A stretch of DNA of 64,000 nt, taken from Bacteroidota bacterium. Lineage in GTDB: Bacteria > Bacteroidota > Bacteroidia > B-17B0 > Aurantibacillaceae. Under the pieces are notes generated by a model. It was not told the origin of the DNA and ran no database searches. It saw only the letters and a program-made list of their open reading frames with translations. This document shows positions 1 through 64,000 of the stretch, piece by piece (the first letter of the stretch is position 1; the number at the start of each line of letters is the position of its first letter). The stretch lies in the NCBI GenBank assembly GCA_018267825.1, contig JAFDXR010000003.1, positions 452,952 through 516,951 of the forward strand, given 5' to 3'. A program made the position numbers and the translations under genes.

Positions 1-1478
1 GAAGCCTGCATCTGAATCGTTTTGTCTTTTGGAGCCAGGGCACTGAAGTAGCCTTTATTGTCCGCTTTGAGCTCTTCTATAACATTTCCCCCGTCATCCG
101 TGATTTTCACGCTGGCAAAAGGAATGGGATCGCCCGTTTTCTCATCCCTGACAATACCCTGAATCACTTTCTTTTCAAGGAAAGGATCCCGGATCTTTAC
201 CGCATAGATGTCATCCTTACCACTTCCCTTAGGCCGGTTGGAAGAGAAATATCCTTTTAAAGTAGCCGGATCATAAATAAAGGCAAAGTCATCGAAATTG
301 GTATTCATCGGGTAACCGGCATTGGCAATATAAACGGCCTCATTAGGCAGTAACTGAGCGATGTGTATATCCAGGCCTCCAAGTCCCACATGCCCATCGG
401 AAGCGAAAAACATCAGGTCATCTTCATCCACAAAGGGAAACATTTCTCTTCCCTCGGTATTGATTTCCTGTCCCAGGTTCTGAGGTTGCGTAAAAGAACC
501 CTGCTCCTTATTGAAGTCTGATTTCCAGATATCGGTATTACCATACGTACCGGGCATGTCGCTGATAAAGTATATGGTTTTCCCATCAGCAGAAAAACAA
601 CCATGCCCCACCGAATAATCCTTATTGTTGTATGGGAAGGCCTTTAATTCAGACCAGGCCACATTGGTAGCCGTACGGGTCGCATAATACATTTCCACGT
701 TCACGGTATTGGCACTTGACTTTTCAATCTTATCATCAAAGTAATTACTGCGTGTAATAAGCATAGCAAGACCATCTGCACTGAGGCTTACAGGTCCGTC
801 GTGATAGGATGTTTTGAATGCTCTATCAAAACGCCTGGGTTCAGAAGCTTCCTGTTTGGATGAGTCAATTTTGGCAGTATACAAATCCAGGAAAGAGGTG
901 TTATCCCAGGCAAACTGTCTGTTGTTGGCCCCGTGATTTTCTTTATTGGAGGTATAGATGAGTTCTGTTTTACTCATATAAGAAGGCGCAAAGTCACTTT
1001 CCGGAGTATTGATATGATCGAGGTGTTTGATACTGAATTTGAGAGAGTCTCTTTTAATCTGGGTGGTGTAATCGACCGGAACGCCGTAATAACGTTTGGC
1101 AACACTGTTGGAGGCTTTCTGATCATAAAATTTTTTCATCTCCGCCTCGCCCTCTTTATACTTGCCGTTCATGAACAGTATCTGGGCATAGTTGTAATGA
1201 TCCTGGGGCTGAACATCTGTTTTAGATGACAATACACTGTACCATTTCTCGGACTCAGATGGCATATTCAGAAAACGATAACTATCTGCAGCCCTTCGGA
1301 TATTTTCGGTTTTGGCCTCTTTCTTTTTGCTCAGTTCGGCGTACATCGGTGCAGCCTTCTCATAGGCCATGGTCCTATAGTACTTATCGGCAAGGTTCTC
1401 CTTAATGCCCTGGGCTCTCAATGATAGTGAGCTTAGCAAGCAAAGAATAATGAATGGGAGTAGAATGTTTTTTTTCAT
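1..1478 (-). CDS. OmpA-family protein with TPR and PD40 repeats (3' end outside window)
   Basis: Reading the minus strand from the ATG at 1478 gives an uninterrupted frame to the left edge. It begins with a lipid-free signal peptide (MKKNILLPFIILCLLSSLSLRAQ), followed by a TPR-like segment at about residues 25-130. PD40/WD40-like propeller blades follow (for example ADGKTIYFISDMPG and the GSGKDDIYAVKI strand), then the start of a carboxypeptidase-regulatory-like domain near residue 420 (GIVRDEKTGDPIPFASVKI). In Bacteroidota this order usually ends in an OmpA peptidoglycan-binding domain, which would lie beyond the edge. Such proteins are known partners of PorP/SprF in T9SS and gliding loci, anchoring outer-membrane machinery to the cell wall. 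The porP-like gene and giant adhesin lie upstream on the same strand. The OmpA domain itself is inferred, not seen. Confidence 0.85.
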   Translation of the reverse strand, partial: MKKNILLPFIILCLLSSLSLRAQGIKENLADKYYRTMAYEKAAPMYAELSKKKEAKTENIRRAADSYRFLNMPSESEKWYSVLSSKTDVQPQDHYNYAQILFMNGKYKEGEAEMKKFYDQKASNSVAKRYYGVPVDYTTQIKRDSLKFSIKHLDHINTPESDFAPSYMSKTELIYTSNKENHGANNRQFAWDNTSFLDLYTAKIDSSKQEASEPRRFDRAFKTSYHDGPVSLSADGLAMLITRSNYFDDKIEKSSANTVNVEMYYATRTATNVAWSELKAFPYNNKDYSVGHGCFSADGKTIYFISDMPGTYGNTDIWKSDFNKEQGSFTQPQNLGQEINTEGREMFPFVDEDDLMFFASDGHVGLGGLDIHIAQLLPNEAVYIANAGYPMNTNFDDFAFIYDPATLKGYFSSNRPKGSGKDDIYAVKIRDPFLEKKVIQGIVRDEKTGDPIPFASVKITDDGGNVIEELKADNKGYFSALAPKDKTIQMQA

Positions 1479-1929
1479 AGCAGTGAATCGTCTATATTAT
1501 TTATTAGTGTTTAGTTATTCGTTTTGATATTTAAGATTTAGTTATTGGCAATAAGCAGTTAGTGCGTGATGATACCTGATATTTGGTTTCAGCCTCCCTG
1601 ATCATCATTCTTATATTTCAGTCTCAGAGAGCATATCCCGAAAACAATAACTCCAAACCCGCCTGGAAGATATTCTCCGCACCAGTTTTCTTTTTTGGTT
1701 TAGTGCAGAAAACGCCAGAGTACTCTTCTCATAGTAGTTTATTCTGTCATACATGCAAGCCTGGCTCTCTTTCAGACCAAAGACTGCAAGATATAGACCA
1801 TGCACAGATACACGTATGGCAAACTGATATAGCAGCTCCATGGTCTCATGAACTGATATCGGGTTTTGCATTTCAGCAGATAAGCATTCTCTTGTATATT
1901 TAAAATCCTGCGGAGTTCTGCCATCACAT
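1479..1929. other. Intergenic region with no convincing gene; AT-rich leader near 1485-1560
   Basis: About 450 bp separate the beta-helix gene from the OmpA-family gene. Read on the minus strand, the part next to the OmpA start is G-poor, with irregular motifs such as AACTAAA and TAAATATC. A similar leader precedes the porP-like gene. Two overlapping open frames of about 106-109 codons lie on opposite strands (1583-1903 plus, 1611-1940 minus). The minus one starts inside the end of the beta-helix gene. Neither has a recognisable domain or signal peptide, so I do not call them genes. Confidence 0.5.
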
Positions 1930-3897
1930 CTATTGTTCATTTACAATAACTTTAACTGTCTTTTTGATTTTTCCAGAATGGTACGTTAATAAAAAAACAC
2001 CCGAGTACTCTGTATCCATGGTTATAGTTATTCGGCCGTTATCCTGATGCTGAGTAAACGGTACTTCGCAACCCATAAGGTTAAGTATATGAATGTTGTA
2101 CGAGGAATCGTACCCTGCATGTATTACAAATTGTCCGTTCGAAGGATTCGGATATATCAAAAGCGTTTCTTTCAAAGGTTCGTGTACAGATATGGCCTGA
2201 TCCGCCTCAATGGCTCCCACATTACTGTTGCCTGCATTTCTCGGATTACCGAAGTAATCATCCACTATATATGCAGAAACCGGCCTCAGGTTATAAAAAG
2301 GGTAGGCACTGCTGCCACTGTTACTGGTTGGAGAAATTGTGCTTAAAGAAACCCTTGGGTCGCAGGATGTAATCATCTGGCTTCTGACCAGATCCGTACT
2401 TCCCTGCAAAAAATTCGGAATACTTGCATTCGCATAGTGATCGTATATTTGCGGCAAACTATGATGCCATAGATTATTTACTGAATTGAATTTGCTCGGC
2501 AATGTCCCTCCATTACAGGGCCTGCCGCCATATAAAACAAATGCAGGAGCTACCGGCTGGCTATTAAAGGTAGATTCCAGACTAACGATGTTATTCTTCC
2601 ATACCAGATTTTCAAATCTGTATACCCCTCTTCCATCCACATTAAACAGGCAGCCCCAAAAATAATTCTGATCAAAATTCATATAGACAAGAGGGCCCCT
2701 GTTCTTAAAGTCATGGTTGGCCGCGATATCACCGATGAATGTATTATTCTCAATGAAAATATTAGAAAAGTTGTTGGAATTGGTAATGAGGCAATTGCTG
2801 GTACTTTCGTCCGTGATTATGAGTGGCGCTAATACGAATACATTGTTATATATAAAAATACTGTCGGCTATTTTATTGGAAAATGCACCGTTTTCATGTG
2901 TTCTGAATGGAGAACAGGAATTATTGATCATTTCTGAATATGAAACTTCGTTTGCAATGGATATACCGGCACTTGGTCTCCTGGGCTGTGGAACTCCGCC
3001 ATTATCTGCCTGGCAGTTTCTCCAATACATACTATCGGCGTTGTAAGAAAGATTCTTTCTGAAAATAACGTTATTAGACCTGATGCAATAAAAGTTTGGA
3101 GCAAAATTATCATAGGCCGTACAAGACTCTACCAATGCATTGGTACTGGCGGCCACGTTAATACCTTCTCCTCTGTTATGATAGACATGGCAGTTTCGGA
3201 TAGTTATATTTTTACATAAGTCAGCCCTTAATGCTGAACCCCAATGACAGTTACCGTTGGTGCCTGTATTTTCCTGCTGACCATTTGTTACCTCAACATG
3301 ATCAAACATCAGATTCTCAATCAGCAAAGAAATAACACTGTGGCTTACGGCCGAGTCTACAGATACATCTTTCAATACCACATTTGTCATTTTACTGCTG
3401 ACATCGTATGCTCCGGCCGAATTCGGATTCGCCAATAGAATTCCTATTCCCTTGGCTCTGTGAAAATGGATATTCTCCACTTTTATACCGGAGCCTCTTA
3501 TCCACAATAACTGGCTGCCGGATGACATGTTGTCGCCATATATATTAACAAGGCCCTGCCCCCTTACACTAATGTTCTTATGAAAGCTTCCCTGTTGAAA
3601 ATCAGGAAGGAACTGTATCAGCGGCTGACCTGGATAATAATCCCCCTGCAGATAAACAATCTCCCCGTAAACATCTGCGGTATTGCTGAACGGGATGAGT
3701 TGGAGCGCCTGCTGAAAAGTTGCAACCGGCGAAGCATATGTGCCCGGATTTGCATTATTGCCTGAAGGAGAAATGTAAATTGACACCGTCGGCACAACAA
3801 CAGAAGGCGTTTGCACAACAGGCAACTGCGAAAAACCCACCAATTGTAAAACAAAAAACAGGAAAAGAAAACTGCCTTGTTTTATTTTAACTTTCAT
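1930..3897 (-). CDS. Secreted right-handed beta-helix protein with T9SS type A sorting domain
   Basis: The product has about 655 residues. The ATG at 3897 gives a normal signal peptide (MKVKIKQGSFLFLFFVLQLVGFS); an ATG at 3930 would add 11 residues in front of it. After the signal comes the typical start of a pectate-lyase-fold protein (ISPSGNNANPGTYASPV, then an amphipathic helix). About 400 residues of short N- and V-rich turns follow (NIHFHRAKGIGILL, NITIRNCHVYHNRGEG, and similar), matching parallel beta-helix coils. The last 80 residues form a T9SS type A (Por secretion tail) domain with YPNPSNGQF and a terminal KKTVKVIV strand, so the protein should cross the outer membrane through T9SS. 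A polysaccharide lyase or carbohydrate-binding role is possible, but no catalytic residues can be assigned. It sits between the porP-like and OmpA-family genes. Confidence 0.85.
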   Translation of the reverse strand: MKVKIKQGSFLFLFFVLQLVGFSQLPVVQTPSVVVPTVSIYISPSGNNANPGTYASPVATFQQALQLIPFSNTADVYGEIVYLQGDYYPGQPLIQFLPDFQQGSFHKNISVRGQGLVNIYGDNMSSGSQLLWIRGSGIKVENIHFHRAKGIGILLANPNSAGAYDVSSKMTNVVLKDVSVDSAVSHSVISLLIENLMFDHVEVTNGQQENTGTNGNCHWGSALRADLCKNITIRNCHVYHNRGEGINVAASTNALVESCTAYDNFAPNFYCIRSNNVIFRKNLSYNADSMYWRNCQADNGGVPQPRRPSAGISIANEVSYSEMINNSCSPFRTHENGAFSNKIADSIFIYNNVFVLAPLIITDESTSNCLITNSNNFSNIFIENNTFIGDIAANHDFKNRGPLVYMNFDQNYFWGCLFNVDGRGVYRFENLVWKNNIVSLESTFNSQPVAPAFVLYGGRPCNGGTLPSKFNSVNNLWHHSLPQIYDHYANASIPNFLQGSTDLVRSQMITSCDPRVSLSTISPTSNSGSSAYPFYNLRPVSAYIVDDYFGNPRNAGNSNVGAIEADQAISVHEPLKETLLIYPNPSNGQFVIHAGYDSSYNIHILNLMGCEVPFTQHQDNGRITITMDTEYSGVFLLTYHSGKIKKTVKVIVNEQ

Positions 3898-3987
3898 AAA
3901 GGAATAAAGAGAGTGATAATGTGTTTTCATTACTGGTAATGGGTTCAGATTTTCGAGTTTTATATTTTGAATCCAGAGTTTTCACAT

Positions 3988-4911
3988 CTAGAAATATCTT
4001 GGGGTTTTAAATGATCGTTGTCTTCTGTTCATGTCAAACCCGATCATGATCTCATGTGAACCGGTATTGTAGTTCCGGAGTTTGGTGAGGGTATAATCAT
4101 AAGCATATCCCAGGGTGAGGTATTCGTTGATGTAGAAGACCACATTAAGACCACAGCTTTCTTTTAGCCGGTACATGCCGCCCACCCATAAACGGTCGTA
4201 GAATAAGAAGCTGGCATTGATATCGGCACTCAGCGGCGCATTCTCAACGGCTTTTACCACGAAAGACGGCTTGAATTGAACCACTGAGTTTACCGGTATC
4301 ACAATCCCTCCCATGAGGTAATAGTGTTGAACCTGTTTAAAACGGCGGGTATTTCCTGTATTATCATATACATTTTCTACAAGCTTTGGAGTGCTCAATC
4401 CAAGATAATGGCGTTTGCCATAATAGTAAATACCGGCCCCAACATTAAATAATGGTCGGTTTATGACGTTACTGTAGGTAGCATCTGTATTATCATTTAT
4501 CAGGGCTTTGGTTTGACTGGCACTGAACAGATCGACCCCGGTTTTTAATCCGAAACTGAGGTAATGTTTCTTTCTGTTAAGGCGGATCTTATAGGCTATA
4601 TCTCCTTTTATGCCTGTAGTCTGCGTAGTCCCCAGGCGATCATCCACCACACTTAATCCCAGCGAGAGATTGGAGTAACGGATCGGGGCATGCAGGGACA
4701 GGTTAGTTGTTTGTGGTGCCCCCTTAAATCCGGTCCACTGGTTACGATACAACAGCACCGCACTGAATGCATCCCGTGTACCTGCATAGGCACTGTTTAC
4801 ACTTAACGGATTGAACATATACATGCTGTACTGCGCCTCCTGCTGGGAATGGAGGGCAGAAACAAAGAACAGCATCATGATACTTAATGGGAGTATAGCT
4901 GATTTTTTCAT
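3988..4911 (-). CDS. PorP/SprF family type IX secretion membrane protein
   Basis: This 307-residue protein begins with a signal peptide (MKKSAILPLSIMMLFFVSALHS). The family hallmark follows directly: QEAQYSMYMFNPLSVNSAYAG, then RNQWTGFKGAPQTTNLSLHAP. The remainder is alternating strands ending in the GFDMN region, as expected for a 14-strand outer-membrane beta-barrel. PorP/SprF proteins are encoded beside large T9SS type B cargo and are needed for its surface attachment or secretion (SprF for SprB in Flavobacterium). The giant repeat protein ends 124 bp upstream on the same strand, which fits that pairing. The partner is inferred from position. Confidence 0.93.
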   Translation of the reverse strand: MKKSAILPLSIMMLFFVSALHSQQEAQYSMYMFNPLSVNSAYAGTRDAFSAVLLYRNQWTGFKGAPQTTNLSLHAPIRYSNLSLGLSVVDDRLGTTQTTGIKGDIAYKIRLNRKKHYLSFGLKTGVDLFSASQTKALINDNTDATYSNVINRPLFNVGAGIYYYGKRHYLGLSTPKLVENVYDNTGNTRRFKQVQHYYLMGGIVIPVNSVVQFKPSFVVKAVENAPLSADINASFLFYDRLWVGGMYRLKESCGLNVVFYINEYLTLGYAYDYTLTKLRNYNTGSHEIMIGFDMNRRQRSFKTPRYF

Positions 4912-4914
4912 TTT

Positions 4915-5035
4915 GTTTGGTTATTGGTATTTGTAATTAGCTTTTAGTGTTGAGTTTTTAGTTTTTAATATTTAGAGTTTAGTATTTGAGGTTTCAGAGT
5001 TTCATGTCTTTTATCTCATATCTAACATCTATTCC
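4915..5035 (-). repeat. G-poor degenerate short-repeat leader upstream of the porP-like gene
   Basis: Read on the minus strand, this 120-bp gap consists of loosely periodic A-rich motifs of about 7-8 nt (AAACTCTAAA, TATTAAAAAC, TAAAAACTCAACAC) with very few G residues. The gap before the OmpA-family gene (1485-1560) has the same style. No hairpin or terminator is visible, so the giant gene and porP-like gene may be co-transcribed. The function is unknown. Confidence 0.45.
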
Positions 5036-8000
5036 CTATCGTGTAATCTGCACATAGCCTGTTATTGGTTTATCGCCATTACCCAGCTCGAGAATAAAGT
5101 AATAGGTACCTACCGGTAATATTCCTTTGCCAAGCAAACTCTTATCGCCGGTATTTTGTCCATCCCAATCGCTTTTGTATGGCGCATTGCTGTACACCTG
5201 GTCACCCCAACGGTTAAATACAGTTACTTTGTTATCCGGATAGTTGTCAAGGCCTTTAATCTCCCATGTATCGTTCTTGCCATCCCCGTTCGGTGAGAAA
5301 ATCTCCGGGATGACGAGCGTACAACCTACACCATTCTGGGCATCGAGCTGCACCGGATACTGATAACTGCAACCATTCTGGTCGGTAATCGTGGCAATAT
5401 ACTGGCCGGCTTTCAGGTTGGTGATGGATGATACTGAGCCTGTGGTACTGGCACTGTTACTCCAGTTCACATGATAGTCCGGTGTACCTCCCGTGATTCC
5501 AATACTTAAGGCGCCGTTATCCTGGCCAACACACGGTTCGGTCATGTTCTGGGTAACTGCATTGATGGCAGTCGGCTGAGTAATAACAAAGGTATGAGTC
5601 ACAATACAACCTCCCGCATCAGTGAGCGTCACCACGTATTGGTTGGCTGATACAGATGTAATGCTGTTCGTGGTAGAGGTGTTATTGGTCCAGCTGTAGC
5701 TGTACGGCAGGGTTCCGTTTGTTGCTGTAATTACGGCTGCACCATTGCTCTGACCATTACACAGCACATTCGTCTGGGTAGCAGCAGAGAGGCTCGGCGT
5801 TGGCACCCCCGGAATAATGGCGGTGATGGTGTACGTACATCCATTATTGTCGGATATGTTTACGGTATGTGTACCCGTAGACTGAGCGGTAAACACCCCG
5901 GTTGTGTTACTTGTATTGTACGTATAGTTTGGCGTACCACCGGTAGCCGTTACTGTAAAGGCCCCGTTTGGCGTCGTACAACTGCTGTTGGCCGTGGTAT
6001 TGGTTACTGTAGCGCTCAGCGACTGGCTTGGCGCTGTAATGGTAACGCTTGCCGTATTTTTACAACCCGTTGCATTATCGGTAAGGGTATAGCTGTAACT
6101 TCCTCCACCAAGACCTGTAGTACCTGAAGGGTTCAGACTGTATGCTGTAGCACTGGTACTGAAACTCACCGCTCCGCTGTTATTACCGTAGCACAGTACA
6201 TTCGTCTGACTCGTAATTGCAAAGGATGGGATTGTATTTACATTGATACCAATAGTTGTCGTAGCACTACATGAAGTAAGTGTATTGGTTCCTGTTACTG
6301 TATATATAGTATTGGCAGACGGGCTCACAGTATATGTGCTTGTAGCAGGACCACCACTCCAGGTGTAAGTATTTGCCCCCGAAGCCGACAAGGTCGTTGT
6401 CTGGCCTGCGCAGATTGTTGTACTGCCCGCAATTGCAGATAGTACCGGTAAATTATTCACTGTAACGGTAACAGATAGCGGCGCACTGATACATGAACTG
6501 CCGTCTGTTCCGGTTATACTATATACCGTAGTTACGGTAGGGCTCACCACAACTGTGCTTGTGAAGACCGTTCCCGTTGATGATAACGTGTAGGTAACAG
6601 CTCCAGTAGGTGCCAGTGTGACACTCTGGCCGGCACAAAGTGATGGTGTAACGGTTGGTATGTTCAATGATGCCGGATTTGGATTAGCGATAGTAAAAGT
6701 TGTACTGGCTATACACCCCATTGCATCGGCAACACTGACATTGTATTCACCTGCCGGCAGGTTTGTTGAAGGATTCGTATTTCCAACGACAGTTCCTGTA
6801 GATGCAGAAAGAACATGGGTAAAGGTGTATGTGTAAGCACTGCTATTCCATCCTCCGCTGACATTGGCCAGAGCGGTCCCATTACTTAACCCGCAGCCGG
6901 TGGTTGTGGTTGCCACAGAGTTAATCTGTAATGCTGCTGTTGGTGAGGCTATGCTGGTAGTGACCGTATTTGCGCAACCCGTTGCGAGGTCGGTAACGGT
7001 AAAAGTATAATTACCCGCTGATAAACCTGTTGTAGGCTCTGCAATGCTCGTGTTTGTTGCCGATGAAGACAATAATACTGAACCATTTGCCCCGCCAAAG
7101 CAGGCAACATTGGTTTGACTCACGACTGCGACAGCCGGTAGCGGATTTACAGCCAGGGTATAGCCTGCAGGTGCGCTACTACATCCTGTAAGCGTATTTG
7201 TACCGATTACTGTGTATATTGTTGCAGCTGATGGCGAAACGGTTACTGAATTAGTGTTCTGTGATGTACTCCACGTATAAGTGTCGGCACCACTGGCACT
7301 CAGAGTAGCTGTACCGCTTGTACAAACAGCGGTACCAGTTGCTGCTATATTGAGTACCGGCAAAGCGTTCACAGTTACAGTTACGCTTAATGGTGCGCTG
7401 ACGCAGTTTGAGGCATCTGTACCGGTAATGGTGTAAACCGTAGTGGAAGACGGGGATACGTTAAGCGTTGATGTAAATACAGGCCCATTGCTGACTGTAT
7501 AGCTGTTCGCACCAACCGGACTGAGTGTTGTTGATTGCCCTGCACAAATTGCTGTAAATGGTGAGGCTATATTCAGCGTAGGGGTGACAGGGTTACCTAT
7601 AGTAAACACTGTTTGTGTGGAACACCCTAAAGCGTCTGTTACAGTTGCTGTATAAGCCCCTGCAGGCAAAGACGTCGCTGTATTTGTATTGCTGACAACT
7701 GCATTAATACTATTCATGATCGTATATGTATAGGCCGGCGTATTCCAACCGCCTGTTACATTTATACCCACAGTCCCGGTACTCTGACCACAACCTGTGG
7801 TGGTAGTGGACACAGAAACGATCTGCAGGGCCGAAGACGGCGATGATACAGAAAAATTCTGAACTGCTGAATTACAGCCGTTGGCATCCGTAACCAGCGC
7901 CGTGTATGTTCCGGCCGCATATGTCTGTGTATTTACTGCTGAAGGTGCATGTCCCTGCCATGTGTATATATAACCGGCAGTTCCCCCGGTTGCCGTTAAA

Positions 8001-11000
8001 CTAACAGTTGCAATACCGCCTGCACATGTCACACTTGGATTGCTGATGCTGCTGACCGATAGAGGAACCGCAGGTTGCGCAATAACGAATGTTTGGGTGG
8101 CAACTGTACAATTATTGGCATCATGTATATCTACACTGTACGTTCCGGCAGTGTAACTCGCTGTATTGACAGCGGAACCATTTGAACTCCACGTATAACT
8201 GTATGGTGCTGTACCGCCCGTTACATTTGCAACTGCTGTACCAATGCCTCCGTTACACAAAACACTGCTTGTATTCAATGATGTCAGACTTAATGGATTA
8301 GATGGCTGATTAATCACAAATGTCTGAGTAGTTGTTGAACACGAATTCCCATCTGTTACGTTCATCGTATACGTTCCCGCTGTAAAGGTCTGTGTGTTAG
8401 ATGCAGATGGTATACCATTCCAGTTCATAGTATAACCAGGTGTTCCCCCCGTTACAGTTGCACTTACTGTGGCCACTCCGCCATAGCACAATACTGAATT
8501 TGTCTGAATGGTATTCGCCAAAGCCTGCACCGGCTGATTAATCACAAAGCTTTGGGTTGCGATGACACAATTATTGGCATCGTGTATATTAACGCTATAG
8601 GTACCAGCCACATAACTTGCAGAATTGGTTGTCGAAACATTTGAGCTCCAGGTATAGCTATATGGAGGTGTTCCTCCGCTTACGTTTGCCACAACTGTAC
8701 CATTTCCTCCGTTACATAAAACACTGGTTGTGTTTAATGAGCTGAGGGTTAAAGATGCTGCAGGTTGTGTAATAGTAATCGTATTCGTACTGATGCAATT
8801 ACTGGTTTGTTCGTTCACAAAAACACTATAGGTTCCCGCAGACAGGCCGGTAAACAGGCCACTCGTATTGCTCTGCACAGAAGTTGTGGCTGTAATCGGT
8901 GTCAGTGTATAATTATATGCTGATCCACCTGATCCATTCACTGTAACACTGGCGGTATTATTTCCAAAACACAATACATTCAGTTGATTGCTCACTGAAC
9001 TGGTAATGCCTGGCGTTCCCGCAATAGAAACAGTTCCCGTTCCGGAGACACATCCATTGGCATCATTCACCACATAACTGTGGGTGCCTGTACTGAGACT
9101 GAAAGTAACACTGCTGTTTGTAGCAGCTCCTCCATCTACAGCATAGCTATAGGATGGCGTACCGCCGGCAGCTGTGATCGACAGAATACCATTTGGATTG
9201 GTACAGCTACTATTGGTAGCGGTCACTACAGCACTGGCTGTTACCGCAGCCGTGGGCTGCGTAATGCTTACAGTGGTTGTATTTTTGCAACCATTGCCAT
9301 CGGTGATTGTATAGGTGTATGCTCCCGGAGCAAGACCGGTGGCGGTGTTGCCTGATATGCCTGTACCGGTGATGGTAGATGTTGTTGCATTTGTCGTGAA
9401 GCTGGCAACACCATTGTTCTGGTTATAGCAGCTCACATTGGTAACACTACTTACAGCTAACGTCGGCAATGGATTTACGGTGACTGTATACATCGCTGTG
9501 GCGCTGCAACTTCCTGTTGTATTCGTTCCCGTAACAGTATACACCATGGTTGCTGAAGGGTTTACAGTATAGCTTGCTGTCGTAGGGCCACTTGTCCACG
9601 AGTAACTGTTCGCAGTTCCTGCCGTTAAGGTTGTTGTCTGGCCTGAACAAATGGTTCCATTTGAGGCGGCTATAGATACTGTTGGTGTTGGATTTACATT
9701 CACCGTATACATCGCTGTGGCGCTACAACTTCCTGTCGTATTCGTTCCGACAACAGTATACACCATGGTTGCTGAAGGATTTACAGTATAGCTTGCTGTC
9801 GTAGGGCCACTTGTCCACGAGTAACTGTTCGCAGTTCCTGCTGTTAAGGTTGTTGTCTGGCCTGAACAGATCGTCGCACTTGAAGCACTGATGTTCACCG
9901 TCGGTGTTGGATTTACATTCACCGTATACATCGCTGTGGCGCTACAACTTCCTGTCGTATTCGTTCCGACAACAGTATACACCATGGTTGCTGAAGGATT
10001 TACAGTATAGCTTGCTGTCGTAGGGCCACTTGTCCACGAGTAACTGTTCGCAGTTCCTGCCGTTAAGGTTGTTGTCTGACCCGAACAGATGGTTCCATTT
10101 GAGGCGGCTATAGATACTGTTGGTGTTGGATTTACATTCACCGTATACATCGCTGAAGCCGTACATGTTCCAATTGTATTGGTTCCTGTCACTGTGTACA
10201 CTGTGGTAGAGGCCGGCGTTACAGCATAGGTTGCTGTCGGAGGACCACCCGACCATGCATAGGTATTTGCTGTTGCTGCTGTCAGGGTCGTTGTTTGACC
10301 TGAACAGATCGTTGCACTGCTTGCTGAAATATTTACCGTTGGTGTTGGATTTACATTCACCGTATACATCGCTGAAGCCGTACATGTTCCAATTGTATTG
10401 GTTCCTGTCACTGTGTACACTGTGGTAGAGGCCGGCGTTACAGCATAGGTTGCCGTCGGAGGACCACCCGACCATGCATAGGTATTTGCTGTAGCTGCTG
10501 TCAGGGTCGTTGTTTGACCTGAACAGATCGTTGCGCTGCTTGCTGAAATATTTACTGTCGGCGTTGGATTTACAGTCACTGTATACATCGCTGTGGCGCT
10601 GCAACTTCCTGTTGTATTCGTTCCGACAACAGTATATACCGTGGTTGCCGAAGGGTTTACAGTATAACTTGCCGTCGTAGGGCCACTTGTCCATGCATAG
10701 CTATTCGCAGTACCTGCCGTTAAAGTCGTTGTCTGGCCTGAACAGATAGTCGCACTTGAAGCACTGATGTTCACCGTCGGTGTTGGATTTACAGTAACCG
10801 TATACATCGCTGTGGCGCTGCAACTTCCTGTTGTATTCGTTCCGACAACAGTATACACCGTGGTTGCCGAAGGGTTTACAGTATAGGTGGACGTTGGTGG
10901 GCCACTTATCCAAGAGTAGCTGTTCGCAGTAGCTGCCGTTAAGGTCGTTGTCTGACCCGAACAAATCGTGGCACTGCTAGCTGAAATATTTACTGTTGGC

Positions 11001-14000
11001 GTTGGATTTACAGTTACCGGAATAGTAACCGTGTTACTTAAACAACCACTGGCATTTGTACCCACAACTGTATATGTTTCAGAAGCAGTTGGTGTAAACG
11101 AAACGGATGAGGAAGTAATTATAGTGCCTGTTGAACCCGTTACCGAATAAGTATTTGTTCCGCTTGGTGTAATTGATACGCTTGTGCCGGAGCAAATAGC
11201 AGCGCTACTGGCCATTGCTGTAATTGTAGGACTAGATGGATTTGAAACGGAAGCGGTTGATGTAAATGTACATCCATTGGCGTCAGTCACGGTCACAGAG
11301 TAAGATCCCGTACTGAGATTATTAATAAATGACGTGGTTGCACCTGTTGACCAGGAGTACGTATAAGCTGGTGTTCCGCCCGAAGCGGTGATACTTACCT
11401 GCCCGTTTGGTGACGAACAGCTTGAATTACCAATAATGCCTGTAATTCCACTTAATGCGGCTGTTGGTTGTGTAATAGCAACTGTAGTATTTGTTTTACA
11501 ACCATTGGCATCTGTTAAAGTGTAGGAATAGCTTCCCTGCCCCAAATTATTGAATGTGGCTGGAGTAACACTATATCCGGAACCTGCGCCTCCACTCATC
11601 GTGAAAGTTACAGCTCCATTTGTCCCCGCAAAACAAGAAACATTGGTTTGGCTGCTCACCGTTAGTATCGGATTAGCATTCACTACAACCGTTACCTGTG
11701 TAATTGCACTGGAACATCCGGCAGAACTTCCTGTAAGACTGTAAACAGAGGTGCTGGAAGGACTTACTGTTACACTTGCACTGGAGGATACCGGATTAAT
11801 CCAGTTGTATGTTGTGGTTCCTGAAGCAGTTAAAGTGGCAGTTTGTCCGGCGCAAATGGTCGGATTACCTGCTGCAATGGAAACTGTAGGTGTAGGATTT
11901 ACTGTAACCGGAATGGTAAGTGTATTACTTAAACAACCACTGGCATTCGTGCCATAAACGGTGTAGGTGGCTGAAGCCGTAGGTGAATAAACAGCATTCG
12001 TGCTTGTAGTCGTTGTCCCCGTCGCACTTACTACCGAATAGGTAGTGCCTCCACTCGGCGTAATAGTAAGATTACCACCATTACAAATGGTATTGCTGCT
12101 TACAGAAGCTGATATAGTAGGTCCGGCGGGATTTGTAATGGTTGCCTGAGTCGTATACGTACAATTATTAGCATCTGTTATTGTAACCGTGTATGTACCT
12201 GCCGTTAAGTTAGTCGCCGTTTGTGAGGTTTGTCCGTTAGACCACAGATATGAGTATGCGCTGGTTCCTCCACTGGGCGTTGCTAGCGAAGATCCATTAG
12301 GTGACAAACAGTTGGTATTATTTGTACTGCTGGTAACAGCAGTAAGTGCTGATGACGGCTGTGTAATATTAAGCGTGGTTGTACTTTTACAACCGTTGCC
12401 ATCCGTCAGGGTGTATGTATAGCTACCTTGCGTCAGCCCACTGACTGATGACGGGCTGACGGTGTAACCACTTCCTGCACCTCCTGTTGTGCTGAACGCC
12501 ACAGCACCACTATTCCCTCCAAAACATAAAACATTTGTCTGAGAACTAACCGTAAGAACCGGTAAGCTATTAGTGTTTACCGAGAATGTTGTAGCATTGC
12601 CCGGACAACCAAATGAACTCGTTCCTGCTACAGTGTAAGTGGTGGCAACTGTTGGCGAAACCACGACAGTGGGCGTTGTTGCAGAAGGACTTGTCCAGGT
12701 ATAGGTATTTGCACCACTGGCTGTAAGTGTAGTTGTGCCGCCACTGCATACAACACTGTTTGACGCAACCACATTGATTGTTGGGGTGGGATATACTGTA
12801 AGTACTTTTGTGCTGTCAATTACCTTTGTATTGCTGAAACAACGTATATTTGAAAGATCATGCCAGGTAATTGTTGTATTGGCGGTTGGAGATAATGTAA
12901 AGGTAAATGGATTTTGCGTCACCGTGCCACTTGTATAGGTATGTGATGATTGTACACCATTCACGCTATAAGTTATTGTTATTGGAAAATCACTGGTCTT
13001 TAATGCTCCTTTTAATGTCATACTGACCGTTACAACCGTTCCCGGACACATGGTATATTGACTTAAAGCCAGGCTGGCAGGTGGAAAAACAGGACTGGGA
13101 GTAGGGTCCCAGCCTGCTGTATTGTGTGTTCCTATTGGGTTTGGCCAACCAATATCCGCATTGGCACCGGCAATAAAACGGGCACGTCCTGAAGTTGGGG
13201 TGCTCGGGGTTTCAGACGAATAAAATGTTGTATCTGACAGGGTACGAATATTGGTTAGCGGTGTCATCAACGGCGACATCCAGGTGCCATAAGCCGTAGC
13301 GGTAGCCACAGCATCCAGTGAGCAGCCAAAAGCAGCACCACCTGTACAACTGTTGTTCCCATTGCCGTTTCCAATGGCCCATATATTATAGAGCTGAGTA
13401 TAATCTGTACATACCGTACCGCTATCTTTTCTGAAATAATGCTCATTCTGTGCACGGTTACCGGTTGGCGCCGGATAATTATAGGTGGTTCCGATATTGA
13501 TTGCTGGCGAATTCAGTGTAATTGGCGAAGCTGACGTTCCTATAATATTTACGGCACAGGTATTCTTAAACCAGGTGAGGCCACCCTTTGCAAAACTCAG
13601 CGAGGATCCCGGATTAATGGTAAATTCATCTTTGACGTAAAGCGTATCCCAGTACATCGAAGAAGGCGATGCAGACGGGCATATAAACCTGAGTGTATCT
13701 ATTCTGTTCCTGTTAAACCTCGAAAGTGGGGTTGCCACTGATAATCCATTACCAATCAGAATAGCACTGGTTAATCCCTTGATGGTGGCCTTTTTTACAT
13801 ATCCTTTATAAAAGTGGTACCATTGAGGTACGCCCGCCGGACCGCTGGTTGTAATTGTCAGTTCATTAATGGTATCAGAACGCATATATATATTGCTGGC
13901 CTGATTGTTTAAATATAAAAACGTAATCCTGTTAAATTTGAATCCTTTTGGAGCAGATGAATAACGCTGTGAACTTGGCAGCCCGTTCCATGTATAGAAA

Positions 14001-17000
14001 TGGGCGGGGTAGAATGACACACCACCCGGATAACTTGTACAGTATATGTCACTCGAATCGGCCTTCAGGGTTAATTTGGTATAATCCCCCTCCACATTAA
14101 ATGCAACACCATTGCCACTTCCTGACGTTAACGCATTTCCACCACTCAATATCAAACGTGAATTATGCAGCAAGGCACCTCTTTGCAAATTACTGTTTAT
14201 ATCAAACCCTCCCATCACATTTAAGTTTTTTCCGCGGGTATCCAGGGTTCCGGCATTCACTTTTAAAGCCGGAGTAATTGCCGCGGCTATCGGCCTGGCA
14301 TATATCGAGTCGAGCAGAGACCATTTACCCTTACGACCATTCCGTGCATTGAAATAGATCTGATTATTGAACACAATCTTACCGGTCTGAATATATTCGG
14401 TAGCTTTCGTGGTGTCACTGGCTGTAAATACAACCTGTCCCTGAAAACCATTAGACATCGTTGTATTAAAATAAAGGGAGTTACAGATATTGAGAACAGA
14501 AGTACTTTGCCCCGCCAATACACCCGTTACTCCGGGCTTCCAGAGCATAGTACCACAATAGGCGCTATTTGCGGAGCCCAGATTACAACTATGAGTAGGC
14601 GCTGCAAACGATAGATTATCAAAAATAACAGAGTCGCCACAGATGGGCGGACACTGACCTACAGGTGATTCGGTTTTAATACCACCCGGATATGTGATCT
14701 GCGCCCACTTCGTTTTATCAAACCAGGATCCACCGCTGGCTGCAGCTGTCCCCCGAAAAACCAATGTGCGCGGCGTGCTGCTCCCCGCATCCCAGTTAAG
14801 GGTAGAGCCCGATAGAATTGTTGTGGCATCCACAGTCTGAAACTGCGTGAGACTGTCGTCGATCACGGTCAGGTATGCTAAATCAAAGGTATCACGGGGT
14901 GATGTCCCACTCCAGTAATAAGGTGTTGGATACGCTACTGCATTCCCCGCATTTTTGAAGCCACCATAACGCAAAATCGTTGTATTATCACATACTGTGC
15001 GGGTTTTCACTTTGGCGCCCCATGGACTCCAGGTATATGATGGCAAAGCCGCCGGAGCAACTTCAGCCGGATTAAAATACCCGATGATATGTCCCCGCGT
15101 GCTATCAACCCAAGGCGCTCTTCCCAGCACAGTTGATGTTGAGCTATATATAACGTTTCGAACGCCTGGCTGAAATGTATTGGTAGAACCAGGTGAGAAA
15201 AACAAATACTTCCGGATATTGAATATTCCATTAATAAGTGTATTCAACTTAGTATCAAATACGAGAGAATCGATGCTGCTGTTAACAACATTGGTAACCC
15301 CAGCCAGAGGGGTGGTTATATTCTCAGTATAACCCATCAGGGTTCCTGAATTCAAAGTTCCGGTATTGTAGCGGAAATAAACCTTATTGATGGTATCCCG
15401 GATTGTCCGGAATTGCGGATAAGCAGCATTCTGTCCATCGGTATTCCAGAAGGTCACATTGTGATAATTGCAATTGAGAGAAAAATAGATTCCGGCGCGG
15501 GTAAGTCCTGCAGCGCCACCCCCGGTTGCAGCCGTGGTATCGTTTTGCAGAAAGCTAACGTCGTAATAATTTAATCCTTTAGTACCAAATACATTCGTTA
15601 TAAGGTTATTGGCTGAAGAATAGGTATTGGCCTGCATAAACGTCTTACAGTGAAACTTGATGTGCGAGGTGCCCGGATAAATAATCAAAGCTCCGCCATT
15701 ATCCTGAGCCAGCCAGCCCATATTTCCTGCGGCTGCGGGAGAAGACTGATTAAACGATTCTACCCCTTCGTAAATATTAATGATACTTTTTCCAAGGTAC
15801 AGGCGCTGTTGTTTAGTGGCATCACTAATGGCCCGGAAGGATGGAAGGTGAAGGGTTTTATCGTTGGTGTAAATGCGGCCGGCAGTCAACACAAACTGGT
15901 AGGCCTTCGGAGTAGGAGCAGTAAAGGTGAAATTATTTGGCACGTCGGTCACGGCATAGGTCCATGCATTGAAATTGATACGTTTACAATCAGGTGCAGA
16001 ATTGGGACGTGGTGTAAATACAATGTTTCTGTTGTAGAGATTTAAACTATCAAGAAAAGTCCAGGATCCGGGATTGGTTTCCGCACTTGGATTGGTGCTT
16101 GTATTAAGGGACCAGAATCCTAAGCCACACCAGAAATTACTGCCCGACGTTTTGATTTGCGGATACGTTTGCCAGGCCTTGAACATGATGTTCCGCTGAA
16201 GGTTATTATTGATTTTCTGATTCAGTAAAAAACTTCCAAAAACCTCAAGCGTATTGATTGAATCAGCCGCGGTTGTCGCCTTACTTCCCAGTGTTGTCGT
16301 AGCCCCGGCCAACACCACAAAACTTTTACACTGGTTTTGGCGTCCGTCCAGCTTCAGTGTCGTCCCGGGATTTACGATAACCGAATCGATAAACGTGGGA
16401 GGACAGTCATTATAAAGGTTATCTGCATCAGCTGTATTGTACCACAAGGATTGACTCCAGTAATTGGCACCGCTGATGGTATTGTCCCATTGCAGGGTTC
16501 TGGCTTTGGATGCTGTAAACGGGATAGCCGTGTAAGGAGCAGTGCCATAGGCGTAATTACCACCAGCTCCCACTATCCCATTTAAGGTTTGCATTCCTGC
16601 CTGCAGGTGAAAAATAAGCCCGTTATTTCCACCCATATCAGAATTAGTATAATGTATAACGCGTTGTGCCGGTACATCTACGGGTACACATTTGATCTGG
16701 CTATTGTAAAATTGTGTACCGTAAAATTGTTGCGTACCGCCGGGTTGCATCAGTAAATTAATCTGAAGCATTTTGGTTGGTGCGGAGCCGCTGCAACCGG
16801 TTGTATCTCCACAAATCAATTTACCCTGATTGCTTATTGCAAACGCTAATGGATACGAGATATAGTTATTGGTACCCGAATTTACCTTGTACGAGAATCC
16901 CGGCCAGAACTTTGCATAACCGGTTGGTGCTATATTCATGACACAGGGAGAAGTATTATACCAATTCGTAATATTGGTTTTTACCCAAAGCGTGTCAACA

Positions 17001-18232
17001 ATTGTATCATTTAAAAATGATGGCCCGGCAAATAGCCTGTTATTTGGCAAATCCTGATCAAACACATACTTTCCCCTTAACTTAAAGCTGGCACCACGGG
17101 TTAAGTAATCCCATTGCCTGCCTGTAAACCGCATGTAAGTATTACTATTTGTCAGCTGATTTATTCCGGCATTCCCCTTCAGACCTGTTCCACGCCCATT
17201 AGTACTTTGATGGAATAAAGACAAATCATCAAACCATGAGTTTTGAAAATCTGCAAGGCCTCTGTAATCACTGTAAGTAAATGATGCATACTTGTTTTGC
17301 CCATTTGGCGATGTAGGGTCCGCCCATAAGCCTGTATTCCAGACACCCGGTGCACTGAAATATCCCGGCGCGTGGCTTATAAACTGCGCATTGCAGGTTG
17401 CCGGCCCGGCTGTATTGCCACCTGCCGGATCCTGACCAAGTGTAAAACTATTAATGACCGTCACATTTTTATGAACGTACATAAACCCGATTCTGACACC
17501 GACAATATTCAATTTATAGATGTTTTCCAGAAAATGTACCTGACAGCTATCCCCCACATTATCATTAGCTATAATAAATAATTGTACATTTGGTCCATAT
17601 ACTGTATCACAGAAAATAACCTTACCATTGGTTTTTATTCCTATCGTTCCAACATTAAGCTGATGGATGCCCAGGCTTTGACGTGTTCCATATAAATATA
17701 CACTATCCACATTCGTATTAAGGCCATTCACAAATTCAATGCTTGGTCCTGAAATAGAAGTAAAATTATTAGAGGGTGTGAGTTTGAGGTTTCCGTATAC
17801 CTGCAGATTTGTGGAGATCGTTATTTTAAATTTCTGCGGGCCACCGACAAACGTATGAGCATCAAAATTCTTACAGATTAAGGCACCGGGATGGTTAATT
17901 GTCATATTATACGTTGCTGCAAATGCCGGAAAACTATTATTATCAATAATAATATTATCAGCTGATGTAATAGGCGTGGATGCAGGCAACAGGTTGGCAG
18001 TAGAGGTGCTTCCTGACACTTTTGAGAAGTGTCTCCAGAATGCAGTACCTGCACCCGTGTTTGTGGCATTTACCTGGTCGGCACTGTTTTCGAGTATGGT
18101 CGCATTCAGATCATTGTGCACCCAGTAATAAGTATTTTGCGCAAATGAAGCAGAAGATATAAATAGCATTCCGCATAATAAGCAGACTTTTGCTGCTGTC
18201 GCTTTCAGGTAGTATAGGAGTTTGTGTATCAT
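5036..18232 (-). CDS. Giant SprB-like secreted adhesin with T9SS type B sorting domain
   Basis: This single frame encodes 4398 residues. It starts with a long signal peptide (MIHKLLYYLKATAAKVCLLCG...SSASFAQ). Residues from about 33 to 1710 form a W- and N-rich region of beta-strand segments without the later repeats. From about 1710 onward two repeat families alternate: Ig/PKD-like modules (pattern CSGQTTTLTA...YTVTGT) and SprB-type modules (VLCYG...GGTPPYSYTWS...AGTYTVTVTDANGC). Seven Ig-like modules at about residues 2410-2920 are near-identical. The last 90 residues are a gliding-motility-associated (CHU_C) domain with FSPNGDGKNDTWEI, VTVFNRWGDQVY and GTYYFILEL, the T9SS type B signal. The expected role is cell-surface adhesion or gliding, with secretion dependent on the downstream PorP/SprF protein. 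The ligand is unknown. Confidence 0.93.
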   Translation of the reverse strand: MIHKLLYYLKATAAKVCLLCGMLFISSASFAQNTYYWVHNDLNATILENSADQVNATNTGAGTAFWRHFSKVSGSTSTANLLPASTPITSADNIIIDNNSFPAFAATYNMTINHPGALICKNFDAHTFVGGPQKFKITISTNLQVYGNLKLTPSNNFTSISGPSIEFVNGLNTNVDSVYLYGTRQSLGIHQLNVGTIGIKTNGKVIFCDTVYGPNVQLFIIANDNVGDSCQVHFLENIYKLNIVGVRIGFMYVHKNVTVINSFTLGQDPAGGNTAGPATCNAQFISHAPGYFSAPGVWNTGLWADPTSPNGQNKYASFTYSDYRGLADFQNSWFDDLSLFHQSTNGRGTGLKGNAGINQLTNSNTYMRFTGRQWDYLTRGASFKLRGKYVFDQDLPNNRLFAGPSFLNDTIVDTLWVKTNITNWYNTSPCVMNIAPTGYAKFWPGFSYKVNSGTNNYISYPLAFAISNQGKLICGDTTGCSGSAPTKMLQINLLMQPGGTQQFYGTQFYNSQIKCVPVDVPAQRVIHYTNSDMGGNNGLIFHLQAGMQTLNGIVGAGGNYAYGTAPYTAIPFTASKARTLQWDNTISGANYWSQSLWYNTADADNLYNDCPPTFIDSVIVNPGTTLKLDGRQNQCKSFVVLAGATTTLGSKATTAADSINTLEVFGSFLLNQKINNNLQRNIMFKAWQTYPQIKTSGSNFWCGLGFWSLNTSTNPSAETNPGSWTFLDSLNLYNRNIVFTPRPNSAPDCKRINFNAWTYAVTDVPNNFTFTAPTPKAYQFVLTAGRIYTNDKTLHLPSFRAISDATKQQRLYLGKSIINIYEGVESFNQSSPAAAGNMGWLAQDNGGALIIYPGTSHIKFHCKTFMQANTYSSANNLITNVFGTKGLNYYDVSFLQNDTTAATGGGAAGLTRAGIYFSLNCNYHNVTFWNTDGQNAAYPQFRTIRDTINKVYFRYNTGTLNSGTLMGYTENITTPLAGVTNVVNSSIDSLVFDTKLNTLINGIFNIRKYLFFSPGSTNTFQPGVRNVIYSSTSTVLGRAPWVDSTRGHIIGYFNPAEVAPAALPSYTWSPWGAKVKTRTVCDNTTILRYGGFKNAGNAVAYPTPYYWSGTSPRDTFDLAYLTVIDDSLTQFQTVDATTILSGSTLNWDAGSSTPRTLVFRGTAAASGGSWFDKTKWAQITYPGGIKTESPVGQCPPICGDSVIFDNLSFAAPTHSCNLGSANSAYCGTMLWKPGVTGVLAGQSTSVLNICNSLYFNTTMSNGFQGQVVFTASDTTKATEYIQTGKIVFNNQIYFNARNGRKGKWSLLDSIYARPIAAAITPALKVNAGTLDTRGKNLNVMGGFDINSNLQRGALLHNSRLILSGGNALTSGSGNGVAFNVEGDYTKLTLKADSSDIYCTSYPGGVSFYPAHFYTWNGLPSSQRYSSAPKGFKFNRITFLYLNNQASNIYMRSDTINELTITTSGPAGVPQWYHFYKGYVKKATIKGLTSAILIGNGLSVATPLSRFNRNRIDTLRFICPSASPSSMYWDTLYVKDEFTINPGSSLSFAKGGLTWFKNTCAVNIIGTSASPITLNSPAINIGTTYNYPAPTGNRAQNEHYFRKDSGTVCTDYTQLYNIWAIGNGNGNNSCTGGAAFGCSLDAVATATAYGTWMSPLMTPLTNIRTLSDTTFYSSETPSTPTSGRARFIAGANADIGWPNPIGTHNTAGWDPTPSPVFPPASLALSQYTMCPGTVVTVSMTLKGALKTSDFPITITYSVNGVQSSHTYTSGTVTQNPFTFTLSPTANTTITWHDLSNIRCFSNTKVIDSTKVLTVYPTPTINVVASNSVVCSGGTTTLTASGANTYTWTSPSATTPTVVVSPTVATTYTVAGTSSFGCPGNATTFSVNTNSLPVLTVSSQTNVLCFGGNSGAVAFSTTGGAGSGYTVSPSSVSGLTQGSYTYTLTDGNGCKSTTTLNITQPSSALTAVTSSTNNTNCLSPNGSSLATPSGGTSAYSYLWSNGQTSQTATNLTAGTYTVTITDANNCTYTTQATITNPAGPTISASVSSNTICNGGNLTITPSGGTTYSVVSATGTTTTSTNAVYSPTASATYTVYGTNASGCLSNTLTIPVTVNPTPTVSIAAGNPTICAGQTATLTASGTTTYNWINPVSSSASVTVSPSSTSVYSLTGSSAGCSSAITQVTVVVNANPILTVSSQTNVSCFAGTNGAVTFTMSGGAGSGYSVTPATFNNLGQGSYSYTLTDANGCKTNTTVAITQPTAALSGITGIIGNSSCSSPNGQVSITASGGTPAYTYSWSTGATTSFINNLSTGSYSVTVTDANGCTFTSTASVSNPSSPTITAMASSAAICSGTSVSITPSGTNTYSVTGSTGTIITSSSVSFTPTASETYTVVGTNASGCLSNTVTIPVTVNPTPTVNISASSATICSGQTTTLTAATANSYSWISGPPTSTYTVNPSATTVYTVVGTNTTGSCSATAMYTVTVNPTPTVNISASSATICSGQTTTLTAGTANSYAWTSGPTTASYTVNPSATTVYTVVGTNTTGSCSATAMYTVTVNPTPTVNISASSATICSGQTTTLTAATANTYAWSGGPPTATYAVTPASTTVYTVTGTNTIGTCTASAMYTVNVNPTPTVNISASSATICSGQTTTLTAATANTYAWSGGPPTATYAVTPASTTVYTVTGTNTIGTCTASAMYTVNVNPTPTVSIAASNGTICSGQTTTLTAGTANSYSWTSGPTTASYTVNPSATMVYTVVGTNTTGSCSATAMYTVNVNPTPTVNISASSATICSGQTTTLTAGTANSYSWTSGPTTASYTVNPSATMVYTVVGTNTTGSCSATAMYTVNVNPTPTVSIAASNGTICSGQTTTLTAGTANSYSWTSGPTTASYTVNPSATMVYTVTGTNTTGSCSATAMYTVTVNPLPTLAVSSVTNVSCYNQNNGVASFTTNATTSTITGTGISGNTATGLAPGAYTYTITDGNGCKNTTTVSITQPTAAVTASAVVTATNSSCTNPNGILSITAAGGTPSYSYAVDGGAATNSSVTFSLSTGTHSYVVNDANGCVSGTGTVSIAGTPGITSSVSNQLNVLCFGNNTASVTVNGSGGSAYNYTLTPITATTSVQSNTSGLFTGLSAGTYSVFVNEQTSNCISTNTITITQPAASLTLSSLNTTSVLCNGGNGTVVANVSGGTPPYSYTWSSNVSTTNSASYVAGTYSVNIHDANNCVIATQSFVINQPVQALANTIQTNSVLCYGGVATVSATVTGGTPGYTMNWNGIPSASNTQTFTAGTYTMNVTDGNSCSTTTQTFVINQPSNPLSLTSLNTSSVLCNGGIGTAVANVTGGTAPYSYTWSSNGSAVNTASYTAGTYSVDIHDANNCTVATQTFVIAQPAVPLSVSSISNPSVTCAGGIATVSLTATGGTAGYIYTWQGHAPSAVNTQTYAAGTYTALVTDANGCNSAVQNFSVSSPSSALQIVSVSTTTTGCGQSTGTVGINVTGGWNTPAYTYTIMNSINAVVSNTNTATSLPAGAYTATVTDALGCSTQTVFTIGNPVTPTLNIASPFTAICAGQSTTLSPVGANSYTVSNGPVFTSTLNVSPSSTTVYTITGTDASNCVSAPLSVTVTVNALPVLNIAATGTAVCTSGTATLSASGADTYTWSTSQNTNSVTVSPSAATIYTVIGTNTLTGCSSAPAGYTLAVNPLPAVAVVSQTNVACFGGANGSVLLSSSATNTSIAEPTTGLSAGNYTFTVTDLATGCANTVTTSIASPTAALQINSVATTTTGCGLSNGTALANVSGGWNSSAYTYTFTHVLSASTGTVVGNTNPSTNLPAGEYNVSVADAMGCIASTTFTIANPNPASLNIPTVTPSLCAGQSVTLAPTGAVTYTLSSTGTVFTSTVVVSPTVTTVYSITGTDGSSCISAPLSVTVTVNNLPVLSAIAGSTTICAGQTTTLSASGANTYTWSGGPATSTYTVSPSANTIYTVTGTNTLTSCSATTTIGINVNTIPSFAITSQTNVLCYGNNSGAVSFSTSATAYSLNPSGTTGLGGGSYSYTLTDNATGCKNTASVTITAPSQSLSATVTNTTANSSCTTPNGAFTVTATGGTPNYTYNTSNTTGVFTAQSTGTHTVNISDNNGCTYTITAIIPGVPTPSLSAATQTNVLCNGQSNGAAVITATNGTLPYSYSWTNNTSTTNSITSVSANQYVVTLTDAGGCIVTHTFVITQPTAINAVTQNMTEPCVGQDNGALSIGITGGTPDYHVNWSNSASTTGSVSSITNLKAGQYIATITDQNGCSYQYPVQLDAQNGVGCTLVIPEIFSPNGDGKNDTWEIKGLDNYPDNKVTVFNRWGDQVYSNAPYKSDWDGQNTGDKSLLGKGILPVGTYYFILELGNGDKPITGYVQITR
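9472..11004 (-). repeat. Tandem array of seven 219-bp units inside the giant adhesin gene
   Basis: The landmark GGATTTAC recurs at 9472, 9691, 9910, 10129, 10348, 10567, 10786 and 11005, a period of exactly 219 bp (73 codons) every time. Each unit encodes one Ig-like module from NPTPTV to AMYTV, with one Cys near CSGQ and one near the end. The two central units (10129-10566) encode identical protein and differ at about six silent positions. Other units share blocks in different combinations, which points to unequal crossover or gene conversion. Confidence 0.95.
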
Positions 18233-18825
18233 TTTAATTGCTTATTCATTATTTATTTTACTAATTCGACAACCCACTCAGGTATCAAACAATATGCAAA
18301 ACTAGGTCATAAAAAAGCCCTATTCATCACGGTTTTAGGAGAACTTATCCTACTAAGATGTACAGTTAGTTAACTAATAGAAACCTGATTTAAATAAGAT
18401 TTTATTTATTTAAAACCATATAATTTGTCTTTAATGATTCCTCCACGGTTTAGTAAACATGCCGGTAGAATGAGGCAGCATCTGAAATAATCCGCGTCTT
18501 TCGCGTAATACCCCGGTTGAATCTTCCAGGAACAGTATTTCACTTCAATATAAATGCAGGCCTGTTTTCCGGAAATACTCTAATCATGATAAAAATCCGT
18601 CCTGTATACGATCCCTGAATCTGGGGCTGTATTTAACAGTATAAATACGGTCAAAGCCTTCATGTATATTATAGCAGGAAAGGTCCGCAGACTATGTGAA
18701 GGATCGCCCGGCGCACGATGTGTATGCTGTACAAAAAGGAATGTCGGGGGGCTTGCACGGCATGGATATATTATCTAACTTCATACCTGTAAAATCAATT
18801 TATATTAACTTTAAAACTCAATAAA
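18233..18825. other. Divergent intergenic region between giant adhesin and sod; no gene seen
   Basis: This 593-bp gap separates two divergently transcribed genes. It contains no frame of useful length and no tRNA-like sequence. A small dyad GTATTT...AAATAC lies near 18629-18649. A possible -7 element for the adhesin is noted separately. It probably carries control regions for both neighbours, possibly including an unrecognised small RNA, but nothing specific can be shown. Confidence 0.5.
18297..18304 (-). promoter_or_regulatory. Candidate -7 element for the giant adhesin gene
   Basis: The minus strand reads TAGTTTTG, matching the Bacteroidota TAnnTTTG consensus, 64 nt before the ATG. No TTG-type -33 element lies at the expected spacing, so support is weak. 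Confidence 0.3.
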
Positions 18826-19437
18826 ATGGCTTTTGAACTACCCGCATTACCATATGCAACAAATGCGCTCGAACCGCATGTAGACACTAAAACCATGGAA
18901 ATTCACCATGGCAAACACCACCAGGCTTATGTTACCAACCTGAATAATGCTATTGCCGGTACTGATGCTGAAAAACTCAGTATTGAAGATATCTGCAAAA
19001 ACATTTCAAAATACCCTGTAGCGGTACGCAACAATGGTGGCGGACATTACAACCACTCCCTTTTCTGGACAATCATGGGCCCGAATGCCGGTGGCGCTCC
19101 GGGCGGTGACCTGGCAGATGCCATCAATGCTGCTTTTGGCTCGCTCGATGAATTCAAGAAACAGTTTGCCCAGGCTGCTACAACCCGCTTCGGCTCAGGA
19201 TGGGCCTGGCTGCTTGTGACTGCCGACGGAAAACTGGCAATAAGCTCAACCCCTAACCAGGATAACCCGCTTATGGATATTGCCGATGTAAAAGGCACAC
19301 CGATTCTGGGCTGCGACGTATGGGAACATGCTTACTACCTGCATTACCAAAACCGTCGTCCGGATTATGTAACCGCGTTCTGGAATGTGGTTAACTGGAA
19401 TAAAGTGGCTGAATTATACAAAGCCGCTAAAAAATAA
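18826..19437 (+). CDS. sodA: Superoxide dismutase, Fe/Mn family (Mn-type signature)
   Basis: The 203-residue product has the usual length for the family and converts superoxide to oxygen and hydrogen peroxide in the cytoplasm. The metal ligands are visible as His27 ([12 protein letters not shown]), His77 ([11 protein letters not shown]), Asp164 and His168 ([20 protein letters not shown]). A Gly in the GGGH motif together with NQDNPL is the pattern of Mn-dependent enzymes; the iron enzymes carry the active-site Gln at the other position. Metal use could still be flexible. The gene stands alone and a good hairpin terminator follows it. It is divergent from the giant adhesin. Confidence 0.95.
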
Positions 19438-19462
19438 CAGCACTTTGTTTAATAGTATTCGT

Positions 19463-19494
19463 AAAGGGGTCGATTTATTCCGATCCCTTTTTTT
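19463..19494 (+). terminator. Rho-independent terminator after sodA
   Basis: AAAGGGGTCG and CGATCCCTTT form a 10-bp stem with one G-U pair around an 8-nt loop, followed by a T-rich tract (TTTTTTTATTTT). It lies 25 bp after the sodA stop codon. Confidence 0.85.
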
Positions 19495-19507
19495 ATTTTA
19501 GATGTGT

Positions 19508-19951
19508 ATGAAACTTCTGCTATGCCTTTTCTTTACCTGCACTGCATTCCTGACCACTCATGCAGTTACGAAATCACGCACCATTGTTTACCTCGATAGC
19601 TCCGGCCTGGTTATCGGCAGTGAAGATACCGTATGGCAGGAAACACAACACTTCCAGGAAAACAGTATCAGCTCCGGGAGACCACACCCGCTTTTTGAAC
19701 GACTCAAGAAAAAACAACGCCTCAATAAAAAAATAACGGCCGCTGTGCTCGCCTTTCCTTTCCCATTCGGCATTGTAGGCCTGCACCGGATTTATATGGG
19801 TACAAAACCCTATGTGCCGGTTGTATATATTGCTACGGCAGGCGGTGTGTTTGGTATTCTGCCCTTTATCGACTTCTGTGTACTGATGTTCGATAAAGAC
19901 TTTGACCGTTATAAAGACAATGGCAAAGTATTTATGTGGGTGAAAGATTAA
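19508..19951 (+). CDS. TM2 domain-containing small membrane protein
   Basis: The product has about 147 residues. I chose the ATG at 19508, giving MKLLLCLFFTCTAFLTTHA as signal peptide or first membrane segment; an ATG two codons earlier is equally possible. The C-terminal half is a TM2 domain: two hydrophobic segments (ITAAVLAFPFPFGIVGLHRIYMG and VVYIATAGGVFGILPFIDFCVLM) with the diagnostic GxHRIYMG motif. A basic stretch (FERLKKKQRLNKK) precedes them. The biochemical role of TM2 proteins in bacteria is unknown. It starts soon after the sodA terminator and ends 11 bp before the phosphatase gene, so the two are probably co-transcribed. Confidence 0.8.
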   Translation: MKLLLCLFFTCTAFLTTHAVTKSRTIVYLDSSGLVIGSEDTVWQETQHFQENSISSGRPHPLFERLKKKQRLNKKITAAVLAFPFPFGIVGLHRIYMGTKPYVPVVYIATAGGVFGILPFIDFCVLMFDKDFDRYKDNGKVFMWVKD

Positions 19952-19962
19952 CGAATCATATC

Positions 19963-20466
19963 ATGAAAACTTTAACACTCGTACGCCATGCAAAATCAGA
20001 CTGGGGACATGCCGGTCTCCTGGATATTGATCGTCCGCTTAGCCAGCGGGGTTATGATGATGCCTATGCCATGAGTGCATGGTTCAAAGAGCACTTTCCG
20101 ATACCGGAACTGATGGTGACAAGTACAGCCATCAGGAACCTGAGCACCTCTTTTATTTTTGCCAGGCAGCTGGGTTACGATGAAACCCGGGTAAGTCCCG
20201 TTCCTGCCATTTATGAATGCAGAGACAAGGTACTCCTCGATATCATTGCCGGTTTCGATAATGCATACAAGGACATTATGTTATTCGCACACAATGCAAC
20301 CATTACGAATGTGTGCAACGAACTCAGTTCCGATTTGTTTTTTGAGGACCTGCCGACCTGCGCCGTGGTGCGGCTTGACTTCGATATTAAAAACTGGCAG
20401 CAAACCCAAACCACTAAAGGTAAAACAGTAGCGCACCGCTTCCCGAAAAACTTCAGGCAGGATTAA
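19963..20466 (+). CDS. SixA-like histidine phosphatase
   Basis: The product has 167 residues starting at the ATG at 19963 (MKTLTLVRHAKSDW). An in-frame upstream start would overlap the TM2 gene and add nine residues ahead of the core, so I rejected it. The RHA motif with catalytic His9 opens the protein; RPLSQRGYDDA and the second histidine segment (MLFAHNATI) follow in the order of the histidine phosphatase superfamily, short SixA type. SixA of E. coli removes phosphate from phosphohistidine on signalling or PTS proteins, but the substrate here cannot be read from sequence. Its end overlaps by 14 bp the 3' end of a gene on the opposite strand. Confidence 0.85.
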   Translation: MKTLTLVRHAKSDWGHAGLLDIDRPLSQRGYDDAYAMSAWFKEHFPIPELMVTSTAIRNLSTSFIFARQLGYDETRVSPVPAIYECRDKVLLDIIAGFDNAYKDIMLFAHNATITNVCNELSSDLFFEDLPTCAVVRLDFDIKNWQQTQTTKGKTVAHRFPKNFRQD

Positions 20467-21772
20467 GTGGTGACGGAGGTCTTTTAGAAAATCGCAGGAT
20501 CATCGCATCCAGGATACTGCATACAGATACGATTCCAATTACTTCGAGAATAATCTGTGTGATGAACAGATGCCGCTCCACTTCCAGTGCATCTGCATTA
20601 TAAGAGAGGTATACATTTACGATGCAGGCCAGGCAGATGAGTGCCGGAAACAACAGGTGCAGGGATGGATTCCACTGACGGTATATCAAAACAAGCACCA
20701 ACAACAAACCCAGAATGAGCCAGGAGTTAAACAGCGGAAATACGTTGCCCGCATTGGCATAAAATCCGGCTTCACGAAGCGTATATTTTGTGTCGCCCAC
20801 ACTGAAAATACGGGCACGTTCCTGCGCGCTCTGATCCATCATGAAAAAGTAAGCAGGATGTGTGATCACAAACGTTGTATATACCGACTTTCCATCCTTC
20901 ACCACCCAGTTGAACAAGGCTGTGTAAGTACTGTCCTCGTAACGCTTGTATATAAAAGCCTGACCCGGCCTTGTATCGATATGTATACTTCCAAAATCTT
21001 TCACCAACTGATCGGCCTGCGGCATTCCCCTTTGCCGGAACCAATCCAGATACTCCTGGTTCTTGGATATACGTTCGGCAATGGAATTAAAGACCGGTAA
21101 TTTATAACGCTCTCCGACATCGGCAGTATATTGCTGAAAAAAGAAAGTACCCACAGCAAACAGGCATAAACCCAATAAGCGCAGCCGCATGATCCTTTCA
21201 CGGCGGTAAAAAAAAGCAAATAGCACGAGGTATGTAAACAAAATAATATACGGCCAGGTGTCGCGTGTGAATGAGAAGAAAAAACCCACAATGGCCAATA
21301 TCACCAGGCTGGATAAGGATTGCTTCCGGATAAAAAAAAGGATCGCAGCAAACCAAAGAAACATCATCGACATGGATAAGGATTCTGACAACAGGTTATC
21401 GCTCCAACCGACAATATTCCACCATGTGAAGAAAAAAAACAAGGAAGCCGCAAGGATAATTCTGACAAGAGAAGATTTTATAAAACCCAGCGTAGACCTT
21501 ACAAACAAAAGGGAACACAGACAGTATACCACTTTCTGCATGATCACGATCCTGTATTCGTCGGTTCCGACCATTTTGTAAAACAGAGGTATGGTAAAAG
21601 GCCTTGGCGCGAAAACAGGACTAGAAACAGGCGCATAAAAACTCATGCTGAATAAGCTGTAACGAGACTGCCCTTTGTAGTCGCGGCAATCGGAGAAAAA
21701 CTCCCAGATAGGCTCTATTTTAGGAATATTCAGGATTACGAAAGCAAATCCGAAGAACAGGGCCCAAAGCAC
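20453..21772 (-). CDS. Polytopic membrane protein, possible GT-C-type glycosyltransferase
   Basis: The protein has about 439 residues counted from a GTG at 21772, with roughly nine or ten hydrophobic segments, most in the first 200 residues. A soluble stretch at about 200-330 is followed by three more helices. The segment DNLLSESLSMSMMFLWFA after an early loop resembles the acidic loop and helix of GT-C (family 39-like) enzymes that use lipid-linked sugars, but the match is weak. The GTG start falls at the very edge of the first helix. The frame stays open for about 38 codons upstream (to 21884) without an ATG, GTG or TTG, and this extension looks like a normal cytoplasmic N-terminus. The true start is therefore unclear. 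Confidence 0.65.
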   Translation of the reverse strand: MLWALFFGFAFVILNIPKIEPIWEFFSDCRDYKGQSRYSLFSMSFYAPVSSPVFAPRPFTIPLFYKMVGTDEYRIVIMQKVVYCLCSLLFVRSTLGFIKSSLVRIILAASLFFFFTWWNIVGWSDNLLSESLSMSMMFLWFAAILFFIRKQSLSSLVILAIVGFFFSFTRDTWPYIILFTYLVLFAFFYRRERIMRLRLLGLCLFAVGTFFFQQYTADVGERYKLPVFNSIAERISKNQEYLDWFRQRGMPQADQLVKDFGSIHIDTRPGQAFIYKRYEDSTYTALFNWVVKDGKSVYTTFVITHPAYFFMMDQSAQERARIFSVGDTKYTLREAGFYANAGNVFPLFNSWLILGLLLVLVLIYRQWNPSLHLLFPALICLACIVNVYLSYNADALEVERHLFITQIILEVIGIVSVCSILDAMILRFSKRPPSPLNPA

Positions 21773-21873
21773 TATTTCAGTTGCCAGGTCCCTGGAAGCG
21801 AGCTTATATTTAAGGGATCGTAAAATGTATATTTTGTTTATATATTTCGCAGTAAAACTAAGAAACTTAGGTG

Positions 21874-21881
21874 TAATTTTG
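21874..21881 (+). promoter_or_regulatory. Candidate -7 element for ppk1
   Basis: TAATTTTG matches TAnnTTTG and lies 31 nt before the ppk1 ATG. A convincing -33 TTG at 17-23 nt is missing. Confidence 0.4.
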
Positions 21882-21912
21882 TTTTATTTAAGCAGAAATA
21901 TGTACTTGTCTT

Positions 21913-24024
21913 ATGGCAAAAAAAAACATTCCCTACATTAACCGGGAGATGAGCTGGCTCTCCTTCAACGAACGCGTTTTGCAGGAAGCCGCTGATCCAA
22001 CCACTCCTTTGATTGAACGAATCAAGTTTCTTGGAATTTTCAGCAACAACCGCGATGAGTTTTACCGGGTAAGGGTAGCCACCATTAAACGTCTCAGCAA
22101 ACTGGGAAAAACTGCCGTAGCCATCTACGGCGATGATCCGGGGGTTCTGCTACAGAAGCTTCAGCGCAAAGTCATTGAGCAACAAAACCGCTTCGAGGAA
22201 ATATACAATGAACTGATTCATGAACTTGCCAAAAACAACATTTTCATCATCAATGAAAAACAGCTGAGCGCATCGCAACAGCAGTTTGTCAAAGACTATT
22301 TTCACAACGAGGTGATCTCTACCCTTTACCCGATCATGGTCGACGATACGAAGCCTTTTCCTTACATGAAGGATAAATCCGGTTACCTGTTTGTGCGCCT
22401 CTCTGCTACCAATGAAAAGCTCCGTTCGAAATACGCCCTCATCGAAATATCGTCGAAAAGTATCAGCCGCTTTGTGCAGCTGCCGCAGGAAGGCGACAAA
22501 AAATACATCATCCTGATCGACGATGTGATTCGTTACTGCGTGAACGATATTTTTTCGGTGTTTGGTTATACCGCCAAAGAAGCCATAAACATTAAGCTCA
22601 CCCGCGATGCCGAGCTTGATATTGACAGCGATGTAAGTAAAAGCATGCTCGAGAAAATTGCGAAGAGCGTCAAAGAGCGTAAAAAAGGACAACCGGTTCG
22701 CTTTGTATACGACAGCACCATGAGCAAGGAAATGCTGAGTTTCATTATGAAAAAACTCGGCATGGATAAAAAAGACAATGCCATTCCAGGTGGCCGCTAC
22801 CACAATTTCAAAGACTTTATCAACTTTCCCAAAATCGGCGGTAAAGAGCTGGTATATGACCATCCCCGTCCGCTGATCCACAAATACCTGGTACATATCA
22901 ATACCAGTATTTTACGCGTAGTGCGTGATAAAGACATACTGCTGCATTATCCCTATCATACGTTTGATCACATCATTACCCTTTTACGCGAAGCCTCTAT
23001 CGACCCAACTGTAGAATCTATCAAGATTACATTATACCGCGTGGCCGATTCTTCGAAAATAGCCAACGCCCTGATCAATGCCGTTAAGAACGGAAAAAAA
23101 GTAACTGTACTGGTTGAATTGCAGGCCCGCTTCGATGAAGAAAATAATATATACTGGGCCAACAAGCTCCAGGAAGAAGGCGCCAACGTTATTTACGGAG
23201 TACCCGGACTTAAGGTACACAGCAAATTATTTCTGATCACTGCCCGCGAAAAAGGCAAAGAAATACGCTATGCTCATATCGGAACAGGAAACTTCAACGA
23301 GAAAACAGCCCGTATCTACACTGATTTCAGTCTCCTCACAGCTAATAAAAACATTACCGAAGAGATTAAACGCGTGTTTGATTTCTACACCGATAATTTC
23401 AAAATCGGCACATACAAGCACTTAGCTGTAGCGCCTTTCTATATGCGTAAAACCTTTGTGTCGTTGCTCAACAAAGAGATCAGCAATGCCAAAGCAGGAA
23501 AAAAAGCATACGTTACACTGAAGATGAACAGCCTGGTGGATAAGGAAATGATTGCAAAACTTTACGAAGCCTCTCAGGCCGGTGTTCAGGTTACCCTGAT
23601 CGTAAGAGGCGCATGTTCGCTTGTTACGGAGATTGAAGGTTTCAGTGACAATATCAAAGCCTACAGCATTGTTGACAAATACCTGGAACATGCCCGTATT
23701 TTCGTTTTCTGCAACAATGGTGATGAGAAAATCTACCTGACCTCAGCCGACTGGATGAGCCGTAACCTCGATAGCCGCAGCGAAGTAGCCGTACCGGTTT
23801 ACGATGAGGAAATCCGCAAGCAGATCCGCGACATCCTCAACATACAACTTTCAGGAAATACCAAAGTCCGCATTCTTGATAAACGCCAGGAAAACCGCTA
23901 TGTAAAAGCGAAACCGGGTCAGAAAAAAATACGCGTGCAGGATGAAGTTTACAACTACCTTCTGGCCGACAAAAAAGCATATTTAAAAACCATTCATCAT
24001 ACACAGACCACTGCCACCACATGA
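21913..24024 (+). CDS. ppk1: Polyphosphate kinase 1
   Basis: The 703-residue product matches PPK1 length. It reversibly makes long-chain polyphosphate from ATP. The N-terminal domain begins at INREMSWLSFNERVLQEA, a family hallmark with FSNNRDEFYRVRVA following. The two catalytic histidines appear as His436 (GLKVHSKLFLI) and His593 (YLEHARIFVF), essentially at the E. coli positions 435 and 592. ARFDEENNIYW and the terminal DLNIQ-like region (RDILNIQLSGN) also fit. The stop codon overlaps the start of the exopolyphosphatase gene by 4 bp (ATGA), implying translational coupling of polyphosphate synthesis and breakdown. Confidence 0.97.
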   Translation: MAKKNIPYINREMSWLSFNERVLQEAADPTTPLIERIKFLGIFSNNRDEFYRVRVATIKRLSKLGKTAVAIYGDDPGVLLQKLQRKVIEQQNRFEEIYNELIHELAKNNIFIINEKQLSASQQQFVKDYFHNEVISTLYPIMVDDTKPFPYMKDKSGYLFVRLSATNEKLRSKYALIEISSKSISRFVQLPQEGDKKYIILIDDVIRYCVNDIFSVFGYTAKEAINIKLTRDAELDIDSDVSKSMLEKIAKSVKERKKGQPVRFVYDSTMSKEMLSFIMKKLGMDKKDNAIPGGRYHNFKDFINFPKIGGKELVYDHPRPLIHKYLVHINTSILRVVRDKDILLHYPYHTFDHIITLLREASIDPTVESIKITLYRVADSSKIANALINAVKNGKKVTVLVELQARFDEENNIYWANKLQEEGANVIYGVPGLKVHSKLFLITAREKGKEIRYAHIGTGNFNEKTARIYTDFSLLTANKNITEEIKRVFDFYTDNFKIGTYKHLAVAPFYMRKTFVSLLNKEISNAKAGKKAYVTLKMNSLVDKEMIAKLYEASQAGVQVTLIVRGACSLVTEIEGFSDNIKAYSIVDKYLEHARIFVFCNNGDEKIYLTSADWMSRNLDSRSEVAVPVYDEEIRKQIRDILNIQLSGNTKVRILDKRQENRYVKAKPGQKKIRVQDEVYNYLLADKKAYLKTIHHTQTTATT

Positions 24025-24896
24025 TCTTTGCCGCAATTGATATTGGAAGTAATGCCATGCGCCTGCTCTTTTGCAGGGTATATGAAACCCAGGGAAAGCC
24101 TTACTTTTCCAAAGAAGAGCTGATCCGTTTGCCTATACGTCTTGGTGAAGACGTTTTCCTTAATAACAGGATCTCCGAAAAAAAAGCGGATAAACTGGTA
24201 ACAGCCCTGCGCGGTTTTCATGAACTCATTAAGGTGTATGAAGTAGACGGCTTCCGGGCTGTTGCTACCAGCGCCATGCGCGATGCCTCCAACAGTGCCG
24301 AAGTCATTGAACGCATTAAAAAGGAAGCCGGTATCACCGTAGAAATTATCGACGGCAAAGTAGAAGCCTCATTGGTATTTTCCAATCACATTGAAGAGAT
24401 GCTGAATCCCCGCCATGCCTACCTTTATATTGATGTAGGTGGTGGTAGTACGGAGCTGACATTGTACTACGACCATAAAGTAATTGCTTCGCGGTCGTTT
24501 AACGTTGGTACGGTTCGTATGCTCCTCGATAAAGTTGAAAAGGAAACCTGGGATGAGTTAAAAACATGGGTCAAGAAAAATACCTATGGTATCCATCCGT
24601 TGCATGCCATTGGCTCAGGCGGAAACATTAACAAGATTTTCAAGATGAGCAAAAAGGATAATAAAAACCTCAGTTATAATAAACTGAAGGGAATTCACGA
24701 CATGCTCAATTCATATACCTACGAGGAACGTGTAAAGGTCCTGGGCCTGAAACCCGATCGTGCAGACGTTATTATTCCGGCTGCCAAAATATTCCTCACC
24801 ACAATGAAGCACGCCGACATAGAAGATATATTTGTACCTCAGATCGGATTGTCTGACGGGATTGTGCACGAATTATACGAACGTCGCAGGAAATAA
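24021..24896 (+). CDS. ppx: Exopolyphosphatase / Ppx-GppA phosphatase
   Basis: The 291-residue product is the short, single-module form of the Ppx/GppA family (E. coli Ppx is about 510 residues). It carries the actin-like ATPase phosphate loops: AIDIGSNAMRLL at the N-terminus and YIDVGGGSTELT near residue 140, with RAVATSAMRDASN between them. It should release phosphate from the ends of polyphosphate, or hydrolyse pppGpp. The overlap with ppk1 supports the polyphosphate role. The C-terminal HD-like domain of long Ppx proteins is absent, as is usual in this phylum. Confidence 0.93.
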   Translation: MIFAAIDIGSNAMRLLFCRVYETQGKPYFSKEELIRLPIRLGEDVFLNNRISEKKADKLVTALRGFHELIKVYEVDGFRAVATSAMRDASNSAEVIERIKKEAGITVEIIDGKVEASLVFSNHIEEMLNPRHAYLYIDVGGGSTELTLYYDHKVIASRSFNVGTVRMLLDKVEKETWDELKTWVKKNTYGIHPLHAIGSGGNINKIFKMSKKDNKNLSYNKLKGIHDMLNSYTYEERVKVLGLKPDRADVIIPAAKIFLTTMKHADIEDIFVPQIGLSDGIVHELYERRRK

Positions 24897-24938
24897 AAAA
24901 GCATATGTATGACAAATGGATTTGTTATACATGTGCTT
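24893..24938 (-). terminator. Long hairpin terminator in the thiolase 3' region
   Basis: Positions 24899-24916 pair with 24921-24938 in an 18-bp stem with two G-U pairs and a 4-nt loop. On the minus strand a T-rich tract (CTTTTTTATTT) follows, so it should end transcripts coming from the thiolase gene. It may also act weakly for the ppx transcript. Confidence 0.75.
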
Positions 24939-25220
24939 CAAACATTTTCATTTTACGATGCCTGGAGATATGCAACTCTTATTCCCCGAAATTCTTTTTT
25001 AAATGTTTTGCTCCTACGGAGCAATGCAAAAGTTTACTTGCAGTAAGAAATGTAGCTACATAAGCAAGACAAAGCGGCTCCGGAGGAGCCAAACATCATT
25101 AAGAAGGGTCAAGGCATCTGCCGAATTGCTCCGTAGGAGTAAAACATTTCCTCTCAAATCTTCTTCCGGAAGCAAAAACACAGCTATCATAAATTGGCAG
25201 CCACGTGCCTGTCATTAAAC
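24897..25220. other. Convergent intergenic region: terminator plus inverted-repeat element, no gene
   Basis: The 324 bp between ppx and the thiolase hold the terminator hairpin at 24899-24938 and the inverted-repeat element at 25001-25149. A 71-codon open frame across the element (25003-25218) is Arg/Ser/Lys-rich, reads through the hairpin stems and has no domain, so it is not called. Confidence 0.7.
25001..25149. repeat. REP/MITE-like element: 25-bp inverted repeat with three GCTCC/GGAGC hairpins
   Basis: The ends 25001-25025 and 25125-25149 are reverse complements with one mismatch in 25. Each end contains a small hairpin TTGCTCC-N3-GGAGCAA (the right copy is imperfect). A third hairpin GGCTCC-GGA-GGAGCC sits in the middle at 25076-25090, and a perfect palindrome TGTAGCTACA lies at 25051-25060. 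The layout resembles a dispersed palindromic element. I found no other copy of the core in this window. Confidence 0.7.
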
Positions 25221-26426
25221 TCAGCATGCTTCGATAATAGCGGCATAGCCCTGCCCTACCCCTATACACATGGTAGCGAGTGCATATTTTTTTCCATGCT
25301 CCTGAAGTTCGATGGCTGCGGAGTTAAGAATACGTGTGCCGCTCATGCCTAAAGGATGTCCGAGGGCAATAGCACCGCCATTCGGGTTGATTCGTGGATC
25401 GTTATCAGCAAGACCCCACTGGCGGATACAGCCCAGACTTTGCGCAGCAAAAGCTTCATTAAGTTCAATTACATCAATATCGTTCCAGGTAAGGCCGGCG
25501 CGCTTCAATGCCAGCCTGGCGGCCTCCACAGGGCCTAATCCCATAATGCGTGGTTCGAGGCCTGTAACAGCACTCGACACAATCCTGGCCATGGGTTTCA
25601 GATGGTATGTTTTTATAGCCGTTTCTCCTGCAAGGAGTACTGCAGCTGCACCGTCGTTGAGCCCTGATGCATTTCCTGCAGTGACGGTTCCGTCTTTGCG
25701 GAACGAGGCTTTAAGCTTCGCTAAACCTTCAGCCGTTGTTGTTGGTTTGGCAAATTCATCTTTTTCAAACACAATGGCGTCCCCTTTTTTCTGTGGGATC
25801 TCCACGGGGATAATTTCTTTTTTGAAGCGTCCTTCGGCTATAGCAGCAGCGGCTTTCTGCTGGCTCCACAAGGCAAATGCATCCTGGTCTTCGCGGCTTA
25901 TTTTAAGCATTTCGGCCACATTCTCAGCGGTTTCTCCCATGGCATCCACACCATACATCTCTTTCATTTTCGGATTGATGAAGCGCCAGCCGAAGCTGCT
26001 GTCATACAACACCTGGTCTTTGCCAAATGGTGTGCTGGCTTTGCTCAACACCCATGGACCGCGCGTCATATTCTCAACACCGCCGGCAATCATGAGATCG
26101 CATTCTCCCAATTGAATATAACGGGCTGCATCCACTGCCGCACTCAATCCGGAGGCGCACAGGCGATTTACTGTCTGACCCGGAACCGACACAGGCAATC
26201 CCGCCATTAATGCCGCCATACGAGCCACATTACGATTATCTTCACCGGCCTGGTTGGCGCAACCCATTATTACGTCGCCTACATCAGACCAGTTGATTCC
26301 CGGATTTTTTTTAATAAGTTCTTTCAATACAATGGTTGCCAGATCGTCTGTTCTGACTGCAGACAATGTGCCGCCGAAGTTCCCCACGCCGGTACGAACG
26401 CCATTGATTATGTATGCTTGTTTCAT
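25221..26426 (-). CDS. pcaF: Acetyl-CoA acyltransferase (thiolase), 3-oxoadipyl-CoA thiolase-like
   Basis: The 401-residue protein is a normal-length thiolase. The catalytic residues are Cys90 (VNRLCASGL), His357 (ALGHPLGMSGTRI) and Cys387 (TMCIGVGQG), with NEAFAAQSLGC before them. The stretches GCANQAGEDNRNVARMA and GWRFINPKMKEMYGVDAM are what I recall as typical of 3-oxoadipyl-CoA thiolases (PcaF/PaaJ), which release acetyl-CoA and succinyl-CoA at the end of aromatic catabolism. A general beta-ketothiolase role in fatty-acid degradation is also possible. No other aromatic or fatty-acid genes lie nearby. The gene is single and ends in a long 3' region holding the repeat element and terminator. 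Confidence 0.85.
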   Translation of the reverse strand: MKQAYIINGVRTGVGNFGGTLSAVRTDDLATIVLKELIKKNPGINWSDVGDVIMGCANQAGEDNRNVARMAALMAGLPVSVPGQTVNRLCASGLSAAVDAARYIQLGECDLMIAGGVENMTRGPWVLSKASTPFGKDQVLYDSSFGWRFINPKMKEMYGVDAMGETAENVAEMLKISREDQDAFALWSQQKAAAAIAEGRFKKEIIPVEIPQKKGDAIVFEKDEFAKPTTTAEGLAKLKASFRKDGTVTAGNASGLNDGAAAVLLAGETAIKTYHLKPMARIVSSAVTGLEPRIMGLGPVEAARLALKRAGLTWNDIDVIELNEAFAAQSLGCIRQWGLADNDPRINPNGGAIALGHPLGMSGTRILNSAAIELQEHGKKYALATMCIGVGQGYAAIIEAC

Positions 26427-26449
26427 GAGTTTTTCAGAAATAAGAGGTT

Positions 26450-26500
26450 AAAAAAAATCGCTGATACCATGAGACACACGCCTGCACACTATCAGCGATT
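26450..26500 (-). terminator. Rho-independent terminator after fumC
   Basis: AATCGCTGATA at 26456-26466 and TATCAGCGATT at 26490-26500 form a perfect 11-bp stem with a 23-nt loop. On the minus strand a run of T follows. It lies 12 bp after the fumC stop codon. Confidence 0.85.
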
Positions 26501-26512
26501 CCTATATAATAA

Positions 26513-27931
26513 TTACTTTAAGCTTCCGATCATATCTTCCGGACGTACCCACTGATCAAACTGCTCATTGGTCAGTAAGCCCAGTTCCAGTGCGGCTTCA
26601 CGCAGGGTTTTATTTCCTTTGTGGGCTGTTTTGGCAATTTTTGCAGCGTTTTCGTAACCGATATGTGTATTGAGTGCGGTAACAAGCATCAATGAATTTT
26701 CGAGATGTTGCTTTAATACCGGCAGATTGGCTTCAATACCATCACTGCATTTTTCGGCAAACGACACACAGGCATCACCGATCAAACGGGCTGATTGAAG
26801 TACGTTGGCTGCAATAAGCGGTTTAAATACATTGAGTTCAAAGTGTCCCATGCTGCCACCAACCGATACAGCCACATCGTTTCCGATAACCTGGGCGCAC
26901 ACCATGGTAAGTGCTTCCGGCTGAGTCGGGTTCACTTTACCCGGCATGATAGATGATCCAGGTTCATTGTCAGGAATAATGATTTCGCCGATACCACAAC
27001 GCGGGCCGGATGAAAGCATACGTACATCGTTTGCTATTTTCATTAAAGCCACGGCACTGCGTTTCAGAGCACCACTCAGTTCAACCATAGCATCGTGTGC
27101 AGCCAGGGCTTCAAATTTGTTAGGGGCTGTTACAAAAGGTAATTTGGTGAGTTCGGCTATTTTCTTAGCCACCAATACATCATATCCTTTAGGAGTATTG
27201 AGTCCTGTACCCACGGCAGTTCCGCCAAGAGCCAGTTCTTTCACAGCTTCCAGCGCATTTTTCAGGGCGCGGATACTCATGTTGATCTGCTGTACATAGC
27301 CACTGAATTCCTGTCCCAGTGTTAAAGGGGTAGCATCCATAAAGTGTGTACGGCCTGTCTTTACAATATTTTTAAATGCCTCTGCTTTTTTCTGTAAGCT
27401 GTCGCGTAAACGTTCCATACCCGGAATGGTGATTTCAACTACCTGCTTGTATGCCGCAATGTGCATGGCTGTCGGGTATGTATCGTTAGATGATTGTGAT
27501 TTGTTTACATCATCGTTCGGGTGCAGTACTTTCTTCTCATCTTCCAGTTTACCACCGCTGATCACATGAGCTCTGTAGGCGATTACCTCATTGGCATTCA
27601 TGTTACTCTGTGTCCCTGAACCGGTTTGCCAGATCACAAGTGGAAACTGATCGTCGAGTTTATGCGCAAGAATTTCGTCGCACACCTGCCCGATCATATC
27701 ACATTTTTCTTTCGACAGTACACCCAGTTCATGGTTCGCCTGAGCTGCTGCTTTTTTCAGGTAAGCAAAGGCATAAATAATTTCTTTAGGCATGCTTGCC
27801 TCAGGTCCTATTTTAAAATTGTTGCGGCTACGCTCCGTCTGAGCGCCCCAATATACATGAGCGGGAACTTTTACCTCGCCCATGGTGTCTTTTTCTATCC
27901 TGTAATTCATAGTCATTGTTTTTGTTTCCAT
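26513..27931 (-). CDS. fumC: Fumarate hydratase, class II
   Basis: The 472-residue product catalyses fumarate to malate in the TCA cycle. The fumarase/aspartase signature [17 protein letters not shown] is present near residue 330. The substrate-binding segments [25 protein letters not shown] and [21 protein letters not shown] appear in the right order, and the lyase tetramer core is complete. [11 protein letters not shown] and the length favour fumarase over aspartate ammonia-lyase. An ATG eight codons in (27907, [16 protein letters not shown]) matches the usual family start better than the listed ATG, so the true start may be there. The gene stands alone between two terminators. Confidence 0.94.
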
Positions 27932-27997
27932 CGTGGTTGATTTTAGCAGTCCGAATTTACGAAAAACCAGTTGTTTTTATCTATTTGTTTACAAACA

Positions 27998-28023
27998 AAA
28001 AATCCGCCATGGAGGCGGATTTC
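27998..28023 (-). terminator. Rho-independent terminator after the THX gene
   Basis: On the minus strand AAATCCGCC-TCCAT-GGCGGATTT is followed by a T-rich tract. It begins five bases after the THX stop codon. Confidence 0.9.
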
Positions 28024-28027
28024 TGTC

Positions 28028-28177
28028 TTATTTTGCAGCTTTCTTAGCAGCTTTTTTTGGAGCGGCGGCTTTGCCTGCAGCTTTTGCTTTTGCAGCAGCT
28101 TTTGCACGCGGGCGTAAGCGGCCGAAAGTTCCGATATGGATCTTTCCTCTTCTTGAACGTTGATCACCTTTTCCCAT
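28028..28177 (-). CDS. 30S ribosomal protein THX (bTHX)
   Basis: This 49-residue basic protein starts at the ATG at 28177. The first 24 residues (MGKGDQRSRRGKIHIGTFGR) match the conserved core of THX, a small protein that sits in the head of the 30S subunit in Thermus and is widespread in Bacteroidota. The second half is a low-complexity Ala/Lys tail, longer than the minimal Thermus protein, as often seen in this phylum. A longer in-frame start adds residues unlike the family. It has its own candidate promoter and a strong terminator, so it is likely expressed as a single gene. Confidence 0.9.
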   Translation of the reverse strand: MGKGDQRSRRGKIHIGTFGRLRPRAKAAAKAKAAGKAAAPKKAAKKAAK

Positions 28178-28199
28178 AATTCTGTTTTTAGTTAATGGC

Positions 28200-28207
28200 C
28201 AAAAATA
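28200..28207 (-). promoter_or_regulatory. Candidate -7 element for the THX gene
   Basis: The minus strand reads TATTTTTG, matching TAnnTTTG, 22 nt before the ATG. A TGTG about 19 nt upstream could be a weak -33 element. Confidence 0.4.
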
Positions 28208-28248
28208 TAAATTATTTACCGATTCACACACAGTTTAGCCATCCTTTT

Positions 28249-28740
28249 TTAGTTGCCTGCCGACTCTTTATCAAGATATAATCGCCAGCTGTCTCCTTCT
28301 GCGGTCTGCCGGATGTGCTCATTTCTGGCCAACAGAAAACGGTGCAGATATGCTGTCAGAAAAAGCCTTTCGGCCATTCTGCCCAAAATACCCCAGGGGG
28401 CTTCATAGTAAAATTCATCTTTCATCACCGTAAAACCGTCTTCTTCATGAAACAGGTGGCGATGATGAATTTTACGGAAGATGCCCTGCTCCATTTCATC
28501 GACAAACTCATGCGGTTCGCGGCAAACGGTAATACGCGAGGTGAGTGTTTGCACAATCCCAAAGTGACGTGCTTTCCAGGTCACTGTATCGTTCAGCTTC
28601 ATAACACCCGATGTGATCCCGGCAATGGCTTTTTCGTGAGTACCGACTGTACTGCTCATGTGCACATCTACCGACAATGCCAGCCTGAAACACCTTTCGG
28701 CCGGGGCTTTTATACGGGTATTGATACAAATCAGCGGCAT
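28249..28740 (-). CDS. SRPBCC (START-like) ligand-binding domain protein
   Basis: The product has 163 residues from the ATG at 28740 (MPLICINTRIKAPAERCFRLA); upstream in-frame residues read back into the previous gene and are rejected. The opening strand and helix, the central MKLNDTVTWKARHFGIVQTLTSRI, and the C-terminal helix (GILGRMAERLFLTAYLHRFLLARNEHIR) match the polyketide-cyclase/SRPBCC fold, here in the subgroup found next to TIGR01777 epimerases. These proteins bind small hydrophobic ligands; the ligand is unknown. It starts one base after the epimerase stop codon and is the last gene of a six-gene minus-strand operon. Confidence 0.85.
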   Translation of the reverse strand: MPLICINTRIKAPAERCFRLALSVDVHMSSTVGTHEKAIAGITSGVMKLNDTVTWKARHFGIVQTLTSRITVCREPHEFVDEMEQGIFRKIHHRHLFHEEDGFTVMKDEFYYEAPWGILGRMAERLFLTAYLHRFLLARNEHIRQTAEGDSWRLYLDKESAGN

Positions 28741-28741
28741 G

Positions 28742-29674
28742 TTATTTTTTCTGAAGGAGGTTTTCGATACAACCCAGGGCATCCGGGAATGCAAAGCGAA
28801 AGCCCTGCTCCATGGCCTTTTGTGGGATAGCATTCCGGCTTTTCAAAACAAGTTCAGGCTCCGTCCGGATAAAGAAAGCACCGAAGGCCAGCATCCATGT
28901 TGAAGCAGGGAGCCCAACAGCGACATGCAAACGGGTCCGGAGCCATTTCATAAAATCGGCATTTGATACAGGCTCTGGTGCTGTGCAATTGTAGGTTCCC
29001 TGAACCTCAGCATGAGTGATACACCAGCTTACCATTTCACAGAAATCAGTAACATGCATCCAGCTCATCAGTTGTTTTCCGTTGCCCATACGTCCTCCTA
29101 ACCCTAGTTTTGTCATTTTACAAAGTGTGGGGAACACCCCGCCGGCATTACCGAGTACCATGCCAATACGCAGGTTTACTTTCCGTGTGCCGGGTGTTTC
29201 AAAACTGTAAAACGTTTTCTCCCAGGCCTTGCATACTTCTACAGAAAATCCTTCGCCGATTTCTCCACCCGTTTCAGTCATTTGCAGATCGCCGGCTTCG
29301 CTGTGGCGGTAAATAGTAGCAGATGCTGCATTGATCCATAGCCCGGGGGCCTGCTTCGCCGCAGCAATGGCTTTTCCCAACGCAGCTGTGGGTTCGAGGC
29401 GTGAAGAAAAAATAAGTGCTTTGTTCTTTGCAGTGTAACGGCAATCCACACTTTTGCCACACATATTCAATACCACATCGGCACCTTCAAGTTCTTCAGT
29501 CCAGGCTCCTGCTGTTTTTCCATCCCAGTGTACATAACGTACACCATCATTTACGGTTTCTTTTCCCCGGGTCAGAATTACGATTTCACCCGTTAACGGT
29601 TTCAGGTATCCTGTAAGGCTTTCTCCCAGGAATCCCGAGCCGCCGGCAATCACTATTTTATTCCATTTTTTCAT
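28742..29674 (-). CDS. TIGR01777 family NAD(P)-dependent epimerase (YfcH-like)
   Basis: The 310-residue protein begins with a Rossmann motif (VIAGGSGFLGESLTGYL). It shows the TIGR01777 signatures VRYVHWDGKTAGAW, ADVVLNMCGKSVDCRY and AWEKTFYSFETPGTRKVNLR, then a C-terminal MSWMHVTDFCEMV, VQGTYNCTAPEPVSN and an R-rich DUF1731-like tail ending AFPDALGCIENLL. It is an atypical SDR enzyme related to sugar-nucleotide epimerases; its substrate is not known for any close homologue I can name. It is tightly coupled with the SRPBCC gene (1 bp) and is preceded by two small membrane proteins in the same operon. Confidence 0.9.
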   Translation of the reverse strand: MKKWNKIVIAGGSGFLGESLTGYLKPLTGEIVILTRGKETVNDGVRYVHWDGKTAGAWTEELEGADVVLNMCGKSVDCRYTAKNKALIFSSRLEPTAALGKAIAAAKQAPGLWINAASATIYRHSEAGDLQMTETGGEIGEGFSVEVCKAWEKTFYSFETPGTRKVNLRIGMVLGNAGGVFPTLCKMTKLGLGGRMGNGKQLMSWMHVTDFCEMVSWCITHAEVQGTYNCTAPEPVSNADFMKWLRTRLHVAVGLPASTWMLAFGAFFIRTEPELVLKSRNAIPQKAMEQGFRFAFPDALGCIENLLQKK

Positions 29675-29727
29675 GTTACGGTTTTATATGAATTATTCAG
29701 GGAATTTGCGTGTTGTTGTTACTCTGC

Positions 29728-30144
29728 TCAGTGTTGTTCTTCGATCCTGATTTGCTGTACCTGTTGTTGTTTTGGTTTTGGAAGAATTAACATAATGAAA
29801 AAGTTGATGAAAAGCAAGATTCCAAGCACCAGTGTAAATACACCCAGCTTTATAGCCAGCTCTTCGATGGTTTGCTGTGATGAAGCCAGCTGATCATACA
29901 CAAGTCTTTCGCCGCTAAAATGAGCATTGTCGCGAATCCGCATGCGCATAAAAGAAAAACCGAAAGCGATCAGGTAGAAACCCGTTTGCATCAGGTTATT
30001 GGTAGCCGTGGCCACAGCTTCTTTTCCCCGAAATGTTTCGATCAGGAAAGCCTTGGTGTTCTTGTGAAGCATTTTAGCAGTCCAGATACTTAATCCGAGT
30101 GTTACAGGAATGTAAATGGTGTAGGCAATGATGTTGTAATTCAT
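29728..30144 (-). CDS. Small membrane protein, paralogue of the next upstream gene
   Basis: The 138-residue protein has hydrophobic segments at about residues 5-25, 52-70 and 95-122 and a charged Gln-rich tail. I do not recognise a named family. It is clearly related to the protein encoded at 30195-30560: both begin IIAYxxY, share a KMLHKN/KILHTN motif, an ATNNL/AANNL motif and GFxF in the second helix, at the same spacing. The two probably arose by tandem duplication. Its place in the GbsR/DCC/TIGR01777 operon suggests an inner-membrane component of that system. Confidence 0.75.
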   Translation of the reverse strand: MNYNIIAYTIYIPVTLGLSIWTAKMLHKNTKAFLIETFRGKEAVATATNNLMQTGFYLIAFGFSFMRMRIRDNAHFSGERLVYDQLASSQQTIEELAIKLGVFTLVLGILLFINFFIMLILPKPKQQQVQQIRIEEQH

Positions 30145-30194
30145 GATTTCCAGGTTTTATGCCTGCAGCGCAGGCGGGTTTATAGTTTATGGTT

Positions 30195-30560
30195 TTATTT
30201 TGATTTTGCGAGCTCGTTACGTTTTATGAAAAGCGAAATAATTTTCGGTGCAAAAAACATATTGATAAAATGAAGGATCGACAGGGTTATGAGAATGAAG
30301 CCTTCGGAGTCTGCCATAAATTCAACTACATCGGCAATGCCAGACATCTGGCCACAGGTGTCAAGATGATAAAATGCAAAGCCCGTGTTCACGAGGCAAT
30401 ACCCCACATATAACAGGTTGTTGGCCGCTTCACTGATTGCTTTATCAGGACATTCTTCAAAAAGATAAGCCCTGCCATTGGTGTGCAGGATTTTACCAAC
30501 CCAAACCACAATCAGGAAACTGCACAACAGGTATAATATGTAAGCAATGATGGTATACAT
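30195..30560 (-). CDS. Small membrane protein, paralogue of the neighbour
   Basis: The product has 121 residues from the ATG at 30560 (MYTIIAYILYLLCSFLIVVWVG); a longer frame reads back into the DCC gene and is rejected. There are three hydrophobic segments, with an acidic middle loop (DTCGQMSGIADVVEFMADSEG) and a basic C-terminus (FIKRNELAKSK). It shares the KILHTN, AANNL and GFAF positions with the protein at 29728-30144. It starts two bases after the stop of the DCC-family gene, so translation is probably coupled. The function is unknown. Confidence 0.75.
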   Translation of the reverse strand: MYTIIAYILYLLCSFLIVVWVGKILHTNGRAYLFEECPDKAISEAANNLLYVGYCLVNTGFAFYHLDTCGQMSGIADVVEFMADSEGFILITLSILHFINMFFAPKIISLFIKRNELAKSK

Positions 30561-30562
30561 GA

Positions 30563-31381
30563 TTACAGAATAATGGTTAATACAAGCAGGCGATAAACCA
30601 CCCATGAAATGCTCAGCCAGCCGGGAGCCCCTATATAAGCCACGCGGCGGGCATGCATAAAAAGCATAAAGGCCACCACAAGCATAAAATACCCCAGGTA
30701 TATATATCCGGACAAGACCATAATGTGCGACAAACCGATAGCAGGCAATAATAACAGAGCACCAATGAGCGACACGGTCATCATATTGCCCAGGTAATCA
30801 AATACCGGTGTTTTTCTGCTTCTCACGGCCACAAGCAGGAGTCCCTGGAAAACAATCTGACCGAAACAAATGGCAAACTCACGGTACAGACTGGAGGACG
30901 GTACAAGGCCCTGTAACCTTGAAGCGTAGTGATTGAGAACCAATGAAGTGAAGATACCACACAGGACGATGAAGGCTATGCGAAACCCTGCATGAAAGGT
31001 GGGAACACAGGTTTGCTCCCTGTATGTTCGTGAAGGAGCAATAACCTTGCGATTAAATGATATGAATTTGTACAGCGTATTGAGAAACCCATAAACCGGT
31101 TTGAAATTACCGATGCTTTTGATGTATGGAACATTATAGCCCAGAATGGCCAGGAGACTTTGCAGACCATATATTGCTTCACCTGTTTGTGTATTCACCA
31201 GCGCAATTTCATTGCAGGAACGGGCGGCATCTATTTTCCCGGAAAATGCTCTGACACCTTCCTGGTAAAGGGTGCGACCATTCCCATCGAGCATGCCTGA
31301 TTTGATGAAGGCTCCTGTATAGGCTTTACACAAAGGACACTGATCGTCGTAGAGAAGTGTATGGTTTTTGAGCGTTTTCAT
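30563..31381 (-). CDS. DCC-family (DUF393) thiol-disulfide oxidoreductase-like membrane protein
   Basis: The 272-residue protein opens with the DCC motif LLYDDQCPLCKAY, in which Cys15 and Cys18 form a CxxC pair in a thioredoxin-like fold. The following ~90 residues (ALVNTQTGEAIYGLQSLLAIL) match DUF393. From about residue 130 it continues with five or six transmembrane helices, giving a membrane-anchored redox module. DCC proteins are predicted thiol-disulfide exchange proteins, but physiological partners are mostly unknown. It lies 54 bp after the GbsR/MarR regulator and is followed by two small membrane proteins. Confidence 0.82.
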   Translation of the reverse strand: MKTLKNHTLLYDDQCPLCKAYTGAFIKSGMLDGNGRTLYQEGVRAFSGKIDAARSCNEIALVNTQTGEAIYGLQSLLAILGYNVPYIKSIGNFKPVYGFLNTLYKFISFNRKVIAPSRTYREQTCVPTFHAGFRIAFIVLCGIFTSLVLNHYASRLQGLVPSSSLYREFAICFGQIVFQGLLLVAVRSRKTPVFDYLGNMMTVSLIGALLLLPAIGLSHIMVLSGYIYLGYFMLVVAFMLFMHARRVAYIGAPGWLSISWVVYRLLVLTIIL

Positions 31382-31399
31382 TTTTCTTATTTTCTATAC

Positions 31400-31429
31400 T
31401 TTCAATAATTACTGAAATATATATTGAAA
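31400..31429. promoter_or_regulatory. Candidate second operator dyad upstream of the DCC gene
   Basis: TTTCAATA (31400-31407) and TATTGAAA (31422-31429) are exact inverted copies with a 14-nt spacer. They lie between the regulator gene and the DCC gene. The half-sites resemble the arms of the perfect palindrome at 31982-32005. Confidence 0.4.
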
Positions 31430-31435
31430 AAAATT

Positions 31436-31942
31436 TTACTTGAATAGTTTGAATAAAGCACCCACCAGGGCGTTTTCGTCCAGTTTAATGGCACGTTCCA
31501 GGGCGAAGTCTGCTTTTTCAACCACGCTTTCTATATTGGAAACAGCTTCTACGAGGGCCTTGTGCTGTTTATCGTTTTTATCCCCTTTGGTATTTTTAAG
31601 TTCCTCGAGTACTTTGAGAACAGGCTCTATTTCGCGTTTGCGGCGTTCTTTGATAATTTGTTTGGCGACTTTCCAGATATCTTTTTCGGCCCTGAAATAC
31701 TCTTTGCGTTCACCGGCCCTGAGTTCACGGAACACCAAACCCCAGTCGATCAGGTCGCGGAGATTCATGTTCGCATTCCCTCTCGAAATTTTCAGATCTT
31801 CCATCACCTCTTCGGTGGTCATGGCTTCAGGACTGATGAGGAGTAATGCATGAACCTGTGCCATGGTACGGCTTATGCCCCAGCTGCTGCCCAGGGTTCC
31901 CCAGGTCTGGATAAATTTGGCTTTGGCTTCCTGATGGTTCAT
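31436..31942 (-). CDS. GbsR/MarR family transcriptional regulator
   Basis: The 168-residue protein starts at the ATG at 31942; a longer frame adds seven residues ahead of MNHQEAKAKFIQTWG. The winged-helix core is clear: a helix at MAQVHALLLISPEAM, recognition helix MTTEEVMEDLKISRGNANMNLRDLIDWGLV, and wing AGERKEYFRAEKD. A long C-terminal coiled coil (about residues 95-165) should mediate dimerisation. GbsR-type regulators typically repress transport or osmolyte genes in response to small ligands. This one heads the operon and has a palindrome in its own promoter, so autorepression is likely. The ligand is unknown. Confidence 0.9.
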   Translation of the reverse strand: MNHQEAKAKFIQTWGTLGSSWGISRTMAQVHALLLISPEAMTTEEVMEDLKISRGNANMNLRDLIDWGLVFRELRAGERKEYFRAEKDIWKVAKQIIKERRKREIEPVLKVLEELKNTKGDKNDKQHKALVEAVSNIESVVEKADFALERAIKLDENALVGALFKLFK

Positions 31943-31960
31943 AACAATTGATTTCCTGAA

Positions 31961-31991
31961 CAAATGTATAGCTAGTTATTGAACTTTCAAA
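31961..31991 (-). promoter_or_regulatory. Promoter of the GbsR/DCC operon
   Basis: On the minus strand TTTG (31991-31988), a 19-nt spacer and TACATTTG (31968-31961) match the Bacteroidota consensus exactly. The ATG lies 18 nt after the -7 box. The -33 element is inside the 24-bp palindrome. Confidence 0.65.
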
Positions 31992-32005
31992 ATATTTTGA
32001 AAGTT
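31982..32005. promoter_or_regulatory. Perfect 24-bp palindrome, probable operator of the GbsR-type regulator
   Basis: AACTTTCAAAAT is followed directly by its exact reverse complement, giving 12-bp arms with no spacer. It covers the -33 box of the operon promoter. This is the expected place for a dimeric winged-helix repressor to block RNA polymerase. Confidence 0.65.
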
Positions 32006-32031
32006 TTTTTGAAAAAATTTCCAAACAAGCA

Positions 32032-32061
32032 TAAAAAAAGCCCGTACGACTGGTACGGGCT
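32032..32061 (-). terminator. Rho-independent terminator after glmS
   Basis: AGCCCGTAC (32039-32047), a 5-nt loop and GTACGGGCT (32053-32061) form a perfect 9-bp stem. On the minus strand a run of seven T follows. It lies 18 bp after the glmS stop codon. Confidence 0.9.
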
Positions 32062-32079
32062 ATATTAACAGAAACAGGT

Positions 32080-33924
32080 TTATTCTACCGTAACGCTCTT
32101 GGCCAGGTTTCGTGGTTGATCGACGTTGCAACCGCGCATCACAGCAATATGATACGACAGCAATTGCCATGGAATAACCGAAACCAGCGGAACGAGTGTT
32201 TCATCTGTTTCCGGAATTTCGATCACATGGTCGCTCATGCCTTTTACATCATGATCTCCGGCAGTAACGACGGCAATGATTTTTCCTTTGCGGGCCTTTA
32301 CCTCCTGGATATTGCTTACTACTTTCTCATAGTTTGCACCTTTGGTGGCAATGACAAACACCGGCATTTCCTCATCAATGAGGGCAATAGGACCGTGTTT
32401 CATTTCAGCTGCCGGATAGCCTTCGGCATGGATATAGGAAATTTCCTTGAGTTTCAGTGCCCCTTCCAGTGCCACCGGGAACGAGTATCCACGACCCAGG
32501 TAGAGTGCGTTGGAAGCATGCTGATAGGTAGAAGCAATTTTTTTGATGAGCTCGTTTTGTTTAAGTACTTCCTCTATTTTCTGAGGAATGGCCTCGATCT
32601 CGTATAATAACTGACGGTAGCGGCTTTCGGCGATGGTTCCTTTTACTTTTGCCACATGCAGTGCCATGAGTGTGAGCACAGTAACCTGGGCTGTAAATGC
32701 TTTGGTAGATGCCACCCCTATTTCAGGACCGGCGTGTGTATAAGAACCGGCATGCGTAGCGCGGGCAATAGAAGATCCTACTACATTGCACACGCCAAAA
32801 ATGGTGGCACCCTTGCTTTTAGCCAGTTCAATAGCAGCCAGCGTATCGGCTGTTTCACCACTTTGTGAGATGGCAATAACAATATCTTCGGGGTAGATAA
32901 CCGGGTTGCGGTAGCGGAATTCCGAGGCATATTCTACCTCAACCGGAATACGTGCATACTCCTCAAACAGGTATTCGGCCACCAGGCCTGCATGCCATGA
33001 GGTACCACATGCTACAATAAGAATACGCCGTGCATTACTGAACTTGGTTTCATATTCCTCGATACCACCCATTTTGAGATGCCCGGTTTCTGAATTGAGG
33101 CGGCCGCGCATACTGTCGAATACAGAACGTGGCTGCTCATATATTTCCTTAAGCATAAAATGGTCGTAGCCACCTTTTTCGATGGCTTCGAGCTCCATTT
33201 CCAGTTCGTGGATATACGGTGTAATTTCTTTGTCTTTGATTGTACGGATTTTCAATTCCTCGCCACGACGCACAATGGCAATCTGCTCATCTTCGAGGTA
33301 TACAACGTTTTTGGTGTATTCTACAATCGGTGATGCATCGGAAGCGATGAAATATTCATCTTTACCGATACCAATAACCATAGGACTTCCTTTTTTTGCG
33401 GCGAATAAGGTATCCGGATCATTTTTATCCATGATCACAATCGCATAAGCACCAATAACCTGGTTCAGGGCCACCATCACAGCGTGCCCGAGTTTCATGT
33501 TCTCGTGCTGACGGATATCTTCAATGAGGTGAATGAGAACTTCCGTATCGGTTTGCGACATGAAAGTATGACCGCGCTTGGTGAGACCTTCTTTCAGTGA
33601 AGCATAATTTTCGATGATCCCATTGTGGATCATCACCAGGTTTTTACTCTGCGAATAATGCGGGTGCGAGTTTACATCGTTGGGTTCACCGTGTGTAGCC
33701 CAGCGTGTGTGCCCGATACCCATGGTACCGGTAATATCTTTTCCTTTGGCGAAAGCCTCCAGTTCAGAAACCTTTCCTTTTTTCTTATATACGTTGAGTT
33801 CGCCGTTCTTATTCAACAGGGCTATACCGGCACTGTCGTATCCGCGATATTCCAAGCGTTTGAGACCCTTGATAAGAATCGGGTACGCTTCTTTATTACC
33901 CAGGTAACCTACTATTCCGCACAT
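32080..33924 (-). CDS. glmS: Glutamine--fructose-6-phosphate aminotransferase (isomerizing)
   Basis: The 614-residue enzyme makes glucosamine-6-phosphate, the entry to peptidoglycan and LPS amino sugars. The class II glutaminase domain begins with the nucleophile Cys2 (MCGIVGYLG; Cys1 after Met removal) and contains GIGHTRWATHGEP and SHPHYS. Two SIS sugar-isomerase domains follow at about 290-430 and 460-600 (GTSWHAGLVAEYL, ISQSGETADTLAAI, GPEIGVASTKAFTAQV, EGYPAAEMKHGPIALI). The C-terminus PRNLAKSVTVE is the canonical end. I saw no glmS-ribozyme-like leader, which is expected outside Firmicutes. Confidence 0.97.
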   Translation of the reverse strand: MCGIVGYLGNKEAYPILIKGLKRLEYRGYDSAGIALLNKNGELNVYKKKGKVSELEAFAKGKDITGTMGIGHTRWATHGEPNDVNSHPHYSQSKNLVMIHNGIIENYASLKEGLTKRGHTFMSQTDTEVLIHLIEDIRQHENMKLGHAVMVALNQVIGAYAIVIMDKNDPDTLFAAKKGSPMVIGIGKDEYFIASDASPIVEYTKNVVYLEDEQIAIVRRGEELKIRTIKDKEITPYIHELEMELEAIEKGGYDHFMLKEIYEQPRSVFDSMRGRLNSETGHLKMGGIEEYETKFSNARRILIVACGTSWHAGLVAEYLFEEYARIPVEVEYASEFRYRNPVIYPEDIVIAISQSGETADTLAAIELAKSKGATIFGVCNVVGSSIARATHAGSYTHAGPEIGVASTKAFTAQVTVLTLMALHVAKVKGTIAESRYRQLLYEIEAIPQKIEEVLKQNELIKKIASTYQHASNALYLGRGYSFPVALEGALKLKEISYIHAEGYPAAEMKHGPIALIDEEMPVFVIATKGANYEKVVSNIQEVKARKGKIIAVVTAGDHDVKGMSDHVIEIPETDETLVPLVSVIPWQLLSYHIAVMRGCNVDQPRNLAKSVTVE

Positions 33925-33989
33925 ATATTGTTTTTATTTTGGGAGCACAGCCGGCATTGCGATAGATGCCTGCCTGCCGTTTGGTGATT

Positions 33990-33997
33990 CAAATTTA
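33990..33997 (-). promoter_or_regulatory. Candidate -7 element for glmS
   Basis: The minus strand reads TAAATTTG (TAnnTTTG), 65 nt before the ATG. A TTTG lies upstream at 15-nt spacing, slightly shorter than the usual 17-23. Confidence 0.4.
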
Positions 33998-34038
33998 TGA
34001 TTTTATAAAAAACAAAAAACGCAGCATCAGCCGATTTA

Positions 34039-35529
34039 TTATTTAGCCATCCTTAAAAAGTTCACTTCTTTCGGGGTCAGAAACCGCCATTTGCCACGCG
34101 GGATATCTTTTTTGGTAAGCCCTGCAAAAGCCACACGGTCCAGTTTCACAACCTCATACCCCAATTGTTCAAAAATACGGCGCACAATACGGTTACGCCC
34201 GCTGTGAATCTCAATGCCAATGTCTTTCTTACCTTCTTCGGCATACTCTATGGCATCGGGTTTAATAAAGCCGTCTTCAAGTTCAATACCTTCGCTGATC
34301 TGCTTAAAATCGGCCGGTGTTATTTTCTTATTCAGCGTAACGTGATATACTTTTTTGATGTTATGTTTCGGGTGCGTGAGTTTAGCCGCCAGGTCACCAT
34401 CGTTGGTAAACAACAGTAATCCCGTGGTATTACGGTCGAGGCGTCCAACAGGGTACAGACGTTCGCGGCAGGCACTGCTGATGAGCTCCATTACCGTGCG
34501 ACGTTCCTGCGGATCGTCCATGGTGGTGATATAATCTTTTGGCTTGTTGAGCAGCAGGTATCGCTTTTCTTCATTGCGGATTTTTGCACCGTCGTAAGTC
34601 ACCTCATCACCGGGTTTTACCTTAAAGCCCATTTCGGTGATTGTTTTACCGTTTACAGTTACAATCCCCGAAGCGATCAACACATCGGCTTCGCGGCGTG
34701 AGCAGATTCCTGCATTGGCGATATAACGATTGAGGCGTACAAGGCCATCCTGGCTGCTTTTGCCGGTCTTTTTGCTGCGACCCAGTTTCTCGTATGTTTC
34801 AAGGTGTTTTTTATCGCGGTAACTTAGTTCGTCACCACCTTCCTCTGTATAGCTGCTCTTACGCGAGTCTTTACCAAAGGAACGTTTGGGTTTATCGAAT
34901 GAGCCGGTTGATTTACCATAACCCGATTCTTTTTTGAAGCCCCCTTTATCATCGCTGCTATAGCTGCGTTTCGGACGGTCAAATCCTCCTTCTTTTTTGA
35001 AAGAGCGGCTGTCATCATCTTTTGCGAAGCTGCGGCGTGGTTTATCGAATCCACCTTCTTTTTTAAAGCCTCCGTTGCCGTCGCTTTTATAACTGCGTTT
35101 GGGTTTATCGAAGGAGCGGTCACCGCCGAATCCGCCTTCTTTCTTAAAGGAGCGTTTTTCGTCTCCGTCAAAAGACCGGCGTGGCTTGTCAAAGGAGCGT
35201 TCTGATTTTCCGTAGCCTCCTTCTTTTTTAAACGGGCGGCGCTTGTCATCCCCGTCGAAGCTGCGTTTTGGTTTGTCAAAACCGCCTTCTTTTTTGAATG
35301 GGCGTTTTTTATCGTTGCTGCCGAAGCTGCGTTTCGGTTTATCGAATGAGCGTTCCGGTTTTCCATAACCATCGCTGCTGCGTTTTGGTTTATCAGAAAA
35401 GGACCGTTCTCTCGACGGGCCGCTTTTTTCTCGTTTAAATGAGGGCTTATCGCCCCTGCTATCGCTTTTTCCGGTAGATCTTTTTCTGGAAAAATCCGAT
35501 TTTCCTCCGCTTGAATTCCTTTGACGCAT
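34039..35529 (-). CDS. rluB: 23S rRNA pseudouridine synthase RluB-like with long low-complexity N-terminal tail
   Basis: The 496-residue protein has two parts. Residues 1 to about 255 are a disordered Arg/Lys/Gly/Ser/Phe-rich tail of degenerate repeats built on SFDKPKRSF and PFKKEGG. The rest is an ordinary RsuA/RluB enzyme: an S4 RNA-binding domain from about 258 (RLNRYIANAGICSRREADVLI) and the synthase domain with VGRLDRNTTGLLLFTNDGDLA, where the Asp near residue 365 is catalytic. RluB modifies U2605 of 23S rRNA in E. coli. The tail probably adds RNA affinity. It lies 34 bp after yraN on the same strand. Confidence 0.9.
   Translation of the reverse strand: MRQRNSSGGKSDFSRKRSTGKSDSRGDKPSFKREKSGPSRERSFSDKPKRSSDGYGKPERSFDKPKRSFGSNDKKRPFKKEGGFDKPKRSFDGDDKRRPFKKEGGYGKSERSFDKPRRSFDGDEKRSFKKEGGFGGDRSFDKPKRSYKSDGNGGFKKEGGFDKPRRSFAKDDDSRSFKKEGGFDRPKRSYSSDDKGGFKKESGYGKSTGSFDKPKRSFGKDSRKSSYTEEGGDELSYRDKKHLETYEKLGRSKKTGKSSQDGLVRLNRYIANAGICSRREADVLIASGIVTVNGKTITEMGFKVKPGDEVTYDGAKIRNEEKRYLLLNKPKDYITTMDDPQERRTVMELISSACRERLYPVGRLDRNTTGLLLFTNDGDLAAKLTHPKHNIKKVYHVTLNKKITPADFKQISEGIELEDGFIKPDAIEYAEEGKKDIGIEIHSGRNRIVRRIFEQLGYEVVKLDRVAFAGLTKKDIPRGKWRFLTPKEVNFLRMAK
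34830..35400 (-). repeat. Degenerate tandem repeats coding the RluB basic tail
   Basis: Phrases encoding SFDKPKRSF alternate with phrases encoding FKKEGG at irregular intervals of about 60-75 bp, with at least seven recognisable copies. The repeats are in frame and imperfect. Confidence 0.8.
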
Positions 35530-35563
35530 ATTGGTGATTATAATCCGGTAAAGATACGCTTAT

Positions 35564-35941
35564 TTATCGTAAGGTGGGGTAAAATGCATCGGGAATATGG
35601 CTAATTTGGGGTTGTTGGCCCGAATGGATCACGGAAATGATATCAAACCGGGTTTCGGCATCCACGTTGTGCTGTTCGATATAATGGTTCGCTGCCTTTA
35701 TGAGGAATTTCTGCTTTTTCAGGTCTACAAACTCTTCCGGTGCCCCAAACTGGCTGTTCAGGCGGGTTTTCACCTCCACAATTACGAGTTGGTTGCGATC
35801 CATGGCAATGATATCGATTTCGAGATGCTTGTATTTCCAGTTGGTTTCCAGGATTCGGAACCCCCGGCCAAGAAGAAATTCAACGGCCAAAGCCTCCCCT
35901 TTATCGCCTATTTCCTTTTTATTTGGCACGAATTTTTCCAT
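35564..35941 (-). CDS. yraN: YraN/UPF0102 family nuclease-like protein
   Basis: The 125-residue protein has the family's normal length. The start GDKGEALAVEFLLGRGFRIL, then LEIDIIAMDRNQLVIVEVKTR, contains the E-D-ExK residues of a PD-(D/E)XK nuclease-like fold (a Holliday-junction-resolvase relative). The biological role of UPF0102 proteins is not established. It is followed by rluB and is divergent from the DUF4412 gene, with only 46 bp between the two start codons. Confidence 0.93.
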   Translation of the reverse strand: MEKFVPNKKEIGDKGEALAVEFLLGRGFRILETNWKYKHLEIDIIAMDRNQLVIVEVKTRLNSQFGAPEEFVDLKKQKFLIKAANHYIEQHNVDAETRFDIISVIHSGQQPQISHIPDAFYPTLR

Positions 35942-35987
35942 ATTGGGGAAAATATATATTTTAGTATAAATTTAAACTATTACTTAC

Positions 35988-36629
35988 ATGAACAAAATAA
36001 AATTATTATTCGCCGGAGTTGTGTGTTCTATGATGGCTGTGGCCCAGTCTTATGAGGGCTCGATTGAATTCAGAATGGAAACCAACAAAGACACCACTAC
36101 TAACATTTACTATGTGAAGGGTAATGATGTGAAATTAGACCAGATTGGTAAAAAATCGGGGAAAGTAGAAGGCAGTTTCGTGTTTGACCTGGCAAATAAC
36201 CAGGTGAAATTCGTGAATCCTGTCCGCAAAGTGTGGGGCGAACATAAGAGTGAAACTGCTGCTGCCATAAAAGGCCAGTGTGTATCGAGTAAGGGAACAG
36301 GCACCAAAACCGTTCAGAATATTAAATGCGTGGAGTATACCGTAAAAAATACGGAAGAAAATACAGTGATTACATACTGGATTGCAACCGGTAAATATGA
36401 TTTCTTTATGCCACTGGTGAAATTATGGAACCGTAAAGACAAACAAAGCATTTACTTCAACCAGATTAAAGATTTACCAAAAGGTTCTATGCCGCTTTTA
36501 TCGGAAGAGAAACAAATTTCGGATGGTAAACTGATCAGCAAGCTGGAAGTTACCAAAATTGCCAAGGGCAGCCTCGACGCTTCGAAAGTGGCTATTCCGG
36601 CTGATTACAAGAAATTTGAGCAGAAATAA
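35988..36629 (+). CDS. Secreted DUF4412-like protein
   Basis: The 213-residue protein has a signal peptide (MNKIKLLFAGVVCSMMAVAQ). The beta-rich body begins SYEGSIEFRMETNKDTTTNIYYVKGNDVKLDQIG, the pattern of DUF4412 proteins: an extracytoplasmic fold of antiparallel strands that reminds one of lipoprotein carriers such as LolA. The function is unknown. The mature protein probably resides in the periplasm, as no T9SS tail or lipobox is visible. It stands alone between yraN and a convergent T9SS cargo gene, with a terminator in between. Confidence 0.75.
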   Translation: MNKIKLLFAGVVCSMMAVAQSYEGSIEFRMETNKDTTTNIYYVKGNDVKLDQIGKKSGKVEGSFVFDLANNQVKFVNPVRKVWGEHKSETAAAIKGQCVSSKGTGTKTVQNIKCVEYTVKNTEENTVITYWIATGKYDFFMPLVKLWNRKDKQSIYFNQIKDLPKGSMPLLSEEKQISDGKLISKLEVTKIAKGSLDASKVAIPADYKKFEQK

Positions 36630-36650
36630 CAGCAAAAGCTCTGAAAATGA

Positions 36651-36677
36651 AAAGCCCCGCAACACGGGGCTTTTTTT
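36651..36677. terminator. Hairpin terminator between convergent genes
   Basis: AAAGCCCCG, a 5-nt loop (CAACA) and CGGGGCTTT form a 9-bp stem followed by T residues on the plus strand. Flanking A residues may let it work for the minus-strand gene as well. Confidence 0.85.
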
Positions 36678-36698
36678 ATCGCTATTTATCTCCTAAAA

Positions 36699-37652
36699 TC
36701 AATCTGATTTCACGAATGTAAAGCGACTTACCGGCCTATCATCGAATCTTACCTCTATACGATATAATCCTTTGTTTAACATCGAAATATCCAGCTCATC
36801 TACATAAGGGCTATAAAACAATTGCCTGCCTGTAAAGTCAAATATCCGGATAACTCCATTTTGTCCGCTCATTTCTGTAAGTGCAATGTTTAGCTTTTGG
36901 TCTGCCGGATTGGGATATACGCTACCCCCCAACGATAAACCACTTGCTTCTTTCAGTCCTGTTACATAATCACAATTATTATTGTGTCCATATTTAAGAT
37001 CTGTAATCTGATTATCTCCATAGCATCTAAAGTTGAGGAAAACTTCAAGATCCGCGATAGGTGAGCAAATGGTATATTCATTGAAGGCATTGAATTTTAA
37101 ATACCCTAAGCGCTCGTAAATAGTGTCCTGCATGATGGAGGCCTGGAGCTCGTATTGAAAAAAACACTTCACTTTCTGCCACCGCAGATGAACCCCTTGT
37201 ACCATCCGGCTCCCTGTATCAAGAACAACCACTTTTGGTTTATCCGGACCTGGACAATTTGTATATGTTGCAGGTAAAATATGCCATTGCGCACCAATGG
37301 GGGCATTAAACCAAAACAATGTATCGAACGATTGTGACTGTAATGGGTCAGAACTTGTATAGTCATTCATATATACTATACCGTTGGAGGCTGTATAGGT
37401 ATATATTGGTGTGATGGTATTGCTAAAAGTTCCATTGATGCAATTACGATACAAATAACGGGTAATCATCTGACAGTTATTCCCATTAACCAGTGTGTCT
37501 TTTGTGTAATCACTTCTCATATACCCCTCGTTGCAAAAAACACTATATAACACCGTATGATACCAATATGTACCTATGTTTGGAGTCCACGTTTGCGCCC
37601 GCCCTGAATTAAGTAGCGATACAGTAAACATGAAGAGAATCGCTTTTCTCAT
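36699..37652 (-). CDS. Secreted protein of unknown function with T9SS type A sorting domain
   Basis: The 317-residue protein has a signal peptide (MRKAILFMFTVSLLNSGRAQ). Residues 21-240 have many aromatic and Cys residues and no recognised domain; opening residues TWTPNIGTYWYHTVLY suggest a beta-sheet fold. The last 75 residues form a type A sorting domain (GSVYPNPADQKLNIAL, VIRIFDFTGRQLFYSP, LNKGLYRIEVRF, RFTFVKSD). T9SS should export it to the surface or medium. It lies 41 bp after the LytTR regulator gene on the same strand, so it may be co-transcribed with or controlled by that system. Confidence 0.8.
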   Translation of the reverse strand: MRKAILFMFTVSLLNSGRAQTWTPNIGTYWYHTVLYSVFCNEGYMRSDYTKDTLVNGNNCQMITRYLYRNCINGTFSNTITPIYTYTASNGIVYMNDYTSSDPLQSQSFDTLFWFNAPIGAQWHILPATYTNCPGPDKPKVVVLDTGSRMVQGVHLRWQKVKCFFQYELQASIMQDTIYERLGYLKFNAFNEYTICSPIADLEVFLNFRCYGDNQITDLKYGHNNNCDYVTGLKEASGLSLGGSVYPNPADQKLNIALTEMSGQNGVIRIFDFTGRQLFYSPYVDELDISMLNKGLYRIEVRFDDRPVSRFTFVKSD

Positions 37653-37693
37653 AAATTATTTATTATCACATTCAAGAATAAAAGCCATTCTAT

Positions 37694-38452
37694 TTATTTC
37701 ACAGCGCCAAGGCGTTCCAGGAACATGTCCTTTTTGCGGCGGCTGATCTCAATCTGGGCCCCGTCGCTCATAATGGCATATCCGCCATCCTGCTTCAGGT
37801 AACGGATTACATGCGACATATTGATAAGATTATGGTGATGCACACGCAAAAAATCCTTCTCCGGCAACAGGTCTTCGTAGTGTTTTAAACTGGCAGATAC
37901 CATGAGTTTGCGGTTGCCCGTAAGGTAGAAATTGGTATAGCTCCCGTCGGCCTCACAGCGGATAATGTCTTTGATGTTGACAATTTCGAATGCCGGGCCG
38001 GTCGGCAGGGTTATTTTGCTATAGTTATCGTCGGTGCGCTTCAGGTTCTGAATCAGGAATTCCAGGTTTTCCATGCTTGGCAATCCGGGTGATTTTTTCT
38101 GTACCGCCTTATCCACAGCCTGTTTCAGCTCGTCCATATCGATGGGTTTGAGCAGGTAATCGCAGGCACTGTATTTAATAGCCTTGAGTGCATGCTTATC
38201 TGTGGCGGTTGTGAAAATAATATCGAATTTCACGCCCTGTACTTTTTCGAGCACATCGAAACCTGTACCATCGGGCATGGAGATATCCAGGAAAAGTAAA
38301 TCGGGTTGTAGTTTTTTAATCATCTCAACGCCTTCGGCCACATTTTGTGCAGCGCCCAGCAGGTTCATCCTATCGGCAAAATTTTTCTGAATAAGCGATG
38401 AGAGCATTTCCCTGCTTTTTTTCTCATCTTCAATAATCAATGCTTTTATCAT
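37694..38452 (-). CDS. LytTR-family response regulator
   Basis: The 252-residue protein has an N-terminal receiver domain (ALIIEDEKKSREML with phosphoacceptor Asp56 in PDLLFLDISMPDGTGFD). The C-terminal LytTR DNA-binding domain starts near residue 150 (ITLPTGPAFEIVNIKDIIRC, then FLRVHHHNLINMSHVIRYL). LytTR proteins bind pairs of direct repeats upstream of target genes. The partner is the propeller kinase encoded 28 bp upstream on the same strand. Together they form an extracellular-signal two-component system common in Bacteroidota. Confidence 0.95.
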   Translation of the reverse strand: MIKALIIEDEKKSREMLSSLIQKNFADRMNLLGAAQNVAEGVEMIKKLQPDLLFLDISMPDGTGFDVLEKVQGVKFDIIFTTATDKHALKAIKYSACDYLLKPIDMDELKQAVDKAVQKKSPGLPSMENLEFLIQNLKRTDDNYSKITLPTGPAFEIVNIKDIIRCEADGSYTNFYLTGNRKLMVSASLKHYEDLLPEKDFLRVHHHNLINMSHVIRYLKQDGGYAIMSDGAQIEISRRKKDMFLERLGAVK

Positions 38453-38480
38453 GGTGTGGTGGTTTTATCGTATCCGTATT

Positions 38481-41459
38481 TTATCTTATGTAGGGTATAA
38501 ATAATTCTACTCTGGTCCCTGCCGGTTTTTTATCGCTGTCGTACAAATCTATCACATTTACACTTAAGTTGGAGTTTTGCATGGTATTGAGCAATCGGAT
38601 CCTGTCTTTCGTGATTTTCATTCCCAGTGATTTGTGCAGAGCACCCGGCGTGAGACCCTTCATTTCATTGGCTTTTTCACGACCAATGCCATTATCGGCA
38701 ATGATGCAATGCAGGTAATTATTCCGGATGAGAATTTCGATTTTAATATGCCCCTTACCTTCCATGGGATTCACCCCGTGAAGGATGGCATTCTCGAGAT
38801 AAGGCTGCATCAGCATGGGTGGGATCTCATCGAAATCGGGATCAATATTGGGATCAATCACAATATCGTAATCGAACTTATTGTCGAAACGCATGCGCTC
38901 CAGTTCCAGATACAGTTTCACAGAATCCAGATCTTCGTTAATGGTAACGGTTGGCTTCTCGGAGTTATTGAGAATGGTACGCATCAGTTTGGCAAACTTA
39001 CTGAGGTATTTAATGGCTTCGTCGCTTTTGCTTGTGATGATGAAATGCTGGATGGAATTGAGTGAGTTGAACACAAAGTGCGGATTCATTTGCGCACGCA
39101 GGGCTTTCAATTCCGATTTTGAAATCTCGACCTGTTGCTCGAATTCGGCTTTCTGCTTACGTTTTACCTGTCTCAGGCGCATTCTGAAAACAAGGGTTAC
39201 CAGTGCTGAAACACAGACAACAGAAAGTAACACAAACCACCATGTACGATAGAATGGCGGATCAATGGTGAATGTAAATGAAGCGGGCTCTGCATTCCAG
39301 TCGCCTTCATTATTACAGCTCTTTACCTTAAATGTATAGGTGCCTTCGGGCAGGCTGGAATAGCGGATAAAATTTTCGGTAGTAGGTGGGCTCCATTTTT
39401 TGTCGAAGCCCTCGAGCTTAAATGAGTAGCGCACCTTTTCGGGATCAGTCAGGCAAATACCTGTAAACTCAAAGGTGATGTTGTTCATGGAGAACGGTAA
39501 AACAGCGCCGGCCGGCAGGGTCGTATCCTGATATGCCAGTTTTATTCCGCTGATGGTAGTGCGCGATTCACTGGTATTCTGAACAAATTCACGGGGTGTA
39601 TATTTAATCAGTCCGTTTACAGTGCCAAACCAGATACTGCTGTCGGTGTCTTCATAAATACCATGTGTATTGCATTCGATGCCCTTAAAACCATCTGCTT
39701 TTCCATAGGATACTACATCAATAATGCCTTTCTGATATTTGTCGATATCAATGCGGTTGATTCCCTGGTTTGTGCCGGCCCACAGGTATTTCTTATTTCG
39801 CGTAAGGCGTATGGTATACACCAGCTCAGAACTCAGTCCGTCTTTTTCTGAAATCAGTTTATAACCCTTCTTATCGGGATTAAACACCAAAATACCATTA
39901 AGCGTTGCCGCATATATATTGCCATAGCGGTCTTTATCCATTTCGAGTACAGACTCTACAGGGCTGTAAACAAAAGTTGTCTGTGCCCTGAACCTGGAAT
40001 CCTCCAGTTTATATAGACCTGCCAGGTATGTTCCGGCCCATATTGCACCATGATCATCTTCAATAATCGACCACACGTCATAATCTTTTACATTGGTCGG
40101 GAGTTTATAATAGGTTACATTATAACTGTTGCCCGTTTTCTCCATGCAGCACAAGCCATTGCGCCCCCCCACCCATATATGACTTTTACTATCCCTATAG
40201 AAACAATTGATAGGAGCCTGCTGTATAAAAGAGGCACTTCGCGACAAATTTTCGAACCGGTCATTTTTAAGTTTAGAAATGCCTTTTTCAGTCCCGAACC
40301 AGATACTGCCATCATCGGCAAGCATAATACATACAGACTTTACATCAAGCAAGCCTTCTTTGACAGAGTAGTTTTTAAAATAGCCGTTGGCATATTTATA
40401 TACACCATTGGCTTCGGTTGTGATCCAGAGGTTATTTTGTTTATCCCGGTCGATCTGGTATATAAAAGCGCCGCCCAGTCCTTCTTCGCGGCCATATACG
40501 GTAAAGCCTTTTCCGCGGTATTTATACAGACCATTGTGTGTACCGATCCATAAATTTTCCTCATAATCCATCAGGAGCGATGTAACGTGGTTGGAATTAT
40601 AATCGGTGTTGATGGTATAATATGAAAATTCTTTCCCGTTGAAACTGATTAACCCGGATTTGGATCCAACCCATACGGTGCCGTTATCCTGGCACAGTAC
40701 AGTGTTGACTTCTTCGTCGAGCAAACCATTGCTGATGTGATAACAATTTGTTTTATGCGTGGCCATATCCATGGAGAATAAGCCTTCCTGCGTGCCAATA
40801 TAAAGCTGCTGACTCAGTTTATTCAAGGAGATGCTGCTAACAAAAATACTGTGGAGCTCAACTCCAAAACCCTTGGCACCGGCGGTTTTATCGTGGATAC
40901 AATATAAACCGGTTGTGGTACCCACATACACTTTGTTATCGGGTGCACCATAAAGGCAATTGATCCGGAGACCATCAGAAGGTGTATATCTTACCAGCCG
41001 CTTTCCATCGTAATAACAGAGTCCTTTGGCAGTGCCGATCCAGAGCAGGCCGCTATGATCGAGGCAGAAGCTTGTTACATTGTCGGAAGGCAGGCCGTCT
41101 TTTACATAAAAATTATAGATTTTACCCTGCTTAAGAACGCTGAGTCCCTGGATGGTACCAACGGCAATACATTTATCTGTATCCTGAATAATGGCATTGA
41201 CCCAGTGATTGGCCAACCCGTTTTTCGGGGAGTAGCTGTAGAATTTTTTACCGTCAAATTTGCTTAATCCGCCATAACCCCCACTCCATAAATAGCCATT
41301 TTGGTCCTGGCACATTGCATATATCTGCACATATGGCAGGCCGCTCTCCACGGAATAGTTTTTGAAGTTGTATTGCTGCGCGCAAAACGATAATGTCATA
41401 AAAAGCAGGATGACACAGGCCAATATGGTACGTTTTGCTGGGATTGGTGGCAGCTTCAT
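38481..41459 (-). CDS. Two-component sensor kinase with ligand-binding propeller and Y_Y_Y domain (LytS-type)
   Basis: The 992-residue protein has a signal-like N-terminal helix. About 600 residues of reg_prop repeats follow (for example NHWVNAIIQDTDKCIAVGT, GLLWIGTAKGLCYYDG, NLWIGTHNGLYKYRGKGF), predicted to fold into two seven-bladed periplasmic propellers. A Y_Y_Y domain lies at about 640-730 (LEGFDKKWSPPTTENFIRYS, PEGTYTFKVKSCN), then a transmembrane helix near 740 (WWFVLLSVVCVSALVTLVF). The cytoplasmic part is a LytS-type kinase with His794 (MNPHFVFNSLNSI) and an ATPase domain (ADNGIGREKANEM). Unlike hybrid versions it lacks a receiver and DNA-binding domain, and signals to the adjacent LytTR protein. 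The ligand is unknown. Confidence 0.93.
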   Translation of the reverse strand: MKLPPIPAKRTILACVILLFMTLSFCAQQYNFKNYSVESGLPYVQIYAMCQDQNGYLWSGGYGGLSKFDGKKFYSYSPKNGLANHWVNAIIQDTDKCIAVGTIQGLSVLKQGKIYNFYVKDGLPSDNVTSFCLDHSGLLWIGTAKGLCYYDGKRLVRYTPSDGLRINCLYGAPDNKVYVGTTTGLYCIHDKTAGAKGFGVELHSIFVSSISLNKLSQQLYIGTQEGLFSMDMATHKTNCYHISNGLLDEEVNTVLCQDNGTVWVGSKSGLISFNGKEFSYYTINTDYNSNHVTSLLMDYEENLWIGTHNGLYKYRGKGFTVYGREEGLGGAFIYQIDRDKQNNLWITTEANGVYKYANGYFKNYSVKEGLLDVKSVCIMLADDGSIWFGTEKGISKLKNDRFENLSRSASFIQQAPINCFYRDSKSHIWVGGRNGLCCMEKTGNSYNVTYYKLPTNVKDYDVWSIIEDDHGAIWAGTYLAGLYKLEDSRFRAQTTFVYSPVESVLEMDKDRYGNIYAATLNGILVFNPDKKGYKLISEKDGLSSELVYTIRLTRNKKYLWAGTNQGINRIDIDKYQKGIIDVVSYGKADGFKGIECNTHGIYEDTDSSIWFGTVNGLIKYTPREFVQNTSESRTTISGIKLAYQDTTLPAGAVLPFSMNNITFEFTGICLTDPEKVRYSFKLEGFDKKWSPPTTENFIRYSSLPEGTYTFKVKSCNNEGDWNAEPASFTFTIDPPFYRTWWFVLLSVVCVSALVTLVFRMRLRQVKRKQKAEFEQQVEISKSELKALRAQMNPHFVFNSLNSIQHFIITSKSDEAIKYLSKFAKLMRTILNNSEKPTVTINEDLDSVKLYLELERMRFDNKFDYDIVIDPNIDPDFDEIPPMLMQPYLENAILHGVNPMEGKGHIKIEILIRNNYLHCIIADNGIGREKANEMKGLTPGALHKSLGMKITKDRIRLLNTMQNSNLSVNVIDLYDSDKKPAGTRVELFIPYIR

Positions 41460-41462
41460 AAG

Positions 41463-41478
41463 ATTACACTAATGTAAT
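41463..41478. promoter_or_regulatory. Inverted repeat just upstream of the propeller kinase start
   Basis: ATTACA-CTAA-TGTAAT gives 6-bp arms with a 4-nt centre, four bases before the kinase ATG. It overlaps a near-consensus -7 box on the minus strand (TACATTAG). It may be an operator or chance. Confidence 0.35.
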
Positions 41479-41657
41479 GTATAAAGCCTTAATTTCCGCG
41501 CGCGATTTTGTAATTGGCCGGATTTCCCTGATATCTGGTAAATTTATGTTAAGGGAACTGAAAATCAAGGGATTAATGAATGCCAAATTATCCGGTTACT
41601 CCGAATTTTTTGTACCTTCGTTAGCTTTTAAAATTTAAACTCAATTAATTACACCAT

Positions 41658-44600
41658 ATGTTCGATTTTCTTAAAAAAGTATTTGGTACCAAGTCCGAAA
41701 AAGACGTTAAAAACATTCAGCCGATCGTTAATGAGATCAATGAAATTTACCCTGGTCTGAAAAATCTTTCTGCCGACCAGCTTCGTGAAAAATCTCAGGC
41801 GTTGAAACAAAAAATCAACGAGTCGATCCGCGAAGAAAAAGCCCAGATCGATGCCATCAAAACGCGTATGGAGACTGAGTTTGACATGGACATTGAACTG
41901 AAAGAAAATCTGTACAAGGAAATTGACGACCTCGAAAAAGAAATTACCAAAAAACTGGAAGATGTTCTTACTGATATCCTTCCTGAAGCCTACGCCATTT
42001 TAAAGGATACAGCCCGTCGCTTTACCGAGAGCGAGGAAATTGTGGTGAATGCCAACGACTTTGACCGCAACCTTGCGCAAACCCATAAAAACATTGAGAT
42101 CCGCGGCGATAAAGCTGCCTGGAAAAACCGCTGGATGGCTGCGGGAAATGAAGTGATCTGGAACATGGTACACTATGATGTACAGCTCATTGGTGGTACT
42201 GTGCTGCACCAGGGTAAAATTGCAGAGATGGCTACCGGTGAAGGTAAAACCCTCGTATCAACATTACCCGTGTTCCTCAATGCCCTTTCGGGTCGCGGGG
42301 TGCACGTGGTTACTGTAAATAACTACCTCGCCAAACGTGACAGCGAGTGGAATGCGCCTTTATTCCAGTTTCACGGATTGAGTGTTGACTGTATTGATAA
42401 ACACGAACCAAATACCGAAGAACGCCGCCAGGCTTATTTAGCGGATATTACGTATGGAACCAATAACGAGTTCGGTTTCGACTACCTGCGTGACAATATG
42501 GCACGCAGCCTTGATGAATTGGTTCAACGTAAACATAATTTCGCGATTGTGGATGAGGTTGACTCCGTGTTGATCGATGATGCCCGTACACCATTGATTA
42601 TTTCGGGTCCTACACCAACCGGCGACAAACACGAGTTCATGGAATTTAAACCACGTGTGGAGAAACTGGTAAATGCACAACGTTCATTTGTACAGATCTG
42701 CCTCACGGATGCCAAACGTCTTTTTGCTGAAGGCAAAGAGAAAGAAGCCGGTATTCCACTACTGAGAGCCTATCGCGGTTTACCGAAAAACGGTGCCCTC
42801 ATCAAATTCCTGAGCGAGCCCGGTGTCAGAGCTTTGCTTCAGAAAACAGAGAACCACTACATGCAGGATCAGCAAAAGGAAATGCACAAAATTGATGTGG
42901 ACCTGTACTTTGTGATCGATGAAAAAAACAACTCGGTTGATCTCACTGAAAAAGGGATTGACCTGATTACTTCAAATACAGACGACCCTCGCTTTTTCGT
43001 GATTCCGAATGTGGGCGAAGAAATTGCTGAAATTGAAAAATCTGTTGCCGACTCTAAAGAGAAAGCAGCCCGTAAAGAAGTTGTGCTTCGTGAGTTCAGC
43101 ATGAAAAGTGAACGTATCCACACCGTTCAGCAATTGCTGAAAGCATATTCTTTATTTGAAATTGATGTGGAATATGTGATCGACAATGGCCAGATCAAAA
43201 TTGTAGACGAACAAACCGGTCGTATTATGGAAGGCCGTCGTTACAGCGATGGTTTACACCAGGCTATTGAGGCCAAAGAAAATGTGAAGATCGAAGCCGC
43301 AACACAAACCTATGCCACCATTACCCTGCAAAATTATTTCAGGATGTACAACAAGCTGGCCGGTATGACCGGTACAGCCGAAACCGAAGCACAGGAGTTC
43401 TGGGATATATACAAACTGGATGTAGTGGTTATTCCGACCAACAAACCTATTTCGCGTAAAGATGAGCAGGACCTCGTTTATAAAACCAAACGTGAAAAAT
43501 ACAATGCCGTTATTGAGGAAGTAGAAAAACTGGTGAAAGCCGGAAGGCCTGTACTTGTTGGTACTACCTCTGTTGAGATTTCCGAGTTACTGAGCCGTAT
43601 GCTGAAGTTGCGCGGCATCAAACACAATGTACTCAACGCCAAATTACACCAGAAAGAAGCCGAGATCGTAGCAGAAGCCGGTATTGCAGGCACTGTGACT
43701 ATAGCCACCAATATGGCGGGTCGTGGTACGGATATTAAACTTGGGGCCGGCGTAAAAGAAGCCGGTGGTTTAGCGATCATCGGTACAGAACGTCATGAAA
43801 GCCGCCGTGTTGACCGCCAGTTACGTGGTCGTGCAGGTCGCCAGGGTGATCCGGGAAGTTCACAGTTTTTTGTATCGCTCGAAGATAACCTGATGCGTTT
43901 ATTCGGTAGCGAGCGTATTGCTTCGCTCATGGACAGAATGGGTCTGAAAGAAGGCGAAGTGATTCAGCATGGCATGATTACCAAATCGATCGAACGCGCT
44001 CAGAAAAAAGTAGAAGAAAATCACTTCGGTACCCGTAAGCGCCTTATTGAATACGATGATGTCATGAATGCACAGCGTGACGTGATTTACAAACGCCGCC
44101 GCAATGCCCTGTATGGCGACCGTCTCAGCATTGACGTGGCCAACATGATTTATGAAACGGCAGACAATATTGTAAACGAATACCACGAAGTAAAGGACTT
44201 TGAAGGCTTTAACCTTGAATGTCTGAAAAACTTCGGTATTGAATCGCCATTCACTGAAAATGAATTTGCTGCCGGCAAAACAGATGATATTACCGCCAAG
44301 TTATTTGATGCAGCGGAAATGCACTACCGTGCCAAATCACAGAGCATTGCGGAAACCACGCTTCCGGTTATCAAAGATGTATACACCAATCCGAACAATA
44401 CCTTTGAAAATATTGTAACACCGTTTACCGATGGTATCCGGGCTATACAGGTAATGGCAAACCTCAAACGCGCCTATGAAACACAGGGTCGCGAAATGGT
44501 GTTAAGCTTTGAGAAAACGGTGGTACTGGCCATGATCGATGACTCCTGGAAAGAGCACCTCCGTGAAATGGATGACCTGAAGCAATCGGTACAAAATGCA

Positions 44601-44975
44601 CAGCTTGAACAAAAGGATCCGCTCGTGGTTTACAAACTCGAATCATTTAATCTGTTCCGCGATATGGTCGCCAAAACCAGCAAGGATATCATTTCTTTCC
44701 TGATGAAAGGTGGATTACCTGTAGAAAGTAACCAACCGCAGCAACAGCTCAAGCAGGCCCGTTTTACACAGGAGCCACAGCAGAAACCAAAAGAAAAACT
44801 GGTGGAGAGCCGCAGCGAAGAACCTGTACAGAACAACCAGCAGAATCAACAACAGGAGCCTCAAAAGCCAAAACAACAACCCATCCGCGTAGAACAAAAA
44901 ATAGGACGTAACGATCCTTGTCCTTGCGGAAGCGGTAAGAAATACAAGAACTGTCACGGACAGGGAATTGCTTAA
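41658..44975 (+). CDS. secA: Preprotein translocase subunit SecA
   Basis: The 1105-residue ATPase drives post-translational export through SecYEG. Walker A is near residue 191 ([14 protein letters not shown]) and Walker B near 299 ([17 protein letters not shown]). [14 protein letters not shown] and [20 protein letters not shown] mark the second nucleotide-binding half, and a Zn-binding SEC-C tail ends the protein ([18 protein letters not shown]). It is some 200 residues longer than E. coli SecA; an insertion at about residues 320-430 after [11 protein letters not shown] explains much of this and is, as I recall, typical of the phylum. A Gln-rich linker precedes the SEC-C motif. A terminator follows. 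Confidence 0.98.
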
Positions 44976-45001
44976 CAACATGCTGTTTAAATCGCAACAG
45001 G

Positions 45002-45030
45002 AAAGCCCCTTCTCACAGAGGGGCTTTTTT
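45002..45030 (+). terminator. Rho-independent terminator after secA
   Basis: AAAGCCCCT (45002-45010), an 8-nt loop and AGGGGCTTT (45019-45027) form a perfect 9-bp stem ending in a T run. Confidence 0.9.
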
Positions 45031-45081
45031 CATGTGTGCCTTTAAAAGCTTAAATTCGTTTATAGGCTTAGCCTCGTTTAA

Positions 45082-45630
45082 ATGATGAATTACCTGATAC
45101 GTTATATTGTGTTTTCACTTTTGCTTCCCGTAGCACTGGCTTGTGCACACCGGAAAATGATTTCATCCAACTACACGGCCACTGCACCGCGACTCTACTT
45201 TTATGCGGACTCCCTGCTGATAGAAACCGATACCACAGCCCTTATGCCTCTTCTCCGCCAATACTACTCTGCCGGGCGGGTACACACCATGCAATCGGAG
45301 CTTATATACAGAATACAACACAGCCCTTCGGACTCCGTGTGGATGGACGGCCTCAGTATGAACCTATACCTGGACGAAAAAAGAAATGCTTTTGAATGTG
45401 CTGTGATCAATCACAACGAAGTCATTTCGCTTGTTAAAAACAAAAAGACTGCATGGTATCTTCGCAACAGCCACCGGGTGGTGCCTAAGATTATGATACA
45501 ACGCAGTGGCAGTAAACGCAAAAACCACATCGATGAAACTTATTTTGATGCCCACACAGGTCAACAGCTTTTGAAACGCAATATATATACAAGAACCGAA
45601 TGCAGGCCTCCAACACTGAAAAACTCATAA
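45082..45630 (+). CDS. Putative lipoprotein of unknown function
   Basis: The 182-residue protein starts with a lipoprotein-type signal (MMNYLIRYIVFSLLLPVALACAHRK), with Cys21 in a VALAC lipobox. The second of the two adjacent ATGs is an equally good start. The body has no domain I recognise. It is a mix of strands and helices rich in Tyr, Arg and Asn, ending in a basic region. It is probably anchored in the inner or outer membrane. It starts after the secA terminator and its stop lies two bases before the acetyltransferase ATG, suggesting a two-gene operon. Confidence 0.65.
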   Translation: MMNYLIRYIVFSLLLPVALACAHRKMISSNYTATAPRLYFYADSLLIETDTTALMPLLRQYYSAGRVHTMQSELIYRIQHSPSDSVWMDGLSMNLYLDEKRNAFECAVINHNEVISLVKNKKTAWYLRNSHRVVPKIMIQRSGSKRKNHIDETYFDAHTGQQLLKRNIYTRTECRPPTLKNS

Positions 45631-45632
45631 AC

Positions 45633-46178
45633 ATGACGACAAACAAAAATCCAAATCTACAGCCCACGACCCTTGAAAACGAATTCGTAAAACTGGTCCC
45701 ATTGCAGGCAGGTGATTTTGAAAGGCTTTACAAGGTGGCTTCTGACCCGCTTATCTGGGAACAGCATCCGAATCGCGACAGATACAAACGCGACGTATTC
45801 CTCACGTTTTTTAACGGCGCCCTGGAATCCGGCGGAGCTTTTCTTGTAATTGATCCCCAAACACATGAGGTGATCGGAAGCAGTCGTTATTATAATTTTG
45901 ATGCCAACAGCCATACAGTCGTTGTCGGTTATACCTTTCTGGCCCGCAGCTATTGGGGAGGTAAATACAATAAGGCACTCAAATCGCTTATGCTGAATTA
46001 TGCGTTCACCTTTGCGGAGAGCGTGGAATTGCATGTTGGATCAAATAACATACGCTCACAGACTGCTGTGATGAGATTAGGTGCTCATAAAATAAGAGAA
46101 CAGGAAGTGACTTATTATGGTGAGTTGCCGAAACTGAATTTCATTTACCGGATCAACAAAGCAGATTGGAAAGGCTAA
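45633..46178 (+). CDS. GNAT family N-acetyltransferase
   Basis: The product has 181 residues from the ATG at 45633 (MTTNKNPNLQPTTLENEFVKLVPLQAGDFERLYKVASDP). An upstream in-frame ATG overlaps the lipoprotein gene and is rejected. The RimJ-like GNAT order is visible: the ASDPLIWEQHP segment, FLVIDPQTHEVIGSSRYYN on strands 2-4, YTFLARSYWGGKYNKALK at the acetyl-CoA site, then ELHVGSNNIRSQTAVMRLG. It should transfer an acetyl group to a small molecule or protein N-terminus; the substrate cannot be told. It is convergent with the ABC operon, only 3 bp apart. Confidence 0.88.
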   Translation: MTTNKNPNLQPTTLENEFVKLVPLQAGDFERLYKVASDPLIWEQHPNRDRYKRDVFLTFFNGALESGGAFLVIDPQTHEVIGSSRYYNFDANSHTVVVGYTFLARSYWGGKYNKALKSLMLNYAFTFAESVELHVGSNNIRSQTAVMRLGAHKIREQEVTYYGELPKLNFIYRINKADWKG

Positions 46179-46181
46179 GAC

Positions 46182-46862
46182 TTACTGGCGGATGATCTTT
46201 CCGTCTTCCATTTCGATAATACGCTGTGTGCGGGCAGCGAATTCATTATCATGTGTCACAATCAAGAGTGTTTGATGATACACTTCAGCCAGTTCCTTAA
46301 AAATCTCGAATACAATTTCACTGTTTTTCTTATCGAGATTCCCGGTGGGTTCATCACCCATGATGATCAAAGGATCGTTGATGAGTGCACGCGCAATGGC
46401 CACACGCTGTTTTTGCCCGCCGGATAACTGATTCGGGCGTTTCAGTGCCTCCTGTTCTATGCCCAGGATTTTCAGTTTTTCGTAGGCCCGATGTTCGATC
46501 TCGGCTTCGCTATGAAGCCCCAATTTAAGTCCGGGAAGCATGACATTGCGAAGCACTGTAAATTCATTGAGCAGGTAATGAAACTGAAATACAAATCCGA
46601 TTTTTTCATTACGTACACGGGCCAGTTCAGCTTCTTTTTTTTGTCGCATGCTCACACCGTCTATCAACAGATCACCTTCGTAATCCGTATCCATGGTAGA
46701 CAGTATATAGAGCAATGTGGATTTTCCGCAGCCCGATTTTCCGATCACCGAAACAAATTCACTGCGGTTCAGGTAAAAGTTTATATCCTTCAAAACCTGG
46801 ATGTCTAAAGGGTCGTGAAAGTATTTGGTGATATGAACGGCTTCTAATACAGTAGTATTCAT
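46182..46862 (-). CDS. ABC transporter ATP-binding protein (LolD/MacB type)
   Basis: The 226-residue ATPase has Walker A at 41-49 (GKSGCGKST), signature LSGGQKQRVAIARALI, Walker B IIMGDEPTGNLDKK and the switch His (LLIVTHDNEFA). The TGNLD motif and short length are typical of the MacB/LolD/FtsE group, whose partners are FtsX-like mechanotransmission permeases. It starts one base after the permease stop codon, as third gene of the adaptor-permease-ATPase operon. Confidence 0.95.
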   Translation of the reverse strand: MNTTVLEAVHITKYFHDPLDIQVLKDINFYLNRSEFVSVIGKSGCGKSTLLYILSTMDTDYEGDLLIDGVSMRQKKEAELARVRNEKIGFVFQFHYLLNEFTVLRNVMLPGLKLGLHSEAEIEHRAYEKLKILGIEQEALKRPNQLSGGQKQRVAIARALINDPLIIMGDEPTGNLDKKNSEIVFEIFKELAEVYHQTLLIVTHDNEFAARTQRIIEMEDGKIIRQ

Positions 46863-46863
46863 G

Positions 46864-48126
46864 TTACTTGCCCCTGATGATAATAACCGGATCGATCCTG
46901 CTCGCTTTGCGCGACGGAAAATACCCGGCGAAATATGTTGTTAAGATTGAAAAGACGGTAGCAATAATGTAAAAGTTAGGATTGTAATCGACCGGATATG
47001 TTTTAATCGTAGGCAGAGCCGGCGTATTGAAGGGAATCTGATCAATGGCAGCCGATAGCCCGAAGCCAAACACAAGCCCAAGGAATCCGCCAAAAACACC
47101 AATACTCAATGCAATAGCAATAAAAATATGATTAACGTCTTTCCCTGAAAATCCGGTTGCTTTCAGAATAGCAATAGAATCCATTTTTTCGTAGATCATC
47201 ATGTTCAGGATATTATAAATACCAAAACCCGCTACAATAAGTAAGGTAATTCCCACCGCGTAGCTGATGAGTGTACGGATGAATGAACCGGTTTCGAACT
47301 GGGCGTTGGCTGTCTGAATATCCATCGCTTCCACATCGAACAATTGCCCGTATTCCTTTGCCATCGCCGGGGCCTGGAGTATATCTTTGAGTTTCACCTG
47401 TATATCGGTAATATAACTATTTGTTTCTCCCAGTAATTTCTGTGTAGTGGCAATAGATGCATAGCTCTGTACTTTATCAACCTCCTGCAGCCCGGATTGA
47501 TAGTACCCGACAACTTTCAAAGACATACGTTCACCGTTACTTGTTGTCACCTGTATAACATCGCCGACATTCGCCAGCATTTTTTCGGCTGCGGCCTTTC
47601 CCAGAATAATACTGTTGGGAACGTTTTTCAAATCCATGAAATTACCGGTTGTGACGTATTCACTGAATGCAAAAAGTCTGTTTTCCGCTTCGGGATCAAT
47701 GCCATTCACCACACCCATCAGTTCGATACTTCCCACGTTGTAAAACACCTGTGTGGTTACTTTTGGGGCAATCCCCACAACACGCGGATCTTTCCGGATG
47801 GCAGCAATGACAGCACCACTGTTGCGAATCTCCAAACGTTCATTTCTTGGTTTAATGGAATGTATAAATGCATACTTATTTTTAAAATCGTCAGACTGTT
47901 CAACCGGTTGCTGCCGCGATGGAAGAATTTCATTGTACAGCCTGACATGAGCTGTTCTGTTCACAATAAGTCCGTCGAGCAAACTGTTCAGCCCACCCAT
48001 AAAACTCAACAAAGCAATAAACATGGTAATACTGAACGTAACCCCGATGGCGGCCACCAGGGTTTGCTTCCACCGGGCCAATAAAAGTGAAAGCGAAATG
48101 CCGGCTATAAGTTTAAATTTTATCAC
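46864..48126 (-). CDS. ABC transporter permease, FtsX/MacB family
   Basis: The 420-residue protein has an N-terminal membrane helix (LVAAIGVTFSITMFIALLSFMGGL), a large extracytoplasmic MacB_PCD-like domain at about 45-265 (PRVVGIAPKVTTQVFYN, NSIILGKAAAEKM), and three C-terminal helices of the FtsX domain (GITLLIVAGFGIYNILNMMIYEK, IFIAIALSIGVFGGFLGLVFG, FYIIATVFSILTTYFAGYFPSRKASRIDP). This is the LolE/MacB topology: it moves lipoproteins or small molecules rather than pumping across the membrane directly. Its start overlaps the adaptor stop by 4 bp. Confidence 0.93.
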   Translation of the reverse strand: MIKFKLIAGISLSLLLARWKQTLVAAIGVTFSITMFIALLSFMGGLNSLLDGLIVNRTAHVRLYNEILPSRQQPVEQSDDFKNKYAFIHSIKPRNERLEIRNSGAVIAAIRKDPRVVGIAPKVTTQVFYNVGSIELMGVVNGIDPEAENRLFAFSEYVTTGNFMDLKNVPNSIILGKAAAEKMLANVGDVIQVTTSNGERMSLKVVGYYQSGLQEVDKVQSYASIATTQKLLGETNSYITDIQVKLKDILQAPAMAKEYGQLFDVEAMDIQTANAQFETGSFIRTLISYAVGITLLIVAGFGIYNILNMMIYEKMDSIAILKATGFSGKDVNHIFIAIALSIGVFGGFLGLVFGFGLSAAIDQIPFNTPALPTIKTYPVDYNPNFYIIATVFSILTTYFAGYFPSRKASRIDPVIIIRGK

Positions 48127-49199
48127 TCGGGCTTGATCAATTCATCGTTTGCACTGATACCGGAGAGAATCTCGGCATTTTTATAATCCATAAGCCCTGT
48201 TTTAACCACAACATGTTCGCCATTACTTTTAACAACGACAGAATCGTGTAACAGGTAGTTTCGCGGAACCAGCAGGGCATTTGATTTTGTCTGCAGCACT
48301 ATACTTGCTTCAAATGTCACATTCGGATACAATACCTGGGGGCCGTCCACAAACTGCGCTTCCACCAGGAATGATTTACTGCGCTCATTCATCATCGGGT
48401 AAATCTTGGTCACAGCGGCTTTAAATACCTTTCCCTTATAACTATCCATGGTTATAAGCACAGTTTGTCCTGTTCTGACTTTCAGGATATCATATTCATC
48501 GACCTGCATTTCCAGTATAAAAGACCTGGAATCACCAATAACCGCCAATGGGGTTTGAAGCCCTACCATCTCTCCTTTGGATTTAGGTAAACTATATACA
48601 GTTCCTTTTATATCGCTCCGAAGCGTAAAATCACTTTCCTGTTTATTTGAAATCTGCAGATTTTTTTTCGATTGCGTGGATGTAAATACAAGCTGACGTT
48701 TGAGATCATCGAAATTAACCTGCGCATTATACCAGGCTGTTTTTGAGTTCTGATAAGCCAATTCACGTTGTTCAAGATCCACACGTGTTCCCACCTGTTG
48801 TTGCCAGAGTGCTTTTTGACGGAAATACAATGCTGAATCGTTTTTCATTTTGCTCTTCGCCAGGTCAATGGCGAGTTTTGCTTCATTCAGTTTTCCCTGG
48901 TTGTTATTAAAGTCCGCGAACTGCGCGGCCAGTTCTGCATTCTCCTTATTCAGTTTTTGAGCTTCGCTCGAGATTGATAAAATCGGGGTTCCGATATTGA
49001 CTGTATCACCCTCTGACACGAACACATCCTCGATAACTCCATTGACTGTTGCAAAGGCCTCATACTGGTTTTTACTTTTGATAATACCCGAAGCATAAAC
49101 CGATTCTGAAATATCTGAAACCGTTGGCTTTATTTTTTCCTTGTTGTGACCGCATTCAAGAAAAACAAGACTCAGAGCTATAAAAATTATCTTATTCAT
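48123..49199 (-). CDS. HlyD-family efflux periplasmic adaptor
   Basis: The 358-residue protein begins with a short hydrophobic signal and Cys16 (VFLECGHN), suggesting a lipoprotein although the lipobox is imperfect. A biotinyl-lipoyl-like half motif (AFATVNGVIEDVFVSEGDTV) leads into a coiled-coil hairpin (about residues 75-160), a second half (DIKGTVYSLPKSKGEMVG) and beta-barrel domains. This is the RND/ABC membrane-fusion-protein plan. It is the first gene of the operon with the MacB-type permease and ATPase; no TolC-like gene is beside it. Confidence 0.93.
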   Translation of the reverse strand: MNKIIFIALSLVFLECGHNKEKIKPTVSDISESVYASGIIKSKNQYEAFATVNGVIEDVFVSEGDTVNIGTPILSISSEAQKLNKENAELAAQFADFNNNQGKLNEAKLAIDLAKSKMKNDSALYFRQKALWQQQVGTRVDLEQRELAYQNSKTAWYNAQVNFDDLKRQLVFTSTQSKKNLQISNKQESDFTLRSDIKGTVYSLPKSKGEMVGLQTPLAVIGDSRSFILEMQVDEYDILKVRTGQTVLITMDSYKGKVFKAAVTKIYPMMNERSKSFLVEAQFVDGPQVLYPNVTFEASIVLQTKSNALLVPRNYLLHDSVVVKSNGEHVVVKTGLMDYKNAEILSGISANDELIKPE

Positions 49200-49362
49200 G
49201 GTCGACTAAGTTAACAGGGGTTTTGGGCCTTTCTTTTTTGCTTTATCATGAAAAAAACTGATTAAAATCAGACTGGATCACGGTGCAAACCAAAAAACAG
49301 GACAATGAAAAGGGTTTTCCGAAAAGAAAGCCTAACTTTCCTGTTAAAATTATAAAAAACAA

Positions 49363-49761
49363 ATGAATTTTCATCTCCTCGACGCCTGTATTCTGCTGAC
49401 TATACAAGCCTGCGAAAAAAAAGATAACGGCGCTTCGCTTCGCGATATAATTGGATTTTATGACTATATTAATCACGATATCCTGACCTGGGAGGAGCTG
49501 AATGCCTCCGTTCTTAAATTGAAGGCAACTGGCCAGGTTACCTTACAGGGACAGTTTCTGAGAGCGGGCGCTGAGTATCACGCGTGGTGGACTGCACAAT
49601 TTGGCGCGAAAAAACGTATCAATATTGCCAAAGAAACCCAGGCTACACTCGGCTATCTGAATGAACTTACTGTTCCGGGCACATCTCCTGTAATTTCTGC
49701 AATAATAGATCCGGATGATTTTCAACAGGCACTGGCCGATTACATTAACAAAAGCAATTAA
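49363..49761 (+). CDS. Hypothetical protein, possibly winged-helix
   Basis: The 132-residue cytoplasmic protein is not recognised by name. Residues 1-70 (LLDACILLTIQACEKKDNGASLRDIIGFYDYI, then LTWEELNASVLKLKATGQVTLQGQFLRAG) suggest a small helix-turn-helix followed by a wing. The rest is helical. It is read divergently from the ABC operon, with 163 bp between them, and lies 14 bp before the MmcQ/YjbR-type gene, so these two are probably co-transcribed. Confidence 0.6.
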   Translation: MNFHLLDACILLTIQACEKKDNGASLRDIIGFYDYINHDILTWEELNASVLKLKATGQVTLQGQFLRAGAEYHAWWTAQFGAKKRINIAKETQATLGYLNELTVPGTSPVISAIIDPDDFQQALADYINKSN

Positions 49762-49775
49762 AACCGGTACAAAAG

Positions 49776-50102
49776 ATGGTAAGCACGGATACATTCCGCC
49801 AACTGGCCATGTCACTGCCCGGGGTAAGTGAGGAGCCCCATTTCGAAAACACCTCATTCCGTGTACAAAAGAAGATCTTTGCCACGTTGAACGTCAAAGC
49901 AAACCGCGGCTGTGTAAAACTCAGCGAGATTGACCAATCCGTATTTTCCGCTTACGACAATACCATTATCTATGCAGTGCCAAATGCCTGGGGCAAACAG
50001 GGCTGGACGAACATTGAATTGAAAACGGTACGCAAAAGTGTTTGCCACGAAGCCCTGAAAACAGCTTACACACTGGTGAGTGCGAAAAAATCAAAAAAAT
50101 AA
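49776..50102 (+). CDS. MmcQ/YjbR family protein
   Basis: The 108-residue product matches the family length. The start (FRQLAMSLPGVSEEPHFENTSFRVQKKIFATLN) and the C-terminal WTNIELKTVRKSVCHEALKTAYTLVSAKK are the usual YjbR/MmcQ motifs of a CyaY-like fold suggested to bind DNA. The actual function is not established. It follows the hypothetical gene at 49363 closely. Confidence 0.88.
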   Translation: MVSTDTFRQLAMSLPGVSEEPHFENTSFRVQKKIFATLNVKANRGCVKLSEIDQSVFSAYDNTIIYAVPNAWGKQGWTNIELKTVRKSVCHEALKTAYTLVSAKKSKK

Positions 50103-50154
50103 ACGAACCGCTTAATCCTCTGAAAACAGGATGCCCGGGCTCCTGAAATTTCCT

Positions 50155-50162
50155 TATTTTTG
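50155..50162 (+). promoter_or_regulatory. Candidate -7 element for the DarA-like gene
   Basis: TATTTTTG matches TAnnTTTG and lies 25 nt before the ATG. No good -33 element is present. Confidence 0.35.
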
Positions 50163-50187
50163 ATCTATCCGCGGATTTTTCCACATC

Positions 50188-51114
50188 ATGAAAAAAAACA
50201 TACTCGTCATCTATTTCACACAAACCGGCCAGGCCCGAAAGGCTCTGGATTCGGTACTTGCGCCATTTACAAATAATCCGGATTACACCGTTCATTACGA
50301 ACTCATCGAACCTGCTGTGCCTTTTCCACATCCCTGGAAGTACACCGAATTTTTCGATGCTTTCCCTGAAAATGTTCAAGCTATTCCATGCGAATTAAAG
50401 CCCATAAAGGCCGATATGAACCTAAACTACGATCTTGTTTTTATTGCCTATCAACCCTGGTTTCTAAGCATCTGCCGACCTATTCTTTCTTTTTTGGTAA
50501 GCCCGCAAGCCAAACAACTCCTGAAAGGCAAACCTGTTATTACCATTATCAATTGCCGCAATATGTGGCTCAACGCCCAGGAGAAAATGAAACGCCGACT
50601 GCTGGACGTGGATGCCAAACTGGTTGGCAATATCACATTTGTAGACCACTCTGCAAACCTGATAAGCCTCGTAACCGTACTGGCCCATGTATTGAAAGGT
50701 GAAAAAGGCCGCTACCTGGGTATTTTTCCGAAGTATGGTGTCAATGAAAAGGATATTGCAAACGGACAGGAGTTTGGAAAAATTATTGTTGCACATACAC
50801 AAACAAATAACTGGGAAAGTCTGCAGAAAGAACTGAATGCAAAAGGCGCACTCGACATCCGTGGCAACCTCATGCTGATGGAAGGCCGCGGCAATGCCCT
50901 GTTTCCATTGTATGCCAATTATATTTCGAAGCGCGGCACAGCAGGCAGTAAACAGCGCCGTACGCGTGTCCGCATTTTCGGCATTGTGCTCCCGACTGCG
51001 ATTCTGATTCTATCGCCTGTTATTACTATACTTTCACGGCTGGCACCACTGCTGGCTGCAGGCAAATTCAAAAAACAGATTGCCTATTATTCACAGAATG
51101 CGTTGAAAAAGTAG
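50188..51114 (+). CDS. DarA-like protein (dialkylresorcinol condensing enzyme family)
   Basis: The 308-residue protein opens with a flavodoxin-like loop (ILVIYFTQTGQARKALD). Family-like segments follow: EFFDAFPENVQAIPCEL, YDLVFIAYQPWFLS, NCRNMWLNAQEKMKR and RYLGIFPKYG. From memory these match proteins annotated as DarA, which with the ketosynthase DarB condenses two acyl chains into dialkylresorcinols, including the resorcinol part of flexirubin pigments. The C-terminus has a hydrophobic segment (IVLPTAILILSPVITIL) that should contact the membrane. No DarB-like ketosynthase, acyl-carrier protein or aryl-polyene gene is present here. It has its own candidate promoter. Confidence 0.68.
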   Translation: MKKNILVIYFTQTGQARKALDSVLAPFTNNPDYTVHYELIEPAVPFPHPWKYTEFFDAFPENVQAIPCELKPIKADMNLNYDLVFIAYQPWFLSICRPILSFLVSPQAKQLLKGKPVITIINCRNMWLNAQEKMKRRLLDVDAKLVGNITFVDHSANLISLVTVLAHVLKGEKGRYLGIFPKYGVNEKDIANGQEFGKIIVAHTQTNNWESLQKELNAKGALDIRGNLMLMEGRGNALFPLYANYISKRGTAGSKQRRTRVRIFGIVLPTAILILSPVITILSRLAPLLAAGKFKKQIAYYSQNALKK

Positions 51115-51125
51115 CACGGCTTAAA

Positions 51126-51878
51126 TCAGTATACAAATACTTCGAGCTCGGGTGCTAAAACCGCACCCCTGCTTTCCTGATAGAATTTCTGAAACCGTTC
51201 ATCCAGGTTTTTTACAAAGTCTGCATACTTCTTCATGTTATAGCCTTTCTGATAATATGGGAAGGGCTCATGAAGCTGTATGAAATAGCGGTTCTTCACA
51301 ACAATCGATACCTCTTTCGTTGCTGCCCCTTCCTCATGGGCTGTTTCGGCAAGTTCTTTCGGCACAAGCCCCAGCGTAGAGTTGCAGATATAACCCTGCT
51401 CGGCCACCAGGTAAAACGACGCGTGGCAAACAATATTGGGATTTACCAATAAGGTAGTATCGGTAAAAATGCCATCGAGGTGCTGATGCTTGACGCTATC
51501 GGAATATTGCGAGAAGAAAAAATAAACCGGGCAGAATTTAAAATTAGCCTGATAGGCCTTAATAATCTGCTTGTTGGTGAGTTGGGTCTCGCGTTCCACC
51601 TGTGTTGCCAGATCCATGTTCCCGGCGGCCTTCAGCCTGTCGATTGCTTTCTGATTTGTTTTAAGACGAACCAGCAGCGCTCCGTTTTTCAAACGGTTGA
51701 TCTGTGCCCTCGCCACTGGCCCCCTGTTTTTATTAAAACGGGTGTAACTCGTATCGCCTTTGTATTCGGCATATACCGGGGGTTTAGGTCCGACCCTGGA
51801 AGTATCCTGTGCCCATGCGGCTTTCGAAGCCACGACGCACAGCACAGCAATCATCAGCTTATTTAATAAGCGACCCAT
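51126..51878 (-). CDS. Secreted protein of unknown function
   Basis: The 250-residue protein has a signal peptide ([24 protein letters not shown]) and no T9SS tail or lipobox, so it is probably periplasmic. The mature part has helical charged segments (residues 60-110) and then mixed strands; I recognise no family. Its start overlaps the end of metG by 20 bp. A later ATG at 51854 would remove the basic n-region of the signal, so I keep the longer form. It is probably translated from the metG transcript. It is convergent with the DarA-like gene. Confidence 0.7.
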
Positions 51879-53901
51879 TATTCATTCCTGTTTTTACAGG
51901 GCTCACAAAACTAAGTTCCCCCTTGTTGTTTTCTGCCATCAGGATCATGCCCTGGCTTTCAATGCCCTTGATCTTACGTGGTGCAAGGTTTACCAGAATA
52001 CTCACCTGCTGACCGATAATCTCCTCGGGTTTATACCAGGCCGCAATACCACTCACCACCGTACGCACATCAATACCTGTATCAATCTTCAGCTTCATAA
52101 GCTTATCGGTTTTCGGCACACGTTCCGCTTCCAAGATCGTACCCACACGAATATCCATTTTAGAAAAATCGTCGAATGAGGTTTCCCCCTTCGCTGCTTC
52201 AACCGGGTTTTCCGTCACATTATTTTTCTTACTGGCCTCCAGCCTGTCCAGTTGAGGCTGTATGTCAGCATCTTCGAGTTTGGCAAACAACAGCTCATCT
52301 TTGTTAATGGTATGCCCGGCTGCCATGTTTGATGTCTGTTTGGAAGCATGCCATTTCAATACAGGCATATTCAGCATATCAAACAGTTTTCTGGAAGTAA
52401 ACGGCAGAAACGGTTCGCTCACAATAGCCAGGTTGCAGGTAATCTGCAGAGCTACATTCATAATGGTGCGCACGCGTTCCTCATCTGTCTTAATGAGTTT
52501 CCATGGCTCGGTATCTGCCAGGTATTTATTACCCAGGCGGGCCAGGTTCATCATTTCGGCAAGTGCTTCGCGGAATTTAAACTGCTCAATGGCAGCTTCG
52601 ATCTTATCCGGGTAAGATGCCAGTTCTTCCAGTACCAGCAGGTCTTCTTTGGTATACTTATCTGCAGCGGGTACCGAACCGTTGTAGAACTTGTGTGTGA
52701 GCACCAGTGTGCGGTTCACAAAATTACCCAGTATGGCAACAAGTTCACTGTTATTCTTGGTCTGAAAATCTTTCCAGGTAAAATCGTTGTCTTTGGTCTC
52801 CGGTGCATTGGCACATAACACATAACGCAATACATCCTGTTTACCTTTAAAGTCAAGCAGATACTCGTGAAGCCACACCGCCCAGTTACGGGAAGTGGAG
52901 ATTTTATCGCCTTCGAGGTTCAGGAATTCATTGGCCGGTACATTATCCGCCAGTACAAATTCACCATGCTGCATAAGCATGGCCGGGAAAATAATACAGT
53001 GAAACACGATATTATCTTTTCCAATAAAGTGGATCAGGCGTGATTCCTTATCCTTCCAGTATTTCTCCCAGTCGTCAGGCAACAGCTCTTTGGTGGCCGA
53101 TATATACCCGATGGGCGCATCAAACCACACGTACAGCACTTTCCCTTCGGCACCTTCAACCGGCACAGGCACACCCCAGTCGAGATCGCGGGTCATCGCC
53201 CGTGGCTGAAGTCCGTCGCCCGATTCGAGCCAACTGTTGCACTGACCGTATACATTGCTTTTCCAGTCTTTGTGCTTATCGAGGTAAGCCCTGATATCGG
53301 GTTGCAGTTTATCGAGCGGTAAAAACCAGTTTTTGGTTTGTTTCAACACCGGTTTATTTCCCGAGAGCGCCGATTTCGGTTCAATAAGTTCTGTGGGACT
53401 CAGAGAGCTTCCGCATTTTTCGCACTGGTCGCCGTAAGCATTCGGATTGCCGCATTTCGGGCAGGTTCCTGTAATGTAACGATCTGCCAGGAATTGTTTG
53501 GCCGATTCGTCATAGTATTGTTCAGTGACCTGTTCCGTAAAAACACCTTTGTCGTAAAGTGTTTTGAAAAAATCGGAAGCCGTTTTATGGTGTACCGGCG
53601 AAGAGGTTCGTGAATATATATCGAAAGAAATACCAAATTCCCTGAAAGCATCGCCCATCATTTTATGATACTTATCGACGACAGCCTGAGGTGTCACTCC
53701 TTCTTTTTTGGCTTTAATGGTGATAGGAACGCCATGTTCATCGCTCCCGCAGATAAACTTTACGTCTTCTCCTTTGCTGCGTTTAAACCTCACATAAATA
53801 TCGGAAGGAAGATAGCACCCGGCAAGGTGCCCGATATGGACGGGACCATTGGCATAAGGAAGGGCAGCAGTGACGAGTGTGCGTTTATAATTCGTGGGCA
53901 T
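51859..53901 (-). CDS. metG: Methionyl-tRNA synthetase
   Basis: The product has 680 residues from the ATG at 53901 ([28 protein letters not shown]), the family's usual start; upstream in-frame codons cross the promoter and are rejected. HIGH is at 22-25. A zinc-binding CPKCG...CEKCG knuckle is near 147-166. The second signature is KISTS near residue 331 ([13 protein letters not shown]) rather than KMSKS. A C-terminal tRNA-binding OB domain is at about 575-680 ([35 protein letters not shown]). It charges tRNA-Met for initiation and elongation. It is divergent from the NUMOD4-like gene. Confidence 0.97.
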
Positions 53902-53939
53902 AAAGGTTTTGATTTGTGAATATAAATTGTAATCTTGTA

Positions 53940-53947
53940 CAAAGATA
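53940..53947 (-). promoter_or_regulatory. Candidate -7 element for metG
   Basis: The minus strand reads TATCTTTG, a perfect TAnnTTTG, 38 nt before the metG ATG. No -33 TTG lies at standard spacing. On the plus strand, TTTG-N18-TAATCTTG upstream of the divergent gene is a weaker match. Confidence 0.42.
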
Positions 53948-53980
53948 ATAGATAAACTTGCCTTTAAAAATCCCAATATC

Positions 53981-54757
53981 ATGAGTGCAAAAGAAACATG
54001 GAAGCCCATTGACCTGAAACGGGGTAAAAATGCCGTTCAGAAATATGCTATTTCAACCCATGGCAGGATGTCGAGCTATACCGACGACCTGAAAAAAGCC
54101 CGGATATTGAGGGTTAACAACAATGGGGGGTTTCTGCAGGTAAATGTCCGCACTGATAAGAAATCCAGGGCCGTTTTGATTCACCGCGCAGTAGCCGAAG
54201 CCTTTCTGAAAAAGCCCTCCCCCAAACATAGCTTTGTACTTCACCTCGATTATAACAAAAAAAACAACCATGTTTCAAACCTGAAATGGGCCACCCGGAA
54301 GGAACAGATTGAGCACGTGAAGAAAAGCCCTTATGTGATCATGTCCAAGAAACATCGCATGGTGGTGGGCTATCACTCCAAAACACTCGATGCTAAAAAA
54401 GTAGAAAAACTCAAACAGATGATCTGGGACCCGGAGCGCAGGAAAACACTGGCGCAGATTGCCAGGCAATTCGGTGTTTCGGAAATGAATATTTACCGCA
54501 TCAAATCCGGCGAATTCTGGTACCACATCCATGTTGAAGGTGAACCGATACATCCTAAATACAAGGAATACCTGAAAAACAGCGAGTACCACAAAAAGCT
54601 TCGCGAAAAAGAGGAAAAAGAACAAAAGAAAGCAGCGGCCGAACGCGAAAGCCGCCTGAAAGAAAAAGCCTCTAAAAAGAAAAAAAACGGTTCAAAATCT
54701 ACAAAAACCGGAGCCTCTACCCTGGCAAAACTCCTGAAGCGCAAAAAGAAAAAATAA
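53981..54757 (+). CDS. NUMOD4/HNH-like DNA-binding protein with basic tail
   Basis: The 258-residue protein begins like NUMOD4 domains of homing endonucleases ([27 protein letters not shown]). An HNH-like segment follows near residues 65-105: [11 protein letters not shown] and [18 protein letters not shown], where the usual VNHIDGN is changed to VLHLDYN but the His and Asn remain. A helix-turn-helix ([22 protein letters not shown]) is at about 145-170. The last 60 residues are a Lys/Glu coiled coil and a Lys-rich tail. It looks like a domesticated relative of intron-type endonucleases; activity is uncertain. Its stop overlaps the LD-carboxypeptidase start by one base. Confidence 0.75.
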
Positions 54758-55647
54758 TGTTGATCCCTCCTTATTTAAAAGCAGGTGATGCTGTAGCTAT
54801 TGTGGCCACCGCCCGAAAAATAAGCCGGGAAGAATTAGCCCCGGCCATAACAATCCTTGAAGGCTATGGCCTGCGTGTTTTGTGCGCTCCAAACCTGTTT
54901 GAACAGGAACACCAGTTTGCAGGAAGTGACCACCAACGTGCGATTGACCTCCAGTGGTCTGTTGATCACCCGGAAGTCAAAGCGATCATCTGTGCCCGCG
55001 GCGGGTATGGAACCGTTAGAATCATTGACCATGTTAATCTTCATGCACTGAAAACAAACCCACGCTGGATTGTCGGATACAGCGACATTACCGTATTACA
55101 CTCCACCCTGTTGAATATGGGCCTTGCCAGCATTCATGGCACCATGCCCATCAATTTCACAAAGCACCGGGAAGCTACGGAAAGCCTGAAAAAGGCTCTG
55201 TTCGGCGAACCCATCCGTTACAGCACAGAAACTCAGCCCCTGAATCGCCAGGGCCATGCAGAAGGTATTGTATGCGGAGGAAACCTGTCATTACTCTATG
55301 CCCTGGCTGGTACACCAAGCGATATAGACACCACAGGGAAAATACTCTTCCTGGAAGACCTCGACGAGTACCTGTATCATATAGACCGCATGATACTCCA
55401 GCTCAAACGCAGCGGCAAACTCAGTAATCTTGCAGGCCTTGTTGTGGGCGGTATGAGCGATATGAAAGACAACACGATTCCTTTCGGAAAAACAGCAGAA
55501 GAGATTGTTGCGGAAGCTGTAAGCGAATACAAATATCCGGTGTGCTTCGGTTTTCCGGCAGGACACATAGACCGGAACCTGGCACTGTATATGGGGCGTA
55601 AAGCCATGCTTGATGTCACTGCTGCCCATGCCGTCTTATCTTATTAA
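54757..55647 (+). CDS. ldcA: LD-carboxypeptidase (peptidase family S66)
   Basis: The 296-residue protein matches S66 length. The catalytic Ser109 sits in WIVGYSDITVLHS, the acidic segment is FLEDLDEYLYHIDRMI, and His270 is in PAGHIDRNLALYMG, in the family order. S66 enzymes remove the terminal D-Ala from tetrapeptides during peptidoglycan recycling. Related MccF enzymes give microcin C immunity, but no microcin context exists here. The start overlaps the previous stop (TAATG), so translation is coupled. An alpha/beta hydrolase gene follows after 11 bp. Confidence 0.92.
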   Translation: MLIPPYLKAGDAVAIVATARKISREELAPAITILEGYGLRVLCAPNLFEQEHQFAGSDHQRAIDLQWSVDHPEVKAIICARGGYGTVRIIDHVNLHALKTNPRWIVGYSDITVLHSTLLNMGLASIHGTMPINFTKHREATESLKKALFGEPIRYSTETQPLNRQGHAEGIVCGGNLSLLYALAGTPSDIDTTGKILFLEDLDEYLYHIDRMILQLKRSGKLSNLAGLVVGGMSDMKDNTIPFGKTAEEIVAEAVSEYKYPVCFGFPAGHIDRNLALYMGRKAMLDVTAAHAVLSY

Positions 55648-55658
55648 TCTGTTGATGT

Positions 55659-56456
55659 ATGTATTGCAAAACCAACGACAACCTGAACCTGTATTATGAA
55701 ATCCATGGCAATGCATCTGCTGCCAATACCATTGTTTTCCTGAACGGGCTTTCGCAATCGACTGTAGCCTGGCTACTCATGCTGCCACAACTCAAAAACG
55801 ATTACCGCATTGTACTCATGGATTTTATTTTCCAGGGACAAAGTGATAAAACCGGTGAATGGCGCACATTCGATACGCATGCAGACGATGTGATCGCCAT
55901 GATGAACCAGGCCGGTATTGATAAAGCCGTTGTGGCCGGTATTTCGTATGGCAGTCTGGTAGCGCAGCACATGGCAGTGAACCATGCTTCGCGGATTAAA
56001 AAACTGGTACTCATGTCGACCTTTGCGCATAAAACACCCTACTACGAGGCGATAGAACTTTCGTGGTGGCGGGCCCTTGAAAAAGGCGGCTACAGCCTTA
56101 TGCTCGACATTATGCTACCATCTGTGCTAAGCGAGAACTACTTCCTCAATCCACTGATCCCGATAGACCTTATGAAACAGGCGCGCCAGGAAACCAACGA
56201 AGACAGCAAGGCGCTTTTCAAACTCATGCGTGCTACCAAGGAACGTCCCGATTACAGGCCGGCCCTGCAGCGTGTGACTTCAGAATCGCTGGTGATCCAG
56301 GGCGAAAAAGACCTGTTGTTTCCGGTTCACATGGCCAATGAGGTTGTAAAAGCTATTCCCGGCTGCAGGCTCGAAATTATTCCAAATGCAGGCCATACGC
56401 TGAACCTGGAGGCTGTACCCCAGCTATGTGCTATACTACGGGCTTTCGTAGGGTAA
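55659..56456 (+). CDS. Alpha/beta hydrolase
   Basis: The 265-residue protein shows a complete catalytic triad: Ser96 in AGISYGSLVA, Asp218 in GEKDLLFP and His246 in NAGHTLNLE. The oxyanion strand FLNGLSQSTVAW has N-G in place of the usual H-G. A helical lid spans about residues 125-195. The substrate cannot be told; small esters or lactones are possible. It follows the LD-carboxypeptidase closely on the same strand and is probably the last gene of that operon. Confidence 0.88.
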   Translation: MYCKTNDNLNLYYEIHGNASAANTIVFLNGLSQSTVAWLLMLPQLKNDYRIVLMDFIFQGQSDKTGEWRTFDTHADDVIAMMNQAGIDKAVVAGISYGSLVAQHMAVNHASRIKKLVLMSTFAHKTPYYEAIELSWWRALEKGGYSLMLDIMLPSVLSENYFLNPLIPIDLMKQARQETNEDSKALFKLMRATKERPDYRPALQRVTSESLVIQGEKDLLFPVHMANEVVKAIPGCRLEIIPNAGHTLNLEAVPQLCAILRAFVG

Positions 56457-56485
56457 AGGCCCGTTAAAAAACGTTAAGGCCACAG

Positions 56486-56514
56486 TTTGCAGACCGACAA
56501 CTTAATTACATTTG
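56486..56514 (+). promoter_or_regulatory. Promoter abutting the sensor kinase start codon
   Basis: TTTG (56486-56489), a 17-nt spacer and TACATTTG (56507-56514) fit the Bacteroidota consensus. Only six bases separate the -7 box from the ATG at 56521, so the transcript would have almost no leader. Confidence 0.55.
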
Positions 56515-56520
56515 TACTTT

Positions 56521-58086
56521 ATGAATAAGCACAACGTAGGTGTGATATCAGTTTTAGTGGGGATTGCCCTGGTTGCGCTCATTGCCATTCAGGTATACTG
56601 GATTCGCAGTTCCATGACCCTGAAAAAAGAAGAGTTTGAACGCTCGGTGAATGAGGCCCTGAAGATCACCGCCTATAAGCTCGAGAAAATTGCCACCGCC
56701 AATAAAGTGGCTAAAAAAATCAAGCTGCGTAAACAAGGTGTGCGTGTTACCAATCCCAGCATAACACCAACCAAAGACAATAAAAATGTTCAGGTAAAAA
56801 TTTTCGAAGAACTCAGCACCGACTCCAGTGGCGTTATTACCAGTCGTTTATCGCAGAAAGAATTTGTGGGCGATTCGCTCAATATGCAGAACCATTTCCT
56901 GCCCTATGAATTATTGAGTGCCTCCCAGAATACGGCCAAAAATATTGAAAATCTGAGAGCCGACCTGCTCGAAACCAAAACAGAAATCGTTAACGACATT
57001 TTCGATGAGCTCATCAGTATTAATATATATAAAGACTATAAGCCCACAATCGACTCTCTGATGCTCGATAGCATCCTGCGTACCTCTCTGCTGGAAGAAG
57101 GCATTTCAGCAAACTATAAATACTTTATCAGCACATCGGCCTCCAAGCTGAAGGGCAATTTTAAAGAACCCGGTAAAGAATGTGATTCACTGGGATGTTA
57201 TTATAAAATCAATCTTTCGCCCAACAACGTCTTTGTCAAACCCCAATACCTCAGCATCAGTTTTCCGAATCAGAAAAACTACCTGCTTCAAACCATGTGG
57301 GCCATGCTTTGTGTTTCGGGTATTGTGATCCTCATTCTCATCTTTGCATTTTATTACACCATTGGCACCATTTTCAGGCAGAAAAAACTCTCGGTCATCA
57401 AGAACGATTTTATCAGCAATATGACGCATGAGTTCAAAACACCCATCAGTACTATTTCGCTGGCCTGTGAGATGCTCAACGATGAAACGGTAGCCAAGAC
57501 TCCGGAGAAGCAACACCGTTTCGTAAAAATGATCAAGGATGAAAACAAGCGTTTAAGTGTACTGGTGGAAAGTATTCTGCAGACATCCATTCTTGATAAA
57601 GGTGAGTTTAAACTGAAAAAATCGGACATCGATGTACATGATATTATTAACCAGGCTATTCAGAATACCCAGCTTTTAATTGAACAACGCCAGGGCTCTG
57701 TGGTAAAACAACTCCTGGCTGATAATCCAACCATTAATGCCGATAGAGTTCACCTCACAAACATTGTATTTAACCTCATTGACAATGCTGTGAAGTACAC
57801 AAAAGAGACTCCGCATATAATAATCAGCACCAAAAACACGTTAGACGGTATTGAGATTGCTGTGAAAGATAATGGTATCGGAATCAGCAAGGAAAACCAG
57901 AAAAAGATCTTTGAAAAATTTTACCGTGTACCTACCGGTAACGTACACAATGTCAAGGGGTTTGGCCTTGGCCTAAGCTACGTTCTGGCAGTGGTTCAGA
58001 AACACGGTGGCACGATAAATGTAGAAAGTGAACCCGGGAAAGGCAGTACATTTATTGTGAAAATGCCCTATAAACAAGTAAATTAG
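56521..58086 (+). CDS. Membrane sensor histidine kinase (OmpR-system type)
   Basis: The 521-residue protein has a first membrane helix (VISVLVGIALVALIAIQVYWI), a periplasmic domain of about 230 residues rich in Lys and Asn, and a second helix near residue 265 (MWAMLCVSGIVILILIFAFYY). The kinase core has His303 (FISNMTHEFKTPISTISLA), the N box (LTNIVFNLIDNAVKY), G1 (IAVKDNGIGISKEN), F (IFEKFYRVPTG) and G2 (GFGLGLSYVLAVV). The ATG at 56521 was preferred over a TTG nine bases upstream, which lies in the promoter. The cognate OmpR-type regulator follows after 31 bp. The signal is unknown. Confidence 0.95.
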   Translation: MNKHNVGVISVLVGIALVALIAIQVYWIRSSMTLKKEEFERSVNEALKITAYKLEKIATANKVAKKIKLRKQGVRVTNPSITPTKDNKNVQVKIFEELSTDSSGVITSRLSQKEFVGDSLNMQNHFLPYELLSASQNTAKNIENLRADLLETKTEIVNDIFDELISINIYKDYKPTIDSLMLDSILRTSLLEEGISANYKYFISTSASKLKGNFKEPGKECDSLGCYYKINLSPNNVFVKPQYLSISFPNQKNYLLQTMWAMLCVSGIVILILIFAFYYTIGTIFRQKKLSVIKNDFISNMTHEFKTPISTISLACEMLNDETVAKTPEKQHRFVKMIKDENKRLSVLVESILQTSILDKGEFKLKKSDIDVHDIINQAIQNTQLLIEQRQGSVVKQLLADNPTINADRVHLTNIVFNLIDNAVKYTKETPHIIISTKNTLDGIEIAVKDNGIGISKENQKKIFEKFYRVPTGNVHNVKGFGLGLSYVLAVVQKHGGTINVESEPGKGSTFIVKMPYKQVN

Positions 58087-58117
58087 TATTACATAAAACG
58101 AGATAAATTAAACGTAT

Positions 58118-58819
58118 ATGGAAAATATAAAAACCAAAATACTGCTTGTAGAAGATGATCCTAACTTAGGTACCCTTTTACAGGAATATTTAGATGCTAA
58201 AGGTTTTGAAACAAAGCTGGCCGATGATGGCAAAAAAGGATTCGATGCTTTTTGCAAAGGCGCCTTCGACCTGCTGCTGCTGGATGTGATGATGCCCGTA
58301 AAAGACGGGATCACACTCGCCAAAGAAATCCGGGTAACCGACAAAAACACCCCGATTATTTTCCTGACCGCCAAAAGCATGAAAGAAGACACCATCGAAG
58401 GATTCAATGCCGGTGGTGATGATTATATTACCAAACCATTCAGCATGGAAGAACTGCTCGTTCGGGTAAATGCCGTGCTACGCCGCAGTAACAAACAACG
58501 CGCGCAAAACAGCGACGATGTAAAATTTTCTATCGGCAAATACGCGTTCGATGCAGAAAAACAAACACTCATTCATGGCAAAGAAGAACAAAAACTGACC
58601 ACCAAAGAAAGTCAGCTGCTGCGCCTGTTATGTGTACATAAAAATGATGTGCTCGACCGTAACTTTGCTCTGAAAACCATCTGGCACGACGACAACTATT
58701 TTAATGGCCGCAGCATGGATGTGTATATTGCCAAGCTTCGCAAATACCTGAAAGACGACAATAAAGTGGAAATCATAAATATTCACGGCAAAGGCTTTAA
58801 GCTTCTCGTGAATAGCTAA
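58118..58819 (+). CDS. OmpR-family response regulator
   Basis: The 233-residue protein has a receiver domain (ILLVEDDPNLGTLL, phosphoacceptor Asp56 in FDLLLLDVMMPVKDG, KPFSMEELLVRV) and a winged-helix Trans_reg_C domain (TTKESQLLRLLCVHKNDVLD, RSMDVYIAKLRKYLKDD, IINIHGKGFKLLV). It is the partner of the kinase encoded upstream and should bind promoter DNA as a dimer. A strong bidirectional terminator follows. Confidence 0.96.
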   Translation: MENIKTKILLVEDDPNLGTLLQEYLDAKGFETKLADDGKKGFDAFCKGAFDLLLLDVMMPVKDGITLAKEIRVTDKNTPIIFLTAKSMKEDTIEGFNAGGDDYITKPFSMEELLVRVNAVLRRSNKQRAQNSDDVKFSIGKYAFDAEKQTLIHGKEEQKLTTKESQLLRLLCVHKNDVLDRNFALKTIWHDDNYFNGRSMDVYIAKLRKYLKDDNKVEIINIHGKGFKLLVNS

Positions 58820-58841
58820 ACTTTCAGACCTGATTCATAAA

Positions 58842-58866
58842 AAAAGAGCCCCGCCGGGGCTCTTTT
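58842..58866. terminator. Bidirectional hairpin terminator
   Basis: AAAAGAGCCCC-GCC-GGGGCTCTTTT is a perfect 11-bp stem with a 3-nt loop. It ends in T runs on both strands and lies between convergent genes. Confidence 0.92.
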
Positions 58867-58878
58867 CATTTCATCCGT

Positions 58879-60159
58879 TTAATCCAGTATCAGGCGTTTG
58901 TAGCCGGTTCCTCGTTCGCATACAATCGAAACCATATAAACTCCCCTGTCGAGGTCATTCACCGCGATTGTGGTTTCTCCATGGAGTCCTGTCCGCCGAA
59001 GAACAGTACGGCCCTGCATATCGGTTATAACAACACTGTACGGCAATCCGCAATTTACTTTTATGGTATGGGTAGCCGGGTTTGGCGATAAGCTCCAGTC
59101 GGGTAATGCCGATAACTCATAAATACCACTCACGGCATTTTGCCGCATGTTTGAATACACCAGTGTATCTGCATTTCCTGCATTCGACGTACATCCTGTG
59201 GGTTTTGGGATAGCGATGCGGTAATACGCTGTGCCACCGATCGGTGAAGTATCGGTATACGAGGTTATGTTGGATGCAACTTGCGCATACAGGCTCATGG
59301 AGCTAGTGCTTACCCCACGATAAATGTATTGTGTATTATATGAAATACCCGTATAGTTATTCCAGCTCAGGTTCACCACATTGCTGACTCCGAGACTGGC
59401 CTGCAACAAAATGGTTTTATGAATTCCTGAATTCGAAGAGCGACCGTCGCAGGTATCAAGACGCTGCACATAATAGCGATATGACTTCTGATTGCAATTG
59501 GAAGCCGTGTCCACATACACATCAGGCGCTGTAAGTGGCACATACGCGATAGAATCCCAGACATTGGTCACCGCACTTTCGCGGTAAATAATGGTGCCGG
59601 CGAGCGCAGCATTCATGTCATGATTAAAATACACTGAATTATGTACGTTATCGTCTGCATTGACATAACAAACAGCCGGCGGAACGAACTCATTGCAATT
59701 TGTACCGCATCCCTGCCCTGTTCCACCCACCTGGGTTATGTTAACCGTTTGGGGAGTCTGTGTAGAGAACATGAAGGCATAATAAGCCCCCACCGTGGCA
59801 CTGGGAATGCTGAGTGTTTTGGTACTCGTGGCATTATCGTCGCAGGCTACAATATTTGCAGCGCTGATATTTGCACAAAAACCGGTACCAGGGAATGGAC
59901 CCCAGCAGATGATACTGAAATCCACACTACTGCTCAACTGCAGGTCTATATTACCGGCTGTTGTGATCCGTGTGTACATCCAATAGGCGCTGACCGGGCT
60001 GGAAAGACAGCCGTAACTTGGCCCGGCACCAACTGTATTACCCGGTGCAAGCAAAACACTGCCTCCGGGAGTACAAAAAGGTACAGGATGCGCGCAGTCT
60101 GTCTGTGCCACCAGATAGCCTGAAAAACTCAGCAACATCAAAAGAATAATTTTTTTCAT
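58879..60159 (-). CDS. Secreted protein with T9SS type A sorting domain
   Basis: The 426-residue protein has a signal peptide (MKKIILLMLLSFSGYLVAQ). The first 160 residues (AHPVPFCTPGGSVLLAPGN, YWMYTRITTAGNIDLQLSS, YYAFMFSTQTPQTVNITQ) look like a pre-peptidase C-terminal-like jelly roll with paired Cys residues. A fibronectin-III-like region follows at about 170-330 (NVVNLSWNNYTG, YTDTSPIGGTAYYRIA). The end is a type A sorting domain (WSLSPNPATHTIKVN, VVITDMQGRTVLRR, DRGVYMVSIVC, YKRLILD). It should be exported by T9SS; I see no catalytic residues, so an adhesive role is a guess. Confidence 0.82.
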   Translation of the reverse strand: MKKIILLMLLSFSGYLVAQTDCAHPVPFCTPGGSVLLAPGNTVGAGPSYGCLSSPVSAYWMYTRITTAGNIDLQLSSSVDFSIICWGPFPGTGFCANISAANIVACDDNATSTKTLSIPSATVGAYYAFMFSTQTPQTVNITQVGGTGQGCGTNCNEFVPPAVCYVNADDNVHNSVYFNHDMNAALAGTIIYRESAVTNVWDSIAYVPLTAPDVYVDTASNCNQKSYRYYVQRLDTCDGRSSNSGIHKTILLQASLGVSNVVNLSWNNYTGISYNTQYIYRGVSTSSMSLYAQVASNITSYTDTSPIGGTAYYRIAIPKPTGCTSNAGNADTLVYSNMRQNAVSGIYELSALPDWSLSPNPATHTIKVNCGLPYSVVITDMQGRTVLRRTGLHGETTIAVNDLDRGVYMVSIVCERGTGYKRLILD

Positions 60160-60288
60160 TATAGTAAATTTTAAGAGTTAGGGGAAAAATCCAGAGGCCT
60201 TATCTAAGATACATTTTTTTCAATTAGCTTCCAAAAACTCCGGAGAATCTATTGTCGATACGAACGAAGTTTCCGAAATTTACATAAC

Positions 60289-61020
60289 ATGTTTGATGGC
60301 TTTGATATTGAGAAAGAACTGAAGCGTGAACGGGATAAAAAAAAGAAGACCCCCGACGCACTCATACATGCCGTAGACTCCATTCTGGAAGAAAGTGCAT
60401 TTAAGGAACAGGCTATTCTACACACCATTCGCCACAATGAACCACTGCCGGAACTCCCGGATGAAAAGCACCTGGATGCCGATATGATCTTTTCTGAAAA
60501 AGAGATCAAAACGCAATGCATAGCACTTCGTCTGAAATTTCTCGACAGCAGGCATTATAAATTTGACATCCCCTACGAGGCTATTCTGAAAATAAAACAC
60601 CTGAACGAAGTATGCGGCATGGATCTCTGCAAGTTCAGCATCCTGGCACCCGCCAGTGAGTTTGGCCGGGATAAAAAAGACAATCATTCCGTTTTATTTG
60701 CATGGACCGCCCAGGGACATTATTACCTGGTGCATGCCTGGGGGCATAAACTGAAATGGCATCAGAAGCTCCGTGCCTTCCCGCTTAGAAATTTCGAAAC
60801 GCTGTTTTTAACTGTAAGCAGTATCGCATTTATAACTACGATGTCGCTGCCCACGCGCCTCATTACACTCGACCATGAAGCCACTTACTGGTGTGGCTAC
60901 CGGATCGCTACATTTTTTCACCTGCTTATTTTCTATTCGGGGGTCACGGCTTATTTACTGGTTGGTTTCAACCGGAGTTTCAGCGGGTCGGTATGGAAAA
61001 CAGAAAAAGAATACGATTAG
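60289..61020 (+). CDS. Hypothetical membrane protein
   Basis: The 243-residue protein is not recognised. The first 50 residues are very charged (FDIEKELKRERDKKKKTPD) and likely cytoplasmic. Residues about 65-160 form a soluble alpha/beta domain (YKFDIPYEAILKIKHLNEVC, LFAWTAQGHYYLVHAWGHKLKWHQK). Two hydrophobic segments follow at about 165-182 and 205-225, with a short charged tail. It is divergent from the T9SS cargo gene (129 bp) and convergent with the RDD gene (24 bp). Its function is unknown. Confidence 0.65.
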   Translation: MFDGFDIEKELKRERDKKKKTPDALIHAVDSILEESAFKEQAILHTIRHNEPLPELPDEKHLDADMIFSEKEIKTQCIALRLKFLDSRHYKFDIPYEAILKIKHLNEVCGMDLCKFSILAPASEFGRDKKDNHSVLFAWTAQGHYYLVHAWGHKLKWHQKLRAFPLRNFETLFLTVSSIAFITTMSLPTRLITLDHEATYWCGYRIATFFHLLIFYSGVTAYLLVGFNRSFSGSVWKTEKEYD

Positions 61021-61044
61021 CTTCTAAGCGGATGTTTCGTAACT

Positions 61045-61785
61045 CTATTTTTCAAACTGATAGTGACTATAATCCATAATCACTGCTTTAAGGAATTCAT
61101 CATCTCTTAAATTGCTGCTCACGCCCATCTTGGTCTTAACTTTAACAGCCAGTTTGGTAAGCACATCGGGTCTGTTGTTGCTTATGCTGTATGCAAGAAT
61201 GTCTTTTATAGTATCAATATCCTTATCGTTCAGTAAAGCCACCTGGTTAAATAAAATAGTATAATCGGGCTGTTGTTTATGAAGAATAGTGTCGCGCAGG
61301 GTAATTTTCGATCCAAGCTTTATAACCGTTGTCCCTGCTGCCATATCTCCCAGCCGTTGACTTTTATCGGTCAGTGCCACAGAGATGAGCGCCACAAAGC
61401 CATCGAACAGGTGAATATCAATAATCCGCAGTAAAGACCTCAGCGCGTAGGATCCAATACCGGGTTGTGTCCCGTCCAGTTTCACCACCTTGATCCCCAG
61501 TATTTTTTTCCCGAAGCTCTGTCCGTTCATAAAGGTTTCGCTCAGGAAATGATATAGAATAACGGGCAGCAATGCAATAATCACCAGCGTAATTGCCAGG
61601 TAATCGGGTTCGCCATACTCTGCCTTTTTCAGCTCTCCGATAACCCCTACTACGTATACAACAAGTACAATGTATACCAACATAAAGATCATATCGAGAA
61701 TAGTACTCAAAATCCGGAGACCGATACCAGCCGGTTCATACTCAAGTTCTACGTTTTGCGTGGTGGATATTTTAATGCCGTCCAT
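61045..61785 (-). CDS. RDD family membrane protein
   Basis: The 246-residue protein has an RDD domain at about residues 15-155: EPAGIGLRILSTILDMIFMLVY carries the Arg and Asp of the family name, and SFGKKILGIKVVKLDG with YALRSLLRIIDIHLFDG complete it, with three membrane helices. The C-terminal 90 residues are soluble and helical. RDD proteins are of unclear function; a few have been linked to Na+/H+ exchange. In many Bacteroidota genomes this type neighbours SpoIIM-like, DUF4129, MoxR and DUF58 genes, and the next genes here fit that cluster. Its start is only 21 bp from the divergent SpoIIM-like start. Confidence 0.88.
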   Translation of the reverse strand: MDGIKISTTQNVELEYEPAGIGLRILSTILDMIFMLVYIVLVVYVVGVIGELKKAEYGEPDYLAITLVIIALLPVILYHFLSETFMNGQSFGKKILGIKVVKLDGTQPGIGSYALRSLLRIIDIHLFDGFVALISVALTDKSQRLGDMAAGTTVIKLGSKITLRDTILHKQQPDYTILFNQVALLNDKDIDTIKDILAYSISNNRPDVLTKLAVKVKTKMGVSSNLRDDEFLKAVIMDYSHYQFEK

Positions 61786-61806
61786 AAAAACAAAAATGCT
61801 AAATTT

Positions 61807-62790
61807 ATGCGTAAAATTTTATTTTTTGTGAAAGAGATCACGTTTTTAAAACAAAACGCCTCCAAATGGGAAGGGTATGAAACCATGCTGGAAAAAAAGG
61901 CTCAGAATAAACCGGCAAAGGTGGCCGATATGTTTATTGAGCTCACAGATGACTACTCTTATGCCAAAACAAATTATGAAGGCTCTAAAACCGCCAAATA
62001 CCTCAACAGTTTAACCGCACGTGTTCACCAGCTGGTGTACAGGAATAAAAAGGAAAACAGCCGTCGTATTTTTCTGTTCTGGAAGTCCGAAGTTCCCACC
62101 CTCTTCGGAAAATACCATCACCTGCTTTTATTATCGTTCCTTATTTTTTCAGGTGGCGCTATACTTGGCGCCATATCACAACTTACCGACGATTCTTTTG
62201 CACGCCTGATGCTATCAGACGATTATGTAAACGAAACCATTGAGCGGATCAAACGCGGTGATCCGCTTGGTATATATGGCGAAATGCCGAACTGGTTCAT
62301 GTACTTCTATATAACCACCAACAACATTTATGTGTCGTTTTACATCTTTGCCATGGGCGCCCTCTTTTCACTGGGTAATACCTGGCTGCTTCTGAAAGAA
62401 GGCATCCGACTCGGTGCTTTTTTCGGGATGTTTTACCAGTATAATGTATTTGACAAGGCCCTGAAGGTGGTATGGATTCATGGCAGCCTCGAAATTTCGG
62501 CCATTATTATTGCCGGTTGTGCCGGTTATATACTCGGCAACAGTTTCATGTTCCCGGGTACTTTTAAACGAACCGAATCTTTTAAACGCGGGGCCAAAGA
62601 CGGCATCAAAGTGCTGATCGGGCTCATCCCAGTGTTTATGTGTGCCGGATTCCTCGAAAGTTTTGTGACCCGGTATACCAATATGCCTTTGTGGGCCAGC
62701 CTGAGTATCATAATCGGATCCATGGGTTTTATTTTCTGGTATTTTATTCTTCTTCCATTTTTATTAAAACGAAAAAACAATGCAGGTTAA
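61807..62790 (+). CDS. Stage II sporulation protein M (SpoIIM) family membrane protein
   Basis: The product has 327 residues from the ATG at 61807 (MRKILFFVKEITFLKQNASKWEGYE). A longer frame reads back through the RDD start and is rejected. The pattern FVKEITFLKQNASKWEGYETML, TARVHQLVYRN, then five or six membrane helices with ASIII-like IHGSLEISAIIIAGCAGYILG is typical of the SpoIIM family in non-spore-forming bacteria. The function there is unknown; the gene context suggests a role with a MoxR/DUF58 system. Its end overlaps the next gene by 11 bp. Confidence 0.9.
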   Translation: MRKILFFVKEITFLKQNASKWEGYETMLEKKAQNKPAKVADMFIELTDDYSYAKTNYEGSKTAKYLNSLTARVHQLVYRNKKENSRRIFLFWKSEVPTLFGKYHHLLLLSFLIFSGGAILGAISQLTDDSFARLMLSDDYVNETIERIKRGDPLGIYGEMPNWFMYFYITTNNIYVSFYIFAMGALFSLGNTWLLLKEGIRLGAFFGMFYQYNVFDKALKVVWIHGSLEISAIIIAGCAGYILGNSFMFPGTFKRTESFKRGAKDGIKVLIGLIPVFMCAGFLESFVTRYTNMPLWASLSIIIGSMGFIFWYFILLPFLLKRKNNAG

Positions 62791-63727
62791 CAAGATCAAT
62801 TTCAAAAGAGAACGCGATTTCAGCGCTGTATTCAGCGATTCCCTTGCGTTTATCAAACAGAATTTCAAGGGACTTTTCGGAAGTATTTTGCTCATTGCGG
62901 GACCATTCCTGCTTATTGCAGGTCTTTCAATCGGTTATGTGCAAGGCCTTTCCTCGGGCGGGGCGCTCACCCGCAGCTTTATAAGCGAGGGCCGACTCGA
63001 CCTTACATCTCTTTATCTGTCGCTCGGTATCGGAATTCTATTTGCATTTATAGCCAATGCTGTTGTTGTTTCAACCACGTATGAATATATGCTGCTTTAC
63101 GATGCCAAATTACCCGGAGAAAAAGTATTAATCTCGGAAGTCGGACGCAAGGTGTTTGCGGGAGTCTGGCGCATTATAGGTTCCATTCTTTTACTCTCTG
63201 TCGTGTTCGGGATCATAGGAGGAGTAATTGCCCTTGCAGCTATCGGTATCGGTGGGGGACTTGGCATTTTTGGCGGTGTTTTACTTGTCCTTCTTATGGT
63301 TGCCTTTGTCCTTATTCTTGGTCCGGTTATGATCTACTATTTCCCGGCGGGATTTTTCGTGACTGTCCGCGATAAGATTAATATATTCAGTGCACTCGGA
63401 ACTGTGCGGCAATACATGAAAGGCAGTTTCTGGTGGACCTGGCTTATTATTGTTGTGGCCTATATTTGCCTGTTAATCTGCCGGGTTGTATTCTCTCTTC
63501 CCGCCACCATCGTTTCCGGTGTTGAAACCTTTTCAAGAATCCGGTCGTTTGGCATGAGTGAACCCAGTGACTCTTCTATACTACTTACCATATTGTATAC
63601 CATATCGACCGTTCTTTCATCAACCACCTCTGCTATAATGCTTGTAATCTGTGCTTTCAATTTCATGGGGCATGAAGAAAAGCATGAAGGAACCGGACTG
63701 ATGTCGCGTATCGAAGAAATCAAATAG
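62780..63727 (+). CDS. Polytopic membrane protein of the RDD/SpoIIM cluster
   Basis: The 315-residue protein has a short cytoplasmic start (MQVNKINFKRERDFSAVFSD) and about six hydrophobic segments, including a Gly/Ile-rich one (IGGVIALAAIGIGGGLGIFGG). The sequence NFKGLFGSILLIAGPFLLIAG and the later TVRQYMKGSFWWTWLIIVV resemble the membrane part of glycerophosphodiesterase-associated or DUF4013-like proteins, but I cannot name the family with confidence. Overlap with the SpoIIM-like gene indicates translational coupling. Confidence 0.75.
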   Translation: MQVNKINFKRERDFSAVFSDSLAFIKQNFKGLFGSILLIAGPFLLIAGLSIGYVQGLSSGGALTRSFISEGRLDLTSLYLSLGIGILFAFIANAVVVSTTYEYMLLYDAKLPGEKVLISEVGRKVFAGVWRIIGSILLLSVVFGIIGGVIALAAIGIGGGLGIFGGVLLVLLMVAFVLILGPVMIYYFPAGFFVTVRDKINIFSALGTVRQYMKGSFWWTWLIIVVAYICLLICRVVFSLPATIVSGVETFSRIRSFGMSEPSDSSILLTILYTISTVLSSTTSAIMLVICAFNFMGHEEKHEGTGLMSRIEEIK

Positions 63728-63729
63728 TT

Positions 63730-64000
63730 CTGCAGGCTTTCCATACATATTTCCGTTACCTTTTTTTCTGCGCCGTCCTGGTATTATGCCAGAGCAGAGG
63801 CATGGCATTGCCAAAGACCGACAGTACGTACTATGACACCAGTCATATCAGGATCATACAACCACCGATCCATATCGAAAAACAGATTTTCTCGGATCCG
63901 GCATTGCATTATAATCGCGAAAAAGCGAAAGACATCGGTTGGCTTGATCGTTTTATCAACTGGTTGCTCGAATCTCTTTTTGGCAAAGCCGATCCTGATA
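63730..64000 (+). CDS. DUF4129-like membrane protein, N-terminal part (cut by window edge)
   Basis: The frame is open from 63688 to the right edge. It encodes a signal-like helix (FHTYFRYLFFCAVLVLCQS) followed by DSTYYDTSHIRIIQPP, LHYNREKAKDIGWLDRFINWL and LFGKADPD. This matches the N-terminus of DUF4129 proteins that follow SpoIIM-like genes in Bacteroidota. The start codon is unclear: the first ATG in frame (63802) lies after the signal helix, and upstream there is only a CTG (63730) or ATA (63724). I give the CTG position provisionally. The product should be an inner-membrane protein of the same operon. Confidence 0.65.
   Translation, partial: MQAFHTYFRYLFFCAVLVLCQSRGMALPKTDSTYYDTSHIRIIQPPIHIEKQIFSDPALHYNREKAKDIGWLDRFINWLLESLFGKADPD

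Follow-up and report, generated by a model that had tools for sequence, protein, structure and literature searches.

A conserved palindrome at the predicted promoter of a GbsR/MarR-type regulator gene is a probable operator of its own operon in Bacteroidota

Introduction

Two Bacillus subtilis proteins of the GbsR subfamily of MarR regulators are the closest described systems: OpcR blocks access to the -35 region, and GbsR is a roadblock, its operator being a pair of half-sites 4 bp apart just downstream of the start site (PMC7396694). A survey of the GbsR family found no consistent gene neighbourhood for the Bacteroidetes group, to which no physiological role could be assigned (PMC6207618). 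The solved structure closest by sequence to the regulator described here is Mj223 of Methanocaldococcus jannaschii (PDB 1KU9), a template for models of GbsR.

We analyzed a 64,000-nucleotide stretch of a Bacteroidota genome (the window) that contains a gene for a GbsR/MarR-type regulator, gbsR, with a predicted primary operator (O1) upstream and a second, degenerate predicted operator (O2) downstream of it. As with OpcR, the regulator is of the GbsR type and would be a dimeric repressor, and an A/T-rich predicted operator lies over a -35-type region, from which RNA polymerase would be excluded sterically (PMC7396694). Unlike OpcR, which controls choline/osmolyte transport, the regulator heads its own DCC1-like/TIGR01777 operon, and the predicted operator is TTTCA-N8-TGAAA in a Bacteroidota promoter. 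B. subtilis GbsR belongs to the same subfamily, and O2, being located downstream of the promoter, is reminiscent of the GbsR roadblock operator (PMC7396694); O2, however, lies about 585 bp from O1, past gbsR, and has an operator at -33 as its partner, and there are no choline or glycine betaine genes near the gbsR of the window. The regulator probably belongs to the Bacteroidetes GbsR group of the survey (PMC6207618); in contrast to that survey, we observe that the gene neighbourhood recurs and that the operator is shared among loci.

A self-controlled GbsR/MarR-type operon is a known kind of arrangement. A literature search for this operator or operon in Bacteroidota found nothing specific, and the operator, the assignment of the operon in Bacteroidota, and the pairing of O1 with O2 were not found in the literature searched. 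The conserved operator and the recurrent operon, together with the regulon members that are detached and the sites found near quinone genes, offer a testable regulon and signal hypothesis for the Bacteroidetes GbsR group. If the O1/O2 layout is true, one regulator would combine the promoter occlusion and the roadblock that are split between OpcR and GbsR in B. subtilis.

The regulator and its downstream operon

The gbsR gene (31436..31942, minus strand) encodes a winged-helix protein of 168 aa. Residues 22-78 match the Pfam MarR_2 family with 27.3 bits, just above the cut-off of 27, identifying an N-terminal winged helix-turn-helix of the MarR type, and residues 4-151 align with Mj223 (1KU9) at E 1e-15; the protein thus resembles Mj223 and GbsR-type proteins in both domains. 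The CudC (GbsR-type) model is matched with E 6e-13 and 48.9 bits, under its equivalog cut-off of 218, and by sequence the gbsR product is a relative and not a CudC. Osmolyte genes were not seen in the recurrent gbsR neighbourhood.

On the same strand, gbsR is followed by the first predicted target gene (30563..31381), which encodes a protein of the DCC1-like thiol-disulfide oxidoreductase type that has a membrane domain (Pfam DCC1-like match at E 2.9e-4, short of the gathering score) and whose orthologues adjoin gbsR. Then come two paralogous genes for small membrane proteins of no Pfam family, hypA (30195..30560) and hypB (29728..30144), a TIGR01777 family oxidoreductase gene (28742..29674, E 5e-78), and, as the probable last gene of the operon, one for an SRPBCC-like protein (28249..28740). 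The SRPBCC-like assignment is weak, the Polyketide_cyc match having an E of 0.07 for the window protein and 0.0055 for an orthologue. Downstream of the operon is a short basic alanine-rich ORF (28028-28231) that we take to resemble a ribosomal THX-type protein. In about six to ten loci, including L077, L060, and similar Chitinophagaceae loci, gbsR is preceded by genes for a type III polyketide synthase (chalcone synthase-like), a methyltransferase, and an FAD oxidoreductase.

A unique palindrome overlaps the predicted gbsR promoter

The original prediction placed an exact 24-bp palindrome at the promoter of the GbsR operon, and this palindrome, AACTTTCAAAATATTTTGAAAGTT, is present in the window at 31982-32005 (O1). 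It is the sole match to AACTTTCAAAATATTTTGAAAGTT in the window at up to three mismatches (expected 0), and no other perfect palindrome there is 24 bp or longer; none arose in 60 first-order Markov simulations with a dinucleotide content similar to that of the window. The 4.8 Mb genome holds one exact copy, which is O1. When the genome was searched for the operator pattern at up to two mismatches, 31 matches were obtained versus 27 for the control, which is approximately background except for O1 and O2. At about 70% A+T, the surrounding sequence might suggest that the palindrome arose by chance in AT-rich intergenic DNA; the simulations speak against that reading, and the near-universal conservation among relatives described below refutes it.

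The layout of the promoter, said to begin inside the palindrome as TTTG-N19-TACATTTG, was likewise found as described. On the minus strand, a TTTG -33 box (31991-31988) within O1 is followed after 19 nt by the -7 box TACATTTG (31968-31961) and then by the gbsR ATG at 31942, in agreement with the vegetative promoters of Bacteroidota (TTTG at -33 and TAnnTTTG at -7, separated by about 19 nt). From this consensus alone, we predict the elements to be the gbsR promoter. Comparison with relatives favours the ATG at 31942 over a TTG at 31963, and the ATG is likely to be the true start codon. On the other side of O1, a terminator-like hairpin with a T-run (AGCCCGTACCAGTCGTACGGGCTTTTTTT, 32030..32066, minus strand) lies 3' of glmS and separates it from the gbsR promoter. 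The hairpin closes glmS, and therefore gbsR probably needs a promoter of its own.

O1 is conserved at gbsR loci of relatives

Conservation of the palindrome where the regulator is conserved had been set beforehand as a test of the operator interpretation. We assembled 81 gbsR loci (80 related loci from other genomes and the window) and scored O1 as (C/T)TTTCA-N8-TGAAA(G/A) in the 100 nt preceding gbsR, allowing at most one mismatch. The site is kept in 79 of the 81 loci, 66 of them exact, compared with 0.4 in shuffled sequences, and it is retained at gbsR irrespective of which gene comes next. TAnnTTTG lies 14-16 nt past O1 in 64 of the 79 loci, the same spacing class as in the window, and T stands at the two positions before GAAA, as part of the TTTG box, in 99% of the 79 O1 sites.

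Across the gbsR loci, the arms TTTCA and TGAAA show little or no variation, and the spacer is variable. Fixed letters also occur beyond the scored core, with TT after the right arm in 96-99% and A before the left arm in 84%. The conserved unit is accordingly (A)(C/T)TTTCA-N8-TGAAA(G/A)(T), with the central AAATATTT free of constraint, and the core in the window is at 31985-32002. Because the spacer varies among relatives while flanking letters such as TT are fixed, the 24-bp perfection of the palindrome in the window is partly incidental. The 24-bp unit with half-site CTTTCAAAAT originally proposed is exact as a palindrome, but the half-site is too long, the core being TTTCA-N8-TGAAA.

The outer letters of the two arms covary (C..G 47, T..A 10, C..A 6, T..G 4; Fisher p 2e-5, with kinship ignored), as would be expected for symmetric reading by a dimer, subject to the same caveat of kinship. 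Several conservative residue changes in the regulator, e.g., K72R and E44D, track the C/T change in the operator, and they are confounded by kinship.

The site co-occurs with gbsR and follows the operon when it is detached

An unbiased search, made without reference to gbsR, was performed in 395 genomes of the class with the exact 16-letter pattern AACTTTCA-N8-TGAAAGTT. The pattern was found in 46 genomes, and a control pattern read backward was found in one. A gbsR relative is encoded in 43 of the 46 site-bearing genomes versus 85 of the 349 site-free genomes (p 2e-20, ignoring kinship). Three site-bearing genomes have no detected gbsR, two of which are incomplete (81% and 59%) and one complete (G418). 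Among the 53 site loci that were fetched, 38 include gbsR, three include only operon genes, and 12 are away from both.

In Mucilaginibacter pedocola and Pedobacter steynii, the DCC1-like/TIGR01777 operon is detached from gbsR, and each genome has a second exact operator site upstream of the detached operon (L138 and L139), with a -7-like box after it (CACATTTG and TATATTTG, respectively). At the M. pedocola detached operon, an O1-like copy and an O2-like copy are separated by 81 bp. Since exact sites precede the detached operons, the operator is tied to the target operon independently of the position of gbsR. Both the co-occurrence across the 395 genomes and the sites at the two detached operons lend support to the proposal that the palindrome is the operator of the regulator encoded beside it.

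The 12 site loci away from gbsR and the operon genes, some of them by unrelated genes, could instead point to a different, unlinked regulator that binds the palindrome and controls gbsR. Such a regulator would have to be reconciled with the strong co-occurrence of site and gbsR, with the sites at detached operons, and with the usual presence of one site per genome, at gbsR whatever gene comes next (of 23 genomes, nearly all have a single site, at gbsR), and we consider it highly unlikely. Very probably, the GbsR/MarR-type regulator whose gene lies immediately downstream has O1 as its operator.

Position of O1 and the proposed mode of repression

We infer binding of the regulator and repression at O1 from sequence, geometry, conservation, co-occurrence, and the detached operons. 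A regulator dimer would read the two inverted half-sites, TTTCA and TGAAA, and, because O1 overlaps the -33 box, the bound dimer would exclude RNA polymerase. The genes repressed in this way would be gbsR itself and the operon of DCC1-like, small membrane protein, TIGR01777, and SRPBCC-like genes, until a signal releases the regulator. Steric repression would be the natural geometry for O1, with OpcR as precedent.

Repression fits best with an operator over the -33 box, and activation is compatible with it: the regulator might activate from O1, or only help RNA polymerase at the -33 box, given that position alone does not fix the sign of regulation and that transcription is predicted to start downstream of O1. 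We regard activation as unlikely, because O1 overlaps the -33 box itself, the typical place for an occluding repressor, and because the characterized GbsR-type proteins (GbsR, OpcR, OpuAR, and CydE) are negative regulators (PMC6207618, PMC7396694).

A second, degenerate predicted operator precedes the first target gene

O2 (31399..31418; gene-strand sequence ATTTCAGTAATTATTGAAAG) lies in the gap that separates gbsR from the DCC1-like gene, 17 nt ahead of the ATG of the latter, and has no TAnnTTTG after it. It went unremarked in the first reading of the sequence. Between the gbsR stop and the next ATG, a site with at most one mismatch is found in 54 of the 81 loci (expected 0.25), mostly 9-40 nt before the ATG (commonest 15-17) and with no close TAnnTTTG behind it. 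The letter before TGAAA is C in 73% of O2 sites, versus T in 99% of O1 sites, and O2 therefore does not look built as a promoter. In these 54 loci, O2 is situated past the promoter and within the transcribed part of the operon, as a roadblock operator would be. The distance from O1 is 568-690 bp among the loci, and no clear helical phase preference was found in these distances.

The weaker O2, directly before the first target gene, would add a downstream block, either as a roadblock or through a DNA loop with O1, and the target genes would thereby be held more tightly than the regulator gene. Roadblock, looping, and titration are roles that O2 may have; the chances that it is a roadblock or loop site downstream of the promoter appear to us evenly balanced.

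Alternatively, the palindrome or O2 could act as an RNA hairpin, in the form of a terminator or a translation element. O2 is transcribed, stands at a short distance ahead of an ATG, and folds slightly better than shuffled sequences (-2.6 versus -0.4 kcal/mol), partly by construction. However, a transcript initiated at the predicted start point would not include O1, which lies farther upstream, the outer and spacer positions of O2 are mostly unpaired, with the outer pair complementary in 18% and G-G the commonest combination, and the same strictly fixed TTTCA/TGAAA is found in both O1 and O2. We consider an RNA hairpin very improbable.

Sites at menaquinone genes in other families

In other Bacteroidota families, exact sites are found upstream of mqnE (L169, L170, L172, and L175), mqnC (L165), a polyprenyl synthetase gene (L178), and a NuoF-type gene (L177). 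The proteins are presumably MqnE and MqnC, names that we assigned from matches to Radical_SAM and CofH_C. At L170 and L172, a TAnnTTTG box comes after the site, in the same layout as at O1. The mqnE examples are mainly from one genus. These sites hint at quinone or redox control in the lineages that have them at mqn genes. In the genome of the window, no operator is near the menaquinone (mqn) genes, and the quinone link is thus not supported in this organism.

We tentatively suggest, as a possibility that we hold to be somewhat doubtful as a whole, that one regulator uses two operators, O1 to occlude the promoter and O2 to block elongation or form a loop, with the target genes controlled separately, and that in some lineages it also controls menaquinone genes (mqnE, mqnC, and polyprenyl synthetase) in response to a quinone or redox signal.

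At a further locus (L147), an exact operator lies upstream of a TetR_C_23 regulator gene, which is followed by an ABC1/UbiB-type kinase gene (837-1475 and 1-840), a quinone-related gene type.
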